A DNA stretch of 64,000 nucleotides from Thermosynechococcus vestitus BP-1 (GTDB lineage: Bacteria > Cyanobacteriota > Cyanobacteriia > Thermosynechococcales > Thermosynechococcaceae), in the NCBI RefSeq assembly GCF_000011345.1, contig NC_004113.1:1054001-1118000 (forward strand). The letters are read 5' to 3'. Numbering within the stretch: position 1 is the stretch's first letter; each line of letters opens with the position of its first letter. The notes below the pieces were generated by a model. The model made no database searches, was not told the origin of the DNA, and worked only from the letters and a program-made list of their open reading frames with translations. Shown piece after piece: positions 1 to 64,000 of this stretch. A program made the position numbers and the translations under genes.

Positions 1-684
1 AGTAGCGATCGCCTCCATGCGCAACTGAGTCGCCACTTCATAGAGTACGGGTTTGTGCTCCAAGAGTTGAGGCAAGGCAGCGGCAATATTGCGGCCATAG
101 TCCATTGGCCACAGATCAGCGGGAACTCGCTCGGTTGTGGTTAGCACCAGTCGTTGCAGCGGCGAGTTCAAATAGGTGCGCACCTGTACTGCTTGGGTAA
201 TCGCCTGCCGCAGTTGACTCAGAGTCTCCTTGATCGGCACACAGAGAACCAAGTGCTCAAGACCCGCCACCTGCTCCATCTGCAACGTGGCTTGGGGCAT
301 GGCAAAGATATGAACCAGTGCTTCTTGACTAAAGAGAAAGAGTAGCTTACGCAATTGGGGCAGGGTCAATTGTCCCTGTTGCCAAAGACGACAGAGATAC
401 TGATACTCCGTTTCATCGGTTGCTAGTGTGGTGCTGAGTTGAGGACAATAGCGTTGACACAGGTAGTTGAAGCGTTCCTGATGCCCAACAGTGCTATTGG
501 CGTAATGCAGTTGACCATTGCCCACGTACAGGTTCCAGCCGATGGAGGGGTCCCTCGGATCGGTAAAGGTTAAGTGACCGGAGAGGCGATCGCCAATCAC
601 CTTCTGAATCACCCGTGCTGGAAATGCCAATGCTTTGTTGCCCACTTGCGCTACTGAACTTGACGTAGGTGTGCTTGCTGTCAT
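1..684 (-). CDS. PatA/PixG-like response regulator, N-terminal part (runs off the window)
   Basis: An open frame runs from an ATG at 684 leftward to base 1 without a stop, giving 228 residues of a longer protein. The start reads MTASTPTSSSVAQVGNK, followed by a segment (residues about 12-110) that looks like the DUF4388/PatA N-terminal domain of cyanobacterial PatA, PixG and TaxP1 proteins, with the typical run GHLTFTDPRDPSIGWNLYVG. In that family a C-terminal CheY-like receiver follows and the protein acts in phototaxis, pilus motility or heterocyst patterning. The receiver would lie outside the window, so it is inferred, not seen. The assignment rests on remembered family resemblance. Confidence 0.65.
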   Translation of the reverse strand, partial: MTASTPTSSSVAQVGNKALAFPARVIQKVIGDRLSGHLTFTDPRDPSIGWNLYVGNGQLHYANSTVGHQERFNYLCQRYCPQLSTTLATDETEYQYLCRLWQQGQLTLPQLRKLLFLFSQEALVHIFAMPQATLQMEQVAGLEHLVLCVPIKETLSQLRQAITQAVQVRTYLNSPLQRLVLTTTERVPADLWPMDYGRNIAAALPQLLEHKPVLYEVATQLRMEAIAT

Positions 685-1102
685 AGAAATTGTTCCTCTG
701 ACAATCCGATAGATATCTGAATCAGCAATAGACAACCGCCGCTTTAAAAGTCTATAAATTTTTGATATCTTTAGGGTCAGAAATGGAAGACACCCAATGC
801 TAAAACTTGGAGCTTATTGTCTAAGGTAGGGCTCTTTGATTACCCCTGTGATTAGGATTGAACAAAAACAAAACAGTGAAAACTGTTTTTGGACGCGTTC
901 ACATCCTCTGTCGTGAGGCAATACCTTAGAAAAAAACTGTAGCAAGTCTAATGTTTGGAATCATTCCCCCAACCTGTATATCTTTCAGTATTTTTGCTGT
1001 ATCTTACATTTTAAAGCTCATGCCTTCCCAAAAAATGTATCCCGCTTAACATTTTTTGACGTTCCCTATTAGGATGCTTCAACACTCCATAGATTTTTCC
1101 TG
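685..1102. other. AT-rich intergenic region with two inverted repeats
   Basis: No convincing gene is visible in these 418 bases. They form the upstream region of the PatA-like gene. Two strong inverted repeats are present. AAAACAGT/ACTGTTTT (870-877 and 882-889) closes a GAAA tetraloop and is followed by another T, so it could terminate transcription in either direction. AAAAAATG/CATTTTTT (1030-1037 and 1050-1057) has a 12-base spacer and lies 45 bases before the transporter-like fragment at 1103. Confidence 0.6.
870..890. terminator. hairpin with GAAA tetraloop and flanking A/T runs
   Basis: A perfect 8-bp stem, AAAACAGT-GAAA-ACTGTTTT, is followed by T on the plus strand; on the minus strand the same stem is also followed by T residues. 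This is the shape of a bidirectional intrinsic terminator. The stem is AT-rich and therefore weak for a thermophile, so an operator or RNA element is an alternative. Confidence 0.35.
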
Positions 1103-1363
1103 ATGTCCCGCCTTGAATGGTTGACCAACCTATTCCCGCTTTGGGTACTGCTCACAGCCATTGTGGCGCTACTATATCCACCCCTATTTTTGTGGGTCAG
1201 TAGTGACCTCATTGTCTGGATCCTGATGACTGGGTTCTGGCAAGGCGGGAAAGATCAACCACTCCATCCCCACAGATCACGGATCAAAGGGGACCGTCAA
1301 CCCGCCAAGATCACCCGACAACAGGTGATCCCGAGGGGATCAGGGGGCTGGGAGTTCACCTAG
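1103..1363 (+). pseudogene. fragment of a sodium/bile acid symporter-like membrane protein
   Basis: The first 40 residues contain a double hydrophobic stretch (LFPLWVLLTAIVALLYPPLF, then LWVSSDLIVWILM) that resembles the N-terminus of BASS-family transporters. The frame then changes abruptly to a polar, low-complexity tail starting GFWQGGKDQP and stops after 86 codons, far short of the roughly 300 residues of the family. No continuation of a transporter is visible on either side before metH ends. I read it as the 5' remnant of a deleted gene. It could instead be a short membrane peptide gene; no clear ribosome binding site precedes it. Confidence 0.4.
1309..1341. repeat. two overlapping, mutually exclusive hairpins
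   Basis: GATCACC (1309-1315) pairs perfectly with GGTGATC (1324-1330). GATCCC (1327-1332) pairs with GGGATC (1336-1341). The two stems share the bases GATC at 1327-1330, so only one can form at a time. The site lies in the transporter fragment, between its hydrophobic part and the 3' end of metH. Confidence 0.5.
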
Positions 1364-1562
1364 AACCCGTAGAAGTGCCCCAGGTCTCTGCCCGCGTTGA
1401 GGGACTGGACCACAAGTGCTCAAACTCAAAAATACTGGCGACGACATTGAGAGACCACTGGGGGTTGCCAGTGGCCTTGACCGGCACCAGCGGCAGCTAG
1501 TCCTCAAAGAAGTGCTCCCCCAACAGGGTTTTCGCTGCGATGGGCCCAAGGCAAGCTGGGGC

Positions 1563-4500
1563 TTAGACGCTGAAATACTTGGCGGTGGGATGGTAGCAGA
1601 TGATGGCTGTCGTGGATTGCTCAGGGTAGAGTTGTTCGCTTTCGTCCATGTACATCCCCATGCGATCGCTCTCAAGGAGTCGCAGTTGCGTATATTGGTC
1701 CTGCATATTGGGGCAGGCAGGATAACCAAAGCTATAGCGGGAGCCTTGGTAGCGCTGGGCAAGAATATCGCGAATGGACTCCGGATCAGGGGTGCAGCCC
1801 AACTCGCGGCGAATACGGGCATGACACCACTCGGCGAGGGCTTCGGCCGTTTGCACCGCCATCCCGTGGAAGTAGAGGTAATCACTGTATTGATTGGCGG
1901 CAAATAGCTCCTGCGCCACTTGGGTGGCAATTTCACCAACGGTGACGGCCTGCATGGGAAAGACATCAATGATGCCCGATTCCACAGGAGCAAAGAAGTC
2001 AGCAATACACAGACGACGGCCACCCTTTTGGCGGGGGAAGGTAAACTGGGCGATCGCTCGCTCAGGGACCCAGGCATCCTTATCCCCTAGGGGATCATAG
2101 ATATAGACAGTGTTGCCCTCACTTTGGCAGGGGAAGTAGCCATAAATCAGTTCAGGATGGAGCAGGTTTTCAGCAAGGATGCGCTGTTTCCACGCCTCAA
2201 GGATAGGGTAGACTTTCTCGGCAAGGAAGGCGTCGTAGGTGGCACGGTCTTGATCCTTGGGTTTACGAAACTGCCATTGACCTGCAATCAGGGCTTGGAG
2301 ATCCAGATAGGCAAAGACCTCAGAAAGTGGAATCTGATCCGGCTTGAGGTGACGAATGCCCCAGAAGGGGGGTGTGGGGCGGGGAATATCCACAGCAACG
2401 GCTTCAGAGCGGCGGGTATCCACCACTTCTGGCGTTTCAGGTTCAGGAACTGCGGTGGGTTCGAGGGCGATCGCCCTTGGGCTTGGGGTGGAGATCGTTG
2501 TACCATCCAAAAATCCTTGGCGATCGTCCCACTGACCTGCGGCCTTTGCACTCATTAGCCGATCCATAAAATGCAAATCGGCGAAGGCATCCTTGCCGTA
2601 GATCACTTGACCGTGGTAAGTGGACTGGCAATCCTCATAGACAAATTTGGGTGTGAGGGCAGCTCCCCCCAAAATTACGGGAACGGTAATGCCCCGCTCA
2701 TTAAAGACCTCGAGATTTTCCTTCATAAAGGCGGTGGATTTGACCAGGAGACCACTCATGGCAATGCAGTCGGCCTGATGCTCCTCATAGGCCTGGATGA
2801 TATTTTCCACGGGTTGCTTAATCCCCAAGTTAATCACGCGATAGCCGTTGTTGGTGAGGATAATATCCACCAAGTTTTTACCAATATCATGGACATCCCC
2901 CTTCACCGTAGCAATAACGACGGTGCCCTTGGCAGTGTCGCCAGTGGCGGATTTTTCCATAAAGGGTTCGAGGTAGGCCACAGCGGCCTTCATCGTTTCT
3001 GCCGACTGCAAAACAAAGGGAAGCTGCATCTGCCCAGAGGCAAAGAGTTCGCCCACCACCTTCATGCCGTCGAGCAGGAATGTATTGATAATTTCAAGGG
3101 GGGCATAGGTTTCAAGAGCTTGGGCCAGGGTGTCCTCGAGGCCAAGGCGATCGCCATCAATAATGTGGCGTTTGAGCCGCTCCTCAATGGGCAGGTTTTC
3201 CACTTGGGAGCGATTCTGTTTGGCGCTCTTGCCCTCAAATAGACGGGTCAGTTCCGCAAGGGGGTCATAGACACAGACGTCCCCCTCAAATCGCCGTCGG
3301 TCGTAGATGAGATCACGGCAGACCTGCTGCTGCTCTGGCTCAATTTTAGCCAAGGGCAGAATCTTAGCAGCACTGACGATGGCCGCATCCATGCCTGCTT
3401 GTATGGCCTCGTGGAGAAACATGGAGTTGAGGACTTGGCGGGCTGCTGGATTTAAGCCAAAGGAGATATTGGAAACCCCCAGCAGAATATGACAGCCGGG
3501 GAGTTCAGCGCGAATTCGCCGAATGGCCTCAATGGTTTCTCGACCATTGCCCCGATCCTCTTCAATCCCTGTGGAAATTGGCAGTGCTAGGGGGTCAAAG
3601 AAAATTTCCCAGGGGGGAATGCCGTAGTCAAGGGCTGCCCTATAGGCCCGTTGGGCAATGGCAAACTTTTTTTCAGCTGTTCGTGCCATCCCCTCTTCAT
3701 CAATGGTGCCGATGACCACGCCGGCGCCGTAGGTTTTTGCCAGTTCCAGGACCTTATAAAAGCGAGGTTCACCATCCTCAAAGTTCGTGGAGTTCAGCAA
3801 GCACTTGCCCCCGGCCACCTTCAGACCCGCTTCCATCTTTTGCCATTCAGTGGAGTCGAGCATCAGGGGCAGCGTTACGTTGGTTACCAGCCGCGATACC
3901 AACTCGCGCATATCCCGCACACCGTCGCGACCCACATAGTCCACGTTGACATCCAGGATGTGGGCACCTTCGCGCACTTGGGCACGGGCAAGGGCAACGA
4001 GACCATCCCAATCTTCGGCATTGAGGAGATCGCGGCATTTTTTGGAGCCACTGGCATTGAGTCGCTCACCAATGATCAGGAAAGAATTCTCTTGGTCATA
4101 GGGCTGAGGACTGTAGATGGAGGCGGCAGCGGGAATCCGTTGGGGCGATCGCGCCTTGGGGGTCAGGGTCGCTGCAATCTCCGCAAGAGCCGCAATATGA
4201 TCCGGGCGCGTGCCACAGCAGCCGCCAATCACTTGTACCCCAAAGTCTTCGACAAAGCGGGTCAGGGCCAGCCGCAATTCCATCGGCGTCAGTTTGTAGT
4301 GGGCATGACCACCGATGTTTTCCGGTAAGCCGGCATTGGGAATACAGGAAATGACAAAGGGGGAGTGTTGCGCAAGGTAGCGGATGTGCTCCGTCATCAA
4401 ATCGGGGCCGGTGGCGCAGTTGAGACCCAAAATATCAATGGGATAGGGTTCCAGAATCGTTAGGGCAGCGCCAATTTCCGAGCCAACCAGCATCGTGCCC

Positions 4501-5093
4501 TGCTGCTCCATCGTCACAGAGACCATCAGGGGGCGGCGTTCTCCCCGCTCCTGAAAGACAGCCATCACCCCATTGAGGGCTGCTTTAATTTGCAGTACAT
4601 CTTGGCAGGTTTCAATGATAAAGAGATCCACCCCGCCGTCAAACAGACCAGCAGCCTGTTCGCGAAAGGCCCTGTAGAGGGTGTCGTAGTCAATGTGGCC
4701 AAGGGTGGGCAGTTTAGTCCCCGGTCCCATGGAGCCGGCAACGAAGCGGGGCTTTTCGGGGGTGCTAAATTCAGCGGCCACGGATTTGGCGAGCTCAGCG
4801 GCTGTTTTGCTGATTTCGTAGGCGCGATCGCCCAAATTGTATTCACTAAGAACAATTGAGGAGGAGCCAAAGGTATTCGTTTCAATGACATCGGCGCCTG
4901 CTGCCAAAAAATCGCGATGCACCTTGGCCACCGGCTCTGGCTGACTAATGACCAGATATTCGTTGCAGCCTTCGTACTCCTTGCCACCAAAATCCTCTGC
5001 CGTCAGGTTTTGTGCCTGAAGATTTGTACCCATTGCGCCATCAAAGACAATGACACGACGAGGTTCTGCATGGAGATACTCAAGAAACGACAT
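1563..5093 (-). CDS. metH: cobalamin-dependent methionine synthase
   Basis: Transfers the methyl group of 5-methyltetrahydrofolate to homocysteine through enzyme-bound methylcobalamin in the cytosol. All four modules of the family are present in order: the homocysteine domain (about 1-315, zinc cysteines in GLNCATG and GGCCGT), the pterin domain (about 340-610, [11 protein letters not shown]), the cap and B12 domain (about 640-880, with the cobalt-ligand motif [12 protein letters not shown]), and the AdoMet reactivation domain at the C-terminus ([11 protein letters not shown]). The length of 1176 residues is normal. I prefer the ATG at 5093 (MSFLEYLHA); the frame stays open upstream to 5123, and ATG 5099 is the alternative. 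It stands alone on its strand. cobK and cobH elsewhere in the window belong to the pathway that makes its cofactor. Confidence 0.97.
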
Positions 5094-5235
5094 AGACATC
5101 CACCAAGGCCAGCCGATTTGCACCAGAGGGTTCTTTTGATTTTAATCTGTGGGAGCAGGGGAAAGCTGTTTCGTCACTGAGTGCATTGCAAGACCAGAAT
5201 GAGCCATTGGGGTAGCCACCGGCGGAGAAAGTGAA

Positions 5236-5904
5236 CTAGGGCAATGGGCTCCTCCCCGCAGATTCGGCGGTCTGGAAGGTGGCTAATTCTTGAGCCAACA
5301 ATTGCTGGTAAATCTCTTCGAGGTGGGGCGTGATCAGGTTGCTCTCCATGCCATAGCCCAGACTGGTCCATGTATCCGACAGTAGGGCAAAGACCTCCTG
5401 TACTCGGCCTTCCCGCAGGAGTTGGGGAATATCGGCATTCCAGGCGGCAGGATCCGTGAGCCAGCGATAGACCACCTGATCTTGATACTCTGGGGCAAAG
5501 CTATAGTCCTGCCAAAACCAGCTTGGCGGTTGGGGATGGTAGCGGGCGGCTTTTTCTTGCCAAGTGGTGGTGAGAAATTGATAGCGGCCGGCGGCGGTGG
5601 TGCACAGGTGCGGATTGGCACCTCGGCGAATGGGAATGCAGCGATCCGGATGCTGGCTCAGGTCTTGGACGTGCTCTCCCCCATAGAGGAGCGTGTAGGG
5701 ATTGGCATCATTGGCTTCACTGGCAGAAATGGTGCGCATCAGGGCCCGTACATAGGGATCCCCCCCCTGCATCACTAAGGGGGCAATTGAACTCCGCTGC
5801 CAGCGGTACCAATACCACCAAAGAGCACTTGAGCGCGTCCCCAAAGAGAAATAGCCTATGGTCACTAGACCAGCGATCGCCCCCAACCAACGGGAAAAGC
5901 GCAT
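5236..5904 (-). CDS. membrane-anchored lambda-lysozyme-like (GH104-type) muramidase
   Basis: The 222-residue product has one N-terminal hydrophobic segment (about 5-22, rich in Gly and Ala) and then a domain resembling phage lambda endolysin. Visible features are a candidate catalytic Glu63 in SASEANDANPY, a YGGEHVQDLSQHP run, and CTTAAGRYQFLTTTWQ (101-116), which corresponds to the lambda motif around STGAGRYQ. Enzymes of this family are lytic transglycosylases that cut peptidoglycan. The start at 5904 was chosen because an AGGA sequence lies seven bases upstream. The gene begins 10 bases after the preceding gene of the same strand. A role in wall remodelling or capture from a prophage is inference. 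Confidence 0.7.
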   Translation of the reverse strand: MRFSRWLGAIAGLVTIGYFSLGTRSSALWWYWYRWQRSSIAPLVMQGGDPYVRALMRTISASEANDANPYTLLYGGEHVQDLSQHPDRCIPIRRGANPHLCTTAAGRYQFLTTTWQEKAARYHPQPPSWFWQDYSFAPEYQDQVVYRWLTDPAAWNADIPQLLREGRVQEVFALLSDTWTSLGYGMESNLITPHLEEIYQQLLAQELATFQTAESAGRSPLP

Positions 5905-5914
5905 CAACTTATCC

Positions 5915-6577
5915 TCACATCGCCGCAACTGAGCGGAATAACTCTGGATAGGCCACTGGCGTCTGATCGGGACGGTTCACCACCTCAAAGATTTTGTTGT
6001 AGGCACTTGGCTCGCCCAAGGCTGCCACACAGATTTCTGCCACCCGCGATCGCGGGATACTGCCCTCAAAGAGGGTATCTGCTCGGGCAATGATCGGAAA
6101 GCCGCCGTCATCGGTTTCCTTCAGACCCCCTGGCCGCACAATCGTGTAAGTTAAACCGCTTTCCTGGAGATAACGTTCTGCCTGCTGCTTCCAATACAAA
6201 ATCAGCCAAAAAAGATTCAGGGGATGGAAAAATTGCGAGACACATAGCGACGAGACAAGGATAAACTGCTGTACTTGGGTGGCTTTGGCGGCATCCACGA
6301 GATTTTTGGTGCCCAGATAATCGACACTCAGGGGTTCTAGGGGGTTCAGGTTAGGGCTAGCGCCCGTGGCACAAATCACTGCCTCGCAATCTTTAAGGGC
6401 AGGGGGAAGGGTCTGGGGTTGGGTGACATCGGCAATACGAATCTCGACCGTTGGCCAGCGCCCTTGGGCTTTGGCGGGGTTACGCACAACGGCGATCGCC
6501 TGATGCTCCGATGATTGTAGGGCACTCACAATTCGCTGACCGGTGCGGCCTGTCGCACCAACCACTGCAACCTTCAC
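5915..6577 (-). CDS. NAD(P)-binding atypical short-chain dehydrogenase (NmrA/Ycf39-like)
   Basis: A Rossmann nucleotide-binding motif, VGATGRTGQ, stands at the very N-terminus, followed by VVRNPAKA and the central run DCEAVICATGASPN, LVDAAKATQVQQFILVSSL and TIVRPGGL. These are typical of atypical SDR proteins of the NAD(P)H-binding family found in cyanobacteria and chloroplasts. The substrate cannot be told. I chose the GTG at 6577 (220 residues) over the upstream in-frame codon at 6601 because GGAGG sits eight bases before it. It is followed closely by the lysozyme-like gene, suggesting a common transcript. Confidence 0.8.
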   Translation of the reverse strand: MKVAVVGATGRTGQRIVSALQSSEHQAIAVVRNPAKAQGRWPTVEIRIADVTQPQTLPPALKDCEAVICATGASPNLNPLEPLSVDYLGTKNLVDAAKATQVQQFILVSSLCVSQFFHPLNLFWLILYWKQQAERYLQESGLTYTIVRPGGLKETDDGGFPIIARADTLFEGSIPRSRVAEICVAALGEPSAYNKIFEVVNRPDQTPVAYPELFRSVAAM

Positions 6578-6607
6578 AGCAGCTCCCTCCGATGGCAACA
6601 CGTTTGA

Positions 6608-7129
6608 TCATAGGGGAATATCCCAGTCTTCTTCATCCTCAGGGGGATTGTCTTTGGCGGGCGGCGGTGTCAGAATGCGGTATTCAGCGTCCACAACTTG
6701 AGGGGGAGGCGGGGGGGCTTTGGCAGTTGCTTTGCGGGAAGGACGATATTGATATGAGTAGGTGGTGGGGGGGCGATCTTGAATGTCTGGTTGGCGGGGG
6801 GCTGGCTCTGGCTCGCTAAACCAATCCTCGACGTTGCTGGTATCCATCTCTGGCTCCTCCTGCGGCGGACGCATTGAGGCATCCCCTTCAGGTTCAGGGG
6901 GTTGCGATCGCGGGGTTGGCCGCGCCACTGGGGCCTGTGTTTCTGGGGTTAGCCAGAGTAAACACTGGCCAGCGACGATCCCTGAAAGGGCGGCCACCAC
7001 AATCCAAGCGGCAAGGGGCAGTGCCGGGGTTTGCTGTCCTAAAAAGCGCAGGGAGACCACCGGCTGCCAATTTTGGATAGCCAGTGTTGTGAGCAGGGCG
7101 ATCGCCCCCCAATAAATCCAAGGGCGCAT
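6608..7129 (-). CDS. LapA-like membrane protein with proline-rich acidic tail
   Basis: The 173-residue product has two hydrophobic helices (about 4-20 and 40-60) separated by QNWQPVVSLRFLGQQTPALP, the pattern of the LapA/DUF1049 domain. The rest is a soluble tail rich in Pro, Glu and Asp that ends EDEEDWDIPL. The start at 7129 overlaps the ubiX stop codon by one base (TAATG), which implies translational coupling. The function in cyanobacteria is unknown; in enterobacteria LapA proteins affect lipopolysaccharide export, and transfer of that role here would be speculation. Confidence 0.6.
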   Translation of the reverse strand: MRPWIYWGAIALLTTLAIQNWQPVVSLRFLGQQTPALPLAAWIVVAALSGIVAGQCLLWLTPETQAPVARPTPRSQPPEPEGDASMRPPQEEPEMDTSNVEDWFSEPEPAPRQPDIQDRPPTTYSYQYRPSRKATAKAPPPPPQVVDAEYRILTPPPAKDNPPEDEEDWDIPL

Positions 7130-7764
7130 TAGGAAAGGGGTCCTTGCCAACGTTGCAGAGGCACACAATCCAACCCTAACTGATCAAGGGCACGGGCGAT
7201 CACAAAATCCACTAAGTCTTCAATGGTCTGCGGCCGGTGATACCATGCAGGGATGGCGGGTACAATGCGCGCCCCAGCCATTGCCAGTTGGGTCAGGTTT
7301 TGCAGATGAATGAGACTAAAGGGGGTTTCGCGGGGCACCAGCACCAGTGGACGGTGCTCCTTGAGGTGGACATCCGCCACCCGCTCTAGGAGATCGGAAC
7401 TCAGGCCTGCCGCTAACTTGGCTACTGTGCTCATACTACAGGGGAGAATCACCATGCCCAGGGTGCGAAAGGAACCGCTGGCGATCGCTGCTGCCACATC
7501 TGTTGGCCGATGGCAGGTGAGGCAACCTTCCCAAACTTGGGCCTGTTCGCGCCAAAACAGTTCCTGCTTATCGGGCTGAGTCGGCAGGGTGAGGCCATAT
7601 TCTGCCCGCCACACTTGATGCGCCGCCTTCGATGCCACTAGTTGAATAGGATAGTTCGCTTGTAATAGAAATTTAATGGCACGCACTGCATAAATGAGAC
7701 CAGAGGCACCCGTTACACCCAACACAATTGGCAAAGAAGAGGAGGTCACAACCGCAATCACCAA
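7129..7764 (-). CDS. ubiX: flavin prenyltransferase UbiX
   Basis: Attaches a dimethylallyl group to FMN to make the prenylated flavin used by UbiD-type decarboxylases. The flavoprotein fold is shown by LGVTGASGLIYAVRA near the N-terminus, CSMSTVAKLAAGLSSDLLER in the middle, LVLVPRETPFS and the closing PAWYHRPQTIEDLVDFV. The length of about 205-211 residues is normal. The 5' end is uncertain because the longest frame opens with TTG at 7764; GTG codons at 7761 and 7749 are alternatives. The following LapA-like gene overlaps by one base. Confidence 0.92.
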   Translation of the reverse strand: MVIAVVTSSSLPIVLGVTGASGLIYAVRAIKFLLQANYPIQLVASKAAHQVWRAEYGLTLPTQPDKQELFWREQAQVWEGCLTCHRPTDVAAAIASGSFRTLGMVILPCSMSTVAKLAAGLSSDLLERVADVHLKEHRPLVLVPRETPFSLIHLQNLTQLAMAGARIVPAIPAWYHRPQTIEDLVDFVIARALDQLGLDCVPLQRWQGPLS

Positions 7765-7846
7765 ACAAAACCGTTATAAGGTTAACAAAGTTGGGGCAAC
7801 TGCCCCGTTTTCATGCTCTGCAATCTCCCCCAACAGGACGTGGTAA

Positions 7847-8356
7847 ATGCCCATGACAGCTCCTGATCCGCCATTTTCTTCCCCCAGTGAGTGGGCAGTA
7901 ATCTCTCCGGAAGTGCTCGGGGAGTTATTTGATGCGGCCCTGTTGGAGGGACTCGTGAGTAGTGAAACCCCGGACTTAGAAGCCCTGTTTCAGGATTTGA
8001 CCCCGCTGGATCTCAAACCCGCTGCGATCGCCCCCGAACAGTGGCAACAACTGCAAGCTCAGCACCAGCAAATTACCCGGCACCTTGAGGAAACCCTGAC
8101 GTACCTGGCCAAGGTGAAAGCCTTGGCCTATCAGCTTCAGGCCGTGGCCAGTGAGTTTGTGCCCACCCCCAAGTATTGGCGCCGCCAAGCGCCCCCTCCC
8201 CATCCCTTGGAATATCTCACGGCTGAACTCCTGCGGGCGATCGCTGACACCCAAGCCAGCTTAGAACCAATCTATGAACCCCTGAATCAACTGGGAGAAA
8301 CCCTCAATGGTACCTCGACGCCCCAGATTAATGAATTTCCCCTAGGGCCGCAGTGA
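7847..8356 (+). CDS. uncharacterised cyanobacterial protein
   Basis: I do not recognise this 169-residue protein. It is acidic, without signal peptide or membrane segment. The middle (about 65-110) is a Gln- and Leu-rich helical stretch likely to form a coiled coil (EQWQQLQAQHQQITRHLEET), followed by a Pro-rich PTPKYWRRQAPPPHP and another helix. It is divergent from ubiX and convergent with the deacetylase gene, with 15 bases of 3' overlap. An in-frame ATG at 7853 is an alternative start. Sensible codon use and clean boundaries argue for a real gene. Confidence 0.6.
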   Translation: MPMTAPDPPFSSPSEWAVISPEVLGELFDAALLEGLVSSETPDLEALFQDLTPLDLKPAAIAPEQWQQLQAQHQQITRHLEETLTYLAKVKALAYQLQAVASEFVPTPKYWRRQAPPPHPLEYLTAELLRAIADTQASLEPIYEPLNQLGETLNGTSTPQINEFPLGPQ

Positions 8357-9217
8357 GGGGGCATGTGGTGGCTGCAATTGCCGTTGACTGCCACTCGGAG
8401 GGCTCGGCGTCAGCTCAGGCGTGGGCGGACCTGCTGGGCTCGGTGTCGGCGTGATGATCGGTTGAGGGGTGGGTGTCGGTTCAGGCTTGGGTGGGGGGGT
8501 TTTCACTGCCAGTTGCAGCAGTTCCGGCACCGTGACAAAGCGATAACCTTTTTGTCGCAGGCGATGAATGAGGGTGGGGAGGGCTTTGCGGGTCGTGGCG
8601 CGATCGCCGCCGCCATCGTGGAGCAAAATAATACTACCCGGTTTCACTGCCTTGAGGGTGCGCTCAACAATTTCCGCTGCGGTGGTGTTGGGGCGGGTGT
8701 CGTGAGGATCCACCGACCACAGGATAATGGCGTAGTTTTTTGACTGCGCATAATCCACTAGCCCTGTGGTCAAATTGCCCCCCGGTGGCCGAAAAAGGCG
8801 GGTTTGCGCTTGGCTTTGCTTGGCAATCAGGGCAGAGGTGTTTTCAATTTCCTGCTTGGCAACTTTAGGGTCAACGGGTTTGTAGGGATGACTCCAACTA
8901 TGATTGCCAACGGCATGACCCGCTTTGACAATGTCAGCAATGACATCGGGGTACATGAGGGCGTGCTTGCCAAGGATAAAGAATGTGGCCTTGACCTCCT
9001 CCTGCTTGAGAATTTGCAGAACCTGGCGAGTTGAGGCTCCCCAAGGACCATCATCAAAGGTGAGGGCCACCACTTTTTCGGGCTGCAGCGGTTTGACCTG
9101 ATGGACCAACTGCCCCCAAAACTTTCTCGGACTCACAAAGCGTGGCCCATCCGCTGCCAGCGTTGCCGATGCTGCAAGCACGCTTAAGACCACCAACAGG
9201 AGCCATTGCCGTCCCAT
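8342..9217 (-). CDS. secreted NodB-type polysaccharide deacetylase
   Basis: The 291-residue product starts with a signal peptide or anchor (LLLVVLSVLAASATLAA). The NodB homology domain follows: ALTFDDGPW with the two catalytic-site Asp residues, HAVGNHSWSH with the metal-binding His pair, FRPPGG, and ILLHDGGGDRATT near the end. Enzymes of carbohydrate esterase family 4 remove N-acetyl groups from peptidoglycan or other polysaccharides in the periplasm. After the domain comes a tail of about 60 residues dominated by Pro, Thr and Ser, which could span or bind the wall. The gene converges on its unknown neighbour with overlapping ends. Confidence 0.9.
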   Translation of the reverse strand: MGRQWLLLVVLSVLAASATLAADGPRFVSPRKFWGQLVHQVKPLQPEKVVALTFDDGPWGASTRQVLQILKQEEVKATFFILGKHALMYPDVIADIVKAGHAVGNHSWSHPYKPVDPKVAKQEIENTSALIAKQSQAQTRLFRPPGGNLTTGLVDYAQSKNYAIILWSVDPHDTRPNTTAAEIVERTLKAVKPGSIILLHDGGGDRATTRKALPTLIHRLRQKGYRFVTVPELLQLAVKTPPPKPEPTPTPQPIITPTPSPAGPPTPELTPSPPSGSQRQLQPPHAPSLRP

Positions 9218-9241
9218 GGCTGCTCCTTAGAGAAGGGTGAC

Positions 9242-10129
9242 TTAGGGGGCGATCGCCGCCGGCTCCTTCAGCAGTGGAAACCCCAGAGCCTCCCGTTGTT
9301 GGACATAGGCTTGGGCAACCCGCCGGGCCAATCCGCGAATGCGACCAATGTAGCGCGTGCGCTCTGCCACCGAAATGACGCCGCGGGCATCCAGCAGGTT
9401 AAAGGTGTGGGAACACTTGAGCACATAATCCAAACTGGGCAGTACCAACTGCTTTTCTAGAAGCTGCTCCGCCTCCTGCTGGTAGAGACTAAAAAGCGTG
9501 AACAATCGTTCCGGGTCGGAGGCTTCAAAGTTGTAGGTGGATTGCTCAATTTCCCCTTGGAGATGGACATCGCCATAGGTGAGGGTAGAGTTCCATCGGA
9601 TACTGGCGATCGCATCCACCTCCTGGAGGTACATGGTCAACCGTTCTAGGCCGTAGGTAATTTCAATGGAGACCGGCCGACAATCCAGACCACCGCACTG
9701 CTGGAAGTAGGTAAACTGGGTCACTTCCATGCCATCTAGCCACACCTCCCAGCCTACCCCCCACGCGCCGACGGCAGCATCCTCCCAGTTGTCTTCGACA
9801 AAGCGAATGTCATGATCTTGGGGGCGAATGCCAAGGGCGCGCAGTGACTCCAAATAGATCTCTTGGATATTGTCGGGAGAGGGCTTAATCAGCACTTGGT
9901 ACTGGTAGTAGTACTGATAGCGGTTGGGATTCTCGCCATAGCGGCCATCCGCTGGTCGCCGACAGGGTTCGACATAGGCCACTGCCCAAGGTTCAGGGCC
10001 GAGGGCCCGCAAAAAGGTATGGGGGCTTTTGGTACCGGCGCCTTTTTCCACATCGTAGGGCTGAGCAATCAGGCATCCCTGAGCCGCCCAAAATTGGTGC
10101 AGTGTTGCAATAACGTCCTGAAAGTACAT
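9242..10129 (-). CDS. glyQ: glycyl-tRNA synthetase alpha subunit
   Basis: Catalytic subunit of the bacterial alpha2-beta2 glycyl-tRNA synthetase. The sequence begins [20 protein letters not shown], the usual start of the family, and contains [40 protein letters not shown] and [20 protein letters not shown]. The length of 295 residues is standard. The open frame extends upstream to 10243 inside cysH, but that part has no homology; the ATG at 10129 lies four bases after the cysH stop, so the two are probably cotranslated. The beta subunit gene is not in the window, which is common in cyanobacteria. Confidence 0.97.
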
Positions 10130-10133
10130 CGGC

Positions 10134-10874
10134 TTAGATGTGAATCCCGCACTCGGTTTTGCCCATGCCGCGCCAGCGACCGGCCCGTTCATCTTCCCCC
10201 TCGGCGATAGGGGTGGTGAGGGGCTCATCGCCAATGCTGGCATAGCCGCGATCGTGGAGGGGATTGTAAATCACCCCGTGCTCCATCACATAGGCCCAAG
10301 TTTGTTTCCGTGTCCAAGCAGCAAGGGGATTAATTTTCAGACGACCCTCTTTGTCCAGTTCCACATAGGGCATATTGGCACGGGTGAGCGCTTGATCGCG
10401 ACGCCGGCCGGTAATCCAAGCCACAGTATGCAGTTCTGCCAAGCCCCGTTGCAGCGGTTCAATTTTAGTGAGATGGTGAAACTGCTCAACATTGGTTTCC
10501 CAAAGTTTGTCGCCATAGCGGGCAGCAAAGGCTTCGCGGCTGTCAACATCAGGGATTTTGTAGGTGCGCAAATCCAGACTGTATTTTTCCTTGGCCTGCT
10601 GCACAAATGCTAGGGTCTCGGCAAAGTGATGGAGCGTGTCCAAAAAGAGAACGGGCACCGGTGGATTGGGGCGCAGATCACGGTACAGCAGATCTGTAAT
10701 CACCATGTCATCTACGTTAAAGGCACTGGTCTGCACCAGCCCCTGGGGAATTTCTGTGACGGCCCATGCCAAAATGTCACGGGGATGTGCCCCTTCAAAG
10801 CGTTGGTTGAGGGCATCGAGGTCAAAGCTTACGGAGGCAGCCATAGGCGGTGTTAGCATGGTTTTAGAAAACAT
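10134..10874 (-). CDS. cysH: phosphoadenosine phosphosulfate reductase
   Basis: Reduces PAPS to sulfite with thioredoxin, a step in sulfate assimilation after ATP sulfurylase, which is encoded at 26.3 kb. Family features visible are [33 protein letters not shown], the nucleotide-binding [15 protein letters not shown] and the C-terminal ECGIHI with the catalytic cysteine. The extra cysteine pairs that bind an iron-sulfur cluster in APS reductases are not seen, so PAPS is the likely substrate. The start may be 10874 or the ATG at 10859. glyQ follows after four bases. Confidence 0.94.
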
Positions 10875-11064
10875 CCTTTAGCTTACCAATAAAACCACAT
10901 CAACATTGCGCTCATCCCAACGGCAATTGATGAATGAAGACCACACCGCAGATAGGCCGCATTTGCCCTGATCCTATCCTGGCCAAGCAGCAGGCAACCC
11001 AGACGCCGCCCAAAAACCACCCCTGAAGCCCCCAGACAAAAGCAGTGCCAGTGTAGCGTTAACC

Positions 11065-14000
11065 ATGACCTCGCCCCTTTCCAGTGCGACCTTGAACCAA
11101 CTGACCCCATTGCTGGGTAGCCTAGCTCGGCTGGTCGCCCGCGGCTCACCCCTCAACAACCGGCAGTTGCAGACCCTCCTCCTGGGCGTTGATCTGGAAG
11201 AAGACCCCGCCGCCCTAGCGGAACTCCAGCGCTGGGGACAATTGCTGACACAACTGCACCAGAACCCCTCCGAGGACAACCGCCACGCCACCGTAGAAGC
11301 CTTAATGCTGCGCGGCCTAGGGGAAGCTGCGGTATTACTGGCCGTGGACACCGTTGCCGGCCGAGCCACCGAAACAGCCCCCCCCTCATCCCAAAGCCAA
11401 CGTCTGAGGGCAAGCGTGGCCAGGTTAGACCTAGGAATGCTTGCCCCCGGCCAGAGGGCAACAGCCGAGTTTGAAGTGACCGGGGGCCCTGGGCAAATCG
11501 TCGTCGAGAGCAGCCAAGTGCAGGTGAGCCCCCAACAGTTCGGAGCCGGGACCACCCGCATTCAGGTGGTAGTGAAGCCCCTGAGGTCTGGCGTCGTGTG
11601 GACACCGCTGCGGCTAGTGACAGCCAGGGAGACCCTAGAGGTGCCCCTAGTGGTGCAGTGGTCAGATTTCCAGACGGCACCGGCAGGCCTGGTGGTTGCC
11701 CCCGATGGCAGCGGTGACTTTCGCACGCTGGCAGAAGCAGTACAGAGCGTCTCAGCCGGCGCCACCCTCTACCTGAAGGCCGGCACACATCGCCTGGAGC
11801 ATCCCTTGACCATTGATAAAGCGCTCACACTGATCGGGGAGGGCATGGAAACCACCCGCATCGTTTGTGAGGGCGAAGGGTGGGTTGTGAAGTTTGCAGG
11901 GGAGGGGCTGTTCAGTGCCAGCGACATTGCCTTTGTGCACGAAGGCAGCGGCTGGGCCGATGTGGTTGAGGTGAATAGGGGTGAGATATCCTTTGTGCGC
12001 TGCCGCTTCAGCGGTGGCGTGCGGGATGTGGTCAATAAGCGCGGCGGGGATGGCCTGTGGCTAGGTGGAACCGTCACAGGACTGGTGAGCAACTGCCAGG
12101 CCACGGGAAATCAGTGGGTAGGCATCCGGGTCTGCGAGCAGGCGCAACCAACCCTGGAGGGCAACACCTGCCAGGAGAATAAGGGGAGCGGCATCGCCTA
12201 CTTTGGTAGGGCAGCAGGCATCGCCCGCCAGAACACCTGCAGCAATAACGAGTCCTGCGGCATCTATGTGCGCGAGCAGGCGCAGCCAACCCTGGAGGGC
12301 AACACCTGCAAGGAGAACAAGGAGTGCGGCATCGCCTACGTTGGCAGTGCAGGGGGCATCGCCCGCCAGAACACCTGCAGCAGCAATGGGGACCATGGCA
12401 TCTATGTGTGCTTGTACGCGCAACCAACCCTGGAGGGCAACACCTGCCAGGGGAACAACAAGTGCGGCATCGCCTACGTTGACAGTGCAGGGGGCGTGGC
12501 TCGCCAGAACACCTGCAGCGACAATGGGAAGCAGGGCATCTATGTCGACCAGCGAGCGCAACCAACCCTGGAGGGCAACACCTGCCAGGGGAACAACAAG
12601 TGCGGCATCGCCTACGTTGGCAGTGCAGGGGGCGTGGCTCGCCAGAATACCTGCAGCGACAATGGATGCGGCATTATTGTGGGCCAGCAAGCGCAGCCAA
12701 CCCTGGAGGGCAACACCTGCCAGGGGAACAAGTTGAACGGCATCGCCTACGTTGGCAGTACAGGGGGCATCGCCCGCCAGAACACCTGCAGCGACAATGA
12801 GTACCATGGCATCGAGTTGGGCGAGCAGGCACAACCAACCCTGGAGGGCAACACCTGCCAGGGGAACAAGAGGAGCGGCATCGCCTACGTTGACAGTGCA
12901 GCGGGCATCGCTCGCCAGAATACCTGCAACGACAATGGATGCGGCATTGTTGTGGGCGAGCAAGCGCAGCCAACCCTGGAGGGCAACACCTGCCAGGGGA
13001 ACAAGTTGAACGGCATCGCCTACGTTGGCAGTACAGGGGGCATAGCTCGCCAGAACACCTGCAGCAATAACGAGTCCTGCGGCATCTATGTGGGCGAGCA
13101 AGCGCAACCAACCCTGGAGGGCAACACCTGCCAGGGGAACACGTGGAGCGGCATCGCCTACGTTGGCAGTGCAGGGGGCATCGCCCGCCAGAATACCTGC
13201 AGCAATAACGAGTCCTGCGGCATCGATGTGGGCGAGCAGGCGCAACCAACCCTGGAGGGCAACACCTGCCAGGGGAACGAAGGCACCGGCATCGCCTACT
13301 TTGGCAGTACAGGGGGCATCGCTCGCCAGAACACCTGCAGTGGCAATGAGTTCGGCATTATTGTGGGCCAGCAAGCGCAGCCAACCCTGGAGGAGAACGC
13401 CTGCCAGGGGAACAAGGAGTGCGGCATCGCCTACGTTGACAGTGCAGGGGGCGTGGCTCGCCAGAACACCTGCAGCGGCAATGGGAAGCAAGGCATCTAT
13501 GTGGGCGAGCAGGCACAACCAACCCTAGAGGACAACACCTGCCAGGGGAACAAGCAGTGCGGCATCGCCTACCGTGAACGTGCATCAGGCATCGCTCGCC
13601 AGAATACCTGCAGCAATAACGAGTCCTGCGGCATTCTTGTGGAGGAGGAGGCGCAACCAACCCTGGAGGGCAACACCTGCCAGGGGAACGAAGACACCGG
13701 CATCGCCTACTTTGACAGTGCAGGGGGCGTGGCTCGCCAGAACACCTGCAGCGACAATGGGAAGCAGGGCATCTATGTCGACCAGCGAGCGCAACCAACC
13801 CTGGAGGGCAACACCTGCCAGGAGAACAAGGGAAGCGGCATCGTCTACGTTGGCAGTACAGGGGGCATCGCTCGCCAGAACACCTGCAGTGGCAATGAGT
13901 TCGGCATTATTGTGGGCCAGCAAGCGCAGCCAACCCTAGAGGAGAACGCCTGCCAGGGGAACAAGGAGTGCGGCATCGCCTACGTTGACAGTGCAGGGGG

Positions 14001-16185
14001 CGTGGCTCGCCAGAACACCTGCAGCGGCAATGGGGACCATGGCATCTATGTGGGCGAGCAGGCACAACCAACCCTGGAGGGCAACACCTGCCAGGGGAAC
14101 AACAAGTGCGGCATCGCCTACGTTGGCAGTGCAGGGGGCATCGCCCGCCAGAACACCTGCAGCAGCAATGGGGACCATGGCATCTATGTGGGCGAGCAGG
14201 CGCAGCCAACCCTGGAGGGCAACACCTGCCAGGGGAACAACAAGTGCGGCATCGCCTACGTTGACAGTGCAGGGGGCATCGCTCGCCAGAACACCTGCAG
14301 CGGCAATGAGTACCATGGCATCTATGTGGGCGAGCAGGCGCAACCAACCCTGGAGGGCAACACCTGCCAGGGGAACAAGGGGAGCGGCATCGCCTACTTT
14401 GACAGTGCAGCGGGCATCGCCCGCCAGAACACCTGCAGCGGCAATGAGCGCCATGGCATCTATGTCAGCGAGCAGGCGCAACCAACCCTGGAGGGCAACA
14501 CCTGCCAGGGGAACAAGGGGAGCGGCATCGCCTACTTTGACAGTGCAGCGGGCATCGCCCGCCAGAACACCTGCAGCGGCAATGAGGACTATGGCATCTA
14601 TGTCGTGCGCGCCCAGCCAACCCTGGAGGAGAACACCTGCCAGGGGAACAACAAGTGCGGCATCGCCTACCTCTCTACCGACTTTTTGAGAGATGTTGTT
14701 AGGGCACTTATCAACGACTTGCACAGTGCAGAGGGCATCGCTCGCCAGAACACCTGCAGCAATAACGAGTCCTGCGGCATTCTTGTGGAGGAGGAGGCGC
14801 AACCAACCCTGGAGGGCAACACCTGCCAGCGGAACAAGGAGAGCGGCATCGCCTACGGTGGCAGCCCAGGGGGCATCGCTCGCCAGAACACCTGCAGCAA
14901 TAACGAGTCCTGCGGCATTCTTGTGGAGGAGGATGCGCAACCAACCCTGGAGGGCAACACCTGCCAGGGGAACAAGGAGAGCGGCATCGCCTACGTTGGC
15001 AGTGCAGGGGGCGTGGCTCGCCAGAATACCTGCAGCGGCAATGAGTACAATGGCATCTATGTGGACTGGAAAGCGCAGCCAACCCTGGAGGGCAACACCT
15101 GCCAAGGGAACAAGAAGTGCGGCATCGCCTACTTTGGTAATGCAGGGGGCATCGCTCGCCAGAATACCTGCAGCGGCAATGAGAGGTATGGCATCGGTGT
15201 GGGCGAGCAGGCGCAGCCAACCCTGGAGGGCAACACCTGCCAGGGGAACAAGGGGAGCGGCATCGCCTACTTTGGTAATGCAGGGGGCATCGCTCGCCAG
15301 AATACCTGCAGCGGCAATGAGTACAATGGCATCGGTGTGGGCAAGCAAGCGCAGCCAACCCTGGAGGGCAACACCTGCCAGGGGAACAAGCAGTGCGGCA
15401 TCGTCTACGGTGACAGTACAGGGGGCATCGCTCGCCAGAATACCTGCAGCGGCAACGAGTACCATGGCATCCAGTTGGGCGAGCAAGCGCAGCCAACCCT
15501 AGAGGGCAACACCTGCCAGGGGAACAACTTGTGCGGCATCGCCTACTTTGACAGTGCAGCGGGCATCGCTCGCCAGAATACCTGCAGCGGTAATGGGGAC
15601 GATGGCATCTATGTGTGCTTGTACGCACAACCAACCCTGGAGGGCAACACCTGCCAAGGGAACAGGGACTGCGGCATCGCCTACGTTGGCAGTACAGGGG
15701 GCATCGCTCGCCAGAATACCTGCAGCGGCAATGAGTACCATGGCATCCAGTTGGGCGAGCAAGCACAGCCAACCCTGGAGGGCAACACCTGCCAGGGGAA
15801 CAAGGGGAGCGGCATCGACTACGTTGACAGTGCAGGGGGCATCGCTCGCCAGAACACCTGCAGCGGCAATGAGTATCATGGCATCCAGTTGGGCGAGCAG
15901 GCACAACCAACCCTGGAGGGCAACACCTGCCAGGGGAACAAGCAAAGCGGCATCGCCTACGTTGGCAGTGCAGGGGGCGTGGCTCGCCAGAACACCTGCA
16001 GCGGCAATGAGGGGTATGGCATCGGTGTGGGCGAGCAGGCACAACCAACCCTGGAGGGCAACACCTGCCAGGGGAACAACGATAGCGGCATCTACGTGGC
16101 CTTCGCTGCCCGGCCCAGGTTGGGGAACAACCGTTGCCAGGGGAACAGGGGGAAGGATGTGTTAGTTCAATATTTAATATTTTGA
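11065..16185 (+). CDS. giant repetitive right-handed beta-helix protein (about 29 units of 46 residues)
   Basis: A 1706-residue protein with four parts: a helical region (1-110), an Ig-like beta domain (about 112-200, AEFEVTGGPGQIVVES), a pectin-lyase-like start (about 205-356, VAPDGSGDFRTLAEAV), then about 29 tandem units to the C-terminus. A unit holds two beta-helix coils: AQPTLEGNTCQGN-xxx-GIAYVGSA and GGIARQNTCSGN-xxx-GIYVGEQ. Every coil carries an NTC triplet, which would stack as Asn and Cys ladders. Units 4, 6, 9 and 13 lack one residue; unit 19 has a 16-residue net insertion. No signal peptide or membrane segment is seen. Family members include carbohydrate enzymes and adhesins, but no catalytic site is evident; the function is unknown. 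It stands alone, divergent from cysH. Confidence 0.85.
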   Translation: MTSPLSSATLNQLTPLLGSLARLVARGSPLNNRQLQTLLLGVDLEEDPAALAELQRWGQLLTQLHQNPSEDNRHATVEALMLRGLGEAAVLLAVDTVAGRATETAPPSSQSQRLRASVARLDLGMLAPGQRATAEFEVTGGPGQIVVESSQVQVSPQQFGAGTTRIQVVVKPLRSGVVWTPLRLVTARETLEVPLVVQWSDFQTAPAGLVVAPDGSGDFRTLAEAVQSVSAGATLYLKAGTHRLEHPLTIDKALTLIGEGMETTRIVCEGEGWVVKFAGEGLFSASDIAFVHEGSGWADVVEVNRGEISFVRCRFSGGVRDVVNKRGGDGLWLGGTVTGLVSNCQATGNQWVGIRVCEQAQPTLEGNTCQENKGSGIAYFGRAAGIARQNTCSNNESCGIYVREQAQPTLEGNTCKENKECGIAYVGSAGGIARQNTCSSNGDHGIYVCLYAQPTLEGNTCQGNNKCGIAYVDSAGGVARQNTCSDNGKQGIYVDQRAQPTLEGNTCQGNNKCGIAYVGSAGGVARQNTCSDNGCGIIVGQQAQPTLEGNTCQGNKLNGIAYVGSTGGIARQNTCSDNEYHGIELGEQAQPTLEGNTCQGNKRSGIAYVDSAAGIARQNTCNDNGCGIVVGEQAQPTLEGNTCQGNKLNGIAYVGSTGGIARQNTCSNNESCGIYVGEQAQPTLEGNTCQGNTWSGIAYVGSAGGIARQNTCSNNESCGIDVGEQAQPTLEGNTCQGNEGTGIAYFGSTGGIARQNTCSGNEFGIIVGQQAQPTLEENACQGNKECGIAYVDSAGGVARQNTCSGNGKQGIYVGEQAQPTLEDNTCQGNKQCGIAYRERASGIARQNTCSNNESCGILVEEEAQPTLEGNTCQGNEDTGIAYFDSAGGVARQNTCSDNGKQGIYVDQRAQPTLEGNTCQENKGSGIVYVGSTGGIARQNTCSGNEFGIIVGQQAQPTLEENACQGNKECGIAYVDSAGGVARQNTCSGNGDHGIYVGEQAQPTLEGNTCQGNNKCGIAYVGSAGGIARQNTCSSNGDHGIYVGEQAQPTLEGNTCQGNNKCGIAYVDSAGGIARQNTCSGNEYHGIYVGEQAQPTLEGNTCQGNKGSGIAYFDSAAGIARQNTCSGNERHGIYVSEQAQPTLEGNTCQGNKGSGIAYFDSAAGIARQNTCSGNEDYGIYVVRAQPTLEENTCQGNNKCGIAYLSTDFLRDVVRALINDLHSAEGIARQNTCSNNESCGILVEEEAQPTLEGNTCQRNKESGIAYGGSPGGIARQNTCSNNESCGILVEEDAQPTLEGNTCQGNKESGIAYVGSAGGVARQNTCSGNEYNGIYVDWKAQPTLEGNTCQGNKKCGIAYFGNAGGIARQNTCSGNERYGIGVGEQAQPTLEGNTCQGNKGSGIAYFGNAGGIARQNTCSGNEYNGIGVGKQAQPTLEGNTCQGNKQCGIVYGDSTGGIARQNTCSGNEYHGIQLGEQAQPTLEGNTCQGNNLCGIAYFDSAAGIARQNTCSGNGDDGIYVCLYAQPTLEGNTCQGNRDCGIAYVGSTGGIARQNTCSGNEYHGIQLGEQAQPTLEGNTCQGNKGSGIDYVDSAGGIARQNTCSGNEYHGIQLGEQAQPTLEGNTCQGNKQSGIAYVGSAGGVARQNTCSGNEGYGIGVGEQAQPTLEGNTCQGNNDSGIYVAFAARPRLGNNRCQGNRGKDVLVQYLIF
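12135..16095 (+). repeat. coding tandem repeat array, period 138 bp (some units 135)
   Basis: Tandem units of 138 bp encode the two-coil motif of the beta-helix protein. Conserved stretches such as CAACCCTGGAGGGCAACACC recur in almost every unit, while short variable windows lie just before each GGCATC (Gly-Ile). Four units are 135 bp and one is about 186 bp. A block of roughly 180 bp (units 9-10, from 13301) recurs almost base for base at 13850 (units 13-14), exactly 549 bp or four units later. This indicates recent unequal exchange or gene conversion within the array. Confidence 0.95.
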
Positions 16186-16362
16186 TGTGATGTGACTTTG
16201 GTGCCCTAGGTTTTCCTGATGGCAGTTGCGGCATGGTGGCTGCCCTTACCCTGCAGCCTACTTGGGGTGCCGCCAAACCCTTGGATCGCCCTGGCCAAGC
16301 CTACCCTCCATTGAGATCGAGACTCTTCGACAAGCTGCACTACCGCGTCCCTGCCAAGGGGA

Positions 16363-17070
16363 TTACTGCTGCTGAATTTTTAACGCCGATGGGCGATCGC
16401 CAAAAATAGCCGTACCAATGCGCACCATCGTTGCACCGGCCTGCACCGCCAGAGGATAGTCTTGGGTCATCCCCATGGAGTACTCCTGCCACCGGAGCTG
16501 CTGCCATCCCTTTGTGCTCAGTTCCTCACCCCAAGCCCGCAATTCCTGAAATACTTGCAACTGTTCTGAGGGGGCCAACCCCAAGGGCAGAATGGTCATC
16601 AGACCCCAGCAGCGCAGATGGAGGAGAGCATCCAGTTGGGGCAGGGCGGCCTCTAGGTCCGATTTTTCCCAGCCATATTTTTGGGGGTCGGGGCGGAGTT
16701 TGACCTGCAGGAGACAGCGGGGACTGGCTGCCCCCCTCTCCTTGAGGAGGGTATCGATCCGCTCGGCCAACTTCCAGCGGTCAACGGTATGAATCCAGTC
16801 AAAGAGTTGCAGCGCCTGCCGTACTTTATTCGTTTGCAAATGGCCAATCAGATGCCAGGTAATATCCGTGAGGTCAGCCAATTCAGCGCGTTTGCTGGCA
16901 GCTTCCTGCACACGACTTTCGCCAAAATCCCGAATGCCGGCCTCATAGGCAGCACGAATTGCAGCCGCTGGCATGAACTTGCTGACGGCAATTAGGCGGA
17001 CATGGGGAGGCAGCGTTGATTTGAGGTGGCTGGCGCGATCGCGAATTTCAGCAGCGGATAACACAGGCAA
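16363..17070 (-). CDS. pyridoxal phosphate homeostasis protein (YggS/PLPBP family)
   Basis: A 235-residue alanine-racemase-like barrel that binds pyridoxal 5'-phosphate and buffers its level, without known catalysis. The PLP lysine is in IAVSKFMPAAAI (about residue 30). Other family marks are RDFGESRVQEAASKR, TWHLIGHLQTNKV, WGLMTILP, the SMGMTQDYPLAV motif and the closing VRIGTAIFGDR. The length is normal. It lies between the beta-helix gene and a divergent secreted protein gene. In many cyanobacteria it neighbours sepF; no such gene is here. Confidence 0.95.
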   Translation of the reverse strand: MPVLSAAEIRDRASHLKSTLPPHVRLIAVSKFMPAAAIRAAYEAGIRDFGESRVQEAASKRAELADLTDITWHLIGHLQTNKVRQALQLFDWIHTVDRWKLAERIDTLLKERGAASPRCLLQVKLRPDPQKYGWEKSDLEAALPQLDALLHLRCWGLMTILPLGLAPSEQLQVFQELRAWGEELSTKGWQQLRWQEYSMGMTQDYPLAVQAGATMVRIGTAIFGDRPSALKIQQQ

Positions 17071-17181
17071 TGTCTGGGCAAGGATGCTTTTTGATCGTAA
17101 AACCCCGTTGCAAAAAGTGAAACCATGGCAGGATTTTCAGTCTTGTTGGCTAGGCTAGAGGGTAGGATTCAGAACACTGCT

Positions 17182-18651
17182 ATGGCTTTGCCCCTCAAGC
17201 TCTCCCTTGGTCTTATTGGTTTACTGGCGCTGGCTCCCCTTTTAGGGGGGGAGTTGCTCTCCCCAGGAAAAAACTTGATGTCCTCCGCCCAAGGTCAACC
17301 CCATTGGGGCATTGAATCAACCCCAACGCCACCCCCTCGATCCGATCCCCCACCGCCTATGGCTGACGACGATCGCTACCGCCAAGTGATTGAGCGCACC
17401 CGCAGCATGATCGACAACCCAGAGGCGCAGCGCCTTGCCCGGCAGTATGGCCTGAATATTGTTGACCTCACCTGGGAGGACACGGCTCGCTACCACAACT
17501 CCGCTGTGGGCCCCAATATCAGCGATATGACGATTCAAATCCAGCAGTACAACCCACGCACCAAGGGGTATGAACTGAGTCTGATGCCAGTGATTCGCTT
17601 TCCCAACTTTAGCGATCGCACTGCCGATATTCCCCTCGAACGCTTCTTTATCCTTGTGGGCAATGAAAAGGGCCAGTCGCTGCGGCGGGTCAACCTCAAG
17701 GAATTCCTCGGTAACTTCCGCAACTATCTCCACAACCCGCGATCGTGGGCAGGGAATCGTCGCTCCCTTTTGGCGGATCGCGATAGCCATGTGCTGGTGA
17801 GTGCCCAAGCCTGCTTCCTACCAATTTCGCCCCAAGGGGAAGCCACCTTTAACCCCGTCCTCTTTAACTACCAGAGCTACGAAAAAAATCCAGCGGTTTT
17901 AGCAATTCTCGCCACCCGCCAAGGTACCAGTGCCACCGTCATTGACAACAAACGGGATGCCTTTGCAGCCGGCCAAACCTGGGGACAGCGGTTATTTTTC
18001 AACAAGAATGGCGAACGGGCAAGCCTAGTGGGACAACGCGCCAGTGATTTTGGCCGCCGCAGTGGCGGTCGGGAAATACCCTCTGCCCAAGCGGAAGCCG
18101 CCGGGATGAATATGGTGATGGTGATCCAAGTGCCCCTGAAGCAAACCCCGCGGCCCCGACCAGCAATGCCCGGCCCTGCTCTGATGGAAGCCGCACCCAG
18201 CGTTAGTCGCTCCAATGTGGAGGCAGCAGTAATTAGCTATGGCCGGGTGGAAGGCCCCTTCACTGAAATTGATAACTTGCCCATCGAGCGAGATCCCCGC
18301 TTCCCAATCCGTGTGACAGTGCAATTCTATAAAGCGACCGACAATGGCGTTGTCTCTGCTAAGGATATGCGCCACATCAGGGATCAAATTGCCAAAGTCT
18401 ATAGCAATGCCGATGATGTCGGTAGCCTCGTCATTGATGGTGATAGGGGTCGCCCCACAGAATACACAGGCAGCAAGCAGGAACCCCCCGGCTGGTGGGA
18501 AGACTTCTGGCAACGCCACGAACAAAATACGGGTCAAACCCGTGAGGAGGCCCTAGAAATGTTACGGCGATTGCGGGGCAAAGACTGGCTGCCAAGGTCA
18601 CAACAGGAATTGGAACAGGCACTGAAGGCACTGCAACAGTCGCCCCAATAA
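17182..18651 (+). CDS. secreted protein of unknown function
   Basis: The 489-residue product begins with a signal peptide or anchor (LSLGLIGLLALAPLLGG), then a Pro-rich linker (TPTPPPRSDPPPPM) and a large soluble domain. It contains RQYGLNIVDLTWEDTARY and NISDMTIQIQQYNP near the front and a C-terminal helical part. I associate this with a protein conserved in cyanobacteria, without known role. The frame is open from 17125, but the ATG at 17182 puts the signal peptide at the N-terminus. Periplasmic or lipid-anchored location is inferred. Confidence 0.75.
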   Translation: MALPLKLSLGLIGLLALAPLLGGELLSPGKNLMSSAQGQPHWGIESTPTPPPRSDPPPPMADDDRYRQVIERTRSMIDNPEAQRLARQYGLNIVDLTWEDTARYHNSAVGPNISDMTIQIQQYNPRTKGYELSLMPVIRFPNFSDRTADIPLERFFILVGNEKGQSLRRVNLKEFLGNFRNYLHNPRSWAGNRRSLLADRDSHVLVSAQACFLPISPQGEATFNPVLFNYQSYEKNPAVLAILATRQGTSATVIDNKRDAFAAGQTWGQRLFFNKNGERASLVGQRASDFGRRSGGREIPSAQAEAAGMNMVMVIQVPLKQTPRPRPAMPGPALMEAAPSVSRSNVEAAVISYGRVEGPFTEIDNLPIERDPRFPIRVTVQFYKATDNGVVSAKDMRHIRDQIAKVYSNADDVGSLVIDGDRGRPTEYTGSKQEPPGWWEDFWQRHEQNTGQTREEALEMLRRLRGKDWLPRSQQELEQALKALQQSPQ

Positions 18652-18653
18652 AG

Positions 18654-19832
18654 CTAGCGCCGCTGCTGCTTACTCACCCATTTGCGGCTAAAACGCAGTT
18701 CCATGCCCACGCCCGCTGCCCAGACTTGTAATTGCTTGAGGAACGCCTGGCGATCGCTCCCCTGGAGAACGGCCACTTGATCGGCAACCTCAAGGGCATA
18801 GGGATAACCTTGACCCGTAATCAGTTCGCCACAGAGCCAGCGAATCACCGCATTCAGTTGTCCTGCTTCGTAGATCCACAGGGGGAGTTCAACACGTACC
18901 GGATAGCCTTGATGGGCCTTGAGGTAGCAAAAGCCAATGCCCTTGGCCCAAGGCCCATACGTTTCCAGGATGCCGCCGCGATCGCACAGAAACAGGGGAG
19001 AGCGATCGCCCCACTGGGTCAAAACAGTGTTCAAGAGTTGGGCATCGCAGAGGTGGAGGCTAGGGGCGAGGCGATCCAGATGTGCCAACAGGGTCACTAA
19101 ATCCCGGGCTTGGGAGCCATCAATGTAGGCAAGCAGTGGAATCCGTTGCTGCCGACTAGCCTCTAGGGTCTGGCAGAGAGCCGCCACATATCGTCCCTGC
19201 CATTGGGGGGTATAGGACTCGGCAAACGTGGCCACAAAGGAGCCATCAAACAAGAGCAACGCGGGTGCCGTTACCTCCGCCATGCGCTCCCGTAGGGTTT
19301 TTAATTCCAGTTCAAAGCGGCGCAGGTGGATGTAGCGCTCGTGGAGGCGGTAGGTTTGGGGTTGCGCCAGTTCTGTTTCTGCTTGGCGCAGTTCCGCTGG
19401 TGTAATCAGTTCAAGGGCAATTTCCTTGGCGTAGGGGCGATCGCGCCGATGGTGATTGAGGAACCAGCCCGCCTGTACCACACCCACGGGCAAAAATAGC
19501 TCCTCACTGGGAACCATCTGGGAGCCATCCACCGCAACAGTGGTCACCTCCATGAGTTGGGTCATTGCCCACTCCCGTGCTGCCTGCCGATGGGGCCACT
19601 GTACCCCCAAGGGAATGCGCCACCCCTGATTCCAAGGTTCAATGGGACGTGCCCCCCAATCTGTCATCTGCGGATCAATGGCAGCGGTGATATCGGCAAT
19701 TGTTTGCTGCTGCCATCTGGCTAGGGCCTCCTGATAGGCCTGCCGCACCTCAGCAAAGGCAGTGTCATACCTGAGAAATTCGTCCTTTTTATCATTCAAT
19801 TGCTGCACCAGTTGGGAAAGGGGTAACACCAT
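18654..19832 (-). CDS. NurA-domain nuclease
   Basis: The 392-residue product carries the NurA signature: an early acidic motif VAVDGSQMVPSEE, a central LLFDGSFVATFAE and a third region LCDRGGILETYGPW. NurA proteins are manganese-dependent 5'-3' nucleases that work with the HerA helicase in resecting DNA ends in archaea; the family is also found in cyanobacteria. No HerA-like gene is adjacent. It converges on the secreted-protein gene with two bases between the stops. Confidence 0.8.
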   Translation of the reverse strand: MVLPLSQLVQQLNDKKDEFLRYDTAFAEVRQAYQEALARWQQQTIADITAAIDPQMTDWGARPIEPWNQGWRIPLGVQWPHRQAAREWAMTQLMEVTTVAVDGSQMVPSEELFLPVGVVQAGWFLNHHRRDRPYAKEIALELITPAELRQAETELAQPQTYRLHERYIHLRRFELELKTLRERMAEVTAPALLLFDGSFVATFAESYTPQWQGRYVAALCQTLEASRQQRIPLLAYIDGSQARDLVTLLAHLDRLAPSLHLCDAQLLNTVLTQWGDRSPLFLCDRGGILETYGPWAKGIGFCYLKAHQGYPVRVELPLWIYEAGQLNAVIRWLCGELITGQGYPYALEVADQVAVLQGSDRQAFLKQLQVWAAGVGMELRFSRKWVSKQQRR

Positions 19833-19895
19833 ACCTGGGAAAGACTCAAGAAACGCCTGTTGCTATTCTCATCGGAATAGGTATGGGTTTGCCTT

Positions 19896-21137
19896 GTGTC
19901 CCCTCCTGCGGTAGATATTAAGGTGTCCACTGACGCTCCCCCCAAAATTGTGAAGGCACTCAATCTCCTTGGCTCCACCGGCTCCATTGGTACGCAAACC
20001 CTTGACATCGTTGCCCAATATCCCGATCGCTTTCGTGTGGTTGGCCTTGCTGCTGGGCGCAACCTGGAGCGACTGATCCCGCAAATTCGCCAATTTCAGC
20101 CTGAGATTGTCAGTATTGCCGATCCTGAACAACTGCCGGAGCTAGAGGCGGCCTTGGCCGATCTGCCCCAAAAACCGCAACTGGTGGCTGGAGAAGCGGG
20201 AATTGCAGCGGTGGCCGCCTATGGAGATGCCGAGGTTGTTGTCACGGGCATTGTCGGCTGTGCCGGTCTGGTACCGACGATCGCCGCCATTAAAGCGGGC
20301 AAAGATATTGCCTTAGCCAATAAGGAAACGCTCATTGCCGGTGGACCTGTGGTCTTGCCATTGCTTCAGGAGTACGGTGTCAAGCTGCTGCCTGCCGATT
20401 CTGAGCACTCTGCCATTTTTCAGTGTTTGCAGGGGGTGCCTGAAGGCGGACTGCGGAAAATCATTCTCACGGCCTCAGGAGGCGCGTTTCGCGATTGGCC
20501 CGTGGAGAAACTCGCCCAGGTGACGGTGGCCGATGCCCTCAAACATCCCAACTGGTCGATGGGGCCAAAAATTACTGTGGACTCGGCAACCTTGATGAAT
20601 AAAGGCCTAGAGGTGATTGAAGCCCATTACCTCTTCGGCATGGACTACGACAATATCGAGATTGTCATCCATCCCCAAAGTATTATTCACTCCCTGATTG
20701 AGTTGCAAGATACCTCGGTGCTGGCGCAGTTGGGCTGGCCGGATATGCGCTTGCCCTTGTTGTATGCCCTCTCTTGGCCCGAACGCATCCCCACCAATTG
20801 GTCGCCCTTAGACTTAGTGAAGGCAGGGGATTTGACCTTCCGATCGCCCGATCACCAAAAGTATCCCTGTATGGGACTGGCCTATGCGGCGGGTCGGGCA
20901 GGGGGGGCCATGCCGGCAGTCCTCAACGCCGCCAATGAACAGGCGGTCGCCCTCTTTATTGCCGAGGCGATTGCCTTCCTTGAGATTCCCCGCCTCATTG
21001 AGATGGTCTGCGATCGCTACTCTGCCCAAAACATTCCTAACCCCACCCTAGAGGATATTTTGGCCGCCGATCGCTGGGCGCGAGCAACGGTGCAGGAGTT
21101 AGCCCAACGGGGGGTCAGCCCCATGGTTGCTCTCTAG
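19896..21137 (+). CDS. dxr: 1-deoxy-D-xylulose 5-phosphate reductoisomerase
   Basis: Second enzyme of the MEP isoprenoid pathway: NADPH-dependent rearrangement and reduction of DXP to MEP. Visible are the NADPH motif [25 protein letters not shown], the metal and substrate site [16 protein letters not shown], the flexible loop region [20 protein letters not shown], and [12 protein letters not shown]. The length of 413 is normal. The longest frame starts with GTG at 19896; GTG at 19923 is possible. ispH follows after 41 bases on the same strand, so two steps of one pathway probably share a transcript. Confidence 0.96.
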
Positions 21138-21178
21138 GGTGTGGCAAAATACCATCAGATTGCCTCAGAGGAGAACCA

Positions 21179-22387
21179 ATGGATACCCGCGCATTCAAGC
21201 GATCGCTACACAGTTCAGAAAACTACCACCGCAAAGGCTTTGGCCACGGCGAGGAAGTGAACCAGCAGCTCCAAGGGGAGTATCAAAGTTCTCTGATTCA
21301 GCAGATCCGCGCCAATGGCTATCGCTGGCAGCAGGGGGATGTGACGATTCGCTTAGCGGAAGCCTTTGGGTTTTGTTGGGGCGTTGAACGTGCGGTTGCC
21401 CTGGCCTATGAAACCCGCACCCACTTTCCGACAGAGCGCATTTGGATCACGAATGAAATTATCCATAACCCCTCCGTGAATGAGCGCCTCCGGCAAATGG
21501 CTGTGGAATTTATCCCCGTTGTGAATGGGGTAAAGGACTTTAGTGGGGTGCGCCCAGGGGATGTGGTGATTTTACCGGCCTTTGGGGCCAGTGTCCAAGA
21601 AATGCAATTGCTCAATGAGCGCGGCTGCACGATTGTGGATACCACCTGCCCATGGGTCTCGAAGGTGTGGCACAGTGTTGAGAAGCACAAAAAGGTGAGT
21701 TTCACCTCGATCATTCACGGTAAATACAACCACGAGGAAACCATTGCCACCAGTTCCTTTGCCGGCACCTATTTGATTGTGCTCAACCTAGAGGAAGCCC
21801 GCTATGTCTGCGATTACATCCTCCACGGGGGCGATCGCGCCGCATTTATGGCCAAGTTTGCCAAGGCCTGTTCCCCTGGCTTTGACCCCGATCGCGATCT
21901 GGTGCGGGTCGGCATTGCCAACCAAACAACGATGCTCAAGGGGGAAACAGAGCAAATCGGCAAACTCTTTGAGCGGACGATGATCCAAAAATACGGGCCC
22001 GATCGCCTCAATGAGCACTTCATGAGCTTCAATACGATTTGCGATGCCACCCAAGAACGCCAAGATGCAATGCTCAGCTTGGTCAAGGAACCCTTGGATC
22101 TAATGGTCGTAATAGGTGGCTACAACTCCTCAAATACCACCCACCTGCAGGAAATTGCCATTGAGCATGGGATTCCCTCCTACCACATTGATTCTGCCGA
22201 TCGCATTGGACCGGGGAATCGCATTGAGCACAAGCCCCTGCATCAGAATCCCACTGTGGCTGAAAACTGGCTGCCCGATCGCCCGATCACGATTGGCATT
22301 ACCTCTGGTGCCTCCACCCCCGATAAGGTGGTTGAGGAGGTTCTCAATAAAATTTTTGCCCTGCGCTCTGTGGCAACGGTGTCCTAG
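21179..22387 (+). CDS. ispH: 4-hydroxy-3-methylbut-2-enyl diphosphate reductase
   Basis: Last enzyme of the MEP pathway, an iron-sulfur protein producing IPP and DMAPP. The three cluster cysteines are visible in [26 protein letters not shown] and [24 protein letters not shown] also belongs to the active site. The 402-residue form, with an N-terminal extension of about 60 residues before the first cysteine, is typical of cyanobacteria and plants. A GAGGAG sequence lies just upstream of the ATG. The stop codon overlaps that of the convergent rlmB gene by four bases. Confidence 0.97.
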
Positions 22388-23271
22388 CCCCGGGGTTCCT
22401 GGGTTAGATCCCACGCGGGCGATCGCTGACAATTGATCTCGTAGAGGGCAATCCCCACCGCCACTGAGGCATTGAGGCTATTGGTGCGCCCTGCCAAGGG
22501 AATGGCGACAATTTCATCGCAGTGCTTTTGCGTTTGCAGGCTAATCCCTTCCCCTTCACTGCCAACCACAAAAACGGTGGGGCGATCGAAGGTGATTTTC
22601 GGTAGGGGCACAGCGCCGTGCTCCGAGAGGCCATAGATCCAATACCCCGCTGCCTTCAGGGTTTCAAGGGCTTGGTTGAGGTTGATCACCCGTGCCACGG
22701 GCAAATACTCCAAGGCGCCTGCGGCTGCTTTGGCCACGGTTGCGGTAATGCCCACTGCCCGTCGTTGGGGAATAATCACCCCCTGCATCCCTAGGGCCTC
22801 TGCAGTGCGGATCATCGCACCAAGATTTTGGGGATCCGTAATGCCATCGGCAGCCAATAGCACCGGTTGATTCACGGTTGCAGCCTTGGCCAACAGATCT
22901 TCAAGGGACCAATAATTGTAGGCAGCCACCTGAATGGCGATCCCCTGATGTCGTCCCCGCTGGCAGAGTTGATCGAGGCGCTCCGGGGTCACGGTATCAA
23001 TAATTGCTCCCTGCTGTTTGGCCTCATTCAAGCGCTGATGAAAACGCGGATCGTAGCGCAGCGAAGGAATCACCCAAATACGGTTGCAGGGGCGGCCACT
23101 TTCAAGGGCTGAGAGCACCGCATGGCGACCATAGAGGAGTTCGGGGGCATCCGCCGCCGGGGCAGTTGGGGGTGCTTTCTGAAGTGGTTGAGCTGGCGTG
23201 CGTCGCTGGAGGCGCGGCGGGCGCTTTGCTGGCGGGCGATTTTTTTTGCGGGGACGGGGTTTCTCGGTCAT
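22384..23271 (-). CDS. rlmB: SpoU-family RNA 2'-O-methyltransferase (RlmB-like)
   Basis: The C-terminal two thirds form a SPOUT methyltransferase: [16 protein letters not shown] starts the substrate-binding domain, followed by [20 protein letters not shown] (motif 1), [11 protein letters not shown] (motif 2) and [20 protein letters not shown] (motif 3). Family members methylate G2251 of 23S rRNA or related positions in tRNA or rRNA; the exact target is not shown by sequence. The first 45 residues are very basic and Pro-rich, suited to RNA binding. The length of 295 is normal for cyanobacteria. Confidence 0.9.
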
Positions 23272-23480
23272 GAAGCGTCACTAAATAGCAGATCTTCCCC
23301 AGGGGGTTCGCTGAACATCGCAAGGGGGCGATCGCCATCATAGAACGTCTGTGGTAACTGTGTAGAGAGTCGTCAAGCCAGCCGCAGTAGGAAACGTCAC
23401 CATGGCGCCAAATCCTAGGGAGGTCTCTCTAGGGATGTGAAAGCACTATAGGGGTTCCCTATGGATTTCCGGACAAAAGA

Positions 23481-25040
23481 TCAAGAAACCTTTAGTAAGT
23501 ACGCCAGTGCCAGACCTTGGGCGATGCTGGAGTGTCCATAGCTAAAGACGCGGGGCACGTCGGGGTGAAGCCACTGGGTCATCTCGCGGTAGGTGTAGGG
23601 ACTGCCATAGACCACCAGACCCGCCAGTTGATTTTGGGTGTGGAGGCGTTCGAGGGTGGCGATCGCTGGCGCACTTAAACCCGCTTTGCCGCGGAAAGGA
23701 TTGCCGCGACTAAACACCTGCACGAAAGTCGGTGCCTTGGGCAAGCCCGCAATCATTGTTAGCGGTGTTTGCTGATCAATCACCAGCCGTTGGCTAAATC
23801 CCCAAGTGGGAGGCAGGGTGAGGGCTGGCGAGGTGTGGCTTAAAAAACTCGCCTGCAGGGCATCATCCACAATCAAACAATTGACCCCAGAGGTCACTGC
23901 TGGCAAGGCTGGGCCGGCACGCTCAAGACTCTCTTGGGCAATCGTGGTGGCTACCTCAACTGCTGGTGTGGTTTGCAAATAGTCCAACTGCAATGCCAAG
24001 GGCTGAAGGCGATCCTTTGCGGCTTGGATGCGGGCTACGGCAGCCTGAATGCGGGCAAAAGGAATCCGCCCTGACTCAACGGCAGCAACCACGGCTTCAA
24101 TGGCTGCTGGGGGATCTGGGGGTATAAGCAAAATATCGGCACCGGCTTCTACGGCTTTGACGGCGGCTTCGGCGGTACCGTAGGCGTTGGCGATCGCCCC
24201 CATGACAAGGGCATCGGTGACAATCAGACCCCTGAACCCCATCTCTTGGCGCAAAATTCCCGTGAGAATTGGGGGAGAGAGGGTGGCGGGCCGCTCAGCA
24301 TCCAAGGCAGGTAGGTGGACATGGGCACTCATAACGCTATCCACGCCGGCGGCAATGGCAGCAACAAAGGGCGGCCATTCAATGGCTTGCAGGCGATCGC
24401 GATCGTGGCGCATCACCGGTAATGCCAAATGGGAATCCGTTGCCGTATCCCCATGGCCGGGAAAGTGTTTTGCCGTTGTCAGCACTGGATAGGTACGTGC
24501 CCCTTCGATGAAAGCCGTTGCCAGAGCACTCACAATGTCTGGCTCCTCGCCAAAGGCACGCACATTAATCACTGGGTTCGCGGGATTGTTATTCACATCC
24601 ACGACTGGGGCAAGCACCCAATTCAACCCAATGGCTAAAGCCTCAGCGGCGGTGTGGGCTCCCATTGCCCTAGCAAGCTCAACCGCCCGTGGGAGGTTCT
24701 TTTTGGCAATGGCTCCCAAAGCTGCCGGCGGCGGAAATTGCGTCGCACCACTGAAGCGTTGACCGACCCCTTCCTCAAGATCCGCTGCCAGCAGTAGTGG
24801 AATCGTCGCCCAGGATTGAAGCTGCTGACAGCGTTCTGCCACTTCAACGGCACTGCCCCCCAAGAGAATCACGCCGCCAACGCCCCAGTCTTTAATCCAG
24901 TGTTTTAAGGTATTGTGGGGCGGCTCCCAAGCGGGATACTGAATCTGGCGATCGTAGCGGTAGCCACTGGCTCGCACAACCACCATTTGCGCCACCTGGG
25001 AGCGCAGCGAAAGATCAGAAAGAGGGGGAATAAAGGTCAT
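23481..25040 (-). CDS. glycoside hydrolase family 3 protein (NagZ-like beta-N-acetylhexosaminidase)
   Basis: A 519-residue protein with the family-3 N-terminal barrel: LLLAADLEEGVGQRF, AKHFPGHGDTATDSHLALPV containing the conserved substrate and catalytic His/Asp loop, and the nucleophile Asp in FRGLIVTDALVMGAIA. NagZ-type enzymes release GlcNAc from muropeptides in peptidoglycan recycling. After the barrel there is a C-terminal domain of about 180 residues, as in the longer bacterial members. No signal peptide is seen, so it probably acts in the cytoplasm. Confidence 0.88.
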   Translation of the reverse strand: MTFIPPLSDLSLRSQVAQMVVVRASGYRYDRQIQYPAWEPPHNTLKHWIKDWGVGGVILLGGSAVEVAERCQQLQSWATIPLLLAADLEEGVGQRFSGATQFPPPAALGAIAKKNLPRAVELARAMGAHTAAEALAIGLNWVLAPVVDVNNNPANPVINVRAFGEEPDIVSALATAFIEGARTYPVLTTAKHFPGHGDTATDSHLALPVMRHDRDRLQAIEWPPFVAAIAAGVDSVMSAHVHLPALDAERPATLSPPILTGILRQEMGFRGLIVTDALVMGAIANAYGTAEAAVKAVEAGADILLIPPDPPAAIEAVVAAVESGRIPFARIQAAVARIQAAKDRLQPLALQLDYLQTTPAVEVATTIAQESLERAGPALPAVTSGVNCLIVDDALQASFLSHTSPALTLPPTWGFSQRLVIDQQTPLTMIAGLPKAPTFVQVFSRGNPFRGKAGLSAPAIATLERLHTQNQLAGLVVYGSPYTYREMTQWLHPDVPRVFSYGHSSIAQGLALAYLLKVS

Positions 25041-25388
25041 GGGTGGAATCTGATTTAGAACAGAATTTCACAAATGAATAACTTCCTTATTCAGGATATA
25101 AAAAATTGTCTCAAACTCTCTCAGGTAACGGGTTTAATTTTTTAAACTAAAAGTACAGCCTTTAGAGTTCTTTTCGATCGATGGGCTGCAGGAGGGAAAA
25201 CAATCTTCGCCGATAGGCGCTTCCCTGTTGTGAGTGGGTTCGATTGATGGGGAAAGGGCTGTACCTAATAACCCTGAGGCAAAGCCCGATCCCGTTGCTC
25301 CGCTAGAGCAAGTTTCAACTGCTTCCTGTGGTATTCACCCATGCAGCCAAAGGCTAAAGCCTAAATCGCTTTCTTTAGGAGTTGACCT
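25041..25388 (+). ncRNA. structured leader RNA upstream of a 47-codon ORF (candidate)
   Basis: No gene is visible here, but the 240 bases before the small ORF fold readily. An outer helix joins AGTACAGCCTTT (about 25150-25161) to AAAGGGCTGTACCT (about 25253-25266), with two single-base bulges. Inside it AGGGAA/TTCCCT brackets CGCC-GATA-GGCG (25208-25219). Downstream are TTGCTC-CGCTA-GAGCAA (25295-25311) and AGGCT-AA-AGCCT (25351-25362), the last just before the AGGAG ribosome binding site. I could not match it to a known riboswitch class. It may be a 5' leader with regulatory function or a separate small RNA. Confidence 0.4.
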
Positions 25389-25532
25389 ATGTTAAGAGCA
25401 ATACGTGAGAAACTGCAAAGTATGATGGTCTTTTTGATGGAGGCATTTGGGCGTATCTTCACCCCGCGCAATGATCACTATCCTTCCACAGGAGCACAGC
25501 CCTTCACGGGGACACCCTCCCGTAAGAGCTAG
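25389..25532 (+). CDS. small 47-residue protein of unknown function
   Basis: An ATG preceded by AGGAG with a seven-base spacer opens a 47-codon frame. The product begins MLRAIREKLQSMMVFLMEAF, an amphipathic, basic helix, and ends with a polar tail RNDHYPSTGAQPFTGTPSRK. The good ribosome binding site and a plausible two-part protein suggest a real gene. I have a vague recollection of short cyanobacterial proteins ending in a similar TGxQPFxG tail but cannot name one. The frame lies alone in a gene-poor stretch behind a structured leader. Confidence 0.5.
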   Translation: MLRAIREKLQSMMVFLMEAFGRIFTPRNDHYPSTGAQPFTGTPSRKS

Positions 25533-25917
25533 TGACCCTCTTCCGCAAGAAGAATCCCTGGAGAGAGGTTACAGGTAAAAATCACCAGTAAAGTTCTGCA
25601 TCAGCTCCGCCAAAATGGCCATCATGGGGCTGGTGCAGTTTTTTATGAGCTGGGGGCGATCGCCCCAACTGTGAAAAGCACAGATAACATTCGGTCGGGT
25701 TTGGTCGGGAAATAGCACCAAAAGGGCGCAACCACTCAATCTAACAGCATATTGCAGAATCAGTTAAGGAATATTTCAGAGATTGAATTTTCAGTTAACA
25801 TTTGAGGATTCCCAAAGGGCTATGCTAACTTAAAAGTAGGCACAAAAAGAAAGGTCAACGATAAGAGTGAACTTAAGGCTTGTGCCTCCCAGTCCTTGAG
25901 TTCAGGATAAAGCAAAG
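25533..25917. other. non-coding stretch without recognisable gene
   Basis: I see no coding frame with supporting features. The perfect 14-base palindrome GGGGCGATCGCCCC, an extended HIP1 site, is at about 25656-25669. The second half (25740-25900) is AT-rich and could hold promoters for either direction. Confidence 0.5.
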
Positions 25918-26157
25918 TTACTCCAAGATCAATCTCACTCCTGTCTTGCGGGTAACATCAAAAATAATCTTTTGAGCTTCACCGTTGTGTATTTGTCCTC
26001 TCGCTTTATCCAGCCTTATCGTTGCTGTGGTTACTGCCGACATCCCCATTCTGTTGTCCATGGGAGTTAAGGCAAAGCTAGGTAACCTCCCAATCTCCAA
26101 GGTCGTCAACGTTGACAGCAATTCAGTACCTAGTGTCCATGCTCCAAGCCTGATCGG
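25918..26157 (-). pseudogene. unrecognised open frame, possibly a gene remnant
   Basis: A minus-strand frame is open from just inside a stop at 26158 to a TAA at 25918, about 79 codons, with a possible TTG start at 26121. Its product looks protein-like (PSFALTPMDNRMGMSAVTT, then KIIFDVTRKTGVRLILE) rather than random, but no ATG with a ribosome binding site opens it. I do not recognise the family. It could be the 3' end of a decayed gene or a short gene with an unusual start. Confidence 0.3.
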
Positions 26158-26297
26158 TTAAGATCACCGAGTGGGGGTTTGAGTCGCCAGCTGAAACCAC
26201 GTTTTGTCCACCTTAGTTGTTGAGTTACTCTATCGTCGTTGCTAACTTCTTAGGGGTCTTGCTGCCGTCAGCTTGACCCCCTCGTTTATTTTTTAGG

Positions 26298-27500
26298 CTA
26301 TGGCCTAAGTTGCGGTTGTCGCATAGCGCGTGCCAGTTCTGCGGCAACTTCTGGCCGTGAAAACTCTGGAGGCGGCAATTCTCCTCGGCGCAGCATTTCC
26401 CGCACCTTAGTTCCTGAGAGGTGAATCCGCTCCTCGGGTTTGCTGGGACTCGTTTTACTGGTGGCCATCGACTGAGTGCGGGTGCAGTAGAAGGCATGCT
26501 CAAACTTCAGGGGAATAATGCCCAAGGCCCCTGGATCAAATTCATCAAAGATCTGTTGGGCGTCGTAGGTGCCGTAGTAATCTCCCACGCCAGCGTGGTC
26601 GCGACCAACAATGAAATGGGTACAGCCATAGTTTTTGCGGACGAGGGCGTGGAAAATTGCCTCCCGTGGCCCTGCATAGCGCATGGCTGCCGGATTGATC
26701 GCTAGAATCACCCGATCTTTGGGAAAATAGTGCTCCAACATAATTTCATAGCAGCGCATCCGCACGTCTGCGGGAATGTCATCTTCCTTGGTGGCGCCCA
26801 CGAGGGGATGCAAAAAGAGACCATCAACGATTTCAAGGGCACATTTTTGGATATATTCATGGGCGCGGTGGATCGGGTTGCGGGTCTGAAAACCAACAAT
26901 CGTCCGCCAACCTTTTGCGCGGAAAAGGGCACGGGAATCCACCGGATCAATGCAATAGTTGGGAAATTGGGGGTGGGGATGTCGCTCTAGGAGCCAAATC
27001 GGACCTGCAAGGTTGACTTCTCCCTGTTCATAGACCACCTTAACCCCGGGGTGTTTGTCATCTTCGGTGCGATAGACACAGCGAGCCTCACGGCGTTTGT
27101 CATAGGTATATTTTTCGGTGAGTTCAAGAATTCCCAAAAACTGACCCGCTGCATTATCTAGGCGAATGGTTTGGCCAATTTCCAAGGGAGCCGCCACCTC
27201 AGCACTGACAGAGAGGGTAATGGGAATTGACCAAGGCAATCCATTGCTAAGATACATTTCTTCGACAACTCGCTCATAGTCGGCCTGTCCCATAAATCCC
27301 GTCAGAGGGCTAAAGCCACCAATGGCAATGAGTTCCAAGTCAGAGACAGCTCGCTCATCGAGGGTGACGCGGGGCAATTGATCGGCGCGGGCAAGCCAAG
27401 CCTGTTTTTGTGCCGGGGACAGAATACGATTGACAAGGATGCCGCCGTGGGGGGCGATCGCGTCCTTTGTTTGTACGGTTGCGGATGGACTCAAGGTCAA
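26298..27500 (-). CDS. sat: sulfate adenylyltransferase (ATP sulfurylase)
   Basis: Activates sulfate with ATP to adenosine 5'-phosphosulfate, the entry step of sulfate assimilation. Typical motifs are [16 protein letters not shown], the nucleotide-binding [17 protein letters not shown] (QxRNPxHxAH), [19 protein letters not shown] and the final ISLSGTKVR-like sequence, here [12 protein letters not shown]. The length of 400 residues is that of the free-standing Sat form without a kinase domain. It is divergent from a hydrolase gene with 60 bases between starts. Works with cysH at 10.1 kb in the same pathway. Confidence 0.96.
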
Positions 27501-27560
27501 ACTCCTTTTGGCTCTGGATGAATCTGTTGCAAAACTTCATAAGATAGAAGTCATTATTGG

Positions 27561-28487
27561 ATGAATAGGTACAGGAGACAACTGGTGGAGCCCTATCGCT
27601 ATGGCGTCCAGCGGGAATGGTGCTGGCGGGGCTGGCAGAGTCGCTATGGTTTTTGGCGACCCGCTTCTGAGGGGCATCGGGGGTCTCCTGTGATCTTGCT
27701 GCACGGCTTTGGGGCATCTCTACGGCACTGGCGGTACAATTTACGGCTGCTAGGAGAGTATCAGCCAACGTATGCCCTTGATTTGATGGGGTTGGGGGCA
27801 GCCGAAAAGCCCGTTGCTGCCTATGGTGCTGAGTTTTGGGCGGCTCAGGTGCACGCCTTTTGGCAAGGAATTGTTGGGCAACCAGCAGTGATGGTTGGCA
27901 ACTCCATTGGCGCCTTGATTGCCCTCACCTGTGCCTACCACTACCCGCAGATGGCGGCGGGAGTAGTGATGTTGAGTCTGCCGGATCCAGCCGTGCGCGA
28001 AGAGTTGATTCCACGGGCGATCGCGCCCCTTGTGGGGGCAATTGAACAGATTTTTACCGCCCCTTGGCTGCTGCGGGCCCTGTTTTACACCATTCGCCAA
28101 CCCGCCATTGTCAAGCGCTGGGCACAGTTGGCCTACGCCAACCCCGCCTGTGTGGATGATGAATTGCTGGAAATTCTGCTTAGCCCGGCCTACGACCGCC
28201 ATAGCGATCGCGCCTTTGTGCAAATCATTCGCGCCATGAGCCGTCCAGACTTCGGACCCAGCGCCAAGAGGATGCTCAACAGTGTGTCCCAACCCCTATT
28301 ACTGATTTGGGGAAAACAGGATCGCTTCATTCCCCCAATGCTTAGCCGGCAGTTTCCACAGGTCCAACCAAGACTGGAAGTGGTGGAGCTAGATCACAGC
28401 GGGCACTGCCCCCACGATGAACAGCCCGATCGCCTCAATGGCCTACTTTTGGATTGGTTGCGCCGCCACGAACTTTTGAGGGGTTGA
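27561..28487 (+). CDS. alpha/beta-fold hydrolase
   Basis: A 308-residue protein with the alpha/beta hydrolase plan: the oxyanion stretch VILLHGFGASLRHWR, the nucleophile elbow MVGNSIGALIAL (Ser), a likely Asp in LLIWGKQDRFIPP, and the catalytic His in VELDHSGHCPHDEQP. The substrate is unknown; relatives in cyanobacteria and chloroplasts are annotated only as hydrolases or esterases. No signal peptide is visible. It is divergent from sat. Confidence 0.85.
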   Translation: MNRYRRQLVEPYRYGVQREWCWRGWQSRYGFWRPASEGHRGSPVILLHGFGASLRHWRYNLRLLGEYQPTYALDLMGLGAAEKPVAAYGAEFWAAQVHAFWQGIVGQPAVMVGNSIGALIALTCAYHYPQMAAGVVMLSLPDPAVREELIPRAIAPLVGAIEQIFTAPWLLRALFYTIRQPAIVKRWAQLAYANPACVDDELLEILLSPAYDRHSDRAFVQIIRAMSRPDFGPSAKRMLNSVSQPLLLIWGKQDRFIPPMLSRQFPQVQPRLEVVELDHSGHCPHDEQPDRLNGLLLDWLRRHELLRG

Positions 28488-28542
28488 GTCCTGCTGTTGC
28501 AGGCTCTATGATCACGGCAATCTTTAGGAGTTGGCGTCGCAG

Positions 28543-29973
28543 ATGTTTAGCCTGATGACCGTTTTTTGGGCGTTTATTTTCATGGGTGTTTTGCTGCTGT
28601 TGGGGCGGATTGTGCGGCAGCGTTGGGCACTCATGGCATCCCTCTATATGCCCAGTTCAGTGATTGCGGGTATCTTGGGACTCCTCCTTGGCCCTGGTGT
28701 GCTGGGGGCGATCGCCAGTCACATTGCCCCCGACTCGGATTTGGTCAATGGCCTTTTTGCCGAAGAGATCCGTGAAGTTTGGAAACAGTCCCCGAGTATT
28801 TTCATCAACATTGTTTTCGCCTGTCTATTTTTAGGGGAGATCATCCCTAGCCCTCGAGAAATTTGGCAGAAAGCCGCACCGCAGGTCGCCTTTGGTCAGA
28901 TCCTGGCTTGGGGGCAATATGTTGTGGGACTGCTGCTGACTGGGCTGATTCTCACTCCCATATTTGGCATGGATCCGGTTGCTGGTGCCCTGATTGAGAT
29001 CACCTTTGAGGGGGGGCATGGCACGGCTGCTGGAATGGCCGATACCTTTAGGGAGTTAAACTTTGGCGCTGGTGCTGATATGGCCTTGGGCTTGGCTACG
29101 GTGGGTTTGGTCTCGGGGGTGGTTTTTGGGGTGGCACTGATTAACTGGGCCCGGCGCACGGGACGCCTCCAGATACAACCCTTGGCAGACTTCAAAGCTG
29201 AGGAGAATCCAGACCCCCATCCCCACGATGACGTAGAAACCCGACGGCGGCGCCAACAACTCCTGCGGGAGTTACTGATTGATCCTTTGTCGTTAAATTT
29301 CTGTTTTGTCGGCTTGGCGATTCTTGTGGGCTGGGTGATTCTGGAAGCCCTGCGGCTCTTAGAGCGTGTCACTTGGGGACACACGGGTTTGAAGCTCATG
29401 GCCTATGTGCCCCTCTTTCCTTTGGCGCTCATCGGTGGCATTATTGTGCAGTTAATCCTCACCCGTTGGCGCAAACAGTACCTGATTAGCCGGCCACTGA
29501 TTAACCACATTGGCGGTGTGGCTTTGGATGTAACCATTATTACCGCCTTGGCCACCCTCTCTTTAGCCGCCATTGGTGAAAATCTTATCCCCTTTCTCCT
29601 CTTGAGTTTGGGGGGAATCGGTTGGAATCTCTTTGTCATGCTCTATTTGGCGCCACGAATTCTACCCATGTTTTGGTTTGAGCGCGGGATTGGTGATATG
29701 GGGCAATCGATGGGGGTGACATCTACTGGATTATTGCTGATTCGTATGGTAGATCCCCATAATCAATCGGGGGCACTGGAAAGTTTTGCCTACAAGCAAA
29801 TTCTCTTTGAGCCCATTGTCGGGGGTGGGTTATTTACCGCTGCGGCACCGATTCTGATCCGCAATTTTGGTCTTGCGCCGGTCCTAGGACTGACAAGTGG
29901 CCTATTGCTGTTGTGGTTGTGGTTTGGTTTTTGGAACTATGGCCAAATCCGGCGATCGCTGGTGCAAAATTGA
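28543..29973 (+). CDS. gltS: GltS-type sodium/glutamate symporter
   Basis: A 476-residue integral membrane protein with about ten to twelve hydrophobic segments. The repeated loops EITFEGGHGTAAGMADTF and RGIGDMGQSMGVTSTGLLL are the two re-entrant, glycine-rich motifs expected for the sodium-dependent glutamate symporter family. The frame opens with TTG at 28531, but the ATG at 28543 is more natural; AGGAG ends 12 bases before it. A hydrophilic cytoplasmic loop with many charged residues (DPHPHDDVETRRRRQQ) is in the middle. Glutamate as substrate is inferred from the family. Confidence 0.82.
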   Translation: MFSLMTVFWAFIFMGVLLLLGRIVRQRWALMASLYMPSSVIAGILGLLLGPGVLGAIASHIAPDSDLVNGLFAEEIREVWKQSPSIFINIVFACLFLGEIIPSPREIWQKAAPQVAFGQILAWGQYVVGLLLTGLILTPIFGMDPVAGALIEITFEGGHGTAAGMADTFRELNFGAGADMALGLATVGLVSGVVFGVALINWARRTGRLQIQPLADFKAEENPDPHPHDDVETRRRRQQLLRELLIDPLSLNFCFVGLAILVGWVILEALRLLERVTWGHTGLKLMAYVPLFPLALIGGIIVQLILTRWRKQYLISRPLINHIGGVALDVTIITALATLSLAAIGENLIPFLLLSLGGIGWNLFVMLYLAPRILPMFWFERGIGDMGQSMGVTSTGLLLIRMVDPHNQSGALESFAYKQILFEPIVGGGLFTAAAPILIRNFGLAPVLGLTSGLLLLWLWFGFWNYGQIRRSLVQN

Positions 29974-30055
29974 CCCTATGGAGGGGGAAACCTAGAATAG
30001 AAACGACTTGAGTCCCTCTGCCGTCTCAAGTAAAAGCCGTATTCTGAGTGTGCCG

Positions 30056-32482
30056 ATGACCTGTGTGCTCCTCAAAGCCGTTGTTGAAAGTGATGAACGT
30101 GCCGATCTGCGTCAGTTTTCTCGCATTCTGCAACTAGGGGAAAAACGTTATCTCCTGCGCAATGATATTCTGGATGCCTTTGCGGATTACTGTCGCGATC
30201 AAGAGCGACCTGTCCCTCCACCCTCAGAATCGCGCCTCAGTAAGCTGGTGTTCTACACCCAAGAGATCATTGTTGACAACGAAAGTCTGTGCTGGATTGT
30301 TCGGCCACGGATTGCGCAACAGGAGGTGTGTCGGCTGCTGGTGGAGGATTTGACAATTGTGCCGATGACGATCCCGGAGCTATTGGATCTGCGCGATCGC
30401 CTTGTCAATCACTATCATCCCAACGAGGGGGATGTTTTTGAAATTGATGTCCAGCCTTTCTACGACTACTCGCCGATCATCCGCGATGCCAAGAATATCG
30501 GTAAGGGGGTGGAATTTCTCAATCGTTACTTATCTAGTAAGCTGTTCCAAGACCCGCGCCAGTGGCAGCAAAACCTCTTTAACTTTTTGCGAATTCACCG
30601 CTACAACGGCTATCAACTCCTGATTAATGAGCGGATTCGCTCTCCTCAACACCTCTCAGAACAGGTCAAACAAGCTCTCGTAGTTCTGAGCGATCGCCCC
30701 CCCACCGAGGCCTATAGTGAGTTTCGCTTTGAACTGCAAAATCTCGGCTTTGAGCCGGGTTGGGGCAATACTGTTGCCCGGGTGCGCGACACCCTAGAAA
30801 TTTTGGATCAACTCTTGGATTCTCCCGATCACCAAGTGCTGGAGGCCTTTGTCTCGCGGATTCCCATGCTCTTTCGGATTGCCCTGATTTCTCCCCACGG
30901 CTGGTTTGGCCAAGAGGGGGTGCTGGGGCGACCCGACACCGGTGGGCAGGTGGTCTACATCCTCGACCAGGTAAAGAGCCTTGAAAAACAAATGCGGGAA
31001 GATTTAGAACTGGCAGGGTTGGGGGTACTGGAGGCACAGCCTAAAATTATTGTCCTGACTCGCCTGATTCCCAATGCGGAAGGAACGCTGTGCAACCAAC
31101 GCCTAGAGAAAATCTACGGTACCAATGATGCTTGGATCCTGCGGGTCCCCTTCCGGGAATTTAACCCCAAGGTGACGCAAAACTGGATTTCTCGCTTTGA
31201 AATCTGGCCCTATTTGGAAACCTTTGCCATTGATGCGGAGCGGGAGTTGCGAGCTGAGTTTGGCCATGTCCCCGACTTGATTATTGGCAACTATTCCGAT
31301 GGCAACCTGGTGGCTTTCCTGTTGGCGCGGCGACTGAAGGTTACCCAGTGCAACATTGCCCATGCCCTTGAGAAATCTAAATACCTCTTTAGTAACCTCT
31401 ACTGGCAGGATTTGGAGGATAAGTATCACTTCTCGCTGCAATTTACGGCGGATCTGATTGCCATGAATGCCGCCAACTTTATTATCAGCAGTACCTACCA
31501 AGAGATTGTGGGCACACCCGACAGCATCGGCCAGTACGAGTCCTATCAGTCCTTTACAATGCCCGATCTGTACCATGTGGTGAATGGCATTGAACTCTTT
31601 AGCCCGAAGTTTAATGTGGTGCCACCGGGGGTCAATGAACAAGTTTACTTTCCCTACTACCACTATACGGAGCGACTAGAGGGCGATCGCCAGCGGTTAG
31701 AGGAACTCCTCTTTACCCTTGAAGACCCGCAGCAGATCTATGGTTACTTGGAGGCTCCTGAAAAACGCCCCCTCTTTTCGATGGCACGGCTGGATCGGAT
31801 TAAGAACCTCACTGGCCTCGCGGAAGCCTTTGGCCGCAGCAAAGCACTGCAGGAGCGCTGCAACTTAATTTTGGTGGCGGGCAAGTTACGCACCGCAGAC
31901 TCCAGCGATCGCGAGGAAATTGCCGAGATTGAGAAGCTCTACCAAATCATCCACCAATACAATCTCCACGGCAAAATTCGCTGGCTAGGGATTCGTTTAC
32001 CGAAAGCAGATTCGGGGGAGATTTATCGCATTATTGCCGATCGCCAAGGGATTTTTGTCCAGCCTGCTTTGTTTGAAGCCTTTGGCTTGACCATTCTCGA
32101 GGCAATGATCAGTGGTCTGCCCACCTTCGGTACGCGCTTTGGTGGCCCTCTGGAAATTATCCAAGATGGGGTGAATGGCTTTTATATCAACCCAACCCAC
32201 TTAGAAGAAATGGCCGAAACCATCGTCCGCTTTCTGGAGGCTTGCGATCGCGATCCTCAGGAGTGGCAACGGATTTCCAAAGCCGGTATCGAGCGGGTTT
32301 ATAGCACCTACACTTGGAAAATTCACTGCACCCGCCTGCTCTCCCTCGCCAAGATCTACGGCTTCTGGAACTTCTCTTCCCAAGAAAACCGCGAAGACAT
32401 GATGCGCTACATGGAAGCCTTGTTCCATCTACTCTATAAACCCCGCGCCCAAGCCCTACTGGCGGAGCACCTGCAGCGGTGA
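30056..32482 (+). CDS. sucrose synthase
   Basis: Cleaves sucrose with a nucleoside diphosphate to fructose and a nucleotide sugar, reversibly. The N-terminal regulatory region (about 1-260) is followed by the GT-B catalytic core: ISPHGWFGQEGVLGRPDTGG, VLTRLIPNAEGT, YSDGNLVAFLLARRLKVTQC, the FSMARLDRIKNLTGLAE donor-domain start, and the E-x7-E motif FEAFGLTILEAM near residue 680. The ATG at 30056 gives 808 residues, the length I remember for the Thermosynechococcus enzyme; the frame extends to a TTG at 30008. Confidence 0.95.
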   Translation: MTCVLLKAVVESDERADLRQFSRILQLGEKRYLLRNDILDAFADYCRDQERPVPPPSESRLSKLVFYTQEIIVDNESLCWIVRPRIAQQEVCRLLVEDLTIVPMTIPELLDLRDRLVNHYHPNEGDVFEIDVQPFYDYSPIIRDAKNIGKGVEFLNRYLSSKLFQDPRQWQQNLFNFLRIHRYNGYQLLINERIRSPQHLSEQVKQALVVLSDRPPTEAYSEFRFELQNLGFEPGWGNTVARVRDTLEILDQLLDSPDHQVLEAFVSRIPMLFRIALISPHGWFGQEGVLGRPDTGGQVVYILDQVKSLEKQMREDLELAGLGVLEAQPKIIVLTRLIPNAEGTLCNQRLEKIYGTNDAWILRVPFREFNPKVTQNWISRFEIWPYLETFAIDAERELRAEFGHVPDLIIGNYSDGNLVAFLLARRLKVTQCNIAHALEKSKYLFSNLYWQDLEDKYHFSLQFTADLIAMNAANFIISSTYQEIVGTPDSIGQYESYQSFTMPDLYHVVNGIELFSPKFNVVPPGVNEQVYFPYYHYTERLEGDRQRLEELLFTLEDPQQIYGYLEAPEKRPLFSMARLDRIKNLTGLAEAFGRSKALQERCNLILVAGKLRTADSSDREEIAEIEKLYQIIHQYNLHGKIRWLGIRLPKADSGEIYRIIADRQGIFVQPALFEAFGLTILEAMISGLPTFGTRFGGPLEIIQDGVNGFYINPTHLEEMAETIVRFLEACDRDPQEWQRISKAGIERVYSTYTWKIHCTRLLSLAKIYGFWNFSSQENREDMMRYMEALFHLLYKPRAQALLAEHLQR

Positions 32483-32539
32483 CACAGGCGAGTTACAGCA
32501 GCTAAGGTATTTGCGGCTGCCGCTCATCAAGAGTGCAGG

Positions 32540-33184
32540 TCACACATAATGATAATCGATCGCCCAGCGAGCCAATTCGGTGCGATTGTGGCAGCCGGTT
32601 TTCCCTAGCATATTGCTGACGTGACTTTCCACGGTGCGCTGACTCACGTGTAGCTCTGCAGCAATTTCACGATTCGACATTCCGCGGGCAACATATTGGA
32701 GAATTCGGGTTTCTGTGGGGGTGAGTTCAATACCAGGGGGTGGTGTAGGTCCAGGGAGGGCTTGTCGTCCTTGAGCCTCCCGCAGGCGAGCCGTTTGTTT
32801 GAGGAGGGCTTGGATTTGGGCTAGGAGTTCCTCCGGTTCAAAGGGCTTGACCAGGTAAACATCACCGCCGGTTTGCAACCCCTTAATGCGATCGTGGGTT
32901 TGCCCCTTAGCTGAGAGAAAGAGCACTGGCAACCAACTGAGGTGTGTCTGTTGTCGCACCGCACTGACAAAGCTATAGCCATCCATCTGCGGCATCATCA
33001 CATCACAAATAACTAAGTCGGGCGTCTGCTGCTGAAGCATTGCCAGACCTTCGTTGCCATGGGCTGCGGTCAGCACGCGATATCCCTGCATCTCAAGGTA
33101 ATCCTTGACCAACAGGACAAGGTTGGGGTCGTCATCTACTAGTAGAATCGTGGCACTTTGCGCAGGGGATGCCTCAAAGGTCAT
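32540..33184 (-). CDS. NarL/FixJ-type response regulator, Ycf29-like
   Basis: A 214-residue two-domain regulator. The receiver (about 10-125) has the acidic pair in LLVDDDPN, the phosphate acceptor Asp61 in VICDVMMPQMDG and the Lys in YLVKPFEPEEL. After a short linker comes a LuxR-type helix-turn-helix (about 150-214, LTPTETRILQYVARGMSNRE, VSQRTVESHVSNML). The arrangement and length match Ycf29, a regulator conserved in cyanobacteria and some plastids. The cognate kinase is not nearby. The diguanylate cyclase gene ends 68 bases upstream on the same strand. Confidence 0.88.
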   Translation of the reverse strand: MTFEASPAQSATILLVDDDPNLVLLVKDYLEMQGYRVLTAAHGNEGLAMLQQQTPDLVICDVMMPQMDGYSFVSAVRQQTHLSWLPVLFLSAKGQTHDRIKGLQTGGDVYLVKPFEPEELLAQIQALLKQTARLREAQGRQALPGPTPPPGIELTPTETRILQYVARGMSNREIAAELHVSQRTVESHVSNMLGKTGCHNRTELARWAIDYHYV

Positions 33185-33252
33185 ACATTTAGGACGGTCA
33201 ACGGTGCTGGTGCGCAGTTGTACTGAGCATGCGCCTGTTTCTTTAGGATAGC

Positions 33253-34929
33253 TTATTGCTCTTGGGAGGAGGCATTGGCAAGTTCTGGGGGCATTTCCTT
33301 TAGGGCCGTCATAATTTGAGAACGTCCTGCTGCCTTAGCAGCATAGAGGGCATCATCCGCCATCTTCACCAATTGCACTAAGCTCTGCCCATGGGTGGGA
33401 AATTGACTAATACCAGCACTAAAAGTCACCTTAAAGCTGTGATGGTTGGGGGCGTGGAAGGTGTGATTCCGCAATCGCTGTAAACAGATAGCAAGGCGGT
33501 GTTTGGCCACCTCAAGGGAAATACCATACAGGGCAATTAAAAATTCCTCTCCTCCCCAGCGAGCGACCACATCCTCCATGCGCAGGGACTGTCGCAACAT
33601 CCGAGCGGTCGTCACCAATACCTGATCGCCAACATCGTGACCGTAGGTATCATTGATGCGTTTGAAATAATCTAAATCTAAAACGGCAATGCAAAGGGTT
33701 TGCTGTTGGCGGCTAGCAAGGGTTAAAAAGCGTTCAATGTCTTCTGTGGCTTTACGCCGATTGCTCAGTCCTGTGAGGGGATCGACCTCTGCTAAACGTT
33801 TCAGAAGGCGGGTGCGCTCTAGGCGATTAATGATCCGTGTGATGAGCTCAGGGCCGACAATGGGTTTATTGACAAAATCATCGGCACCCGCAGCAAAAAG
33901 TTGGGTGACAAGGGCTGGGTCAGTGGTTGCCGTGAGAAAGAGAATGGGCAACTGATTCCAGCGGGGATCATTGCGCACAACTTGGCAGAGTTCTAGGCCG
34001 TTGATGCCCGGCATTTGGACGTCGAGAATCACCAATTCGGGGTTGGTGGTCTCTAGGACATCCCAAAATTGATCGGGATCTTGAAGTGAGGTGACGCTCA
34101 TTCCCCAAGGTTCCAAAAGCCGTTTCAAGATGGCCAGGGTGACCGCATCATCATCCACAGCCAGAATGCTGGCGGAGGTCATCTCTTGCGGTTGCAGTAA
34201 CTGTTCGAGGGTCTGCAACAGCCGCTCGACATCAACGGGCTTACTTAGGGTCATCCGCGAACCCAGGCGAATGGCGGCGAGGCGATCGCGCCAGGTGTCA
34301 CGGGCAGTAAACACCAGTGCCGGGATAGGCGGACGATGCTGCCGCAATTGCTGCAAAAACTCGCGGGTGGTTACCTCATCGGGCATCACTTCAGGATTGA
34401 GAATGACGGCATTGGGCCAGCACTCCTCAAGGAAAGTACTGACCAGCGGCCAGCTATCCATGGCGACGTAGCGAAATCCACCCTCAGCGGAGCGCTCCTC
34501 AAGGGAGCGAATTAACTCAGTGTCGTTGTCCATATGGAGGACAAGGGGCAGCCCAGAATCTAGATTCTGCTGGGGTTTGGCGGTGGCGATCGCGCTCAGG
34601 AGTTGCTGGACAATTTCGAGGAGGACTGCCGCTGAACAGGGATAGCGACAATAAATGACTTGGGTTTCTGGCTGGGTCGACCTCTCCTTGCGCGCGAGGA
34701 TCAAAATGGGTTCCTGAAATCCGCGATCGCGCACCTGTTGGCAAAAGACCTCAACTGCTGCGCCCAAATGGGACTCATCCACAATCAGCAGAGGGTAGCG
34801 ACTACTGGCCAGTAATCCCCAGAGGTCTTCCGATTGAGCAACGACATCCACCCGATGATCCGCAGTGGTCAAGATGGAGACCAATGTTGCTGCTGTTGCC
34901 ACGTCATTGTGATAAAGCAAAATGGCCAT
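33253..34929 (-). CDS. triple-receiver diguanylate cyclase
   Basis: The 558-residue product has three receiver-like domains and a GGDEF domain. REC1 (1-112) is degenerate but keeps Asp51. REC2 (about 128-245) has Asn178 where the phosphate acceptor should be, so it is probably not phosphorylated. REC3 (253-375) looks functional, with AVDDDAVTLAIL and Asp303 in LVILDVQMPGING. The GGDEF domain (about 380-545) has an intact GGEEF (459-463) and an RMED sequence five residues before it, matching the RxxD inhibitory site. It should make cyclic di-GMP under product control. It is divergent from isiA. Confidence 0.92.
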   Translation of the reverse strand: MAILLYHNDVATAATLVSILTTADHRVDVVAQSEDLWGLLASSRYPLLIVDESHLGAAVEVFCQQVRDRGFQEPILILARKERSTQPETQVIYCRYPCSAAVLLEIVQQLLSAIATAKPQQNLDSGLPLVLHMDNDTELIRSLEERSAEGGFRYVAMDSWPLVSTFLEECWPNAVILNPEVMPDEVTTREFLQQLRQHRPPIPALVFTARDTWRDRLAAIRLGSRMTLSKPVDVERLLQTLEQLLQPQEMTSASILAVDDDAVTLAILKRLLEPWGMSVTSLQDPDQFWDVLETTNPELVILDVQMPGINGLELCQVVRNDPRWNQLPILFLTATTDPALVTQLFAAGADDFVNKPIVGPELITRIINRLERTRLLKRLAEVDPLTGLSNRRKATEDIERFLTLASRQQQTLCIAVLDLDYFKRINDTYGHDVGDQVLVTTARMLRQSLRMEDVVARWGGEEFLIALYGISLEVAKHRLAICLQRLRNHTFHAPNHHSFKVTFSAGISQFPTHGQSLVQLVKMADDALYAAKAAGRSQIMTALKEMPPELANASSQEQ

Positions 34930-35018
34930 ACCTAGCCGCCAATAGCCCGTTGCTATTACCCTACTGCCTTATCTTTACATTTCTCAAGTTTCTGGAAATA
35001 CAACGCCCCTGGCCGTCA

Positions 35019-35040
35019 GTTACATATCTGTTACATATCT
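35019..35040 (+). promoter_or_regulatory. tandem 11-bp direct repeat, HLR1/RpaB-like operator
   Basis: The 11-mer GTTACATATCT occurs twice in immediate succession (35019-35029, 35030-35040), in the region between the divergent diguanylate cyclase gene and isiA. Each copy matches the half-site (G/T)TTACA(T/A)(T/A) of the HLR1 element bound by the response regulator RpaB in cyanobacteria. The described HLR1 has two bases between half-sites, here there are three. One-helical-turn direct repeats are typical for OmpR/PhoB-type regulators. A likely -10 box, TATAGT, is at 35087-35092. Confidence 0.55.
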
Positions 35041-35086
35041 TTATATTTACGTTCTTGCTAAATGCTATTAATTCTCAATAATCTGC

Positions 35087-35092
35087 TATAGT
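35087..35092 (+). promoter_or_regulatory. possible -10 box of isiA promoter
   Basis: TATAGT lies 90 bases before the isiA start codon, in a very AT-rich stretch. No good -35 hexamer is spaced correctly, which fits an activator- or derepression-controlled promoter. The imperfect palindrome ATTAAT-TCTC-AATAAT (35067-35082) just upstream resembles a weak Fur box; isiA is classically repressed by Fur in iron-replete cells, but this match is poor. Confidence 0.3.
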
Positions 35093-35181
35093 AGCCCTAG
35101 GGCTTATTGAGACAGATATTCAATAAGCTCCGATTTGACGTCTGCTCTTTTATCTCTGCTCTTTTATCAAAGGAGGACAGG

Positions 35182-36258
35182 ATGGCGATCGCCAGTGAAT
35201 CTCCAACCACTGTGACAAGTGCCGGCTTGCAAACCTATGGTCAAACCAATGTCAAGTATGATTGGTGGGCCGGCAATGCCCGATTTGTAAACCTCTCAGG
35301 GTTATTCATTGCCGCCCATGTGGCACAGGCCGCTCTGAGCGTATTCTGGGCAGGTGCCTTTACCCTCTACGAAATTTCCCAATACAAACCGGATCTGCCC
35401 ATGGGTGAACAGGGCCTGATTTTGTTGCCCCATCTAGCAACATTGGGGTTTGGCATCGGCGAGGGGGGTAAAGTTGTGGATTTGTACCCCTACTTTGTGA
35501 TTGGGGCAGTGCATCTGATTTCCTCTGCTGTCCTAGGTGCCGGTGCGCTCTTCCATACCTTTCGTGCCCCCCATGATCTCAGTACAGCCACTGGTCGGGC
35601 CCGTCGCTTCCACTTCCGCTGGGATGATCCAAAACAACTGGGCATTATTTTGGGACATCATCTGCTCTTTTTGGGGTTCGGTGCCCTGCTGTTAGTTCTC
35701 AAAGCAACCATCTGGGGTGGGTTGTACGATGCCAATTTGCAAACGGTACGCTTGATAACCCAGCCCACGTTGGATCCCTTTGTCATCTATGGCTATCAAA
35801 CCCACTTTGCCAGCATTAATAGTTTGGAAGACCTAGTGGGAGGACATATCTACATTGCCATTTTGCTGATTGCCGGTGGCATTTGGCACATTCTTGTGCC
35901 GCCGCTGACTTGGGCACGGAAGCTGCTGATGTTTAATGCTGAAGCGATTCTCTCCTATTCACTTGGGGGAATTGCCTTGGCGGGGTTTGTGGCTGCCTAC
36001 TTCTGCGCAGTGAATACCCTCGCCTATCCCGTCGAATTTTACGGACCCCCCCTAGAAGTCAAGCTAGGAATTGCGCCCTACTTCGCAGACACCATTGAAT
36101 TGCCCCTTGGGCAGCATACTTCCCGTGCCTGGCTGGCCAATGCCCACTTCTTCCTTGCTTTTTTCTTCCTACAGGGTCACCTGTGGCACGCCCTGCGAGC
36201 CATGGGATTTAATTTCAAGCAGCTAGAAACTTTTCTCAATCCAGCCATTGAGAATTAA
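35182..36258 (+). CDS. isiA: iron-stress-induced chlorophyll-binding protein IsiA (CP43')
   Basis: A six-helix chlorophyll antenna of the CP43/Pcb family that forms rings around photosystem I under iron limitation and high light. The start of the mature part, [19 protein letters not shown], and [20 protein letters not shown] are characteristic of IsiA, and the large lumenal loop of true CP43 is absent. The 358-residue length fits. The ATG at 35182 follows AAAGGAGGACAGG, an excellent ribosome binding site; the N-terminal 15 residues before QTYG are longer than in the Synechocystis protein as I recall it. No isiB follows, and an intrinsic terminator ends the unit. Confidence 0.93.
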
Positions 36259-36289
36259 TTTCAATAAATTCCTTTAGTCTCCCTCCTCT

Positions 36290-36316
36290 CCTCGATCGCC
36301 CTGATCGAGGTTTTTT
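36290..36316 (+). terminator. intrinsic terminator after isiA
   Basis: A perfect 8-bp stem CCTCGATC/GATCGAGG (36290-36297, 36303-36310) with a five-base loop is followed directly by six T residues. It lies 32 bases after the isiA stop and indicates a monocistronic isiA transcript. Confidence 0.9.
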
Positions 36317-36324
36317 GGCGTTAC

Positions 36325-36543
36325 TTAGGGAAGACTATCGTTCTTTTGGGAACGTTGAACACCCCGAAGCTGTCGCCCAATCTGTGGTAAGAAGAAAAGC
36401 AAAAAGGCAATTTGAGCCGTAAAGACCCAGCCATAGTACCGCAGCACCGGATGTAAATTCCACTGGGCCATGAACCCTAGACTGGCCACTGTCCACAGGA
36501 GAATGATGGTTGGCAGCAGCAGTTGGCGTTTTGGGCGAGCCAT
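36325..36543 (-). CDS. small two-helix membrane protein
   Basis: The 72-residue product has two hydrophobic segments (LLPTIILLWTVASLGFMAQW and YYGWVFTAQIAFLLFFLP) and a basic start and end. The function is unknown to me. It begins two bases after the stop of the DUF3318 gene and is probably cotranscribed with it. It converges on isiA, separated by the terminator hairpin. Confidence 0.65.
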   Translation of the reverse strand: MARPKRQLLLPTIILLWTVASLGFMAQWNLHPVLRYYGWVFTAQIAFLLFFLPQIGRQLRGVQRSQKNDSLP

Positions 36544-36545
36544 GA

Positions 36546-37199
36546 CTAGGATCCTGCTGGAGTGTCGTTTTGCATGGCCTGCATGCGAGCCTTCGCTTTG
36601 GCTGCACTCTTTTTCAGGGCCTGCAGGCGCAGCTCATAGTGTTTGCGTTGGCGACGATTGGGGGCCTGTTCAATCAGGAGCTTGAGGGCACTGCCAAGGC
36701 TTTTGTAGGCGTTGGGCAGCTCGTAACCAAAACGCGTCGCAAGGGCGATCGCTCGCTCATCAGCGGCAATAGCTTCCTTGAGAACCTTTTCACCATTATT
36801 GCGCTGGTAAAGCCGCCAGCCCGAAAAGCCACACAGCCCAAGCGCAAGGAGCAGGAGTAGGCCATCCTGTACCCAAAGTTCTCCCACAGCCCCCCCCAGA
36901 CCAATCGCCAGTGCGGCCATTTCCCAGCCATCGCGAGGAATCGTGTCATTTTGAATACGGGCAACCTCATGCCAAAAGAGGAGGTTGCGCTGATCCTTGG
37001 CCAATTGATCCCAACGTGCTAAATCAATTTGAATTTCCACCTCATCTTTGCCGATTTCCTCGCAGGTAATGAGGGGAGGATTCACCCCACTGGCTGGTTC
37101 GATCATCACCCAGCTTTGCAGCTCTGGTGGCAAGAGAGATTTGAGACGGCGCAATTCTGCTAAATCAGAACGGGCAACTGAGGATGCAGCCGAGGTCAT
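36546..37199 (-). CDS. DUF3318 family protein
   Basis: A 217-residue protein with the pattern of cyanobacterial DUF3318: an N-terminal soluble part ([60 protein letters not shown]), two hydrophobic helices (about 95-130) and a basic, Lys/Arg/Ala-rich helical C-terminus. The HEVARIQ-type sequence resembles a zincin HExxR/H remnant, though no full metalloprotease site is evident. The start at 37199 (MTSAASSV) is preferred to 37211. The role is unknown. Confidence 0.8.
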
Positions 37200-37256
37200 A
37201 GCACAACACAATCCTAGGGTATTTCTTACCTATCTTAACAGTTGTGTGCTGACCAA

Positions 37257-37330
<74 letters not shown>

Positions 37331-38101
37331 ATAACTTATCTAAGATAGCATTTGCTGGCTTTTTGCTCAATTGAGTAGGGGAGATTGGACAGCAAGGAAA
37401 TTTGGGCCAACTTTAGTCCATCATTCGAGCTAGAGCCGCTAAAACCCCCTCTAGGAAAAGCGTTGAGAAATTTGCTCTATGGCGGCACCACAATCGGTCA
37501 ACCAAAACCAGTCAAGCACATCAGATGCGCTTCCTTGGGCTCTCTTGCGATCGACGGCTAATACTTCTACAGCCGAGCTAAAGGCAGCACAGCTTTAGCT
37601 ACCGCGAATGACCGATGGCCAAGGAGAAGAGCATCGCCCCTCTCAACTGGGCTTAGAGTTTGGGATCACCTGAGATCGAGTGTTTCCCTGATTTGCTTCC
37701 CTAGACAGCTCTAGCGCAGCAGCAAGGCGCTTCTGTTCTGATTCCCTTAGCTCCACTCCTATGGGATTTTTAATCTCATTAAAAGACTTTTATAAGTCTA
37801 ACTATCTCATACGATATTAAATCTTACCAACTGACCAACACGAGCAAGAACACTGGTTCTCTGGAACAACAGCAGCCTTTTACCTGAATAAAACTCAATG
37901 ATTGGATCGGCGCAACGGGCCAGAGTCTTTTGTTGATGGATGAGGTAACTGAACAATGTACCCAAATCAAAGCAGCCACGACAGTGAAGTCAGCACCCTT
38001 CCCCTAGAAAACAGGTGCCGCTTGAGAAAGTGTCATGTGCCGCTCTACAGGTTCCCAGATACCCAGAGTATGGTTGACTTAGTGAGGAGTGATTCGCAAA
38101 C
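37331..38101. other. 770-bp gap without an identified gene
   Basis: Apart from the tRNA promoter no gene could be named. On the minus strand two short stretches look protein-like but are not in one frame and have no start codon: about 45 codons ending near 37650 (containing KNPIGVELRESEQKRLAAAL) and about 47 codons ending near 37455 (containing KRAQGSASDVLDWFWLTDCG). They may be remains of one gene. A 71-codon plus frame from 37956 has an ATG but runs through the hairpin at 38102 and looks non-coding. A small RNA ending at that hairpin is possible. Confidence 0.4.
37342..37370 (-). promoter_or_regulatory. sigma-70-type promoter of tRNA-Pro
   Basis: On the minus strand TTGAGC (37370-37365) and TATCTT (37347-37342) are separated by 17 bases, and the tRNA 5' end is 11 bases downstream of the -10 box. 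Spacing and position fit a housekeeping promoter. Confidence 0.55.
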
Positions 38102-38150
38102 AAAAGTCCTAGGGTCGAAACACGGCAAGACTCCTAGGGCTTTTTATTTT
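38102..38150 (+). terminator. strong 12-bp hairpin with T-rich tail
   Basis: AAAAGTCCTAGG (38102-38113) pairs with CCTAGGGCTTTT (38133-38144), with one G-T pair, and the tail continues TATTTT. It has the form of an intrinsic terminator on the plus strand and lies about 30 bases before rsmD. No annotated plus-strand gene precedes it, so it either ends an unrecognised transcript in the 37.3-38.1 kb gap or attenuates rsmD. Confidence 0.65.
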
Positions 38151-38175
38151 GGGCTCAAGCCGTTACCTTAAAAAT

Positions 38176-38724
38176 ATGCCTTTGCGAATTTCGGGCCAGC
38201 GATCGCTCAAAACCCTTCCCGGTCACCGTACCCGTCCCACAAGTGCCAAAGTTCGCCAAGCGATTTTCAATATCTGGCAGGGTCGCCTACAGGGATGTTG
38301 CTGGCTAGATTTATGTGCTGGTACCGGTGCAATGGGAGCGGAAGCCCTACTGCGCGGTGCCCAGTGGGTAGTGGGTATTGAGCAGTCTCCCCAAGCCTGC
38401 CAAATCATTCGTGAAAACTGGTCAGCCCTTGCCCAACCCCATCAGCGCACCCTGGTTTTGCGGGGGGATGTGCGCCAGAAGTTGCCTCAAGTCCCGATGC
38501 CGCAGTTTGACTTGATTTACTTTGATCCCCCCTACAATAGTGATTTATATCTACCCGTTCTCCAGTTGCTTTGGCAGGAGGAGCGTCTCAATCCTAAGGG
38601 GGAAATTGCCGTTGAGTGTCGCACAAAAAATCCACCCGATCTAGAGGGGATTCTGGCGATCGGCTGGCAGCAGCAACGCACTAAAACCTATGGCAGCACA
38701 ATGGTCATTTTTCTGAGCCGTTAG
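38176..38724 (+). CDS. rsmD: 16S rRNA (guanine966-N2)-methyltransferase
   Basis: A 182-residue Rossmann methyltransferase. The family start RPTSAKVRQAIFNIW is followed by the AdoMet motif LDLCAGTGAMGAEALLRGA and the amino-methyltransferase motif DLIYFDPPYNSDLY (DPPY). It modifies G966 of 16S rRNA in the assembling 30S subunit. The frame extends upstream to 38149, but the ATG at 38176 (MPLRISGQR) matches the family. Confidence 0.93.
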   Translation: MPLRISGQRSLKTLPGHRTRPTSAKVRQAIFNIWQGRLQGCCWLDLCAGTGAMGAEALLRGAQWVVGIEQSPQACQIIRENWSALAQPHQRTLVLRGDVRQKLPQVPMPQFDLIYFDPPYNSDLYLPVLQLLWQEERLNPKGEIAVECRTKNPPDLEGILAIGWQQQRTKTYGSTMVIFLSR

Positions 38725-38927
38725 ACTGATGAGCAGCTTTTAGCTCCCAGCACTAGCCCCTGAAAAAGCTCTATAGTTGCAGGAGATGGCGGATCGCGGT
38801 AGAGTGACAATAGCGTTTTGCACAACAGGATTGCCATTACTATAGTTCGGCGCAAATCCATCAACTTTGTTACAACATTCACCCTATCCTCCCAAGACGC
38901 CTACTGTTGCAGTGATTCAATGATGGT

Positions 38928-39890
38928 ATGCAAACCCGTTCCCTTGGTCGCACAGAGATTCAAATCACACCCCTAATTCTTGGCACGTGGCAAGCGGGCA
39001 AGCGTTGGTGGGTTGGCATTGAAGATGAAGAGTCTATTCGCACCATTCGTGCGGCTGTGGAAGCAGGGATGACCACGATTGATACGGCTGAAGTCTATGG
39101 GGAGGGTCATTCAGAGCGGATTGTGGCTGCAGCCGTGGGAGACTTGCGCGATCGCTGTGTCTATGCAACGAAAGTCTTTGCCAACCACTTGCGCTACAAA
39201 GACGTGATTGCCGCCTGCGAGCGATCGCTCCGTAACCTCAACACCGACTACATTGATCTGTACCAAATTCACTGGCCAGCCGGTTCCTTTGGCTCAGAAA
39301 TCGTGCCCATTGAGGAAACCATGCAGGCAATGGTGGAGTTGCAAGCGGCCGGCAAAATCCGTGCCATTGGTGTCTCCAACTTCTCCCGTGCCCAACTGGC
39401 TGAAGCAATGCAGTATGGACGCATTGAGAGCGTCCAGCCCCCCTATTCCCTCTTTTGGCGCTGGGCAGAAGCAGAATTAATTCCTTTTTGTATTGAGCAT
39501 GAGATTACGGTTTTAGCCTATTCTCCCCTTGCCCAAGGGCTGCTGACGGGGCGCTTTGGTCCGGGTCACCAGTTTGAACCCGAAGATAACCGCTCTAAAA
39601 ACCAACTCTTTCAGGGGGAAACCTATGCCCGTGCCCTTGAAGCGATTGAGTTAATGAAGCCCATTGCCACCAGTTTAGGCACAACGGTAGGGAACTTGGC
39701 ATTGGCTTGGCTCCTCCATCAGCCACAAACCTGTGCCATTGTCGGTGCCCGCCATCCAGAACAAGTCCGGGAAAATATCAAAGCGGCGGATCTGCCGTTG
39801 GATAGGTCCATCTTGGCCATGCTCGATGAAATTAGCCAGCCAGTTATTGCCACCCTGGATCCAGAGAATCCAGTAATGTGGAAGTGGTAG
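38928..39890 (+). CDS. aldo/keto reductase
   Basis: A 320-residue NADPH-dependent (beta/alpha)8 oxidoreductase. The catalytic tetrad can be placed in TTIDTAEVYGEGHSE (Asp, Tyr), YATKVF (Lys) and YQIHWPAG (His). IRAIGVSNFSRAQL and the cofactor-binding VGARHPEQVRENIKA complete the family pattern. The physiological substrate cannot be deduced. It is followed after 21 bases by a small membrane protein gene and then cobK in the same direction. Confidence 0.92.
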   Translation: MQTRSLGRTEIQITPLILGTWQAGKRWWVGIEDEESIRTIRAAVEAGMTTIDTAEVYGEGHSERIVAAAVGDLRDRCVYATKVFANHLRYKDVIAACERSLRNLNTDYIDLYQIHWPAGSFGSEIVPIEETMQAMVELQAAGKIRAIGVSNFSRAQLAEAMQYGRIESVQPPYSLFWRWAEAELIPFCIEHEITVLAYSPLAQGLLTGRFGPGHQFEPEDNRSKNQLFQGETYARALEAIELMKPIATSLGTTVGNLALAWLLHQPQTCAIVGARHPEQVRENIKAADLPLDRSILAMLDEISQPVIATLDPENPVMWKW

Positions 39891-39911
39891 TTCAGATTCA
39901 CGGCTGTGTTT

Positions 39912-40088
39912 ATGGAACTCCTTGGTCTTGCTGCCATTGTTCTCTACTTCTTTATTGCGCTGCGCTTTTGGCAGGGTTTTCATCGCACCTATTACAGTCA
40001 ATCCCGCTTTGTCCTCAGTGTGCTCTGGTTGCCGCTGCTGTTGAATAAGTCCTACCGTCAGAACTTTCGCCGTGCCCTCCTAGGATAG
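39912..40088 (+). CDS. small conserved-looking membrane protein
   Basis: The 58-residue product has an N-terminal hydrophobic helix (LLGLAAIVLYFFIALRFWQG) and a second, weaker one, and ends with a basic stretch KSYRQNFRRALLG. The function is unknown. A GTG at 39906 in frame is an alternative start. Only two bases separate its stop from the GTG start of cobK, which suggests translation in one operon. Confidence 0.7.
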   Translation: MELLGLAAIVLYFFIALRFWQGFHRTYYSQSRFVLSVLWLPLLLNKSYRQNFRRALLG

Positions 40089-40090
40089 GT

Positions 40091-40861
40091 GTGGCTTTCT
40101 CCCTGTGGTTAATTGGCGGTACCCAGGAGAGCCGCTGGATTGCTGAGTGCATTGTTGGCTATGGCATCCGCTGCTGGGTAACCGTGACGACTCCTGCGGC
40201 CTGCCATCTCTATGCCCCCCATTCCCTCCTACACTGCCATGTTGAGCGCTTTACCCCCCAGGGCGCCCGTGAGTTTATCCGCCAGTGCTCTATTCAAGCG
40301 GTTGTGGATGCTTCCCACCCCTTTGCGGTGGCAATTTCCACCCTGGCTGTGGCCATCAGCCAAGAACTGGGGTTACCCTACCTGCGCTTTGAACGCCCAG
40401 AGTCTGCTCCCACCACCGGTCTGGTTACGGATTTGCCAACCCTGCTGTGCAGCAACCTCTTGGTGGGTGAACGGGTGTTACTGACCCTAGGGGTCAAGCA
40501 TTTAGCGGCCTTTGCACCCCTTCAGGGGCAGGCGACCCTTTTTGCTCGGATTCTGCCCACGGTAGCCGCCTTAGAAACTGCCTTGGCAGCGGGGTTCGAT
40601 CGCCAGCGGTTAGTTGCCATTTTTCCACCTGTGTCGCGGGAGCTAGAGCGTGCCCTCTGGCAACAGTGGCAAATTACAACGGTGGTCACCAAGGCCTCGG
40701 GTACCGAGAGTGAGCAGATCAAGCAAACCCTTGCCCATGAACTGCAGGTGAAGCTGATTACGCTGCAACGGCCGCCGATGGTTTATCCGCGGCAAACGAG
40801 CGATCGCGCTGGCATCGAGGCCTTTTTGCAAGAACTTTTGCAAGAACTGTCGCCTTCCTAG
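40091..40861 (+). CDS. cobK: precorrin-6A reductase
   Basis: Reduces precorrin-6A (or the cobalt form) with NADPH in corrin ring synthesis. Family features are the N-terminal [59 protein letters not shown] and [15 protein letters not shown]. The length of 256 is normal. It starts with GTG, two bases after its small neighbour. It belongs, with cobH at 47.1 kb, to cobalamin-type cofactor synthesis; cyanobacteria generally make pseudocobalamin. The stop overlaps that of ilvD. Confidence 0.88.
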
Positions 40862-42540
40862 ACAAAGCGATCCGTCACCGCTCCCAGACTACTAGAGGAC
40901 ACTAGTTTGGCATATTTAGCCAAGACACCACGGGTGTAGCGAGGGGCAGGGGGCTGCCATTTAGCCCGCCGCGCCGCCAGTTCTTCCTCACTGACATTCA
41001 GTTGTAGGAGCCGCCGATGGGCGTCAATGGTAATCGAATCTCCCTCCTGCACAAGGGCGATCGTCCCACCAACTGCCGCTTCCGGCGCCACATGACCGAC
41101 GACCATGCCATAGGTGCCTCCGGAAAAGCGACCATCGGTAATGAGGCCAACACTATCCCCTAAACCCGCACCAATAATGGCAGAGGTGGGAGCCAGCATT
41201 TCCCGCATCCCCGGACCGCCGACGGGGCCTTCATAGCGAATGACAATGACATCGCCGGGGTTGATCTTGCCCGCCAGAATGGCGTCAAGGCAGTCTTCCT
41301 CGGAGTCAAAGACGCGGGCAGGCCCGGTAATTTGGGGATTTTTCACCCCGGAGATTTTGGCTACAGCACCTTCGCTGGCTAGATTGCCCTTGAGAATAGC
41401 CAGGTGACCCGTGGCATACAAGGGTTGATCAAAAGGACGAATCACATCTTGGTTGGGGTCGGGGGTATCGGGCACATGCCGCAGCCGCTCGGCAATGGTT
41501 TCTCCAGTAATCGTTAGGCAATCCCCGTGGAGCAATCCGGCATTGAGGAGCATTTTCATGACTTGGGGAATGCCCCCTGCCCGATGTAGATCCGCAGTGA
41601 CGTATTTACCCGAGGGCTTGAGGTCGCAGAGAACGGGCACCCGCTGGCGAATCGTTTCAAAATCATCAATGGTCAAGGGAACCTCGGCACTGTGGGCGAT
41701 CGCCAGAAAATGCAGCACGGCATTTGTGGATCCCCCCACAGCCATAATCACACTGATGGCATTTTCAATGGATTTGCGGGTAATAATGTCACGGGGGCGA
41801 ATATTTTTGCGGATTGCCTCCACCAGCACCTTGCCCGCCAACTCAGTGCTGTCAGCTTTTTCGGCATCTTCCGCCGTCATCGTTGAGGAATACATTAAAC
41901 TCATGCCCATGGCCTCAAAGGCCGAGGACATCGTATTGGCTGTGAACATCCCGCCACAGGAGCCCGCCCCCGGACAGGCATGGTGTTCAATGGCATGGAG
42001 CGTTGCCTCATCCATTTTGCCGGCACTAAACTGACCTACGGCCTCAAAGGCGCTGACAACCGTAAGGTCTTGCCCCTGCCAATGACCGGGCTTAATCGTA
42101 CCCCCATAGACAAAAATGGCTGGAATGTTCATCCGTGCCATGGCAATCATGGCGCCAGGCATATTCTTGTCACAGCCACCGATCGCCAGCACCCCATCCA
42201 TACTCTGGGCATTACAGACAGTCTCAATCGAATCAGCAATCACATCCCGCGAGACCAAAGAGTATTTCATCCCTTCAGTGCCCATGGAAATACCATCGCT
42301 GACCGTAATGGTGCCAAACAATTGCGGCATCCCTCCCGCGGCCCGAATTCCTGCTTCGGCGCGACTGGCAAGGGCAGCAATCCCCATGTTGCAGGGCGTA
42401 ATTGTGCTGTGGGCACTGGCCACCCCCACAATGGGCTTGTTAAAATCCTCGTCACCAAAACCCACGGCTCGCAGCATGGCTCGGTTGGGGGTGCGTTGAA
42501 TGCCTTCTGTGATGATGCGACTGCGCCAATTTTCTGCCAT
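40858..42540 (-). CDS. ilvD: dihydroxy-acid dehydratase
   Basis: Dehydrates dihydroxy acids to the 2-keto acids that precede valine, isoleucine and leucine. The three iron-sulfur ligands expected for the [2Fe-2S] form are Cys50 (STITPCNMG), Cys123 (GGCDKNMPG) and Cys195 ([15 protein letters not shown]). [10 protein letters not shown] near the C-terminus is also characteristic. The length of 560 is normal. It converges on cobK with a four-base overlap (CTAG). Confidence 0.97.
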
Positions 42541-42581
42541 AGTGTTCTCGCGATCGGCCTAAACGTCAATAAAGCATCCTT

Positions 42582-43559
42582 CTATTTTCTCTCACCCGTG
42601 GGCGATCGCTCTATGGGCCAAGCCAAATAAACCCCTAAGGCAGCAAACAACCCTAGACCGGAAAGATACTTCACAGCGTTGGGAATCAGAGGATTGGGTG
42701 ACCAAAAGCCCTCAATAATACCCGCAATCACCAGCAGTGGCACAATTCCAAACATCAGTTGCGCCGCTAAGGTACCATTGCGTTTCAAGGCACTAAGGCG
42801 AGGGTAGCGCCCTGGAAAGAGAATTGCCTGCCCCAGGAGCAAACCAGCTGCGCCGGCCAGAAAAATTGCAGGCAGCTCGAGGGCACCGTGGGGGCTGACA
42901 AAGGCCCAAAAGGGATACCCTAAGTTGTGTTGTGCCACAAGGGCAGCGATCGCCCCAATGTGCAGACCATTGTTCCAAAGGATGTAGAGGGTTCCCAGGC
43001 CGCCCAGAATGCCTCCCGCGACCGTTGCCAAAGCCACACTCAGGTTATTCGTCATAATGGCACTGGAGGCCAAGGGTTCAATCCCCACAATTGCTCCCGT
43101 CCACAGCTTGCCCTCCTTTTCCACGCGGGAGAGGATGTCTGCGGGCACCAGCAGTTCCAAAAACTGGCGATCGCGCCAGCCATAGCCCCAAGCGATCGCA
43201 GCGGCCACCAGAAACACCCCCAAAGCCAAGGCCGTATAGATCCATGTTTGCTGGACAACCGCCGGGAAGCCCCGCTGAAAAAACCACCAGACCTTGCGCC
43301 CCTTTTGGGAGTGCGGACTCTGATAGATCTGACTGTAGCTCCGCAAGGTGAGACCCTGTAAATAGTTGACGATGCTACTGCCCAAGCGGCGAGTTTTTGC
43401 CCGCGCCAAATCGGCACTGACAAGGCGGTACAACTGACTGAGGCGGCAAATTTCCGCTGCTGACAAGCCCCGAATTCCTTCAATTTCGGCACGGTTGAGC
43501 AGTTGTTCTAGCTCTAGCCACCGGGGCTCCTGCCGGATCAGCCAACGTTCAACGTTCAT
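42582..43559 (-). CDS. SpoIIM-like (DUF95) membrane protein
   Basis: The 325-residue product has a cytoplasmic N-terminal helical part of about 95 residues (RLSQLYRLVSADLARAKTRR) and then about six hydrophobic segments with TNNLSVALATVAGGILGG and SPHGALELPAIFLAGAAG, which mark the stage II sporulation protein M family. In non-sporulating bacteria such proteins are often next to RDD or MoxR genes, not seen here. The role in cyanobacteria is unknown. The preceding gene overlaps the start by 11 bases, which suggests coupling. Confidence 0.85.
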   Translation of the reverse strand: MNVERWLIRQEPRWLELEQLLNRAEIEGIRGLSAAEICRLSQLYRLVSADLARAKTRRLGSSIVNYLQGLTLRSYSQIYQSPHSQKGRKVWWFFQRGFPAVVQQTWIYTALALGVFLVAAAIAWGYGWRDRQFLELLVPADILSRVEKEGKLWTGAIVGIEPLASSAIMTNNLSVALATVAGGILGGLGTLYILWNNGLHIGAIAALVAQHNLGYPFWAFVSPHGALELPAIFLAGAAGLLLGQAILFPGRYPRLSALKRNGTLAAQLMFGIVPLLVIAGIIEGFWSPNPLIPNAVKYLSGLGLFAALGVYLAWPIERSPTGERK

Positions 43560-43854
43560 GGGGATCGGATGCCTCTTGAACCAGTCCCAAAAAGGACTCT
43601 AGACGCTTACGGGGAATGTAGGGCCAGCCACCATTGGTTTCAATATCCCGCAGTAGTTTATAGAGGGCTTGGCGATTGGTGGGCAAGGCTGCCTGAAACT
43701 GATTATCACAAATTTCACGGTGCAATTGCTCCAAAAGCCGCAGCAGTGCCAACAGATCATGGACATTCCCATTGGCTTGGGCCGCTGCCATACGGATACG
43801 TTCAGCCAGGGCATTGAGATCGGTGCTGGTCAAAGGAGAGGGCGAGGACACCAT
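43549..43854 (-). CDS. small soluble protein of unknown function
   Basis: A 101-residue helical protein (LNALAERIRMAAAQANGNVH, LLRLLEQLHREICDNQF, LRDIETNGGWPYIPRKRLES). No signal peptide or membrane segment. I do not recognise a named family; the placement, overlapping the SpoIIM-like gene by 11 bases, suggests the two are cotranslated and functionally linked. Confidence 0.65.
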   Translation of the reverse strand: MVSSPSPLTSTDLNALAERIRMAAAQANGNVHDLLALLRLLEQLHREICDNQFQAALPTNRQALYKLLRDIETNGGWPYIPRKRLESFLGLVQEASDPHER

Positions 43855-43941
43855 TTTTTCTATAAAGGTTTTTGAACTGAGAATAACGATGTTTTAGCAC
43901 AGTTGCTACGATCGTGGGAGCAAAGAAAGAGGTTTCTGACA

Positions 43942-44289
43942 ATGTTTCGGACCTATATCGCCCTGGTGGGGGCAGCCACCTTCAGCCTAGGTCTGGCGAT
44001 CGTGCCGCCTGCTTGGGCAGAACAGGAAGTGGAAGTGGCTCGCGATAGTAGAGGTCGTGTTTACACCGCCGACATGGACTCCCGTCGTTTTTACACCAAT
44101 GGCCATGGCGTAACCCAGGTTGACTTTATGCTCTCCACCCGTGGAGATGACTACTGGCATAGGGCAACTGCCTCCTGTGATCCTTACGACGTTAAAAGTG
44201 AGTATTACGGCTGGAGTTGGAGCGGTAAAAGAAGCTATCCTGCCGACACGATAGCAGGGGCTATTGTCCGTGCAGTCTGCCACGATTAG
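43942..44289 (+). CDS. small secreted protein of unknown function
   Basis: The 115-residue product starts with a clear signal peptide ([20 protein letters not shown]) with a cleavage site after AWA. The mature part, about 90 residues, is rich in Tyr, Ser and Asp and has two cysteines (TASCDPYDV and the C-terminal VCHD) that could form a disulfide. No family is recognised. The start at 43942 was chosen because the signal peptide begins there. It converges on mtnA with a four-base overlap. Confidence 0.7.
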
Positions 44290-45353
44290 CCTGATACTGC
44301 ACCAATTCCCCGTGCGAGATCAACGGGAGCAAAGACCCCTAGCTCGGTGATAATGCCGCTAATTAAATGGGCAGGGGTAACATCAAAGGCAGGATTGTAA
44401 AAATCCACGCCAGCGGGAGTAATACGGCTAAACCCCACCTGATAAATTTCTTGGGGGTGGCGCTCCTCAATGGGAATTTCCGCCCCAGTGGCAATGCTGG
44501 TGTCAATTGTCGAAAGGGGCGCGGCAACAAAGAAAGGAATGTTGTGGGCCTTGGCGGCCAGGGCAACGCTGTAGGTGCCAATTTTGTTGGCGGTATCGCC
44601 ATTCAGGGCAATGCGATCCGCCCCTACGACCACAGCATCAATCATCCCCCGCTGCATACAGTGGGCGGCCATGGTATCAGCAATCAGGGTGACGGGAATG
44701 CCCTCTTGGACACATTCCCAAGCAGTTAGTTTGGCCCCTTGAAGGCGGGGACGGGTTTCATCGGCATAGAGCCGCTCTAAGCGACCCGCCGCCCAAGCTG
44801 CCCGAACCACCCCTAAGGCTGTTCCATAGCCTGCTGTTGCTAGAGCACCCGCATTGCAGTGGGTAAGGAGGCGCAATTTCTCGGGAGTTTTCGGCAGAAC
44901 ACCAAGGCCGTTTTTGCCGATGGCTTGGCAGGTTTGCACATCTTCACGGGCAATAGTTTGTGCTGTTTCAAGGAGGTGTTGCTGCAGTTCCTCAAGGGTG
45001 GGGGTGGGTTGTTGGGCTGCGGCTAGCAGGCGATCGATCGCCCAAAATAAATTCACTGCGGTCGGGCGGGTTTGGCGTAATTGCGAAGCAATATTCTCAA
45101 GGTGGATTAAGAAGCCCTCGCGATCGCTGCCCCTGTATTCCCGTGCTCCCAAGACCATGCCAAAGGCTGCTGCCACACCAATTGCGGGTGCACCCCGGAC
45201 AATCATCGTCCGAATCGCGGTGGCCATCTCCGCTGCCGTGGTGATCTCCCGGAGTTCATACTGTTCTGGCAAGCGAGTTTGGTCAATTAATTGCACCCGA
45301 TCGCCCGCCCACACCACAGGAAAGATGGTTCCGACATTTGCTGTGACAGCCAC
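44286..45353 (-). CDS. mtnA: methylthioribose-1-phosphate isomerase
   Basis: Isomerises the aldose MTR-1-phosphate to the ketose in methionine salvage. Related to eIF2B-type proteins: [18 protein letters not shown], the catalytic cysteine in [16 protein letters not shown], and the catalytic Asp in [19 protein letters not shown] are visible. The length of 355 is normal. No other salvage gene is next to it. Confidence 0.95.
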
Positions 45354-45446
45354 AACAGCCTCCCTAGGTTTATCTCAATCGACTACTCATCATAGCCTGG
45401 GGTAAAAATTCCCTTGAACCGTTAACACGCAGCCAGCAATCAACCC

Positions 45447-46406
45447 CTAGGCAAAGGTCAGTTCACCATTGACCTCGAGGCGGGTAAATTGGTTGGGAAT
45501 CAGAAACTGCTCCCCCAAGGCCTCCGCCACACTGGGGGTAATCCAGCCTAGTTGCTTCAACAGTTGAATGGCAACGGCATATTTGGCACGCTTGGCACCA
45601 TCACTGACCTTGATTGCCAATCCCATGCCTTCCCCCACCCGCGCTACACATTGAATCCCCTCAGCCCCAGACTTACTGAGAATTTCCCCCTCCGTCAGGC
45701 GCATCAGCTCACTATCAAAGGCACCGGGGCCTGCAACAAAATCAGGGTGGTGGGTCATGGCGCGAACGACGCGCTCCATTGCCCAGTCATTGCCAGAGGC
45801 AAGTTGGCCGTAAAGGGTAGCCATCTGCCCCAGTTGCATCAAGTACGTGGGCGCTCCACAGTCATCGTGGGCACAGATAAACTCGGCGGCGGGCATTTTC
45901 AGCAGTTCGGCCACCTTGGCGAGGATGAGAGTCTGAACGGGGTGATGTTTGTGCAGGTAGCTTGCCAATGGCCAATTGCGCTGTTGACAAACCGCTAGCA
46001 TCCCCGCGTGTTTACCCGAACAGTTGTGCTGCAGTGCCCCTTGGCGGCCGGGGGGAACGGGACATTGCAAGGCGGTGGGATCCACATCGGCACGCCAGAG
46101 GATGTTAAAGACTTGGCGTACTTGCTCAATACGCCCTTGGTGAGAGCTACAGATAATCGCAAGGTCGCGATCGCTCAAATCAAACCGCTCCATTGTTCCC
46201 GTTGTCGTCACTGCCAAGGCCTGCAAGGGCTTGAGGGCAGAGCGGATAAAAGCGGCGGTTTCAGCATTTCCGGCAAGGGCAAGAATCCGTCCCCGGGCAT
46301 CACAGACAACGGCATGGGCATGGTGGTGCGACTCAACAATCCCTTCCCGCAGTAAGTAAACATCGAGGGTAGGAGCTTGGGTGCGTTTGGACATTGGTTC
46401 GGTCAT
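45447..46406 (-). CDS. class 3 (Rhizobium etli ReAV-type) L-asparaginase
   Basis: The family is distinct from E. coli and plant-type asparaginases. The catalytic motifs known for it are all visible: SALK (SxxK) in AAFIRSALKPLQ, CSGK in HNCSGKHAGML, and DDC in CAHDDCGAPTY; the last two supply the zinc-binding Cys and Lys residues in the R. etli enzyme. The 319-residue length fits. The open frame extends upstream to 46583 inside the neighbouring gene; I take the ATG at 46406 (MTEPMSKRT), with 46394 as alternative. Confidence 0.87.
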   Translation of the reverse strand: MTEPMSKRTQAPTLDVYLLREGIVESHHHAHAVVCDARGRILALAGNAETAAFIRSALKPLQALAVTTTGTMERFDLSDRDLAIICSSHQGRIEQVRQVFNILWRADVDPTALQCPVPPGRQGALQHNCSGKHAGMLAVCQQRNWPLASYLHKHHPVQTLILAKVAELLKMPAAEFICAHDDCGAPTYLMQLGQMATLYGQLASGNDWAMERVVRAMTHHPDFVAGPGAFDSELMRLTEGEILSKSGAEGIQCVARVGEGMGLAIKVSDGAKRAKYAVAIQLLKQLGWITPSVAEALGEQFLIPNQFTRLEVNGELTFA

Positions 46407-46438
46407 GCGGGTAAGTGAGCAAGAATATTCGGCAGCAG

Positions 46439-46930
46439 CTACAGAAGTGCCCAACCAAGGGCAAGTCCCAAAGAAAAGATCACGAGCGCCAAAAGGGTCA
46501 CCTGTAACCGTTGCAAAATCGGGCGCAACTCGTAGGTATAGATGAGGCGGTCCTGAGCCAATTCCGGTTCCGGCTTTTGCCATTCTTGACCGTCATACCA
46601 ACCCGTTTCTTCATAAACCACGGTGGGACGTTGCAGGCGATCGCCCACGTAGGCCCAACCCAACACAAGGCGCAGGAGAATGAGTAACAGCAGGACATTG
46701 GCTCCTAGGGCAGCGGCCAAGAAGGTGTGAAAGGGGGCCTCCTTCAAAGAAAAGCTGGCGATCGCCACCGGTCCACTGACGAACCAAGCCATGCCCCACA
46801 GCAGCAGCAAACGCCGTTGAAAACGCGGCCGCGGCCAACTCGACCATTCAAAAAACCAAGAGGCTTTGAGGTCACGATACTCGTTAATTGGTCGTTGATC
46901 TGCCGGAACGGGACAGAGACTCTGAGACAC
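46439..46930 (-). CDS. CGLD27-like (DUF1230) membrane protein
   Basis: A protein family conserved in cyanobacteria, algae and plants. CPVPADQRPINEYRDLKASW is its typical opening. Three to four hydrophobic helices follow (LLLLWGMAWFVSGPVAIASF, ALGANVLLLLILLRLVLGWA, a C-terminal pair around QVTLLALVIFSLGLALGWAL) with a conserved YVGDRLQRPTVVYEETGWYDGQ-like segment. The frame is open from 47041, but a GTG at 46930 puts the conserved N-terminus first (163 residues). Plant relatives are linked to iron-deficiency or chloroplast function; the role is not settled. The asparaginase gene follows after 32 bases. Confidence 0.8.
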   Translation of the reverse strand: MSQSLCPVPADQRPINEYRDLKASWFFEWSSWPRPRFQRRLLLLWGMAWFVSGPVAIASFSLKEAPFHTFLAAALGANVLLLLILLRLVLGWAYVGDRLQRPTVVYEETGWYDGQEWQKPEPELAQDRLIYTYELRPILQRLQVTLLALVIFSLGLALGWALL

Positions 46931-47125
46931 AGTGGCACAAGTTTCAGAACGCTGTTTCCAGCATACCAGTCTCGCTGAAATCGTGGATCGCCCCAGTGTG
47001 CATGAAATTGGGCGATCGCCCCTTACACTAGAGGATGGCACTCCAACCCTGCGTCTAGCGGGGAAAACTTTGCTGCTATATGAATTTATTCCCTAATTCC
47101 CTTGCGACACCTTAGATGACCTTAG

Positions 47126-47740
47126 ATGGAATGGCACCATTTTGATGTTACGCAATTACGCCTGATTGATCAGTTGCTGGCTGGGCATCACCTCAGTCCA
47201 GCACAGTACGATATTACGCGCCGTGTGATTTATGCAACGGGGGATTTAGAATACCAAAATTTGATTGTCTATTCAGAGCAGGCTTTGCAATCTGGTGTGG
47301 CTGCCCTTGCTGCTCATACCCCGATTGTGGTGGATGTGACAATGGTGCAGGTGGGGCTGCTCTCCTACACCCAAAACACCTTTGGCAATCCCATTTACTG
47401 TGGGGCAGAAACCTTCACCCGTCCACAGCAGGAAAAGTCTCGCATTGCCTTTGGTGTTGAAACCTTGGCACGACGGCATCCCACGGCGATCTTTGTTCTT
47501 AGTAGTGATCATTCAGCCCTAGAACCCCTCCTGACTTTGGTGGAGGCTCAGGAAATTCGCCCTGCCTTAATTATTGACGCTGCCCCTAATTTTCTCCCCC
47601 CCACCTTAGATCGCCTGCAAAACTCTTGGGTACCCCACATTGCCATTAAGGGTTCCAAGGGGGGCGTGAGCGTTGCCACAGCAATTATGAACGGTTTACT
47701 GAAGTTGGCTTGGACGGCCTATGGTGACCCCCTTCCCTGA
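47126..47740 (+). CDS. cobH: precorrin-8X methylmutase
   Basis: Moves a methyl group from C-11 to C-12 to form the corrin ring (hydrogenobyrinate or its cobalt form). Recognisable parts are RRVIYATGDLEYQNL, HTPIVVDVTMVQVGL, YCGAETFTRPQQ, ALLEPLLTL-type helices (SSDHSALEPLLTLVE) and the closing PHIAIKGSKGGVSVATAIMN. The length of 204 is normal. Its 3' end overlaps rimM by 20 bases. Confidence 0.9.
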   Translation: MEWHHFDVTQLRLIDQLLAGHHLSPAQYDITRRVIYATGDLEYQNLIVYSEQALQSGVAALAAHTPIVVDVTMVQVGLLSYTQNTFGNPIYCGAETFTRPQQEKSRIAFGVETLARRHPTAIFVLSSDHSALEPLLTLVEAQEIRPALIIDAAPNFLPPTLDRLQNSWVPHIAIKGSKGGVSVATAIMNGLLKLAWTAYGDPLP

Positions 47741-48272
47741 GGTGAGTGAGTGGCTCTGTATTGGTCAAATCGTTGGTGCCCACGGCCTGCGGGGCGAGGT
47801 CAAAGTCAAGCCCTTTAGCGATTTTCCCGAGCGCTTTACAGTGCCCGGTTGCCGTTGGTTGCGATCGCCCCGGCAGCCCCAACCCTATGCTGTTACCCTC
47901 CTCCGGGGCCGATTTTTACCCCGTGCCGAACAGTTTGTGGTTACCTTTGCAGAAATCAGCGATCGCACCGCAGCGGAGGCGCTCAAGGGGGCAGAAATTT
48001 TAGTCCCCGCCAGCGATCGCCCACCCCTTGCGGCTAATGAATACCACCTCATGGATCTGATTGGACTGGCGGTCTATCACCAAGGTGAGCGGGTTGGCGA
48101 AGTCGTGGGCCTGGTCAATGCGGGCAATGACCTACTGGAAGTGCAGTTACTCGACCCTGCCCCAAAAGCCCCCCAATCGGTGTATATTCCCTTTGTGCCA
48201 GCCATCGTCCCGGTGGTTGATCTGGCAGCCCGAAGAATTGAAATTGATCCCCCCTTAGGGCTGCTGCCCTGA
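47721..48272 (+). CDS. rimM: ribosome maturation factor RimM
   Basis: Assists 30S subunit assembly near the S19/16S rRNA 3' domain. The N-terminal RimM barrel begins CIGQIVGAHGLRGEVKVKPF and the C-terminal PRC domain includes EYHLMDLIGLAV, GEVVGLVNAGNDLLEVQL and the closing YIPFVPAIVPVVDLAARRIE. The length of 183 is normal. It overlaps cobH by 20 bases; infB follows after about 200 bases, so this is a translation-related neighbourhood. Confidence 0.95.
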   Translation: MVTPFPEVSEWLCIGQIVGAHGLRGEVKVKPFSDFPERFTVPGCRWLRSPRQPQPYAVTLLRGRFLPRAEQFVVTFAEISDRTAAEALKGAEILVPASDRPPLAANEYHLMDLIGLAVYHQGERVGEVVGLVNAGNDLLEVQLLDPAPKAPQSVYIPFVPAIVPVVDLAARRIEIDPPLGLLP

Positions 48273-48470
48273 TCAATTGCTACCAAAATCGTTAATAATA
48301 GGGATACTTGTACTTTTTAGTCCCGACTCTTGAGAGTATTGTTGAGTGAGCTGCCCCAACCCATTCCTTAACGTCTATTAATTCCAGCTGAGGGTAGTCT
48401 TTACCTGAGCGATCGCGATCGCCCTACCGTTTGCCCCTGCAGAGAGATTTCAGAGCCTTTGAGAGACAGC

Positions 48471-51344
48471 ATGAGTATTGGTAAAGTTCGCATCTATGAC
48501 CTATCAAAAGAACTCAACCTAGATAATCGGGATTTATTGGCGATCTGTGAGCAACTGGGGATTGCCTATAAAAGCCACAGCAGCACAATTTCCGATGCCG
48601 ATGCCGATCGCATTCGCGAGGCTGCCAAAACCTATCAACCCCATAGCGCCTCTCCCCGTAAAGTTTCAAAAACATCCCCCCCTGTGAAGAAAGCCCCAGC
48701 CCCCCAAAAAACGCAGCAAATTGTTGCTGTGCACACCCAACCTCGCTCTGAGACACCAGAAGCGCCCAAGCCTCAATTACAAAAGCCCCCGGCTCGCCCC
48801 CAACCACCGCAAGCGCCTACGCGACCTACCCCCCCTGCGCCAGTTGCTCCAAAGCCAGTGGAACCTGTGGCTGCCAAGCCCCCTGCACCCCCCGCAAAAC
48901 CCGAACCGACGCCACCGCGGCCCGTGCCCACTTTAGTTCCCCCACCCACCCGCCCCACCAAGAAAGAGGAAAAAGTCGCTGCGACTCCCCCACCCCGTAA
49001 GGAGCTAAAGGAACCCCCCAAAAAAGAAAAGGGGGCGATCGCTGCCGCCAAACCCAGCAGTCAAGATCGCATTGAAATTGTCCAGCGGGCCGTTCCCCCT
49101 GCCCCCGCCAAGCCCCCAGAAATGGCCCCCAAACCAGCCTTACCAGAACTACAACCACCCCCCAAACCCGTGCGGGCACCCAATCCGCCAAAGCCCGTCA
49201 CCGAAACCGTTGAGGTACTCGATGACAAGTCCGTTAGCAAAGTCATCAAAGACCGCCACCGTCACAAAGACTTTGATGAGGAAGAGAGCAAACGAAAATC
49301 CTCCCGTGTCGTCAAATTGCGCGAAGAAATCATTGACGAAGAGGAAGAACTAGAACTCACTAGCCGTTTGGTCGGGGTACACCAAGTAACGGTTGATGTG
49401 AGTCAATCCCTGCAACGGCCCCCCAAGCCCAAGGTTCCCCGTCCGGCCCGCCCCGTTACACCAGCGGCAAAAACCGAAAAAAGCAGCGAGAAAAAACAAT
49501 CCCGCCATCGCGATCGCCGTCCTGAAGAACCAGCGGAAGCACCCCCACCCGATCACATTACAATTGCAGGCCCGATGTCGGTGCAGGAATTGGCCACTTT
49601 AGTGCGTCGCCCCGAGGCAGAAATCATTAAAACTCTCTTCTTTAAGGGAATTGCCGCCACCATCAACCAAACCCTTGAGGTGGAAACGATTGAACTGGTG
49701 GCCAAGGAATTGGGGATCACGGTCGAAACCGCAGAGCACAAAGTCGAGGCCACAAAAGTCACTGAAATGCTGGAGTCGAGCGACCTTGATCACCTGCAAC
49801 GGCGTCCGCCTGTGGTCACAATTATGGGTCACGTCGATCACGGCAAAACCACCCTCCTCGATGCCATCCGCAATGCCAAGGTTGCCCAAGGGGAAGCAGG
49901 CGGCATCACCCAACACATTGGCGCCTACCACGTGGATGTCGAACACAACGGCGAGAAACATCAGGTGGTCTTTCTCGACACCCCCGGTCATGAAGCCTTT
50001 ACCGCCATGCGGGCACGGGGGGCACGGGTCACCGACATTGCCGTTCTCGTCGTTGCTGCCGATGATGGCGTACAACCGCAAACCATTGAAGCCATTAGCC
50101 ACGCCAAGGCAGCCAAGGTTCCGATCATCGTCGCCATTAATAAAATTGACAAAGAATCTGCCCAACCAGAGCGAATCAAACAGGAACTCACGGAATACGG
50201 TCTAGTCCCCGAAGAGTGGGGCGGCGACACCATTATGGTGCCCGTCAGTGCTCTGCAACAGCAAAATCTCGATACGCTCCTGGAAATGATCCTGCTTGTG
50301 GCAGAGGTCGAGGATCTCTACGCCAATCCCAACCGCCCCGCCAAGGGCACCGTCATTGAAGCCCACTTGGATCGGGCCCGAGGACCCGTGGCCACATTGC
50401 TGGTACAAAACGGTACACTGCGGGTCGGCGACATTTTGGTGGCGGGTGCCTGTTTTGGTCGGGTTCGCGCCATGATTGATGATCGCGGGCAGCGGGTCGA
50501 GGCAGCAACCCCCTCCTTTGCCGTCGAAGTCTTGGGTCTGGCAGAGGTCCCTGCTGCGGGAGATGAATTTGAAGTCCTCAGCGATGAAAAAGCCGCCCGT
50601 GCCCTTGCAGAGGAGCGAGCCGCCGCCCAACGGCAATCCCGCCTTGCCCAAGCCGCCGCCGCCCGCCGCGTCTCCCTTACCTCCTTGTCTAGCCAAGCCC
50701 GCGAAGGGGAACTCAAGGAGCTCAATCTCATTCTCAAAGCTGACGTTCAAGGTTCGGTCGAGGCCATTTTAACGGCCCTCAACCAACTGCCCCAAGATCA
50801 AGTGCAGTTGCGGGTTTTGTTGGCGGCCCCCGGCGAAATTACCGAAACCGATGTTGACCTTGCCGCCGCCAGTAGTGCCGTCATCATTGGCTTTAATACC
50901 ACCCTTGCCTCAGGAGCACGCCAAGCGGCGGAGCAGCACAACGTTGATATCCGGGAATACAACATCATCTATAAGCTCCTTGATGATATTCAAGGGGCAA
51001 TGGAGGGGATGCTGGAACCGGAACTGGTGGAGGAAGAACTGGGTCAAGCAGAAGTGCGCGCTATCTTCCCCCTCAGCAAAGGAGTGGTGGCCGGCTGTTA
51101 TGTCCTCAATGGGAAGCTGGTGCGCAACTGCAAAGTACGGGTGCTGCGCCAACAACAGGTCATTCACACGGGCATCTTGAGTTCCCTCAAACGCCTGAAG
51201 GACGATGTCCGCGAAGTTGCAGCCGGCTACGAATGTGGTGTGCGCTTGGATGATTTCCAGCAATGGCAGGAAGGAGATATTATCTATGCCTTCCAAACCG
51301 TAACAAAACGTCGGAGTCTTGGCAGCGGTAGTGATAGAAACTAA
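48471..51344 (+). CDS. infB: translation initiation factor IF-2
   Basis: Places initiator fMet-tRNA on the ribosome. The N-terminal IF2_N helix bundle ([19 protein letters not shown]) is followed by a very long linker dominated by Pro, Lys and Ala (about 60-300), a second IF2_N-like domain, and the GTPase: [16 protein letters not shown] (G1), [11 protein letters not shown] (G2), [10 protein letters not shown] (G3), VAINKIDK (G4), then the beta-barrel domains. The 957-residue length and Pro-rich linker are usual for cyanobacteria. The ATG at 48471 is preferred to a TTG at 48459. Confidence 0.98.
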
Positions 51345-51407
51345 ACTGAGGCAGAATTGATACTTGAAACTCTAAATTCATGATCAACCTGCTCTGAGGA
51401 GAGGGCT

Positions 51408-52328
51408 ATGGGACTGCGCCGTCGTGCCTTTTTGCGCCGTGTGGCCCAGGGAATGGGGGCGATCGCGATCGCCACAGGGAGTAAAACCCTACTCACGGCC
51501 TGTGTCGGTAATGTTGATTCAACCTCTGGAACCTCAACTACCGGCACCGTCTCTAGCAAGGGTGTTCTCAATCCTGGTACATTGGCTTGGGGAGCTGAGG
51601 CCACTGGTGGTGCTCCCTACGTTTTTTACGACCCTGATGATCCCAGCAAGTTAGTTGGCTTTGAGGTGGAAATTGCCGACGCGATCGCCCAACGGATGGG
51701 GGTCAATGCCGTAGCCGTGGCTAGTTTCTACGATCAACTGTCTGCTGGCCTTGCGGCCAATCGTTTTGACATGATTCTCAACGGTTGGGAAATCACCTCT
51801 GATCGCGAGCGCAGTCAACTCTTTTCCCAGCCCTATTATCGCTATGGTCAGCAGATCGTTGTCCGCGCCAATGACTCCCGCTTTGAGCAATACACTGCCA
51901 CGAGTGAAGTCACCCTTGCGAATCTGGCGGGCATGACCGTTGGCACTGGCCTTGGCTACAAAGCCCAAGAAATTCTTGAGCAAGACCCGAAGATTGAAGC
52001 TCGCCCCTACGATGACATCTCAGCCTTTTTTAACAATCTTGTTGAGGGACGCATTGATGCTGTGATGGTAGACTATCCAATTGTTGCCTACTACGTTCTT
52101 GGTGTCGGTCCAGGGGGCACGGTCAACAATCGTCTGCGTCCAATTGGTGTGCCCATTTTTTTGAACAACTATGTCATTGCCTTTAACAAAAACAACCCCC
52201 AAGCCAAAACCCTTAAGGCAGAGGTTGATCAAGCCCTTGATCTCCTCAAGAAGGACGGCACATTGCGCCGTATCTACGAAAAATGGCAAATATGGAATGA
52301 TCAGCAGAGGCAAATTGGTATTGTTTAG
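51408..52328 (+). CDS. amino-acid-type ABC transporter substrate-binding lipoprotein
   Basis: A 306-residue family-3 (polar amino acid) binding protein. The N-terminus has a twin-arginine-like start (GLRRRAFLRRVAQG), a hydrophobic core and a lipobox LLTAC, so it is probably exported, perhaps folded, and lipid-anchored. KLVGFEVEIADAIAQRMGV and FDMILNGWEITSDRERSQLF are typical of the fold. A GAGGAG sequence precedes the ATG. The cognate permease gene that should follow is a pseudogene, so the protein is either orphaned or works with a transporter encoded elsewhere. Confidence 0.9.
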   Translation: MGLRRRAFLRRVAQGMGAIAIATGSKTLLTACVGNVDSTSGTSTTGTVSSKGVLNPGTLAWGAEATGGAPYVFYDPDDPSKLVGFEVEIADAIAQRMGVNAVAVASFYDQLSAGLAANRFDMILNGWEITSDRERSQLFSQPYYRYGQQIVVRANDSRFEQYTATSEVTLANLAGMTVGTGLGYKAQEILEQDPKIEARPYDDISAFFNNLVEGRIDAVMVDYPIVAYYVLGVGPGGTVNNRLRPIGVPIFLNNYVIAFNKNNPQAKTLKAEVDQALDLLKKDGTLRRIYEKWQIWNDQQRQIGIV

Positions 52329-52360
52329 GCAGTTGGAACAGGCATAATCCAAAATCTGCA

Positions 52361-53018
52361 ATGAAACTCATCCCAGCTGCCCTATCGGCCTTTTTGCGGG
52401 GGTCAGTGAACACACTCATTGACTGCGGTTTTACTGCGGTATTTCCTTTCCCCTAGCAGTATTGCTAGGCATTGTGCTGGCAGCTATGACGGCCTCCCCC
52501 TTTTTGTTGCTGCGCCGGCCAGCTCTTGGCTTTATTGAGCGAATGCGCAATACTCCCATGATCAGCCAACTGCTCCTACTCTACTACGGTGTCAGTGCCG
52601 TGTTGACCTAATGAACCTTGCAACTTGGGTCAATGCTTGGACAATGGGAGTAACAAGCCTAGCACTGAACTATGGCGCCTATGAAGTAGAGGTCTCTCGT
52701 GCCGGCTTGCAAGCGGTAGATGTGGGTCAACAGGAAGTTGCCCTCTCCCTAGGCGTGGGTCAACAGCGAGGATTTGTGCGCATTACTTTGCCCCAAGCCA
52801 TTCAAATTCTGAGCCTGACCTTGGCCAATGACCTTATCGATATGCTCAAGGATTGGGCCATTGGCAGTGCGATTGCTGGTGTGGACTGAACCTCAGGAAT
52901 GCGGCTGTGGGGGATTCGCATCTATGCCCTCGCCTCAATTTTTTACCTGCTCATGAGTTTGCCGATCCCGTGGTGGGGGCGACGTTTGCAGCAGCGGCTA
53001 GAGGCTACAATAGCCTAA
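52361..53018 (+). pseudogene. broken HisM/GlnP-type ABC transporter permease
   Basis: Three pieces in different frames together make an amino acid ABC permease. Piece 1 (52361 to about 52430) starts MKLIPAALSAFLRGSVNTLI. Piece 2 (about 52453-52611, shifted) has VLLGIVLAAMTASPF and ERMRNTPMISQLLLLYYG. Piece 3 (52611-53018, shifted again) has NYGAYEVEVSRAGLQAVDVG and the EAA-like loop SLGVGQQRGFVRITLPQA; an in-frame TGA at 52887 precedes the last helix ALASIFYLLMSLPIPWWG. Two frameshifts and one stop cannot all be read through, so the gene is inactive if the sequence is right. It directly follows its presumed binding protein. Confidence 0.85.
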
Positions 53019-53047
53019 GATTTGCCCATCCTGGAGCCGCTTTCCCT

Positions 53048-54019
53048 GTGAGCGATCGCCTGCACCTGACCCACTTATCCAGTCTCACCCCACAACAGGA
53101 GGGCCAAGATGTCATCCGCGGTCTGACTCAGCAACCTAAATCTCTCCCCTCCTACTATTTCTACGATGCTGCGGGATCACACCTCTTTGAGGAAATCTGT
53201 GAGCTGCCGGAATACTACCCCACTCGTACAGAATTGGGCATTTTAGAGACTGCCGCCGGGGCGATCGCCCAACTCACGGGCGCCTGTGAACTTGTGGAAC
53301 TGGGAAGCGGTAGCGATCGCAAGATTCGCCTCCTCCTGTCCGCCTATGCTCAAGTCCAACCCCATCTTTACTACCGTCCCATTGATGTCAGTAGCTCGAT
53401 CCTCAAGACCAGTGCCATGGCGCTTCTTGCCGATTACCCCCAGCTCAGCATCCATGGCCTTGTCGGCACCTATGAAGTAGGTTTAGAGCACCTACCACCC
53501 CCCTTAGCACCCCGCCGCTTGCTGTGCTTTCTCGGTAGTACAATTGGCAATCTCTCCGCCAGGGAATGCCCGGCCCTCTTTCAACAGATACATCGAGTTC
53601 TTAAGGAAGGGGACTACTTTCTGCTGGGGGTGGATCTCATTAAAGACACAAGCATTTTGCTTCCTGCCTACAACGATGCCCAAGGGGTGACGGCTGCCTT
53701 TAACCGCAATATTCTCTATCACCTCAACTGGCGCTTTCAAGGAAATTTTCAGCCCGAAGCCTTTGCCCATCGCGCCATCTATAACCCAATTGCCCAGCAA
53801 ATTGAAATGTATCTAGATTCGCAACAGTGGCAAACCGTTACCTTGGCGGCCCTTGATTTTCACTGCAGGTTTGCTGCTGGTGAACCAATTCTCACCGAAA
53901 TTTCCCGTAAGTTTGACCTTGCTGCCCTCAAGGAGGCATTAACTGCTGCTGGATTTCGATGGATCAACGCCTTCACTGATCCTCAACAGTGGTTCGCCCT
54001 TTGCCTTTGCCAAGTGTAG
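53048..54019 (+). CDS. egtD: histidine N-alpha-methyltransferase EgtD
   Basis: Trimethylates histidine to hercynine, the first step to the thiol ergothioneine. Family marks are SYYFYDAAGSHLFEEICELP, EYYPTRTELGIL, the AdoMet motif LVELGSGSDRKIRLLL, CFLGSTIGNLSARE and LLGVDLIKDTSILLPAYND. The open frame begins at 52853 inside the permease remnant, but a GTG at 53048 gives 323 residues, the usual length. EgtB, normally adjacent in cyanobacteria, is not in the neighbourhood. The start lies only 29 bases after the end of the pseudogene. Confidence 0.93.
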   Translation: MSDRLHLTHLSSLTPQQEGQDVIRGLTQQPKSLPSYYFYDAAGSHLFEEICELPEYYPTRTELGILETAAGAIAQLTGACELVELGSGSDRKIRLLLSAYAQVQPHLYYRPIDVSSSILKTSAMALLADYPQLSIHGLVGTYEVGLEHLPPPLAPRRLLCFLGSTIGNLSARECPALFQQIHRVLKEGDYFLLGVDLIKDTSILLPAYNDAQGVTAAFNRNILYHLNWRFQGNFQPEAFAHRAIYNPIAQQIEMYLDSQQWQTVTLAALDFHCRFAAGEPILTEISRKFDLAALKEALTAAGFRWINAFTDPQQWFALCLCQV

Positions 54020-54090
54020 GGCGAAGGCTCTAGGAATAGGTTAGAATCAGGGAGAAAAGCGGCGTTGATAGCTCAGCGTGGAAGGATTCT

Positions 54091-54687
54091 ATGCCCATCG
54101 GAGTACCCAAAGTCCCCTACCGGCTGCCCGGTGAACCCTACACCCAGTGGATTGACATCTATAACCGTCTCTATCGCGAGCGGATTATTTTCCTAGGTAA
54201 AGAAGTGGATGATGAGATTGCCAACCAAATTGTGGCGGTGATGCTCTACCTTGACTCCGAAGATCCGGGCAAGGACATCATGCTCTACATCAACTCCCCG
54301 GGTGGTTCCGTCACCGCCGGTATGGCAATTTACGACACGATGCAACATATTAAATCCGATGTCGTCACTATCTGTGTAGGTCTGGCTGCTTCGATGGGGT
54401 CTTTCCTCCTTGCAGCTGGCACTAAAGGCAAGCGGTTGGCACTCCCCCACTCCCGCATCATGATTCACCAGCCCTCTGGTGGCACCCGTGGCCAAGCAAC
54501 GGATATTGAAATCGAAGCTCGCGAAATTTTACGGGTACGGCGGCAACTCAATGAGCTCTATGCCTACCATACGGGCCAGCCCCTTGAAAAAATTGAGCGG
54601 GACATGGATCGCGACTTCTTCATGTCCGCTGAGGAGGCGAAAAACTACGGCCTGATTGATCGGGTGATTGAGGAGCGTTCCAACTAG
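54091..54687 (+). CDS. clpP: ATP-dependent Clp protease proteolytic subunit
   Basis: A 198-residue serine peptidase of the Clp complex. The catalytic triad is visible as Ser101 ([14 protein letters not shown]), His126 ([11 protein letters not shown]) and Asp175 ([13 protein letters not shown]). Cyanobacteria have several ClpP paralogs plus the inactive ClpR; the start [20 protein letters not shown] resembles what I recall of ClpP3, but the paralog number is not certain. No clpR or clpX is next to it. Confidence 0.95.
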
Positions 54688-54712
54688 TCTGCCCAAAGGA
54701 GCTATCTAAGAT

Positions 54713-55168
54713 GTGATTGAGGTACTGAGGCTTATGATGTTGCGATCGCCAAAGCGTGCCATGGGTATTGGCTTATCGGTGGGCAGTCTCCCTGTTATTG
54801 TGGGTACCCTGATTGCACTGGCAACAGCTCAGCCAGTGCGTGCCCAAGAGGCCAGTCTTCTGCCGCCAGAGATGATGAAAACCACCGTTGAGCAGATGAG
54901 TGATGCCCTTGCACAATATGTCTCAAGGGCGAGTTGCGCCGATATCACCCAGTTGATCCAAATGCTGCCCACCAATAGCAGTAATCCAGCCCCTGATCCG
55001 AACTCGATTATTGGTGCGGTCATGCTCTCGATTAAGAACAGCCCCGAGCTGCAATCCATTATTGCCTCGCGGGTAGGGCCACCCTTGATTAGTAAAACGA
55101 TGGAATGCAACATGATTTCCCCCGAACTCCTAATGGAGGTGATGAGTCGATCCCCCTCTACACCCTAA
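54713..55168 (+). CDS. secreted protein of unknown function
   Basis: The product of about 151 residues has a signal peptide (GLSVGSLPVIVGTLIALATA, cleavage after VRA) and a mature part of about 110 residues, helical, with two cysteines (SRASCADITQ, KTMECNMISP). No family recognised. The start is GTG at 54713, with AAGGAG upstream, or ATG at 54734. It lies 25 bases after clpP and 10 bases before the Tic20-like gene. Confidence 0.65.
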   Translation: MIEVLRLMMLRSPKRAMGIGLSVGSLPVIVGTLIALATAQPVRAQEASLLPPEMMKTTVEQMSDALAQYVSRASCADITQLIQMLPTNSSNPAPDPNSIIGAVMLSIKNSPELQSIIASRVGPPLISKTMECNMISPELLMEVMSRSPSTP

Positions 55169-55178
55169 GGAGCAATCT

Positions 55179-55652
55179 ATGAGTTGGCGTGCCACCACCA
55201 CTGTGCCGGATCGTATCTTCGCCAGTTTAGCCTATCTACTACCCCTATTTTACGTCATGCCCTTTGGCGGCTTTTTATTTGAGCTATTTCCGCCGCTGCA
55301 AGCATTGGTGTGGGTGGTACTGCCCGTTGCCTTAATCTACTCGATTCCCTTTGCGGGGCTACTCGTTTTTATGCTCCTGTACCTGCTGGTGGTACGCAAC
55401 AACCGTGTGAGTCTCTTTATTCGCTACAACACGATGCAAGCCCTGTTGATGGGGATTGTGCTGTTTATTGTCCAACTGCTGGTACAACTCCTTCTCCGCA
55501 TTGCCAGTTTTGACCTCTTGATTAAAGTGCTCTTCAACTTTATTTTTATTGCCACAGTTATTGGCGTTGTCTATGGGGTGGTGCAGTCTGTGCGCGGCAT
55601 CTATGCCGAAATTCCCACACTGTCAGAGGCTACAAAAAGCCAAGTGTTTTAG
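55179..55652 (+). CDS. Tic20-family membrane protein
   Basis: A 157-residue protein with four hydrophobic helices and the Tic20 pattern: RIFASLAYLLPLFYVMPFGG, YSIPFAGLLVFMLLYLLVVR, SLFIRYNTMQALLMGIVLFI. Chloroplast Tic20 forms part of the inner-envelope protein import channel; the role of the cyanobacterial homologs is not established. Start codon preceded by AAGGAG. It is followed by psbI in the same direction. Confidence 0.9.
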   Translation: MSWRATTTVPDRIFASLAYLLPLFYVMPFGGFLFELFPPLQALVWVVLPVALIYSIPFAGLLVFMLLYLLVVRNNRVSLFIRYNTMQALLMGIVLFIVQLLVQLLLRIASFDLLIKVLFNFIFIATVIGVVYGVVQSVRGIYAEIPTLSEATKSQVF

Positions 55653-55715
55653 GGGATGCGAGGAAGTCCCTCATCCCGTATGATCAGAAGTTGACGCTAC
55701 GAAAAATACAACATC

Positions 55716-55832
55716 ATGGAAACACTCAAAATTACCGTTTATATCGTTGTCACCTTCTTTGTCCTACTGTTTGTTTTCGGGTTCCTCTCGGGTGACCCAG
55801 CGCGTAACCCCAAGCGTAAGGATCTCGAGTAA
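55716..55832 (+). CDS. psbI: photosystem II reaction centre protein PsbI
   Basis: A 38-codon gene. The product [20 protein letters not shown] continues to a soluble end [14 protein letters not shown]. It is a single-helix subunit of the photosystem II core beside D1 and CP43, needed for assembly and stability. The sequence agrees residue for residue with the Thermosynechococcus PsbI that I remember. It is easily missed because of its length. Confidence 0.97.
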
Positions 55833-55897
55833 TCCTCGCCAAAGGGGGCAGGCATCGGGTAACCTAACTAGGCAGTGGTCGTGAGGAAGTTGGACCG

Positions 55898-57856
55898 TTG
55901 TTGTTCTTACCCCTTTTTGCTAGTCTGCCCCCTCCTACACAACCCGCAGAATTGACAGAGGTTATTGGCGCCTCACAAGCAGACTTACTTGGAACAACGG
56001 TAGTCCCTGATCTCAGCAATACAGCACCGCTCAGCTCTGAGCCGCCACCTGATTTGACAGCTCCCCTGCGCCTTGGGCAGGCAAATCCTGAAACCCCCGT
56101 TGTCCGTGATCAACCCTTAGAGGTGACGGCCGATCGCCAGGAGTTTGACCTGCTGCGGCGACTGTTTAATGCCATTGGCAATGTTTTCCTTCGCTTCAAG
56201 GAAGCTGAACTCACCGCTGATCGCATTCAAACGGATATTGACGCCCAAATTCTTGTGGCGGAAGGGAATGTGACAATCACCCGCGGTGATCAAGTCCTAC
56301 AGGGCGATCGCTTGGAGTATAACCTGAGGCTCGATCAAGGCTCCCTCACTAATGCCCGCGGCGTTGTCAATACTGCTAGGGTGGATCGGGACTTGAACCT
56401 GATCCTTTCTCCTGACGCTCTACCCCCTAGCACCCTCCCCGGCCTTGGCCAACAGCAGACGGCGACCGAAGCTGCTGCCACGGAAACCTTTGATCGGCTG
56501 CGCTTTGAGGCCGATCGCTTGGAGTTTGATGGCCGCCGTTGGTTTGCAACTAATCTGCGCATAACCAATGACCCCTTTAATCCTCCGGAACTTGAAGCAC
56601 GGGCACAGCAAGCAATAGCAGAACCCCTTGGCGGTGCCGATGATGAAACCCTGCTCAAAGTTCGACGCGGCAGGGTTGTTTTTGATCAGCGCGTGGCTTT
56701 ACCCATTGTCCTGCGGCAATTTGTTGTGGGTCGTCCCTATGAGATTCTACCCTTTGAGTTTGGTTATGATGAGCGCGATCGCGGTGGGCTATTTCTTCTC
56801 TATCGCTATAGAGCAATCAATACCCCCAAGACGCAAGTCACTTTCTTGCCATCCATTTATCTAGAACGAATCATTAGCAATAACTTTAATTTCTTTGATG
56901 CCAACAGTTATGGTGGGGCGATCGAAGTGGGGCATCGCTTCACTTCCCAAACCCGCCTACGGAGTTACGGTTTCTTGAACACCTTAGACCCCAGTGATTG
57001 GCCGCGTACCTCACGGGCAGGAATAGACCTGTTCCACAATCTTGATGCGCGAAATCTGCTGACTCTGTCTGCCATTTATCGCCAGCGCGTCTTTAATCGT
57101 TCCCTTGGGGAGCAGGAAATTAGCAGTAGCTTTGGGGGCACGCTCAGTGGCACAGCCCTTCCCCTAACTCAAGGCCTAGTCCTCAATTATCTGGTGGGAG
57201 GACAATACGTCACAGCGGCCAGTGATGATCCATCCCTACCCCCTAAGCCAAGCCTCGGCCGTCTTCAAGCTGCCGCCAGTCTTAACTGGGCCATGCCCCT
57301 TTGGCGGGGTACCCCCCTACCGCCGACACAAACCCAAGGGCTGCGCTATAGCCCACGTCCCGTCCAACCCTTCCTGGAGTTTTATACTCAGTTGGGTGGT
57401 GCAGCTAACTACTACACCAATGGCAGTACCCAACCCGCCTTAGTGGCGGGGGCAGGTTTTCGCGGTCAAGTGGGTCATTTTTCCCGCAACTGGTTGGATT
57501 ACACAGGTTTTGATCTGGGATTTACACAGACGCTGAGTGAGCCATCCTCGCCATTTATTTTTGATCGTATTACTGACTTCAGTGTTTTGAATGTGGGATT
57601 GTTACAGCAGATTTACGGTCCTCTGCGAGTCGGAACACAGATGAAAATTAATGTGGACACGGGCCGGATCTTTGATACAGACATCATTGTGGAATATAGT
57701 CGGCGCACCTATGGGGTGATTTTTCGCTATAACTTGGATAATCGGCTGGGTGCGATTCTATTTCGTATCAATGGATTTAACTGGCGCGGCAATGCGGACC
57801 CCTTTTCCAGTCCTGGACGGGGCACCGTCACGGATGGTGTGATTCGCTCCAATTAG
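55898..57856 (+). CDS. LptD/OstA-like outer membrane protein (DUF3769)
   Basis: A 652-residue protein with an OstA-type N-terminal region (DRIQTDIDAQILVAEGNVTI, VLQGDRLEYNLRLDQGSL, LRFEADRLEFDGRRWFATN) and a large C-terminal part of alternating residues typical of an outer-membrane beta-barrel (VGHRFTSQTRLRSYGFLNTL, IIVEYSRRTYGVIFRYNLDN). Cyanobacterial DUF3769 proteins are considered LptD-like lipopolysaccharide assembly proteins. The start codon is TTG (55895 or 55898) with GAGGA about ten bases upstream. pgl follows after 12 bases. Confidence 0.8.
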   Translation: MLFLPLFASLPPPTQPAELTEVIGASQADLLGTTVVPDLSNTAPLSSEPPPDLTAPLRLGQANPETPVVRDQPLEVTADRQEFDLLRRLFNAIGNVFLRFKEAELTADRIQTDIDAQILVAEGNVTITRGDQVLQGDRLEYNLRLDQGSLTNARGVVNTARVDRDLNLILSPDALPPSTLPGLGQQQTATEAAATETFDRLRFEADRLEFDGRRWFATNLRITNDPFNPPELEARAQQAIAEPLGGADDETLLKVRRGRVVFDQRVALPIVLRQFVVGRPYEILPFEFGYDERDRGGLFLLYRYRAINTPKTQVTFLPSIYLERIISNNFNFFDANSYGGAIEVGHRFTSQTRLRSYGFLNTLDPSDWPRTSRAGIDLFHNLDARNLLTLSAIYRQRVFNRSLGEQEISSSFGGTLSGTALPLTQGLVLNYLVGGQYVTAASDDPSLPPKPSLGRLQAAASLNWAMPLWRGTPLPPTQTQGLRYSPRPVQPFLEFYTQLGGAANYYTNGSTQPALVAGAGFRGQVGHFSRNWLDYTGFDLGFTQTLSEPSSPFIFDRITDFSVLNVGLLQQIYGPLRVGTQMKINVDTGRIFDTDIIVEYSRRTYGVIFRYNLDNRLGAILFRINGFNWRGNADPFSSPGRGTVTDGVIRSN

Positions 57857-57868
57857 AAGGATGCTTCT

Positions 57869-58594
57869 ATGGCAACACCCAATGGACGTGTTTTTCCAAA
57901 TTTGGCTGCCCTGACGACGGCGGCAAAGCAGTTTGTTCTTGAGCAGGCAAGGGGGGCGATCGCCCAACGAGGACGATTCACCATTGCCTTAGCTGGTGGT
58001 AACACACCCAAACCCCTCTACGAAAGCCTTGTTGGTGCGGATACTCCTTGGTTACAGTGGCATGTTTTCTGGAGCGATGAACGCTATGTGCCCCTCGATC
58101 ATCCCGATAGCAATGCGGGGATGGCCTTTCGGGCATGGCTCCATCATGTACCCATTCCCAGAAACCAGATTCACCCAATGCCCACGGCGGATGCGGATCC
58201 GCAGACCGCTGCCGATCGCTATGGGCAACTCCTGCGCCAAACCTTTGGCACCCCTGAAGGGGAATTTCCCAGCTTTGATCTGATTTTGCTGGGGATGGGG
58301 CCCGATGGCCACACGGCTTCCCTTTTTCCCCAGACAACAGCCCTGACGGTGAGCGATCGCCTGATTACCGTGGGCAACAAGGATGGTCAGCCCCGCCTGA
58401 CGTTTACCGTCCCCCTGATTAACCATGCCCGCCAAATTCTTTTTCTCGTGAGCGGCGCTAATAAACGAACGGCCCTACGCCATATTTTTTCCGGCACCGG
58501 TGATCCCTCCCTCTATCCGGCGCGGCTGATTACTGGCAATGCCCTTTGGTTTTTGGATGAGGCGGCCGCTGAGGGTGTCGTTGAAAATCCCTAG
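57869..58594 (+). CDS. pgl: 6-phosphogluconolactonase
   Basis: Hydrolyses 6-phosphogluconolactone in the oxidative pentose phosphate pathway, in cyanobacteria the main route of sugar breakdown at night. Motifs: FTIALAGGNTPKPLYESL, VFWSDERYVPLDHPDSN, LILLGMGPDGHTASLFP and ILFLVSGANKRTAL. The length of 241 is normal. The stop overlaps the convergent mutY gene by four bases. Confidence 0.96.
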   Translation: MATPNGRVFPNLAALTTAAKQFVLEQARGAIAQRGRFTIALAGGNTPKPLYESLVGADTPWLQWHVFWSDERYVPLDHPDSNAGMAFRAWLHHVPIPRNQIHPMPTADADPQTAADRYGQLLRQTFGTPEGEFPSFDLILLGMGPDGHTASLFPQTTALTVSDRLITVGNKDGQPRLTFTVPLINHARQILFLVSGANKRTALRHIFSGTGDPSLYPARLITGNALWFLDEAAAEGVVENP

Positions 58595-59697
58595 GCGGTG
58601 GGCCTGCCCCGTTCGTGAATGGCCTGAATAATCGCGGTATTGGCTTTGGGGAAGGGAAACTGCTCCAATTCCTCAGGGGTCACCCAACGGATGGCATCGC
58701 ATTCCAGGGGCTGAGGAGTGCCTGAAAGATGCTGACAGTAGTAAACATGGAGCGTTACCCGAAAATGGGTATAGGCATGATCAATGTCAATCAGGTGTTC
58801 ACCAACACGAATCTCAATCCCCAATTCCTCACGAATTTCCCGCTGAATACATTCCTGAACCGTCTCATTGGGTTCAATTTTGCCCCCCGGAAATTCCCAT
58901 AGTCCCCCCAATAGACCCGTCGGTGGCCGGCGATCGATGAGAATCTGACCGGTGGCATTCCAAATCACCGCGACGCCAATCTTTTTGTGGGGTAAGGGGG
59001 AACGGCTCATTTTGCGAGGAATCTCATGGGTTAACTGGTGGCGATGGGCCAAGCAATGGTGCTGCCAAGGACAAGCATGACAGAGGGGGTGGCGGGGTGT
59101 ACAGATCGTTGCCCCCAGATCCATGAGGGCTTGATTAAAATCGCGGGGAGACTGGGGACACAGGAGTTGTGCTGACCACTGCCACAGTTGGGCTTCCGCT
59201 TGCTTCGGGGGAACCGTGAGTCCGTAAAGACGGGCAAGAACCCGTTTGACATTGCCATCGAGGATAGGCTGTGGTTGGTTGAAGGCGGCACTCAGGATCG
59301 CACCTGCGGTACTGCGCCCAATTCCCGGTAATGCCACCACGGCCTCGTAGCTGCGGGGAAATTCGCCGGCGTGATGGGTCATGATCTGTTGGGCAGCGCG
59401 ATGTAAGTGCCGTGCCCGGGCATAGTAACCGAGTCCCTGCCACAATTTCAGAACCGTTTCTAGCTCCGCGGCGGCCAAATCAGGAAGGGTGGGAAAGGTG
59501 GCCAGCCAACGCTGGTAGTAGGGAATCACCGTGGCCACTTGGGTTTGCTGGAGCATGATTTCTGAGACCCAGATGGCGTAGGGATCGCGGCTGTGCCGCC
59601 AAGGTAAGTCTCGTCCTTGCTGTTGATACCAATTTAAGAGGGCAAAACGAAGGGCAGGTAATGGGTACCCGCCCCCACTGTCCTGTACCGTTGGCAT
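58591..59697 (-). CDS. mutY: A/G-specific adenine glycosylase with Nudix-type C-terminal domain
   Basis: Removes adenine mispaired with 8-oxoguanine. The helix-hairpin-helix core has Glu46 in VSEIMLQQTQVAT, the GIG loop in LPGIGRSTAGAIL and Asp147 in PILDGNVKRVL. The iron-sulfur cluster ligands are Cys199, 206, 209 and 215 (CTPRHPLCHACPWQHHC). The C-terminal domain (about 235-360) contains a complete Nudix box, GGKIEPNETVQECIQREIRE plus ELGI, whereas many MutY proteins have a degenerate one; it may be catalytically active as a MutT-like hydrolase. The length of 368 is normal. Confidence 0.95.
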   Translation of the reverse strand: MPTVQDSGGGYPLPALRFALLNWYQQQGRDLPWRHSRDPYAIWVSEIMLQQTQVATVIPYYQRWLATFPTLPDLAAAELETVLKLWQGLGYYARARHLHRAAQQIMTHHAGEFPRSYEAVVALPGIGRSTAGAILSAAFNQPQPILDGNVKRVLARLYGLTVPPKQAEAQLWQWSAQLLCPQSPRDFNQALMDLGATICTPRHPLCHACPWQHHCLAHRHQLTHEIPRKMSRSPLPHKKIGVAVIWNATGQILIDRRPPTGLLGGLWEFPGGKIEPNETVQECIQREIREELGIEIRVGEHLIDIDHAYTHFRVTLHVYYCQHLSGTPQPLECDAIRWVTPEELEQFPFPKANTAIIQAIHERGRPTA

Positions 59698-59700
59698 GGA

Positions 59701-60027
59701 TTATTTGCTGTCTTCCGCTTGAGCGGCTGCTTGGAGCGATCGCTCGAACTCAAGGCGTTGTTCGGCACCTCGCAAGAAGTAACCGCTCATCATTGCCGAC
59801 GCCAAGAGACGCCCAAGGTGCTCCCGATTGGTTGTAATGGAAACCTCAAACCCCTCCGGTGGCAAGTAGCCCAGCAGGTTACCAATGTGGCGTTCCATCA
59901 CAATAGCCATTTCTGGCGATGCGGGACGGGACAGGCGAGCCACCACTTCTGCATCCAAACTTTGCAGATAGTTCCAGAGGGAATCGGCACTTTCCTGAAG
60001 GTTGCGAGGGTTCATGGTTGGCTCCAT
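59701..60027 (-). CDS. DUF760 family protein
   Basis: A 108-residue protein of the cyanobacterial and plastid DUF760 family: WNYLQSLDAEVVARLSRPAS, MERHIGNLLGYLPPEGFEV and HLGRLLASAMMSGYFLRGAE. The function is unknown. The start at 60027 was chosen because GGGAGG lies about eight bases upstream; the frame is open to 60060. Its stop lies three bases before mutY begins on the same strand. Confidence 0.83.
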   Translation of the reverse strand: MEPTMNPRNLQESADSLWNYLQSLDAEVVARLSRPASPEMAIVMERHIGNLLGYLPPEGFEVSITTNREHLGRLLASAMMSGYFLRGAEQRLEFERSLQAAAQAEDSK

Positions 60028-60211
60028 AGAGTGTCCTCCCAAAGAGATAGTGTGGTCCACAGGTGTTTTTGCCTGTGATCACCTAGATTTAATCTAGCAA
60101 GGGGGAATGTTCAGGAAGGGGTAGGAGAACCGATCTCCCTAGGTCTCATTTTCCGTCCTGTTTTTATTATTATTCAAGTACTGAAAATAGGGTTGTGCTT
60201 GGAAAGTCTCT

Positions 60212-60865
60212 ATGACAGAGCATGATTTGTTTGACCTTGCGCCCTACATTGATCATACCCAGTTGGACCCCTTGGCAACCAGAGCGGATATTGAACGTTG
60301 CTGTGGGGAGGCCGAGCAGTGGAAGTTTGCTGCTGTCTGTGTGATGCCCGTATGGGTCAAGACGGCAGTCCAGTTACTCCATCGCACACCTGTGAAAGTC
60401 TGTACTGTCATTGGCTTTCCCAGTGGTGCCCACACCAGTTCGACCAAACTCTATGAGGCCCAAGAGGCGGTTGACAGTGGCGCAACCGAATTGGATGTGG
60501 TGATTAATTTGGGTTGGCTGAAGGAGGGCAACTCCGAAGCTGTCTATCGCGATATTGCCCAAATCTGTGCTGAAACGGGGGTGACGGTCAAGGCAATTTT
60601 AGAAACCACGGTGCTCACGGAGGAAGAAAAACAACTGGCGGTGGATATTTGCTTGGATGCTGGCGTGGCCTTCTTGAAAACCAGTACCGGTTGGCGCGGT
60701 GGGGCAACGGTTGCCGATGTGCGTCTGCTGAAGCGCCTGAGTCGCGATCGCGTGGGCATCAAAGCCTCTGGCGGCATTCGTACCCGTGAGCAAGCCCTTG
60801 AACTCATCAATGCCGGTGCCACGCGCTTGGGCACCTCCCGCAGTCTCGACTTGATGCAAGTCTAG
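60212..60865 (+). CDS. deoC: deoxyribose-phosphate aldolase
   Basis: Splits 2-deoxyribose 5-phosphate to glyceraldehyde 3-phosphate and acetaldehyde. [20 protein letters not shown] opens the barrel. The Schiff-base lysine is in [10 protein letters not shown] and the second conserved lysine in [11 protein letters not shown]; the acidic residue in [16 protein letters not shown] is also present. The length of 217 is normal. Ends one base before the convergent pmbA gene. Confidence 0.95.
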
Positions 60866-62206
60866 CTATTCACCGGTAATGGCAAGGGGACTCACCCATA
60901 CTTGCGGGCCACAGCCGTAGGGGGTGACTTCCACCTCAGTGCCTAGGTGGCGGATATTTTTCAGCAGGCTGCGAATGTCTCCAGCCACGGTGGCTGCTTC
61001 AATACTAATGGCTTCGCCGTTGCGCAAGAGCCAACCGTCAAAGGGCAAGGAAAATGAGCCTTGGAGCGCTTTCACACCAGCGTGCAGGGCATGAAGTTCA
61101 TCAATCCAGACAAGGCCATCGGGGCGATCGCCCCCTTCACCCGCGGGCACATCGTAGAAGTGACCACTCACCGTCACCTTTGCCCCCAAGTTGGCATGCC
61201 CTGTGGGTTGGGTTTGAAAGCGGCGGGCGGTACCGGCACTGTGGTAGAGACCTGTGAGAACCCCCTGTTCAATTAAAGGGGTGCGGCGGGTGGGTGTGCC
61301 TTCGCCATCAAAAAGGGGTTGACCGACATTTTCAGGGTGGCGAGCGTCATCATAGATGCTCAGAAGGGGGCTGGCGATCGCCTGATGCAGGGACTCCGGC
61401 GTGGAGAGGCTCTGGCGATCCAAAATGTTTTGGGCATTAAAGAGATTGCTAAAGGCGTTGAGCAAGCTGAGGAAGGCGGCGGGCGAAAAAAGTACCGGGT
61501 ACTGCCCCGAAGCAATGGGTTCATAGGCCAGATGGCGGATGGTTTTGTCGGCCACCTCATCAATGCAGCCGGCAATATCTAAATGTTCAAGGTCCGGACT
61601 CATGCGAATGGCACCCGCACTGCGGGGTTTGCGACCCGCCTCATCGGTTTTGCTGTAGAGGTAGAGGGTGGTGGTGGTGGTGGTTTGCTGGCGATTGGCG
61701 CCCTCACTGTTGAGATAAAACCGTTCGACGCGCCGCTGACTGAGGCCGTTGTAGGGGACACTGGCGATCGCCGGATGTCGGCTCAGCAGTTCTCGCTCCG
61801 CAGCAATTAATTGATCCAAGAGGGTTTTTGCCGCAGCAAGGGGCACATCGGGTGTCGTTACCGTTGGTTCGCCAAGGGGTGCAGTGGCCAGGGGGCTAAA
61901 GTCGGGGATGTCCTCTGTCACCCCAAAGGCACTGGCCTCTTTTGCCATTTCTAGGGCTGTTTCCAGACCGCAATCGTCCAATTGGGTGGTGCTGGCTACC
62001 CCTAAGCGACCTGCTGAGTTCCACACCCGCACGGTAATCCCCGATCGCTGGGAGGCCTTCACCTGTTTGGGTTCTCCCTGCTGCACTTGCACACTCACTT
62101 CATCCACATGGGAGCCACCCAGGTCAAACTTCTCAATACCAAGGCGGCGGGCGATCGTAGCGACTCGCTGGTGAAGGGTGGATGCAGGGATCAAGGTTAC
62201 CGTCAT
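60866..62206 (-). CDS. TldD/PmbA-family metalloprotease-related protein
   Basis: A 446-residue protein of the TldD/TldE (PmbA) family. Typical stretches are GITVRVWNSAGRLGVASTTQ, FYLNSEGANRQQTTTTTTL, the central LFDGEGTPTRRTPLIEQGVL and GVKALQGSFSLPFDGWLLRN near the C-terminus. In E. coli TldE pairs with TldD, which bears the HExxxH zinc motif; no such motif is seen here, so this is the TldE/PmbA-like partner. The ATG at 62206 is preferred to 62227. Confidence 0.9.
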   Translation of the reverse strand: MTVTLIPASTLHQRVATIARRLGIEKFDLGGSHVDEVSVQVQQGEPKQVKASQRSGITVRVWNSAGRLGVASTTQLDDCGLETALEMAKEASAFGVTEDIPDFSPLATAPLGEPTVTTPDVPLAAAKTLLDQLIAAERELLSRHPAIASVPYNGLSQRRVERFYLNSEGANRQQTTTTTTLYLYSKTDEAGRKPRSAGAIRMSPDLEHLDIAGCIDEVADKTIRHLAYEPIASGQYPVLFSPAAFLSLLNAFSNLFNAQNILDRQSLSTPESLHQAIASPLLSIYDDARHPENVGQPLFDGEGTPTRRTPLIEQGVLTGLYHSAGTARRFQTQPTGHANLGAKVTVSGHFYDVPAGEGGDRPDGLVWIDELHALHAGVKALQGSFSLPFDGWLLRNGEAISIEAATVAGDIRSLLKNIRHLGTEVEVTPYGCGPQVWVSPLAITGE

Positions 62207-62342
62207 GGCGCTCGGCTTCATTAACAAATCTTAAAACTATTCTACCCCGATCCTCGTCACCGCTGGCGATCGCGCCAATGGGCAAAAAATTGCCATTTCT
62301 CGCTAAGATTTTTGGAGCAAGGTCAATCACGAGAAAAAAGCC

Positions 62343-62672
62343 ATGGTGCAACCATCCTTGGGGCTTGATGGTGACGGTGAATGGTTGGGGGGAAAATCAC
62401 CCCAGTGGTCTGAGCGCCGTGCCCGCCTTGAAGAACTCATTGTGACACTGCGAATTGCCGATGAATTGGCGGCTGGTAAATACTTGATTACCAGTGGCGA
62501 ATTGGCAGAATTGATGGATGTCCACGCCAGTGCCGTCACTAGTCGCGGTGAAGAATGGGTATGGCGCAACTGGCAGATCTCGCGGGTACGCCGTGAGAGT
62601 AACCAAATTCTCTGGCAATTGGAACGCATTGATGTGGCCAAAGAGCAGTCCTCAGAATTACCCCCGACGTAG
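62343..62672 (+). CDS. small cyanobacterial protein with helix-turn-helix-like segment
   Basis: A 109-residue soluble protein. The middle (about 55-95), KYLITSGELAELMDVHASAV followed by TSRGEEWVWRNWQISRVRRE, reads like a small winged helix or helix-turn-helix (LAELMDVHASAVTSRG). No named family comes to mind with certainty. It is 14 bases upstream of the exonuclease gene and probably in the same transcript. Confidence 0.7.
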   Translation: MVQPSLGLDGDGEWLGGKSPQWSERRARLEELIVTLRIADELAAGKYLITSGELAELMDVHASAVTSRGEEWVWRNWQISRVRRESNQILWQLERIDVAKEQSSELPPT

Positions 62673-62686
62673 TTTGTGAGCGAATC

Positions 62687-63322
62687 ATGGATCTAGACTT
62701 TCCCCTTGAGTGCTTTGACTACGATTTGAGTCCCACCGCCTTGGCGCACTTTCTCAATGCCGATCAGTTGGCTGTGGATACGGAAACCATGGGCTTGAAT
62801 ATCCCCCGCGATCGCCTGTGCTTAGTGCAGGTGTGTGACCCCGAGGGGCAAGTGGCAGTGGTCAAGATTGGCCGGGGACAAAAAGAAGCACCCCATCTTC
62901 AGCAACTCCTAGAGCACCCCCGCATTACCAAAATCTTCCACTATGCTCGCTTTGATCTGGCCACATTGCGCTACCACTTGGGTATCCGTGTTCATCCTGT
63001 CTTCTGCACCAAAATTGCCAGCAAGATTGCTCGTACCTATTCACCCCGCCATGGCCTTAAGGATTTGGTTTTGGATTTGCTGGGGGTGGAAATTGATAAA
63101 TCGGCCCAAAGCTCTGACTGGGGTAATGCCACGGCACTGCGGGAAGATCAATTGCGTTATGCCGCCAATGATGTGCGCTATCTCATTCCCCTGCGGCAGC
63201 AACTAACGGCAATGTTAAAACGGGAAGAACGCTTTGAGTTAGTGCAAACGGCCCTAAGTTGCCTGCCTGCGATTGTTGATCTGGACTTGGCAGGTTACAC
63301 CCAAGTCTTTGAACACGGCTAG
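62687..63322 (+). CDS. RNase D-like 3'-5' exonuclease
   Basis: A 211-residue DEDDy exonuclease. The acidic residues are visible in LAVDTETMGLN (D-x-E), HYARFDLATLRYHLG (D) and YAANDVRYLIPL (Y-x3-D). It lacks the HRDC domains of E. coli RNase D, as usual in cyanobacteria. The substrate, probably tRNA or other small RNA 3' ends, is inferred. Its last 69 bases overlap the 3' end of the convergent nuclease gene. Confidence 0.9.
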   Translation: MDLDFPLECFDYDLSPTALAHFLNADQLAVDTETMGLNIPRDRLCLVQVCDPEGQVAVVKIGRGQKEAPHLQQLLEHPRITKIFHYARFDLATLRYHLGIRVHPVFCTKIASKIARTYSPRHGLKDLVLDLLGVEIDKSAQSSDWGNATALREDQLRYAANDVRYLIPLRQQLTAMLKREERFELVQTALSCLPAIVDLDLAGYTQVFEHG

Positions 63323-64000
63323 GAACGGATCAAGCATTGAAACAGAGCTGGGCTGGCAGCGCTCCCAAAAGGGGCAGCCATCGCAGTATTGCGCCCTCTC
63401 CGCTTCGGGCACCTGCGGTAAGTCTTGCCCCTGTTCATAGGCTCGCAGCCATTGGCGCAGTTGATTAAGACACTGCCCCAGCACCTGGTGGGTTTCCTGA
63501 TGCATTGCCTGACTGTAGGAAAAGGTATAGGAACTTGGCCCCTTTTCCCCTCGGGGAAACCAGTAGGTCATGGAAATCTGGCTGGGGGAGTAGGGACTAG
63601 TGGCAGCTAAAAGATAACAGTAAAGGCGAGTCTGCCAATGGTGGATGAGGGTTTCTGGGGCAGGTGGGTGGGCATGGGTTTTCCAGTCGAGGATTTGTGC
63701 TTGCCCTTGGCCAAAAATCACGTAGTCATAAATGCCCACAAGGGTAAACTCCTGCCAGCCCAGACTGCGCGCATGTTCTGCTTCCCCTTGGCCGTCAATC
63801 ATGGGTGGTGGGGTTGCTTGAAAGGCGGCAAACCATGATTTTAATTCGGGCTGAACCTCAAGAATAGGGCTGACATCGAGTCCTTGAAAATGTTGTTGCA
63901 GCAAGCGGTGGAAGTCGCGACCGCGCTTTTGGGCTGCCGTTTGGGTCAACTGTCTAGCCTCTGGCAGCATCAAGCTCTCAAGATAGCGGTACTGATATCG
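63254..64000 (-). CDS. PD-(D/E)XK nuclease-family protein (5' end outside window)
   Basis: The frame runs from the right edge of the window (in-frame residues RYQYRYLES before the first internal start codon) to a TAG at 63254, giving about 248 residues of the C-terminal part. GIYDYVIFGQGQAQILDWKT is the nuclease core (D at DYVIF, D-W-K motif), and CDGCPFWERCQ near the end resembles the cysteine cluster of Cas4/AddB-like iron-sulfur nucleases, though the full set of four cysteines is not shown. Cyanobacterial homologs are annotated as PD-(D/E)XK nuclease proteins of unknown role. Confidence 0.8.
   Translation of the reverse strand, partial: RYQYRYLESLMLPEARQLTQTAAQKRGRDFHRLLQQHFQGLDVSPILEVQPELKSWFAAFQATPPPMIDGQGEAEHARSLGWQEFTLVGIYDYVIFGQGQAQILDWKTHAHPPAPETLIHHWQTRLYCYLLAATSPYSPSQISMTYWFPRGEKGPSSYTFSYSQAMHQETHQVLGQCLNQLRQWLRAYEQGQDLPQVPEAERAQYCDGCPFWERCQPSSVSMLDPFLAVFKDLGVTCQVQINNRRQAT

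Follow-up and report, generated by a model that had tools for sequence, protein, structure and literature searches.

A giant predicted beta-helix protein in Thermosynechococcus vestitus BP-1 with a paralogue in a TerY-P gene block: a candidate binding or adaptor subunit

The stretch of Thermosynechococcus vestitus BP-1 DNA analysed here (the window; 64,000 nucleotides) encodes P0001, a protein composed largely of a predicted right-handed beta-helix of 58 highly similar coils, in which the differences between units fall on a single face of the modelled rod. A shorter paralogue stands directly ahead of the three genes of a TerY-P triad elsewhere in the genome, and P0001 would accordingly be an enlarged second copy of a subunit of that system, otherwise made of a VWA protein, a PP2C phosphatase and a Ser/Thr kinase with a zinc ribbon. 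Membership of a TerY-P-linked system is judged probable. The complete chain of claims, by which P0001 would work in the cytosol as a binding or adaptor subunit attached to the TerY-P phospho-switch and present a diversifying face, is put at slightly below an even chance.

The coil array and its predicted fold

By sequence count, the triplet N-[TAR]-C occurs 58 times in P0001 between residues 367 and 1691, with a spacing of 23 residues in 51 instances, 22 residues in five and 39 residues in one, the single 39-residue gap being caused by a 16-residue insertion (Table 1). The 28 two-coil units ahead of the two final coils consist of 22 of 46 aa, five of 45 aa and one of 62 aa. The original prediction of about 29 units and 58 coils was thus correct to within the ends of the array, and the Asn and Cys ladders that it envisaged do run along the entire length, with 58 of the 85 cysteines of P0001 lying inside triplets. 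At the DNA level, a 138-bp tandem array was detected within the open reading frame at positions 12134–14670 (TRF score 3237, 18.5 copies, 85% matches), with further repeats to 16092, which is far beyond chance expectation.

Table 1. Features of P0001 and its upstream region (window positions)
Feature	Position	Strand	Details
Upstream region common to P0001 and its paralogue	10919..11064	+	144/147 aligned positions identical
P0001 open reading frame, giant beta-helix protein	11065..16185	+	1706 aa, open reading frame intact
N-terminal helical region, residues 1–105	11065..11379	+	No Pfam match; helices predicted at low confidence
Ig-like domain, about residues 113–200	11401..11664	+	Likely related to the Ig-like domain of beta-helix proteins adjoining TerY-P kinases in other bacteria
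Pectinesterase-like beta-helix start and irregular first coils, residues 204–359	11674..12141	+	
Repeat array, 28 two-coil units and two final coils	12142..16182	+	Each coil with N-x-C; variable positions confined to one face of the modelled rod
Net insertion of 16 residues	14671..14733	+	Turn between two strands; LSTDFLRDVVRALINDLHSAE replaces five residues of one unit

The parallel beta-helix repeat profile TIGR03804 matched 29 stretches of P0001 (973 bits against a cut-off of 19.45, E 6e-302) and the Pfam Beta_helix profile PF13229 matched 17 (888 bits against 25.9). Residues 1–686 were modelled with AlphaFold2 in single-sequence mode. Within the model, residues 350–686 form a solenoid stack with three short strands per coil and a pLDDT of mostly 80–94, and the pLDDT is below 50 for most of residues 1–300. 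The Foldseek matches of the model in the PDB are right-handed beta-helices, the alginate epimerase AlgG being first. Together, the profile matches, the model and the Foldseek matches upheld the right-handed beta-helix originally predicted, and residues 350–686 are assigned to this modelled fold. Because the units are near-identical, the same fold is expected for the array beyond residue 686.

The best solved-structure matches, AlgG, AlgE4 and pectinesterase, raise the reading that P0001 is a carbohydrate-active or carbohydrate-binding beta-helix, like the alginate epimerases and pectin enzymes. This is considered very improbable given that the scores fall below the curated cut-offs (AlgG 66.3 of 700 bits, NosD 232 of 300 bits), that the hydropathy profile of P0001 shows no export signal, and that the paralogue lies next to kinase and phosphatase genes. 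A simple Kyte–Doolittle scan of P0001 for a hydrophobic N-terminal or other export segment found none that was strong, the highest 19-residue mean being 1.46 at residue 80. The expected lack of a signal peptide was thereby supported, and P0001 is probably cytosolic.

The region upstream of the gene probably contains the promoter and ribosome-binding site; a search of it for the sigma-70 consensus gave no match.

The 23-residue coil, three strands per coil, Asn ladder and right-handed helix are common to P0001 and the parallel beta-helix repeat proteins of TIGR03804 and PF13229, for which AlgG is a solved relative. P0001 differs from these in its 58 very similar coils, the replacement of a core Ile by Cys in each coil, the lack of an export signal and the restriction of variation to one face of the model. 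The units being standard parallel beta-helix repeats (29 TIGR03804 matches), the proposal that no protein with this unit had been described fails at the level of the family. In a set of 291 cyanobacterial genomes, the exact NTC version was nonetheless confined to this one. The matches ranking next were 37–52% identical and came from four genomes, in one of which the match lies in an exported-looking protein without the ladder. Within the taxonomic family of the organism, a P0001-type protein is present in one of 29 genomes, apart from two weakly similar genes of another Thermosynechococcus species (G020). No description of the combination seen in P0001, or of its size, was found in the literature, the repeat family being standard and the triad of the paralogue known; the founding TerY-P survey, reportedly that of Anantharaman et al. 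2012, might already list the linkage.

Two other origins were considered and rejected. The pentapeptide-repeat family is abundant in the genome, yet none of its 74 matches falls within the P0001 reading frame. A phage tail fibre or spike would fit in that the fold matches viral beta-helices in general, but the unit, searched at pattern level, is absent from a viral contig collection and the neighbours are housekeeping genes. A separate architecture was seen in a probably exported protein of another genome (G072, L084:6425-9034), which has N-terminal beta-helix coils, a middle region and a C-terminal caspase-like domain with HG and DSCFSG motifs recognized by eye.

The paralogue, its TerY-P triad and related loci

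The paralogue of P0001 (812 aa) starts at G000:C1:995038, about 70 kb upstream of the window copy. Ahead of the array, the two genes differ at 22 of 1071 bases (98% DNA identity) and at three of the 147 upstream bases. The arrays themselves have about 85–90% aligned identity, are not collinear and are of different length, with 58 coils in P0001 and about 20 in the paralogue. From the lower identity and unequal lengths, it follows that the array changes much faster than the remainder of the gene.

A VWA gene, a PP2C gene and a kinase/zinc-ribbon gene begin 100 bp after the end of the paralogue, all on the same strand. The VWA protein matches PF00092 above the cut-off and carries the DxSxS motif as DTSSS; a search of it for a TerY_C domain found none. 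The PP2C-like phosphatase matches PF13672 with 85.8 bits against 24, and the Ser/Thr kinase just passes the Pkinase cut-off (31.8 against 31.7 bits). The zinc ribbon of the kinase is formed by C319/C322 and C340/C343, with the CxxC...CPFC pattern conserved in TerY-P kinases elsewhere, and the kinase aligns at 32–35% with TerY-P kinases of other members of the phylum. Among the 29 family genomes, the kinase is found only in this one. The TerY-P triad is described in PMC11090510 as a VWA protein, a PP2C phosphatase and a kinase with a zinc ribbon, associated with tellurite resistance and restriction systems; these modules are linked there to defence systems and stress, and related modules act in phage defence. 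In the paralogue locus, the three triad genes come immediately after the paralogue and share its orientation, and the beta-helix gene is an extra part that the TerY-P passages of PMC11090510 do not name. P0001 itself is located elsewhere, away from the triad.

The paralogue and the three triad genes form a single 6,420-bp block (L024:9609-16028; G000:C1:994608-1001027). Two sister species lack this block in its entirety, their flanking genes being contiguous. The comparison of these genomes indicates that paralogue and triad were gained or lost as one block. Only three Beta_helix genes are present in the genome, so chance adjacency of one to the triad is unlikely (estimated at roughly 0.002). 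The third of them lies at G000:C1:102278-102799 in a 539-codon frame. Both borders of the block carry similar sequences around the HIP1 octamer GCGATCGC, namely CTGCCCGTTGTGGCGATCGCGCC and TTGCCCCTGGTGGCGATCGCCC, and these may mark the recombination site of its gain or loss. Elsewhere in the same region, L024:2224-3549 is an insertion relative to the sister species and includes a TnpB/OrfB-like gene on the minus strand (2267-3439).

The block might also be a passenger, a genomic island in which chance united beta-helix gene and triad and the protein serves an unrelated function or none. A single acquisition in one species, and border sequences suggestive of recombination, would fit such an island. 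It is nonetheless held to be quite unlikely, as proteins with a similar pair of domains are found repeatedly next to TerY-P kinases in other bacteria and the second copy retains an open frame of 1706 codons. Assignment to a known defence system was rejected: a PADLOC search gave only a chance JAB match across P0001, P0003 and P0004, and for P0005 no more than weak generic kinase matches.

In two other cyanobacterial TerY-P loci, one from Spirulina sp. CS-785/01 (G142) and one from a second genome (G256), the kinase adjoins a protein consisting of a short beta-helix and an Ig-like domain. A scan of a genome collection of 84,980 species with that protein recovered seven loci, in Symploca (two), Nostoc KVJ20, a Desulfobacteraceae MAG, Spirulina and Hormoscilla (two). 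A kinase, or part of one at one Hormoscilla locus, lies directly upstream of the beta-helix/Ig gene in six of these seven and also in G256, which gives seven of eight. AlphaFold2 models built from five sequences showed a small beta-helix at residues 96–196 and an Ig-like sandwich at residues 210–292, with a pLDDT by blocks of about 76–94 except for one loop. In Foldseek, the sandwich groups with HYDIN/PapD-like and titin Ig domains. The proteins of Symploca, Nostoc, Spirulina and the Desulfobacteraceae MAG have the same two domain types and the same kind of neighbours as the P0001 family but, unlike P0001, place a short beta-helix ahead of the Ig domain, end in a disordered tail and contain no repeat array.

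When the Ig region of P0001 was compared with the Ig family beside TerY-P kinases, hhalign gave a score of 28.5, against a best of 20.6 among 300 shuffles and 20.8 among 100 control windows, with an hhalign probability of about 20%. The two Ig regions are likely related, the relation being weak in sequence and the domain order reversed. The helical and Ig-like N-terminal parts of the original prediction were in this way supported, the latter through profile comparison with an Ig-like domain modelled by AlphaFold2 in the relatives.

Two further observations concern the short module. In both Hormoscilla genomes (L055 and L056) pieces of the beta-helix/Ig gene are spread across more than 1 kb, and the kinase match is limited to the C-terminal part in one genome and was not seen in the other; the system therefore seems to be decaying there. 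In two other cyanobacteria, large proteins containing a helicase-like P-loop region (GPPGTGKT) begin with the module at their N-terminus (L060:1078-3195 and L061:1135-3258; G342 and G084), which looks like a reusable targeting module.

One-sided variation, the cysteine ladder and candidate roles

Variation was tabulated over 30 full-length units from P0001 and the paralogue, with faces assigned from the AlphaFold2-predicted strands and exposure deduced from strand alternation. Strands a and b and the a–b turn show hardly any variation, even at side chains expected to point outward. Strong variation is found in the b–c turn, at the outward positions of strand c and in the turn that follows; in unit numbering, the variable positions are 14–16, 19, 21–22, 37–39, 42 and 44–45. 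As placed on the predicted strands, the positions that differ between units all lie on one face of the rod, and positions 4, 6, 28–30, 32 and 34, expected to be exposed on the other two faces, are invariant.

A tandem pair of beta-helix proteins with a helical N-terminus is present in G020 (L025:5119-7905 and 8646-11021). These are 25–26% identical to P0001 over the whole alignment, and a search of 146 genomes for their N-terminal helical domain found one weak relative. The G020 array varies at the same positions as that of P0001 (Spearman 0.69), the sole other shift with a similar value being one coil, or 23 residues. To avoid selection and measurement on the same data, positions were cross-chosen as variable in one array and measured in the other. 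At these positions, piN/piS was 1.80 (bootstrap 1.38–2.58) and 2.24 (1.67–3.40), against 0.29 and 0.48 at the remaining positions; as the units depend on one another, and gene conversion probably moves blocks between them, the ratio compares units within one array and is neither a standard selection test nor a test between alleles. The same pattern would be expected of a binding face subject to diversifying pressure. A search for a TerY-P kinase in the G020 genome did not find one, so variation of a beta-helix does not require the triad.

Every one of the 58 P0001 coils contains the ladder Cys, and no replacement occurs in the 30 tabulated full-length units. In the G020 array, which has a 47-residue unit, Ile occupies the place of the P0001 NTC Cys (position 10) in every unit, and one Cys per coil is found instead at the place of the Asn ladder (positions 8 and 31, against 10 and 33 in P0001). 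Because relatives have Ile at the same place, the NTC Cys is probably core-facing and buried. Free cysteines in the cytosol, as originally suggested, are possible and carry little information on function; accessible thiols are not needed to explain the array, and a Cys in each coil of two different arrays is still noteworthy. One proposal would make the ladder a metal, metalloid or redox device, its long stack of one thiol per coil binding or buffering soft metals or reacting with oxidants and the TerY-P switch reading the output. The unbroken conservation of the Cys and its separate occurrence at a neighbouring ladder position in G020 speak for such a device, as do the link of TerY-P to tellurite resistance and the metal sensing hypothesized in PMC11090510. 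It is regarded as unlikely, since the Cys replaces a core Ile and is probably buried, the variable face is left unexplained, and the five-residue Cys ladder in the solved beta-helix of the fucoidan lyase FdlA was proposed to be structural, stabilizing the helix (PMC9410043).

A serious rival is that the array is merely a long and stable rod or spacer, with units multiplied and homogenized by unequal recombination and exposed turn residues free to vary. Exact repeats of up to 119 bp occur within the array, most variable sites lie in turns or at outward positions, and the paralogues are very unequal in length. Neutral turns would not account for the invariance of the presumably exposed positions on the other two faces, and free drift predicts about equal piN and piS rather than the excess of piN seen at cross-chosen positions in both arrays; the linkage to a signalling triad likewise speaks against this rival. 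This reading is possible but doubtful.

In its strongest form, put forward just as tentatively, the role proposed for P0001 is that of an intracellular recognition protein. Its binding surface would be the one diversified face of a giant beta-helix, produced by expansion and shuffling of two-coil units, and its output would be the TerY-P kinase/phosphatase switch, making it a beta-helix counterpart of leucine-rich-repeat receptors. In the broader reading, put at slightly below an even chance, the two invariant faces and the Asn and Cys ladders would serve as scaffold, and the variable face may bind changing partners, whether proteins, nucleic acid or foreign molecules. Phosphorylation by the triad could control binding or assembly of P0001 through its N-terminal part, and P0001, whose gene is not next to the triad, would be an enlarged version working in trans. 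Against this broader reading stand the distance of P0001 from the triad, the weak Ig relation with its reversed domain order, and the short, unrepeated beta-helix of the other family.

An intracellular right-handed beta-helix used for substrate recognition has been described in the CASH-domain protein FBXO11, whose beta-helix was modelled on AlgG (PMC8825234). The likeness between P0001 and such CASH-domain proteins is one of fold and possible use only, with no F-box or UBR part seen in P0001. To our knowledge, the coils of FBXO11 are not a near-identical array.

Most known right-handed beta-helices belong to exported sugar enzymes, adhesins or phage spikes. If the proposed role holds, a cytosolic beta-helix of about 58 coils, varied on one face and gained together with a kinase/phosphatase/VWA set, would be a candidate sensing or targeting part for TerY-P systems. 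A further repeat fold would also join the few scaffolds that bacteria may use in diversified form for recognition.
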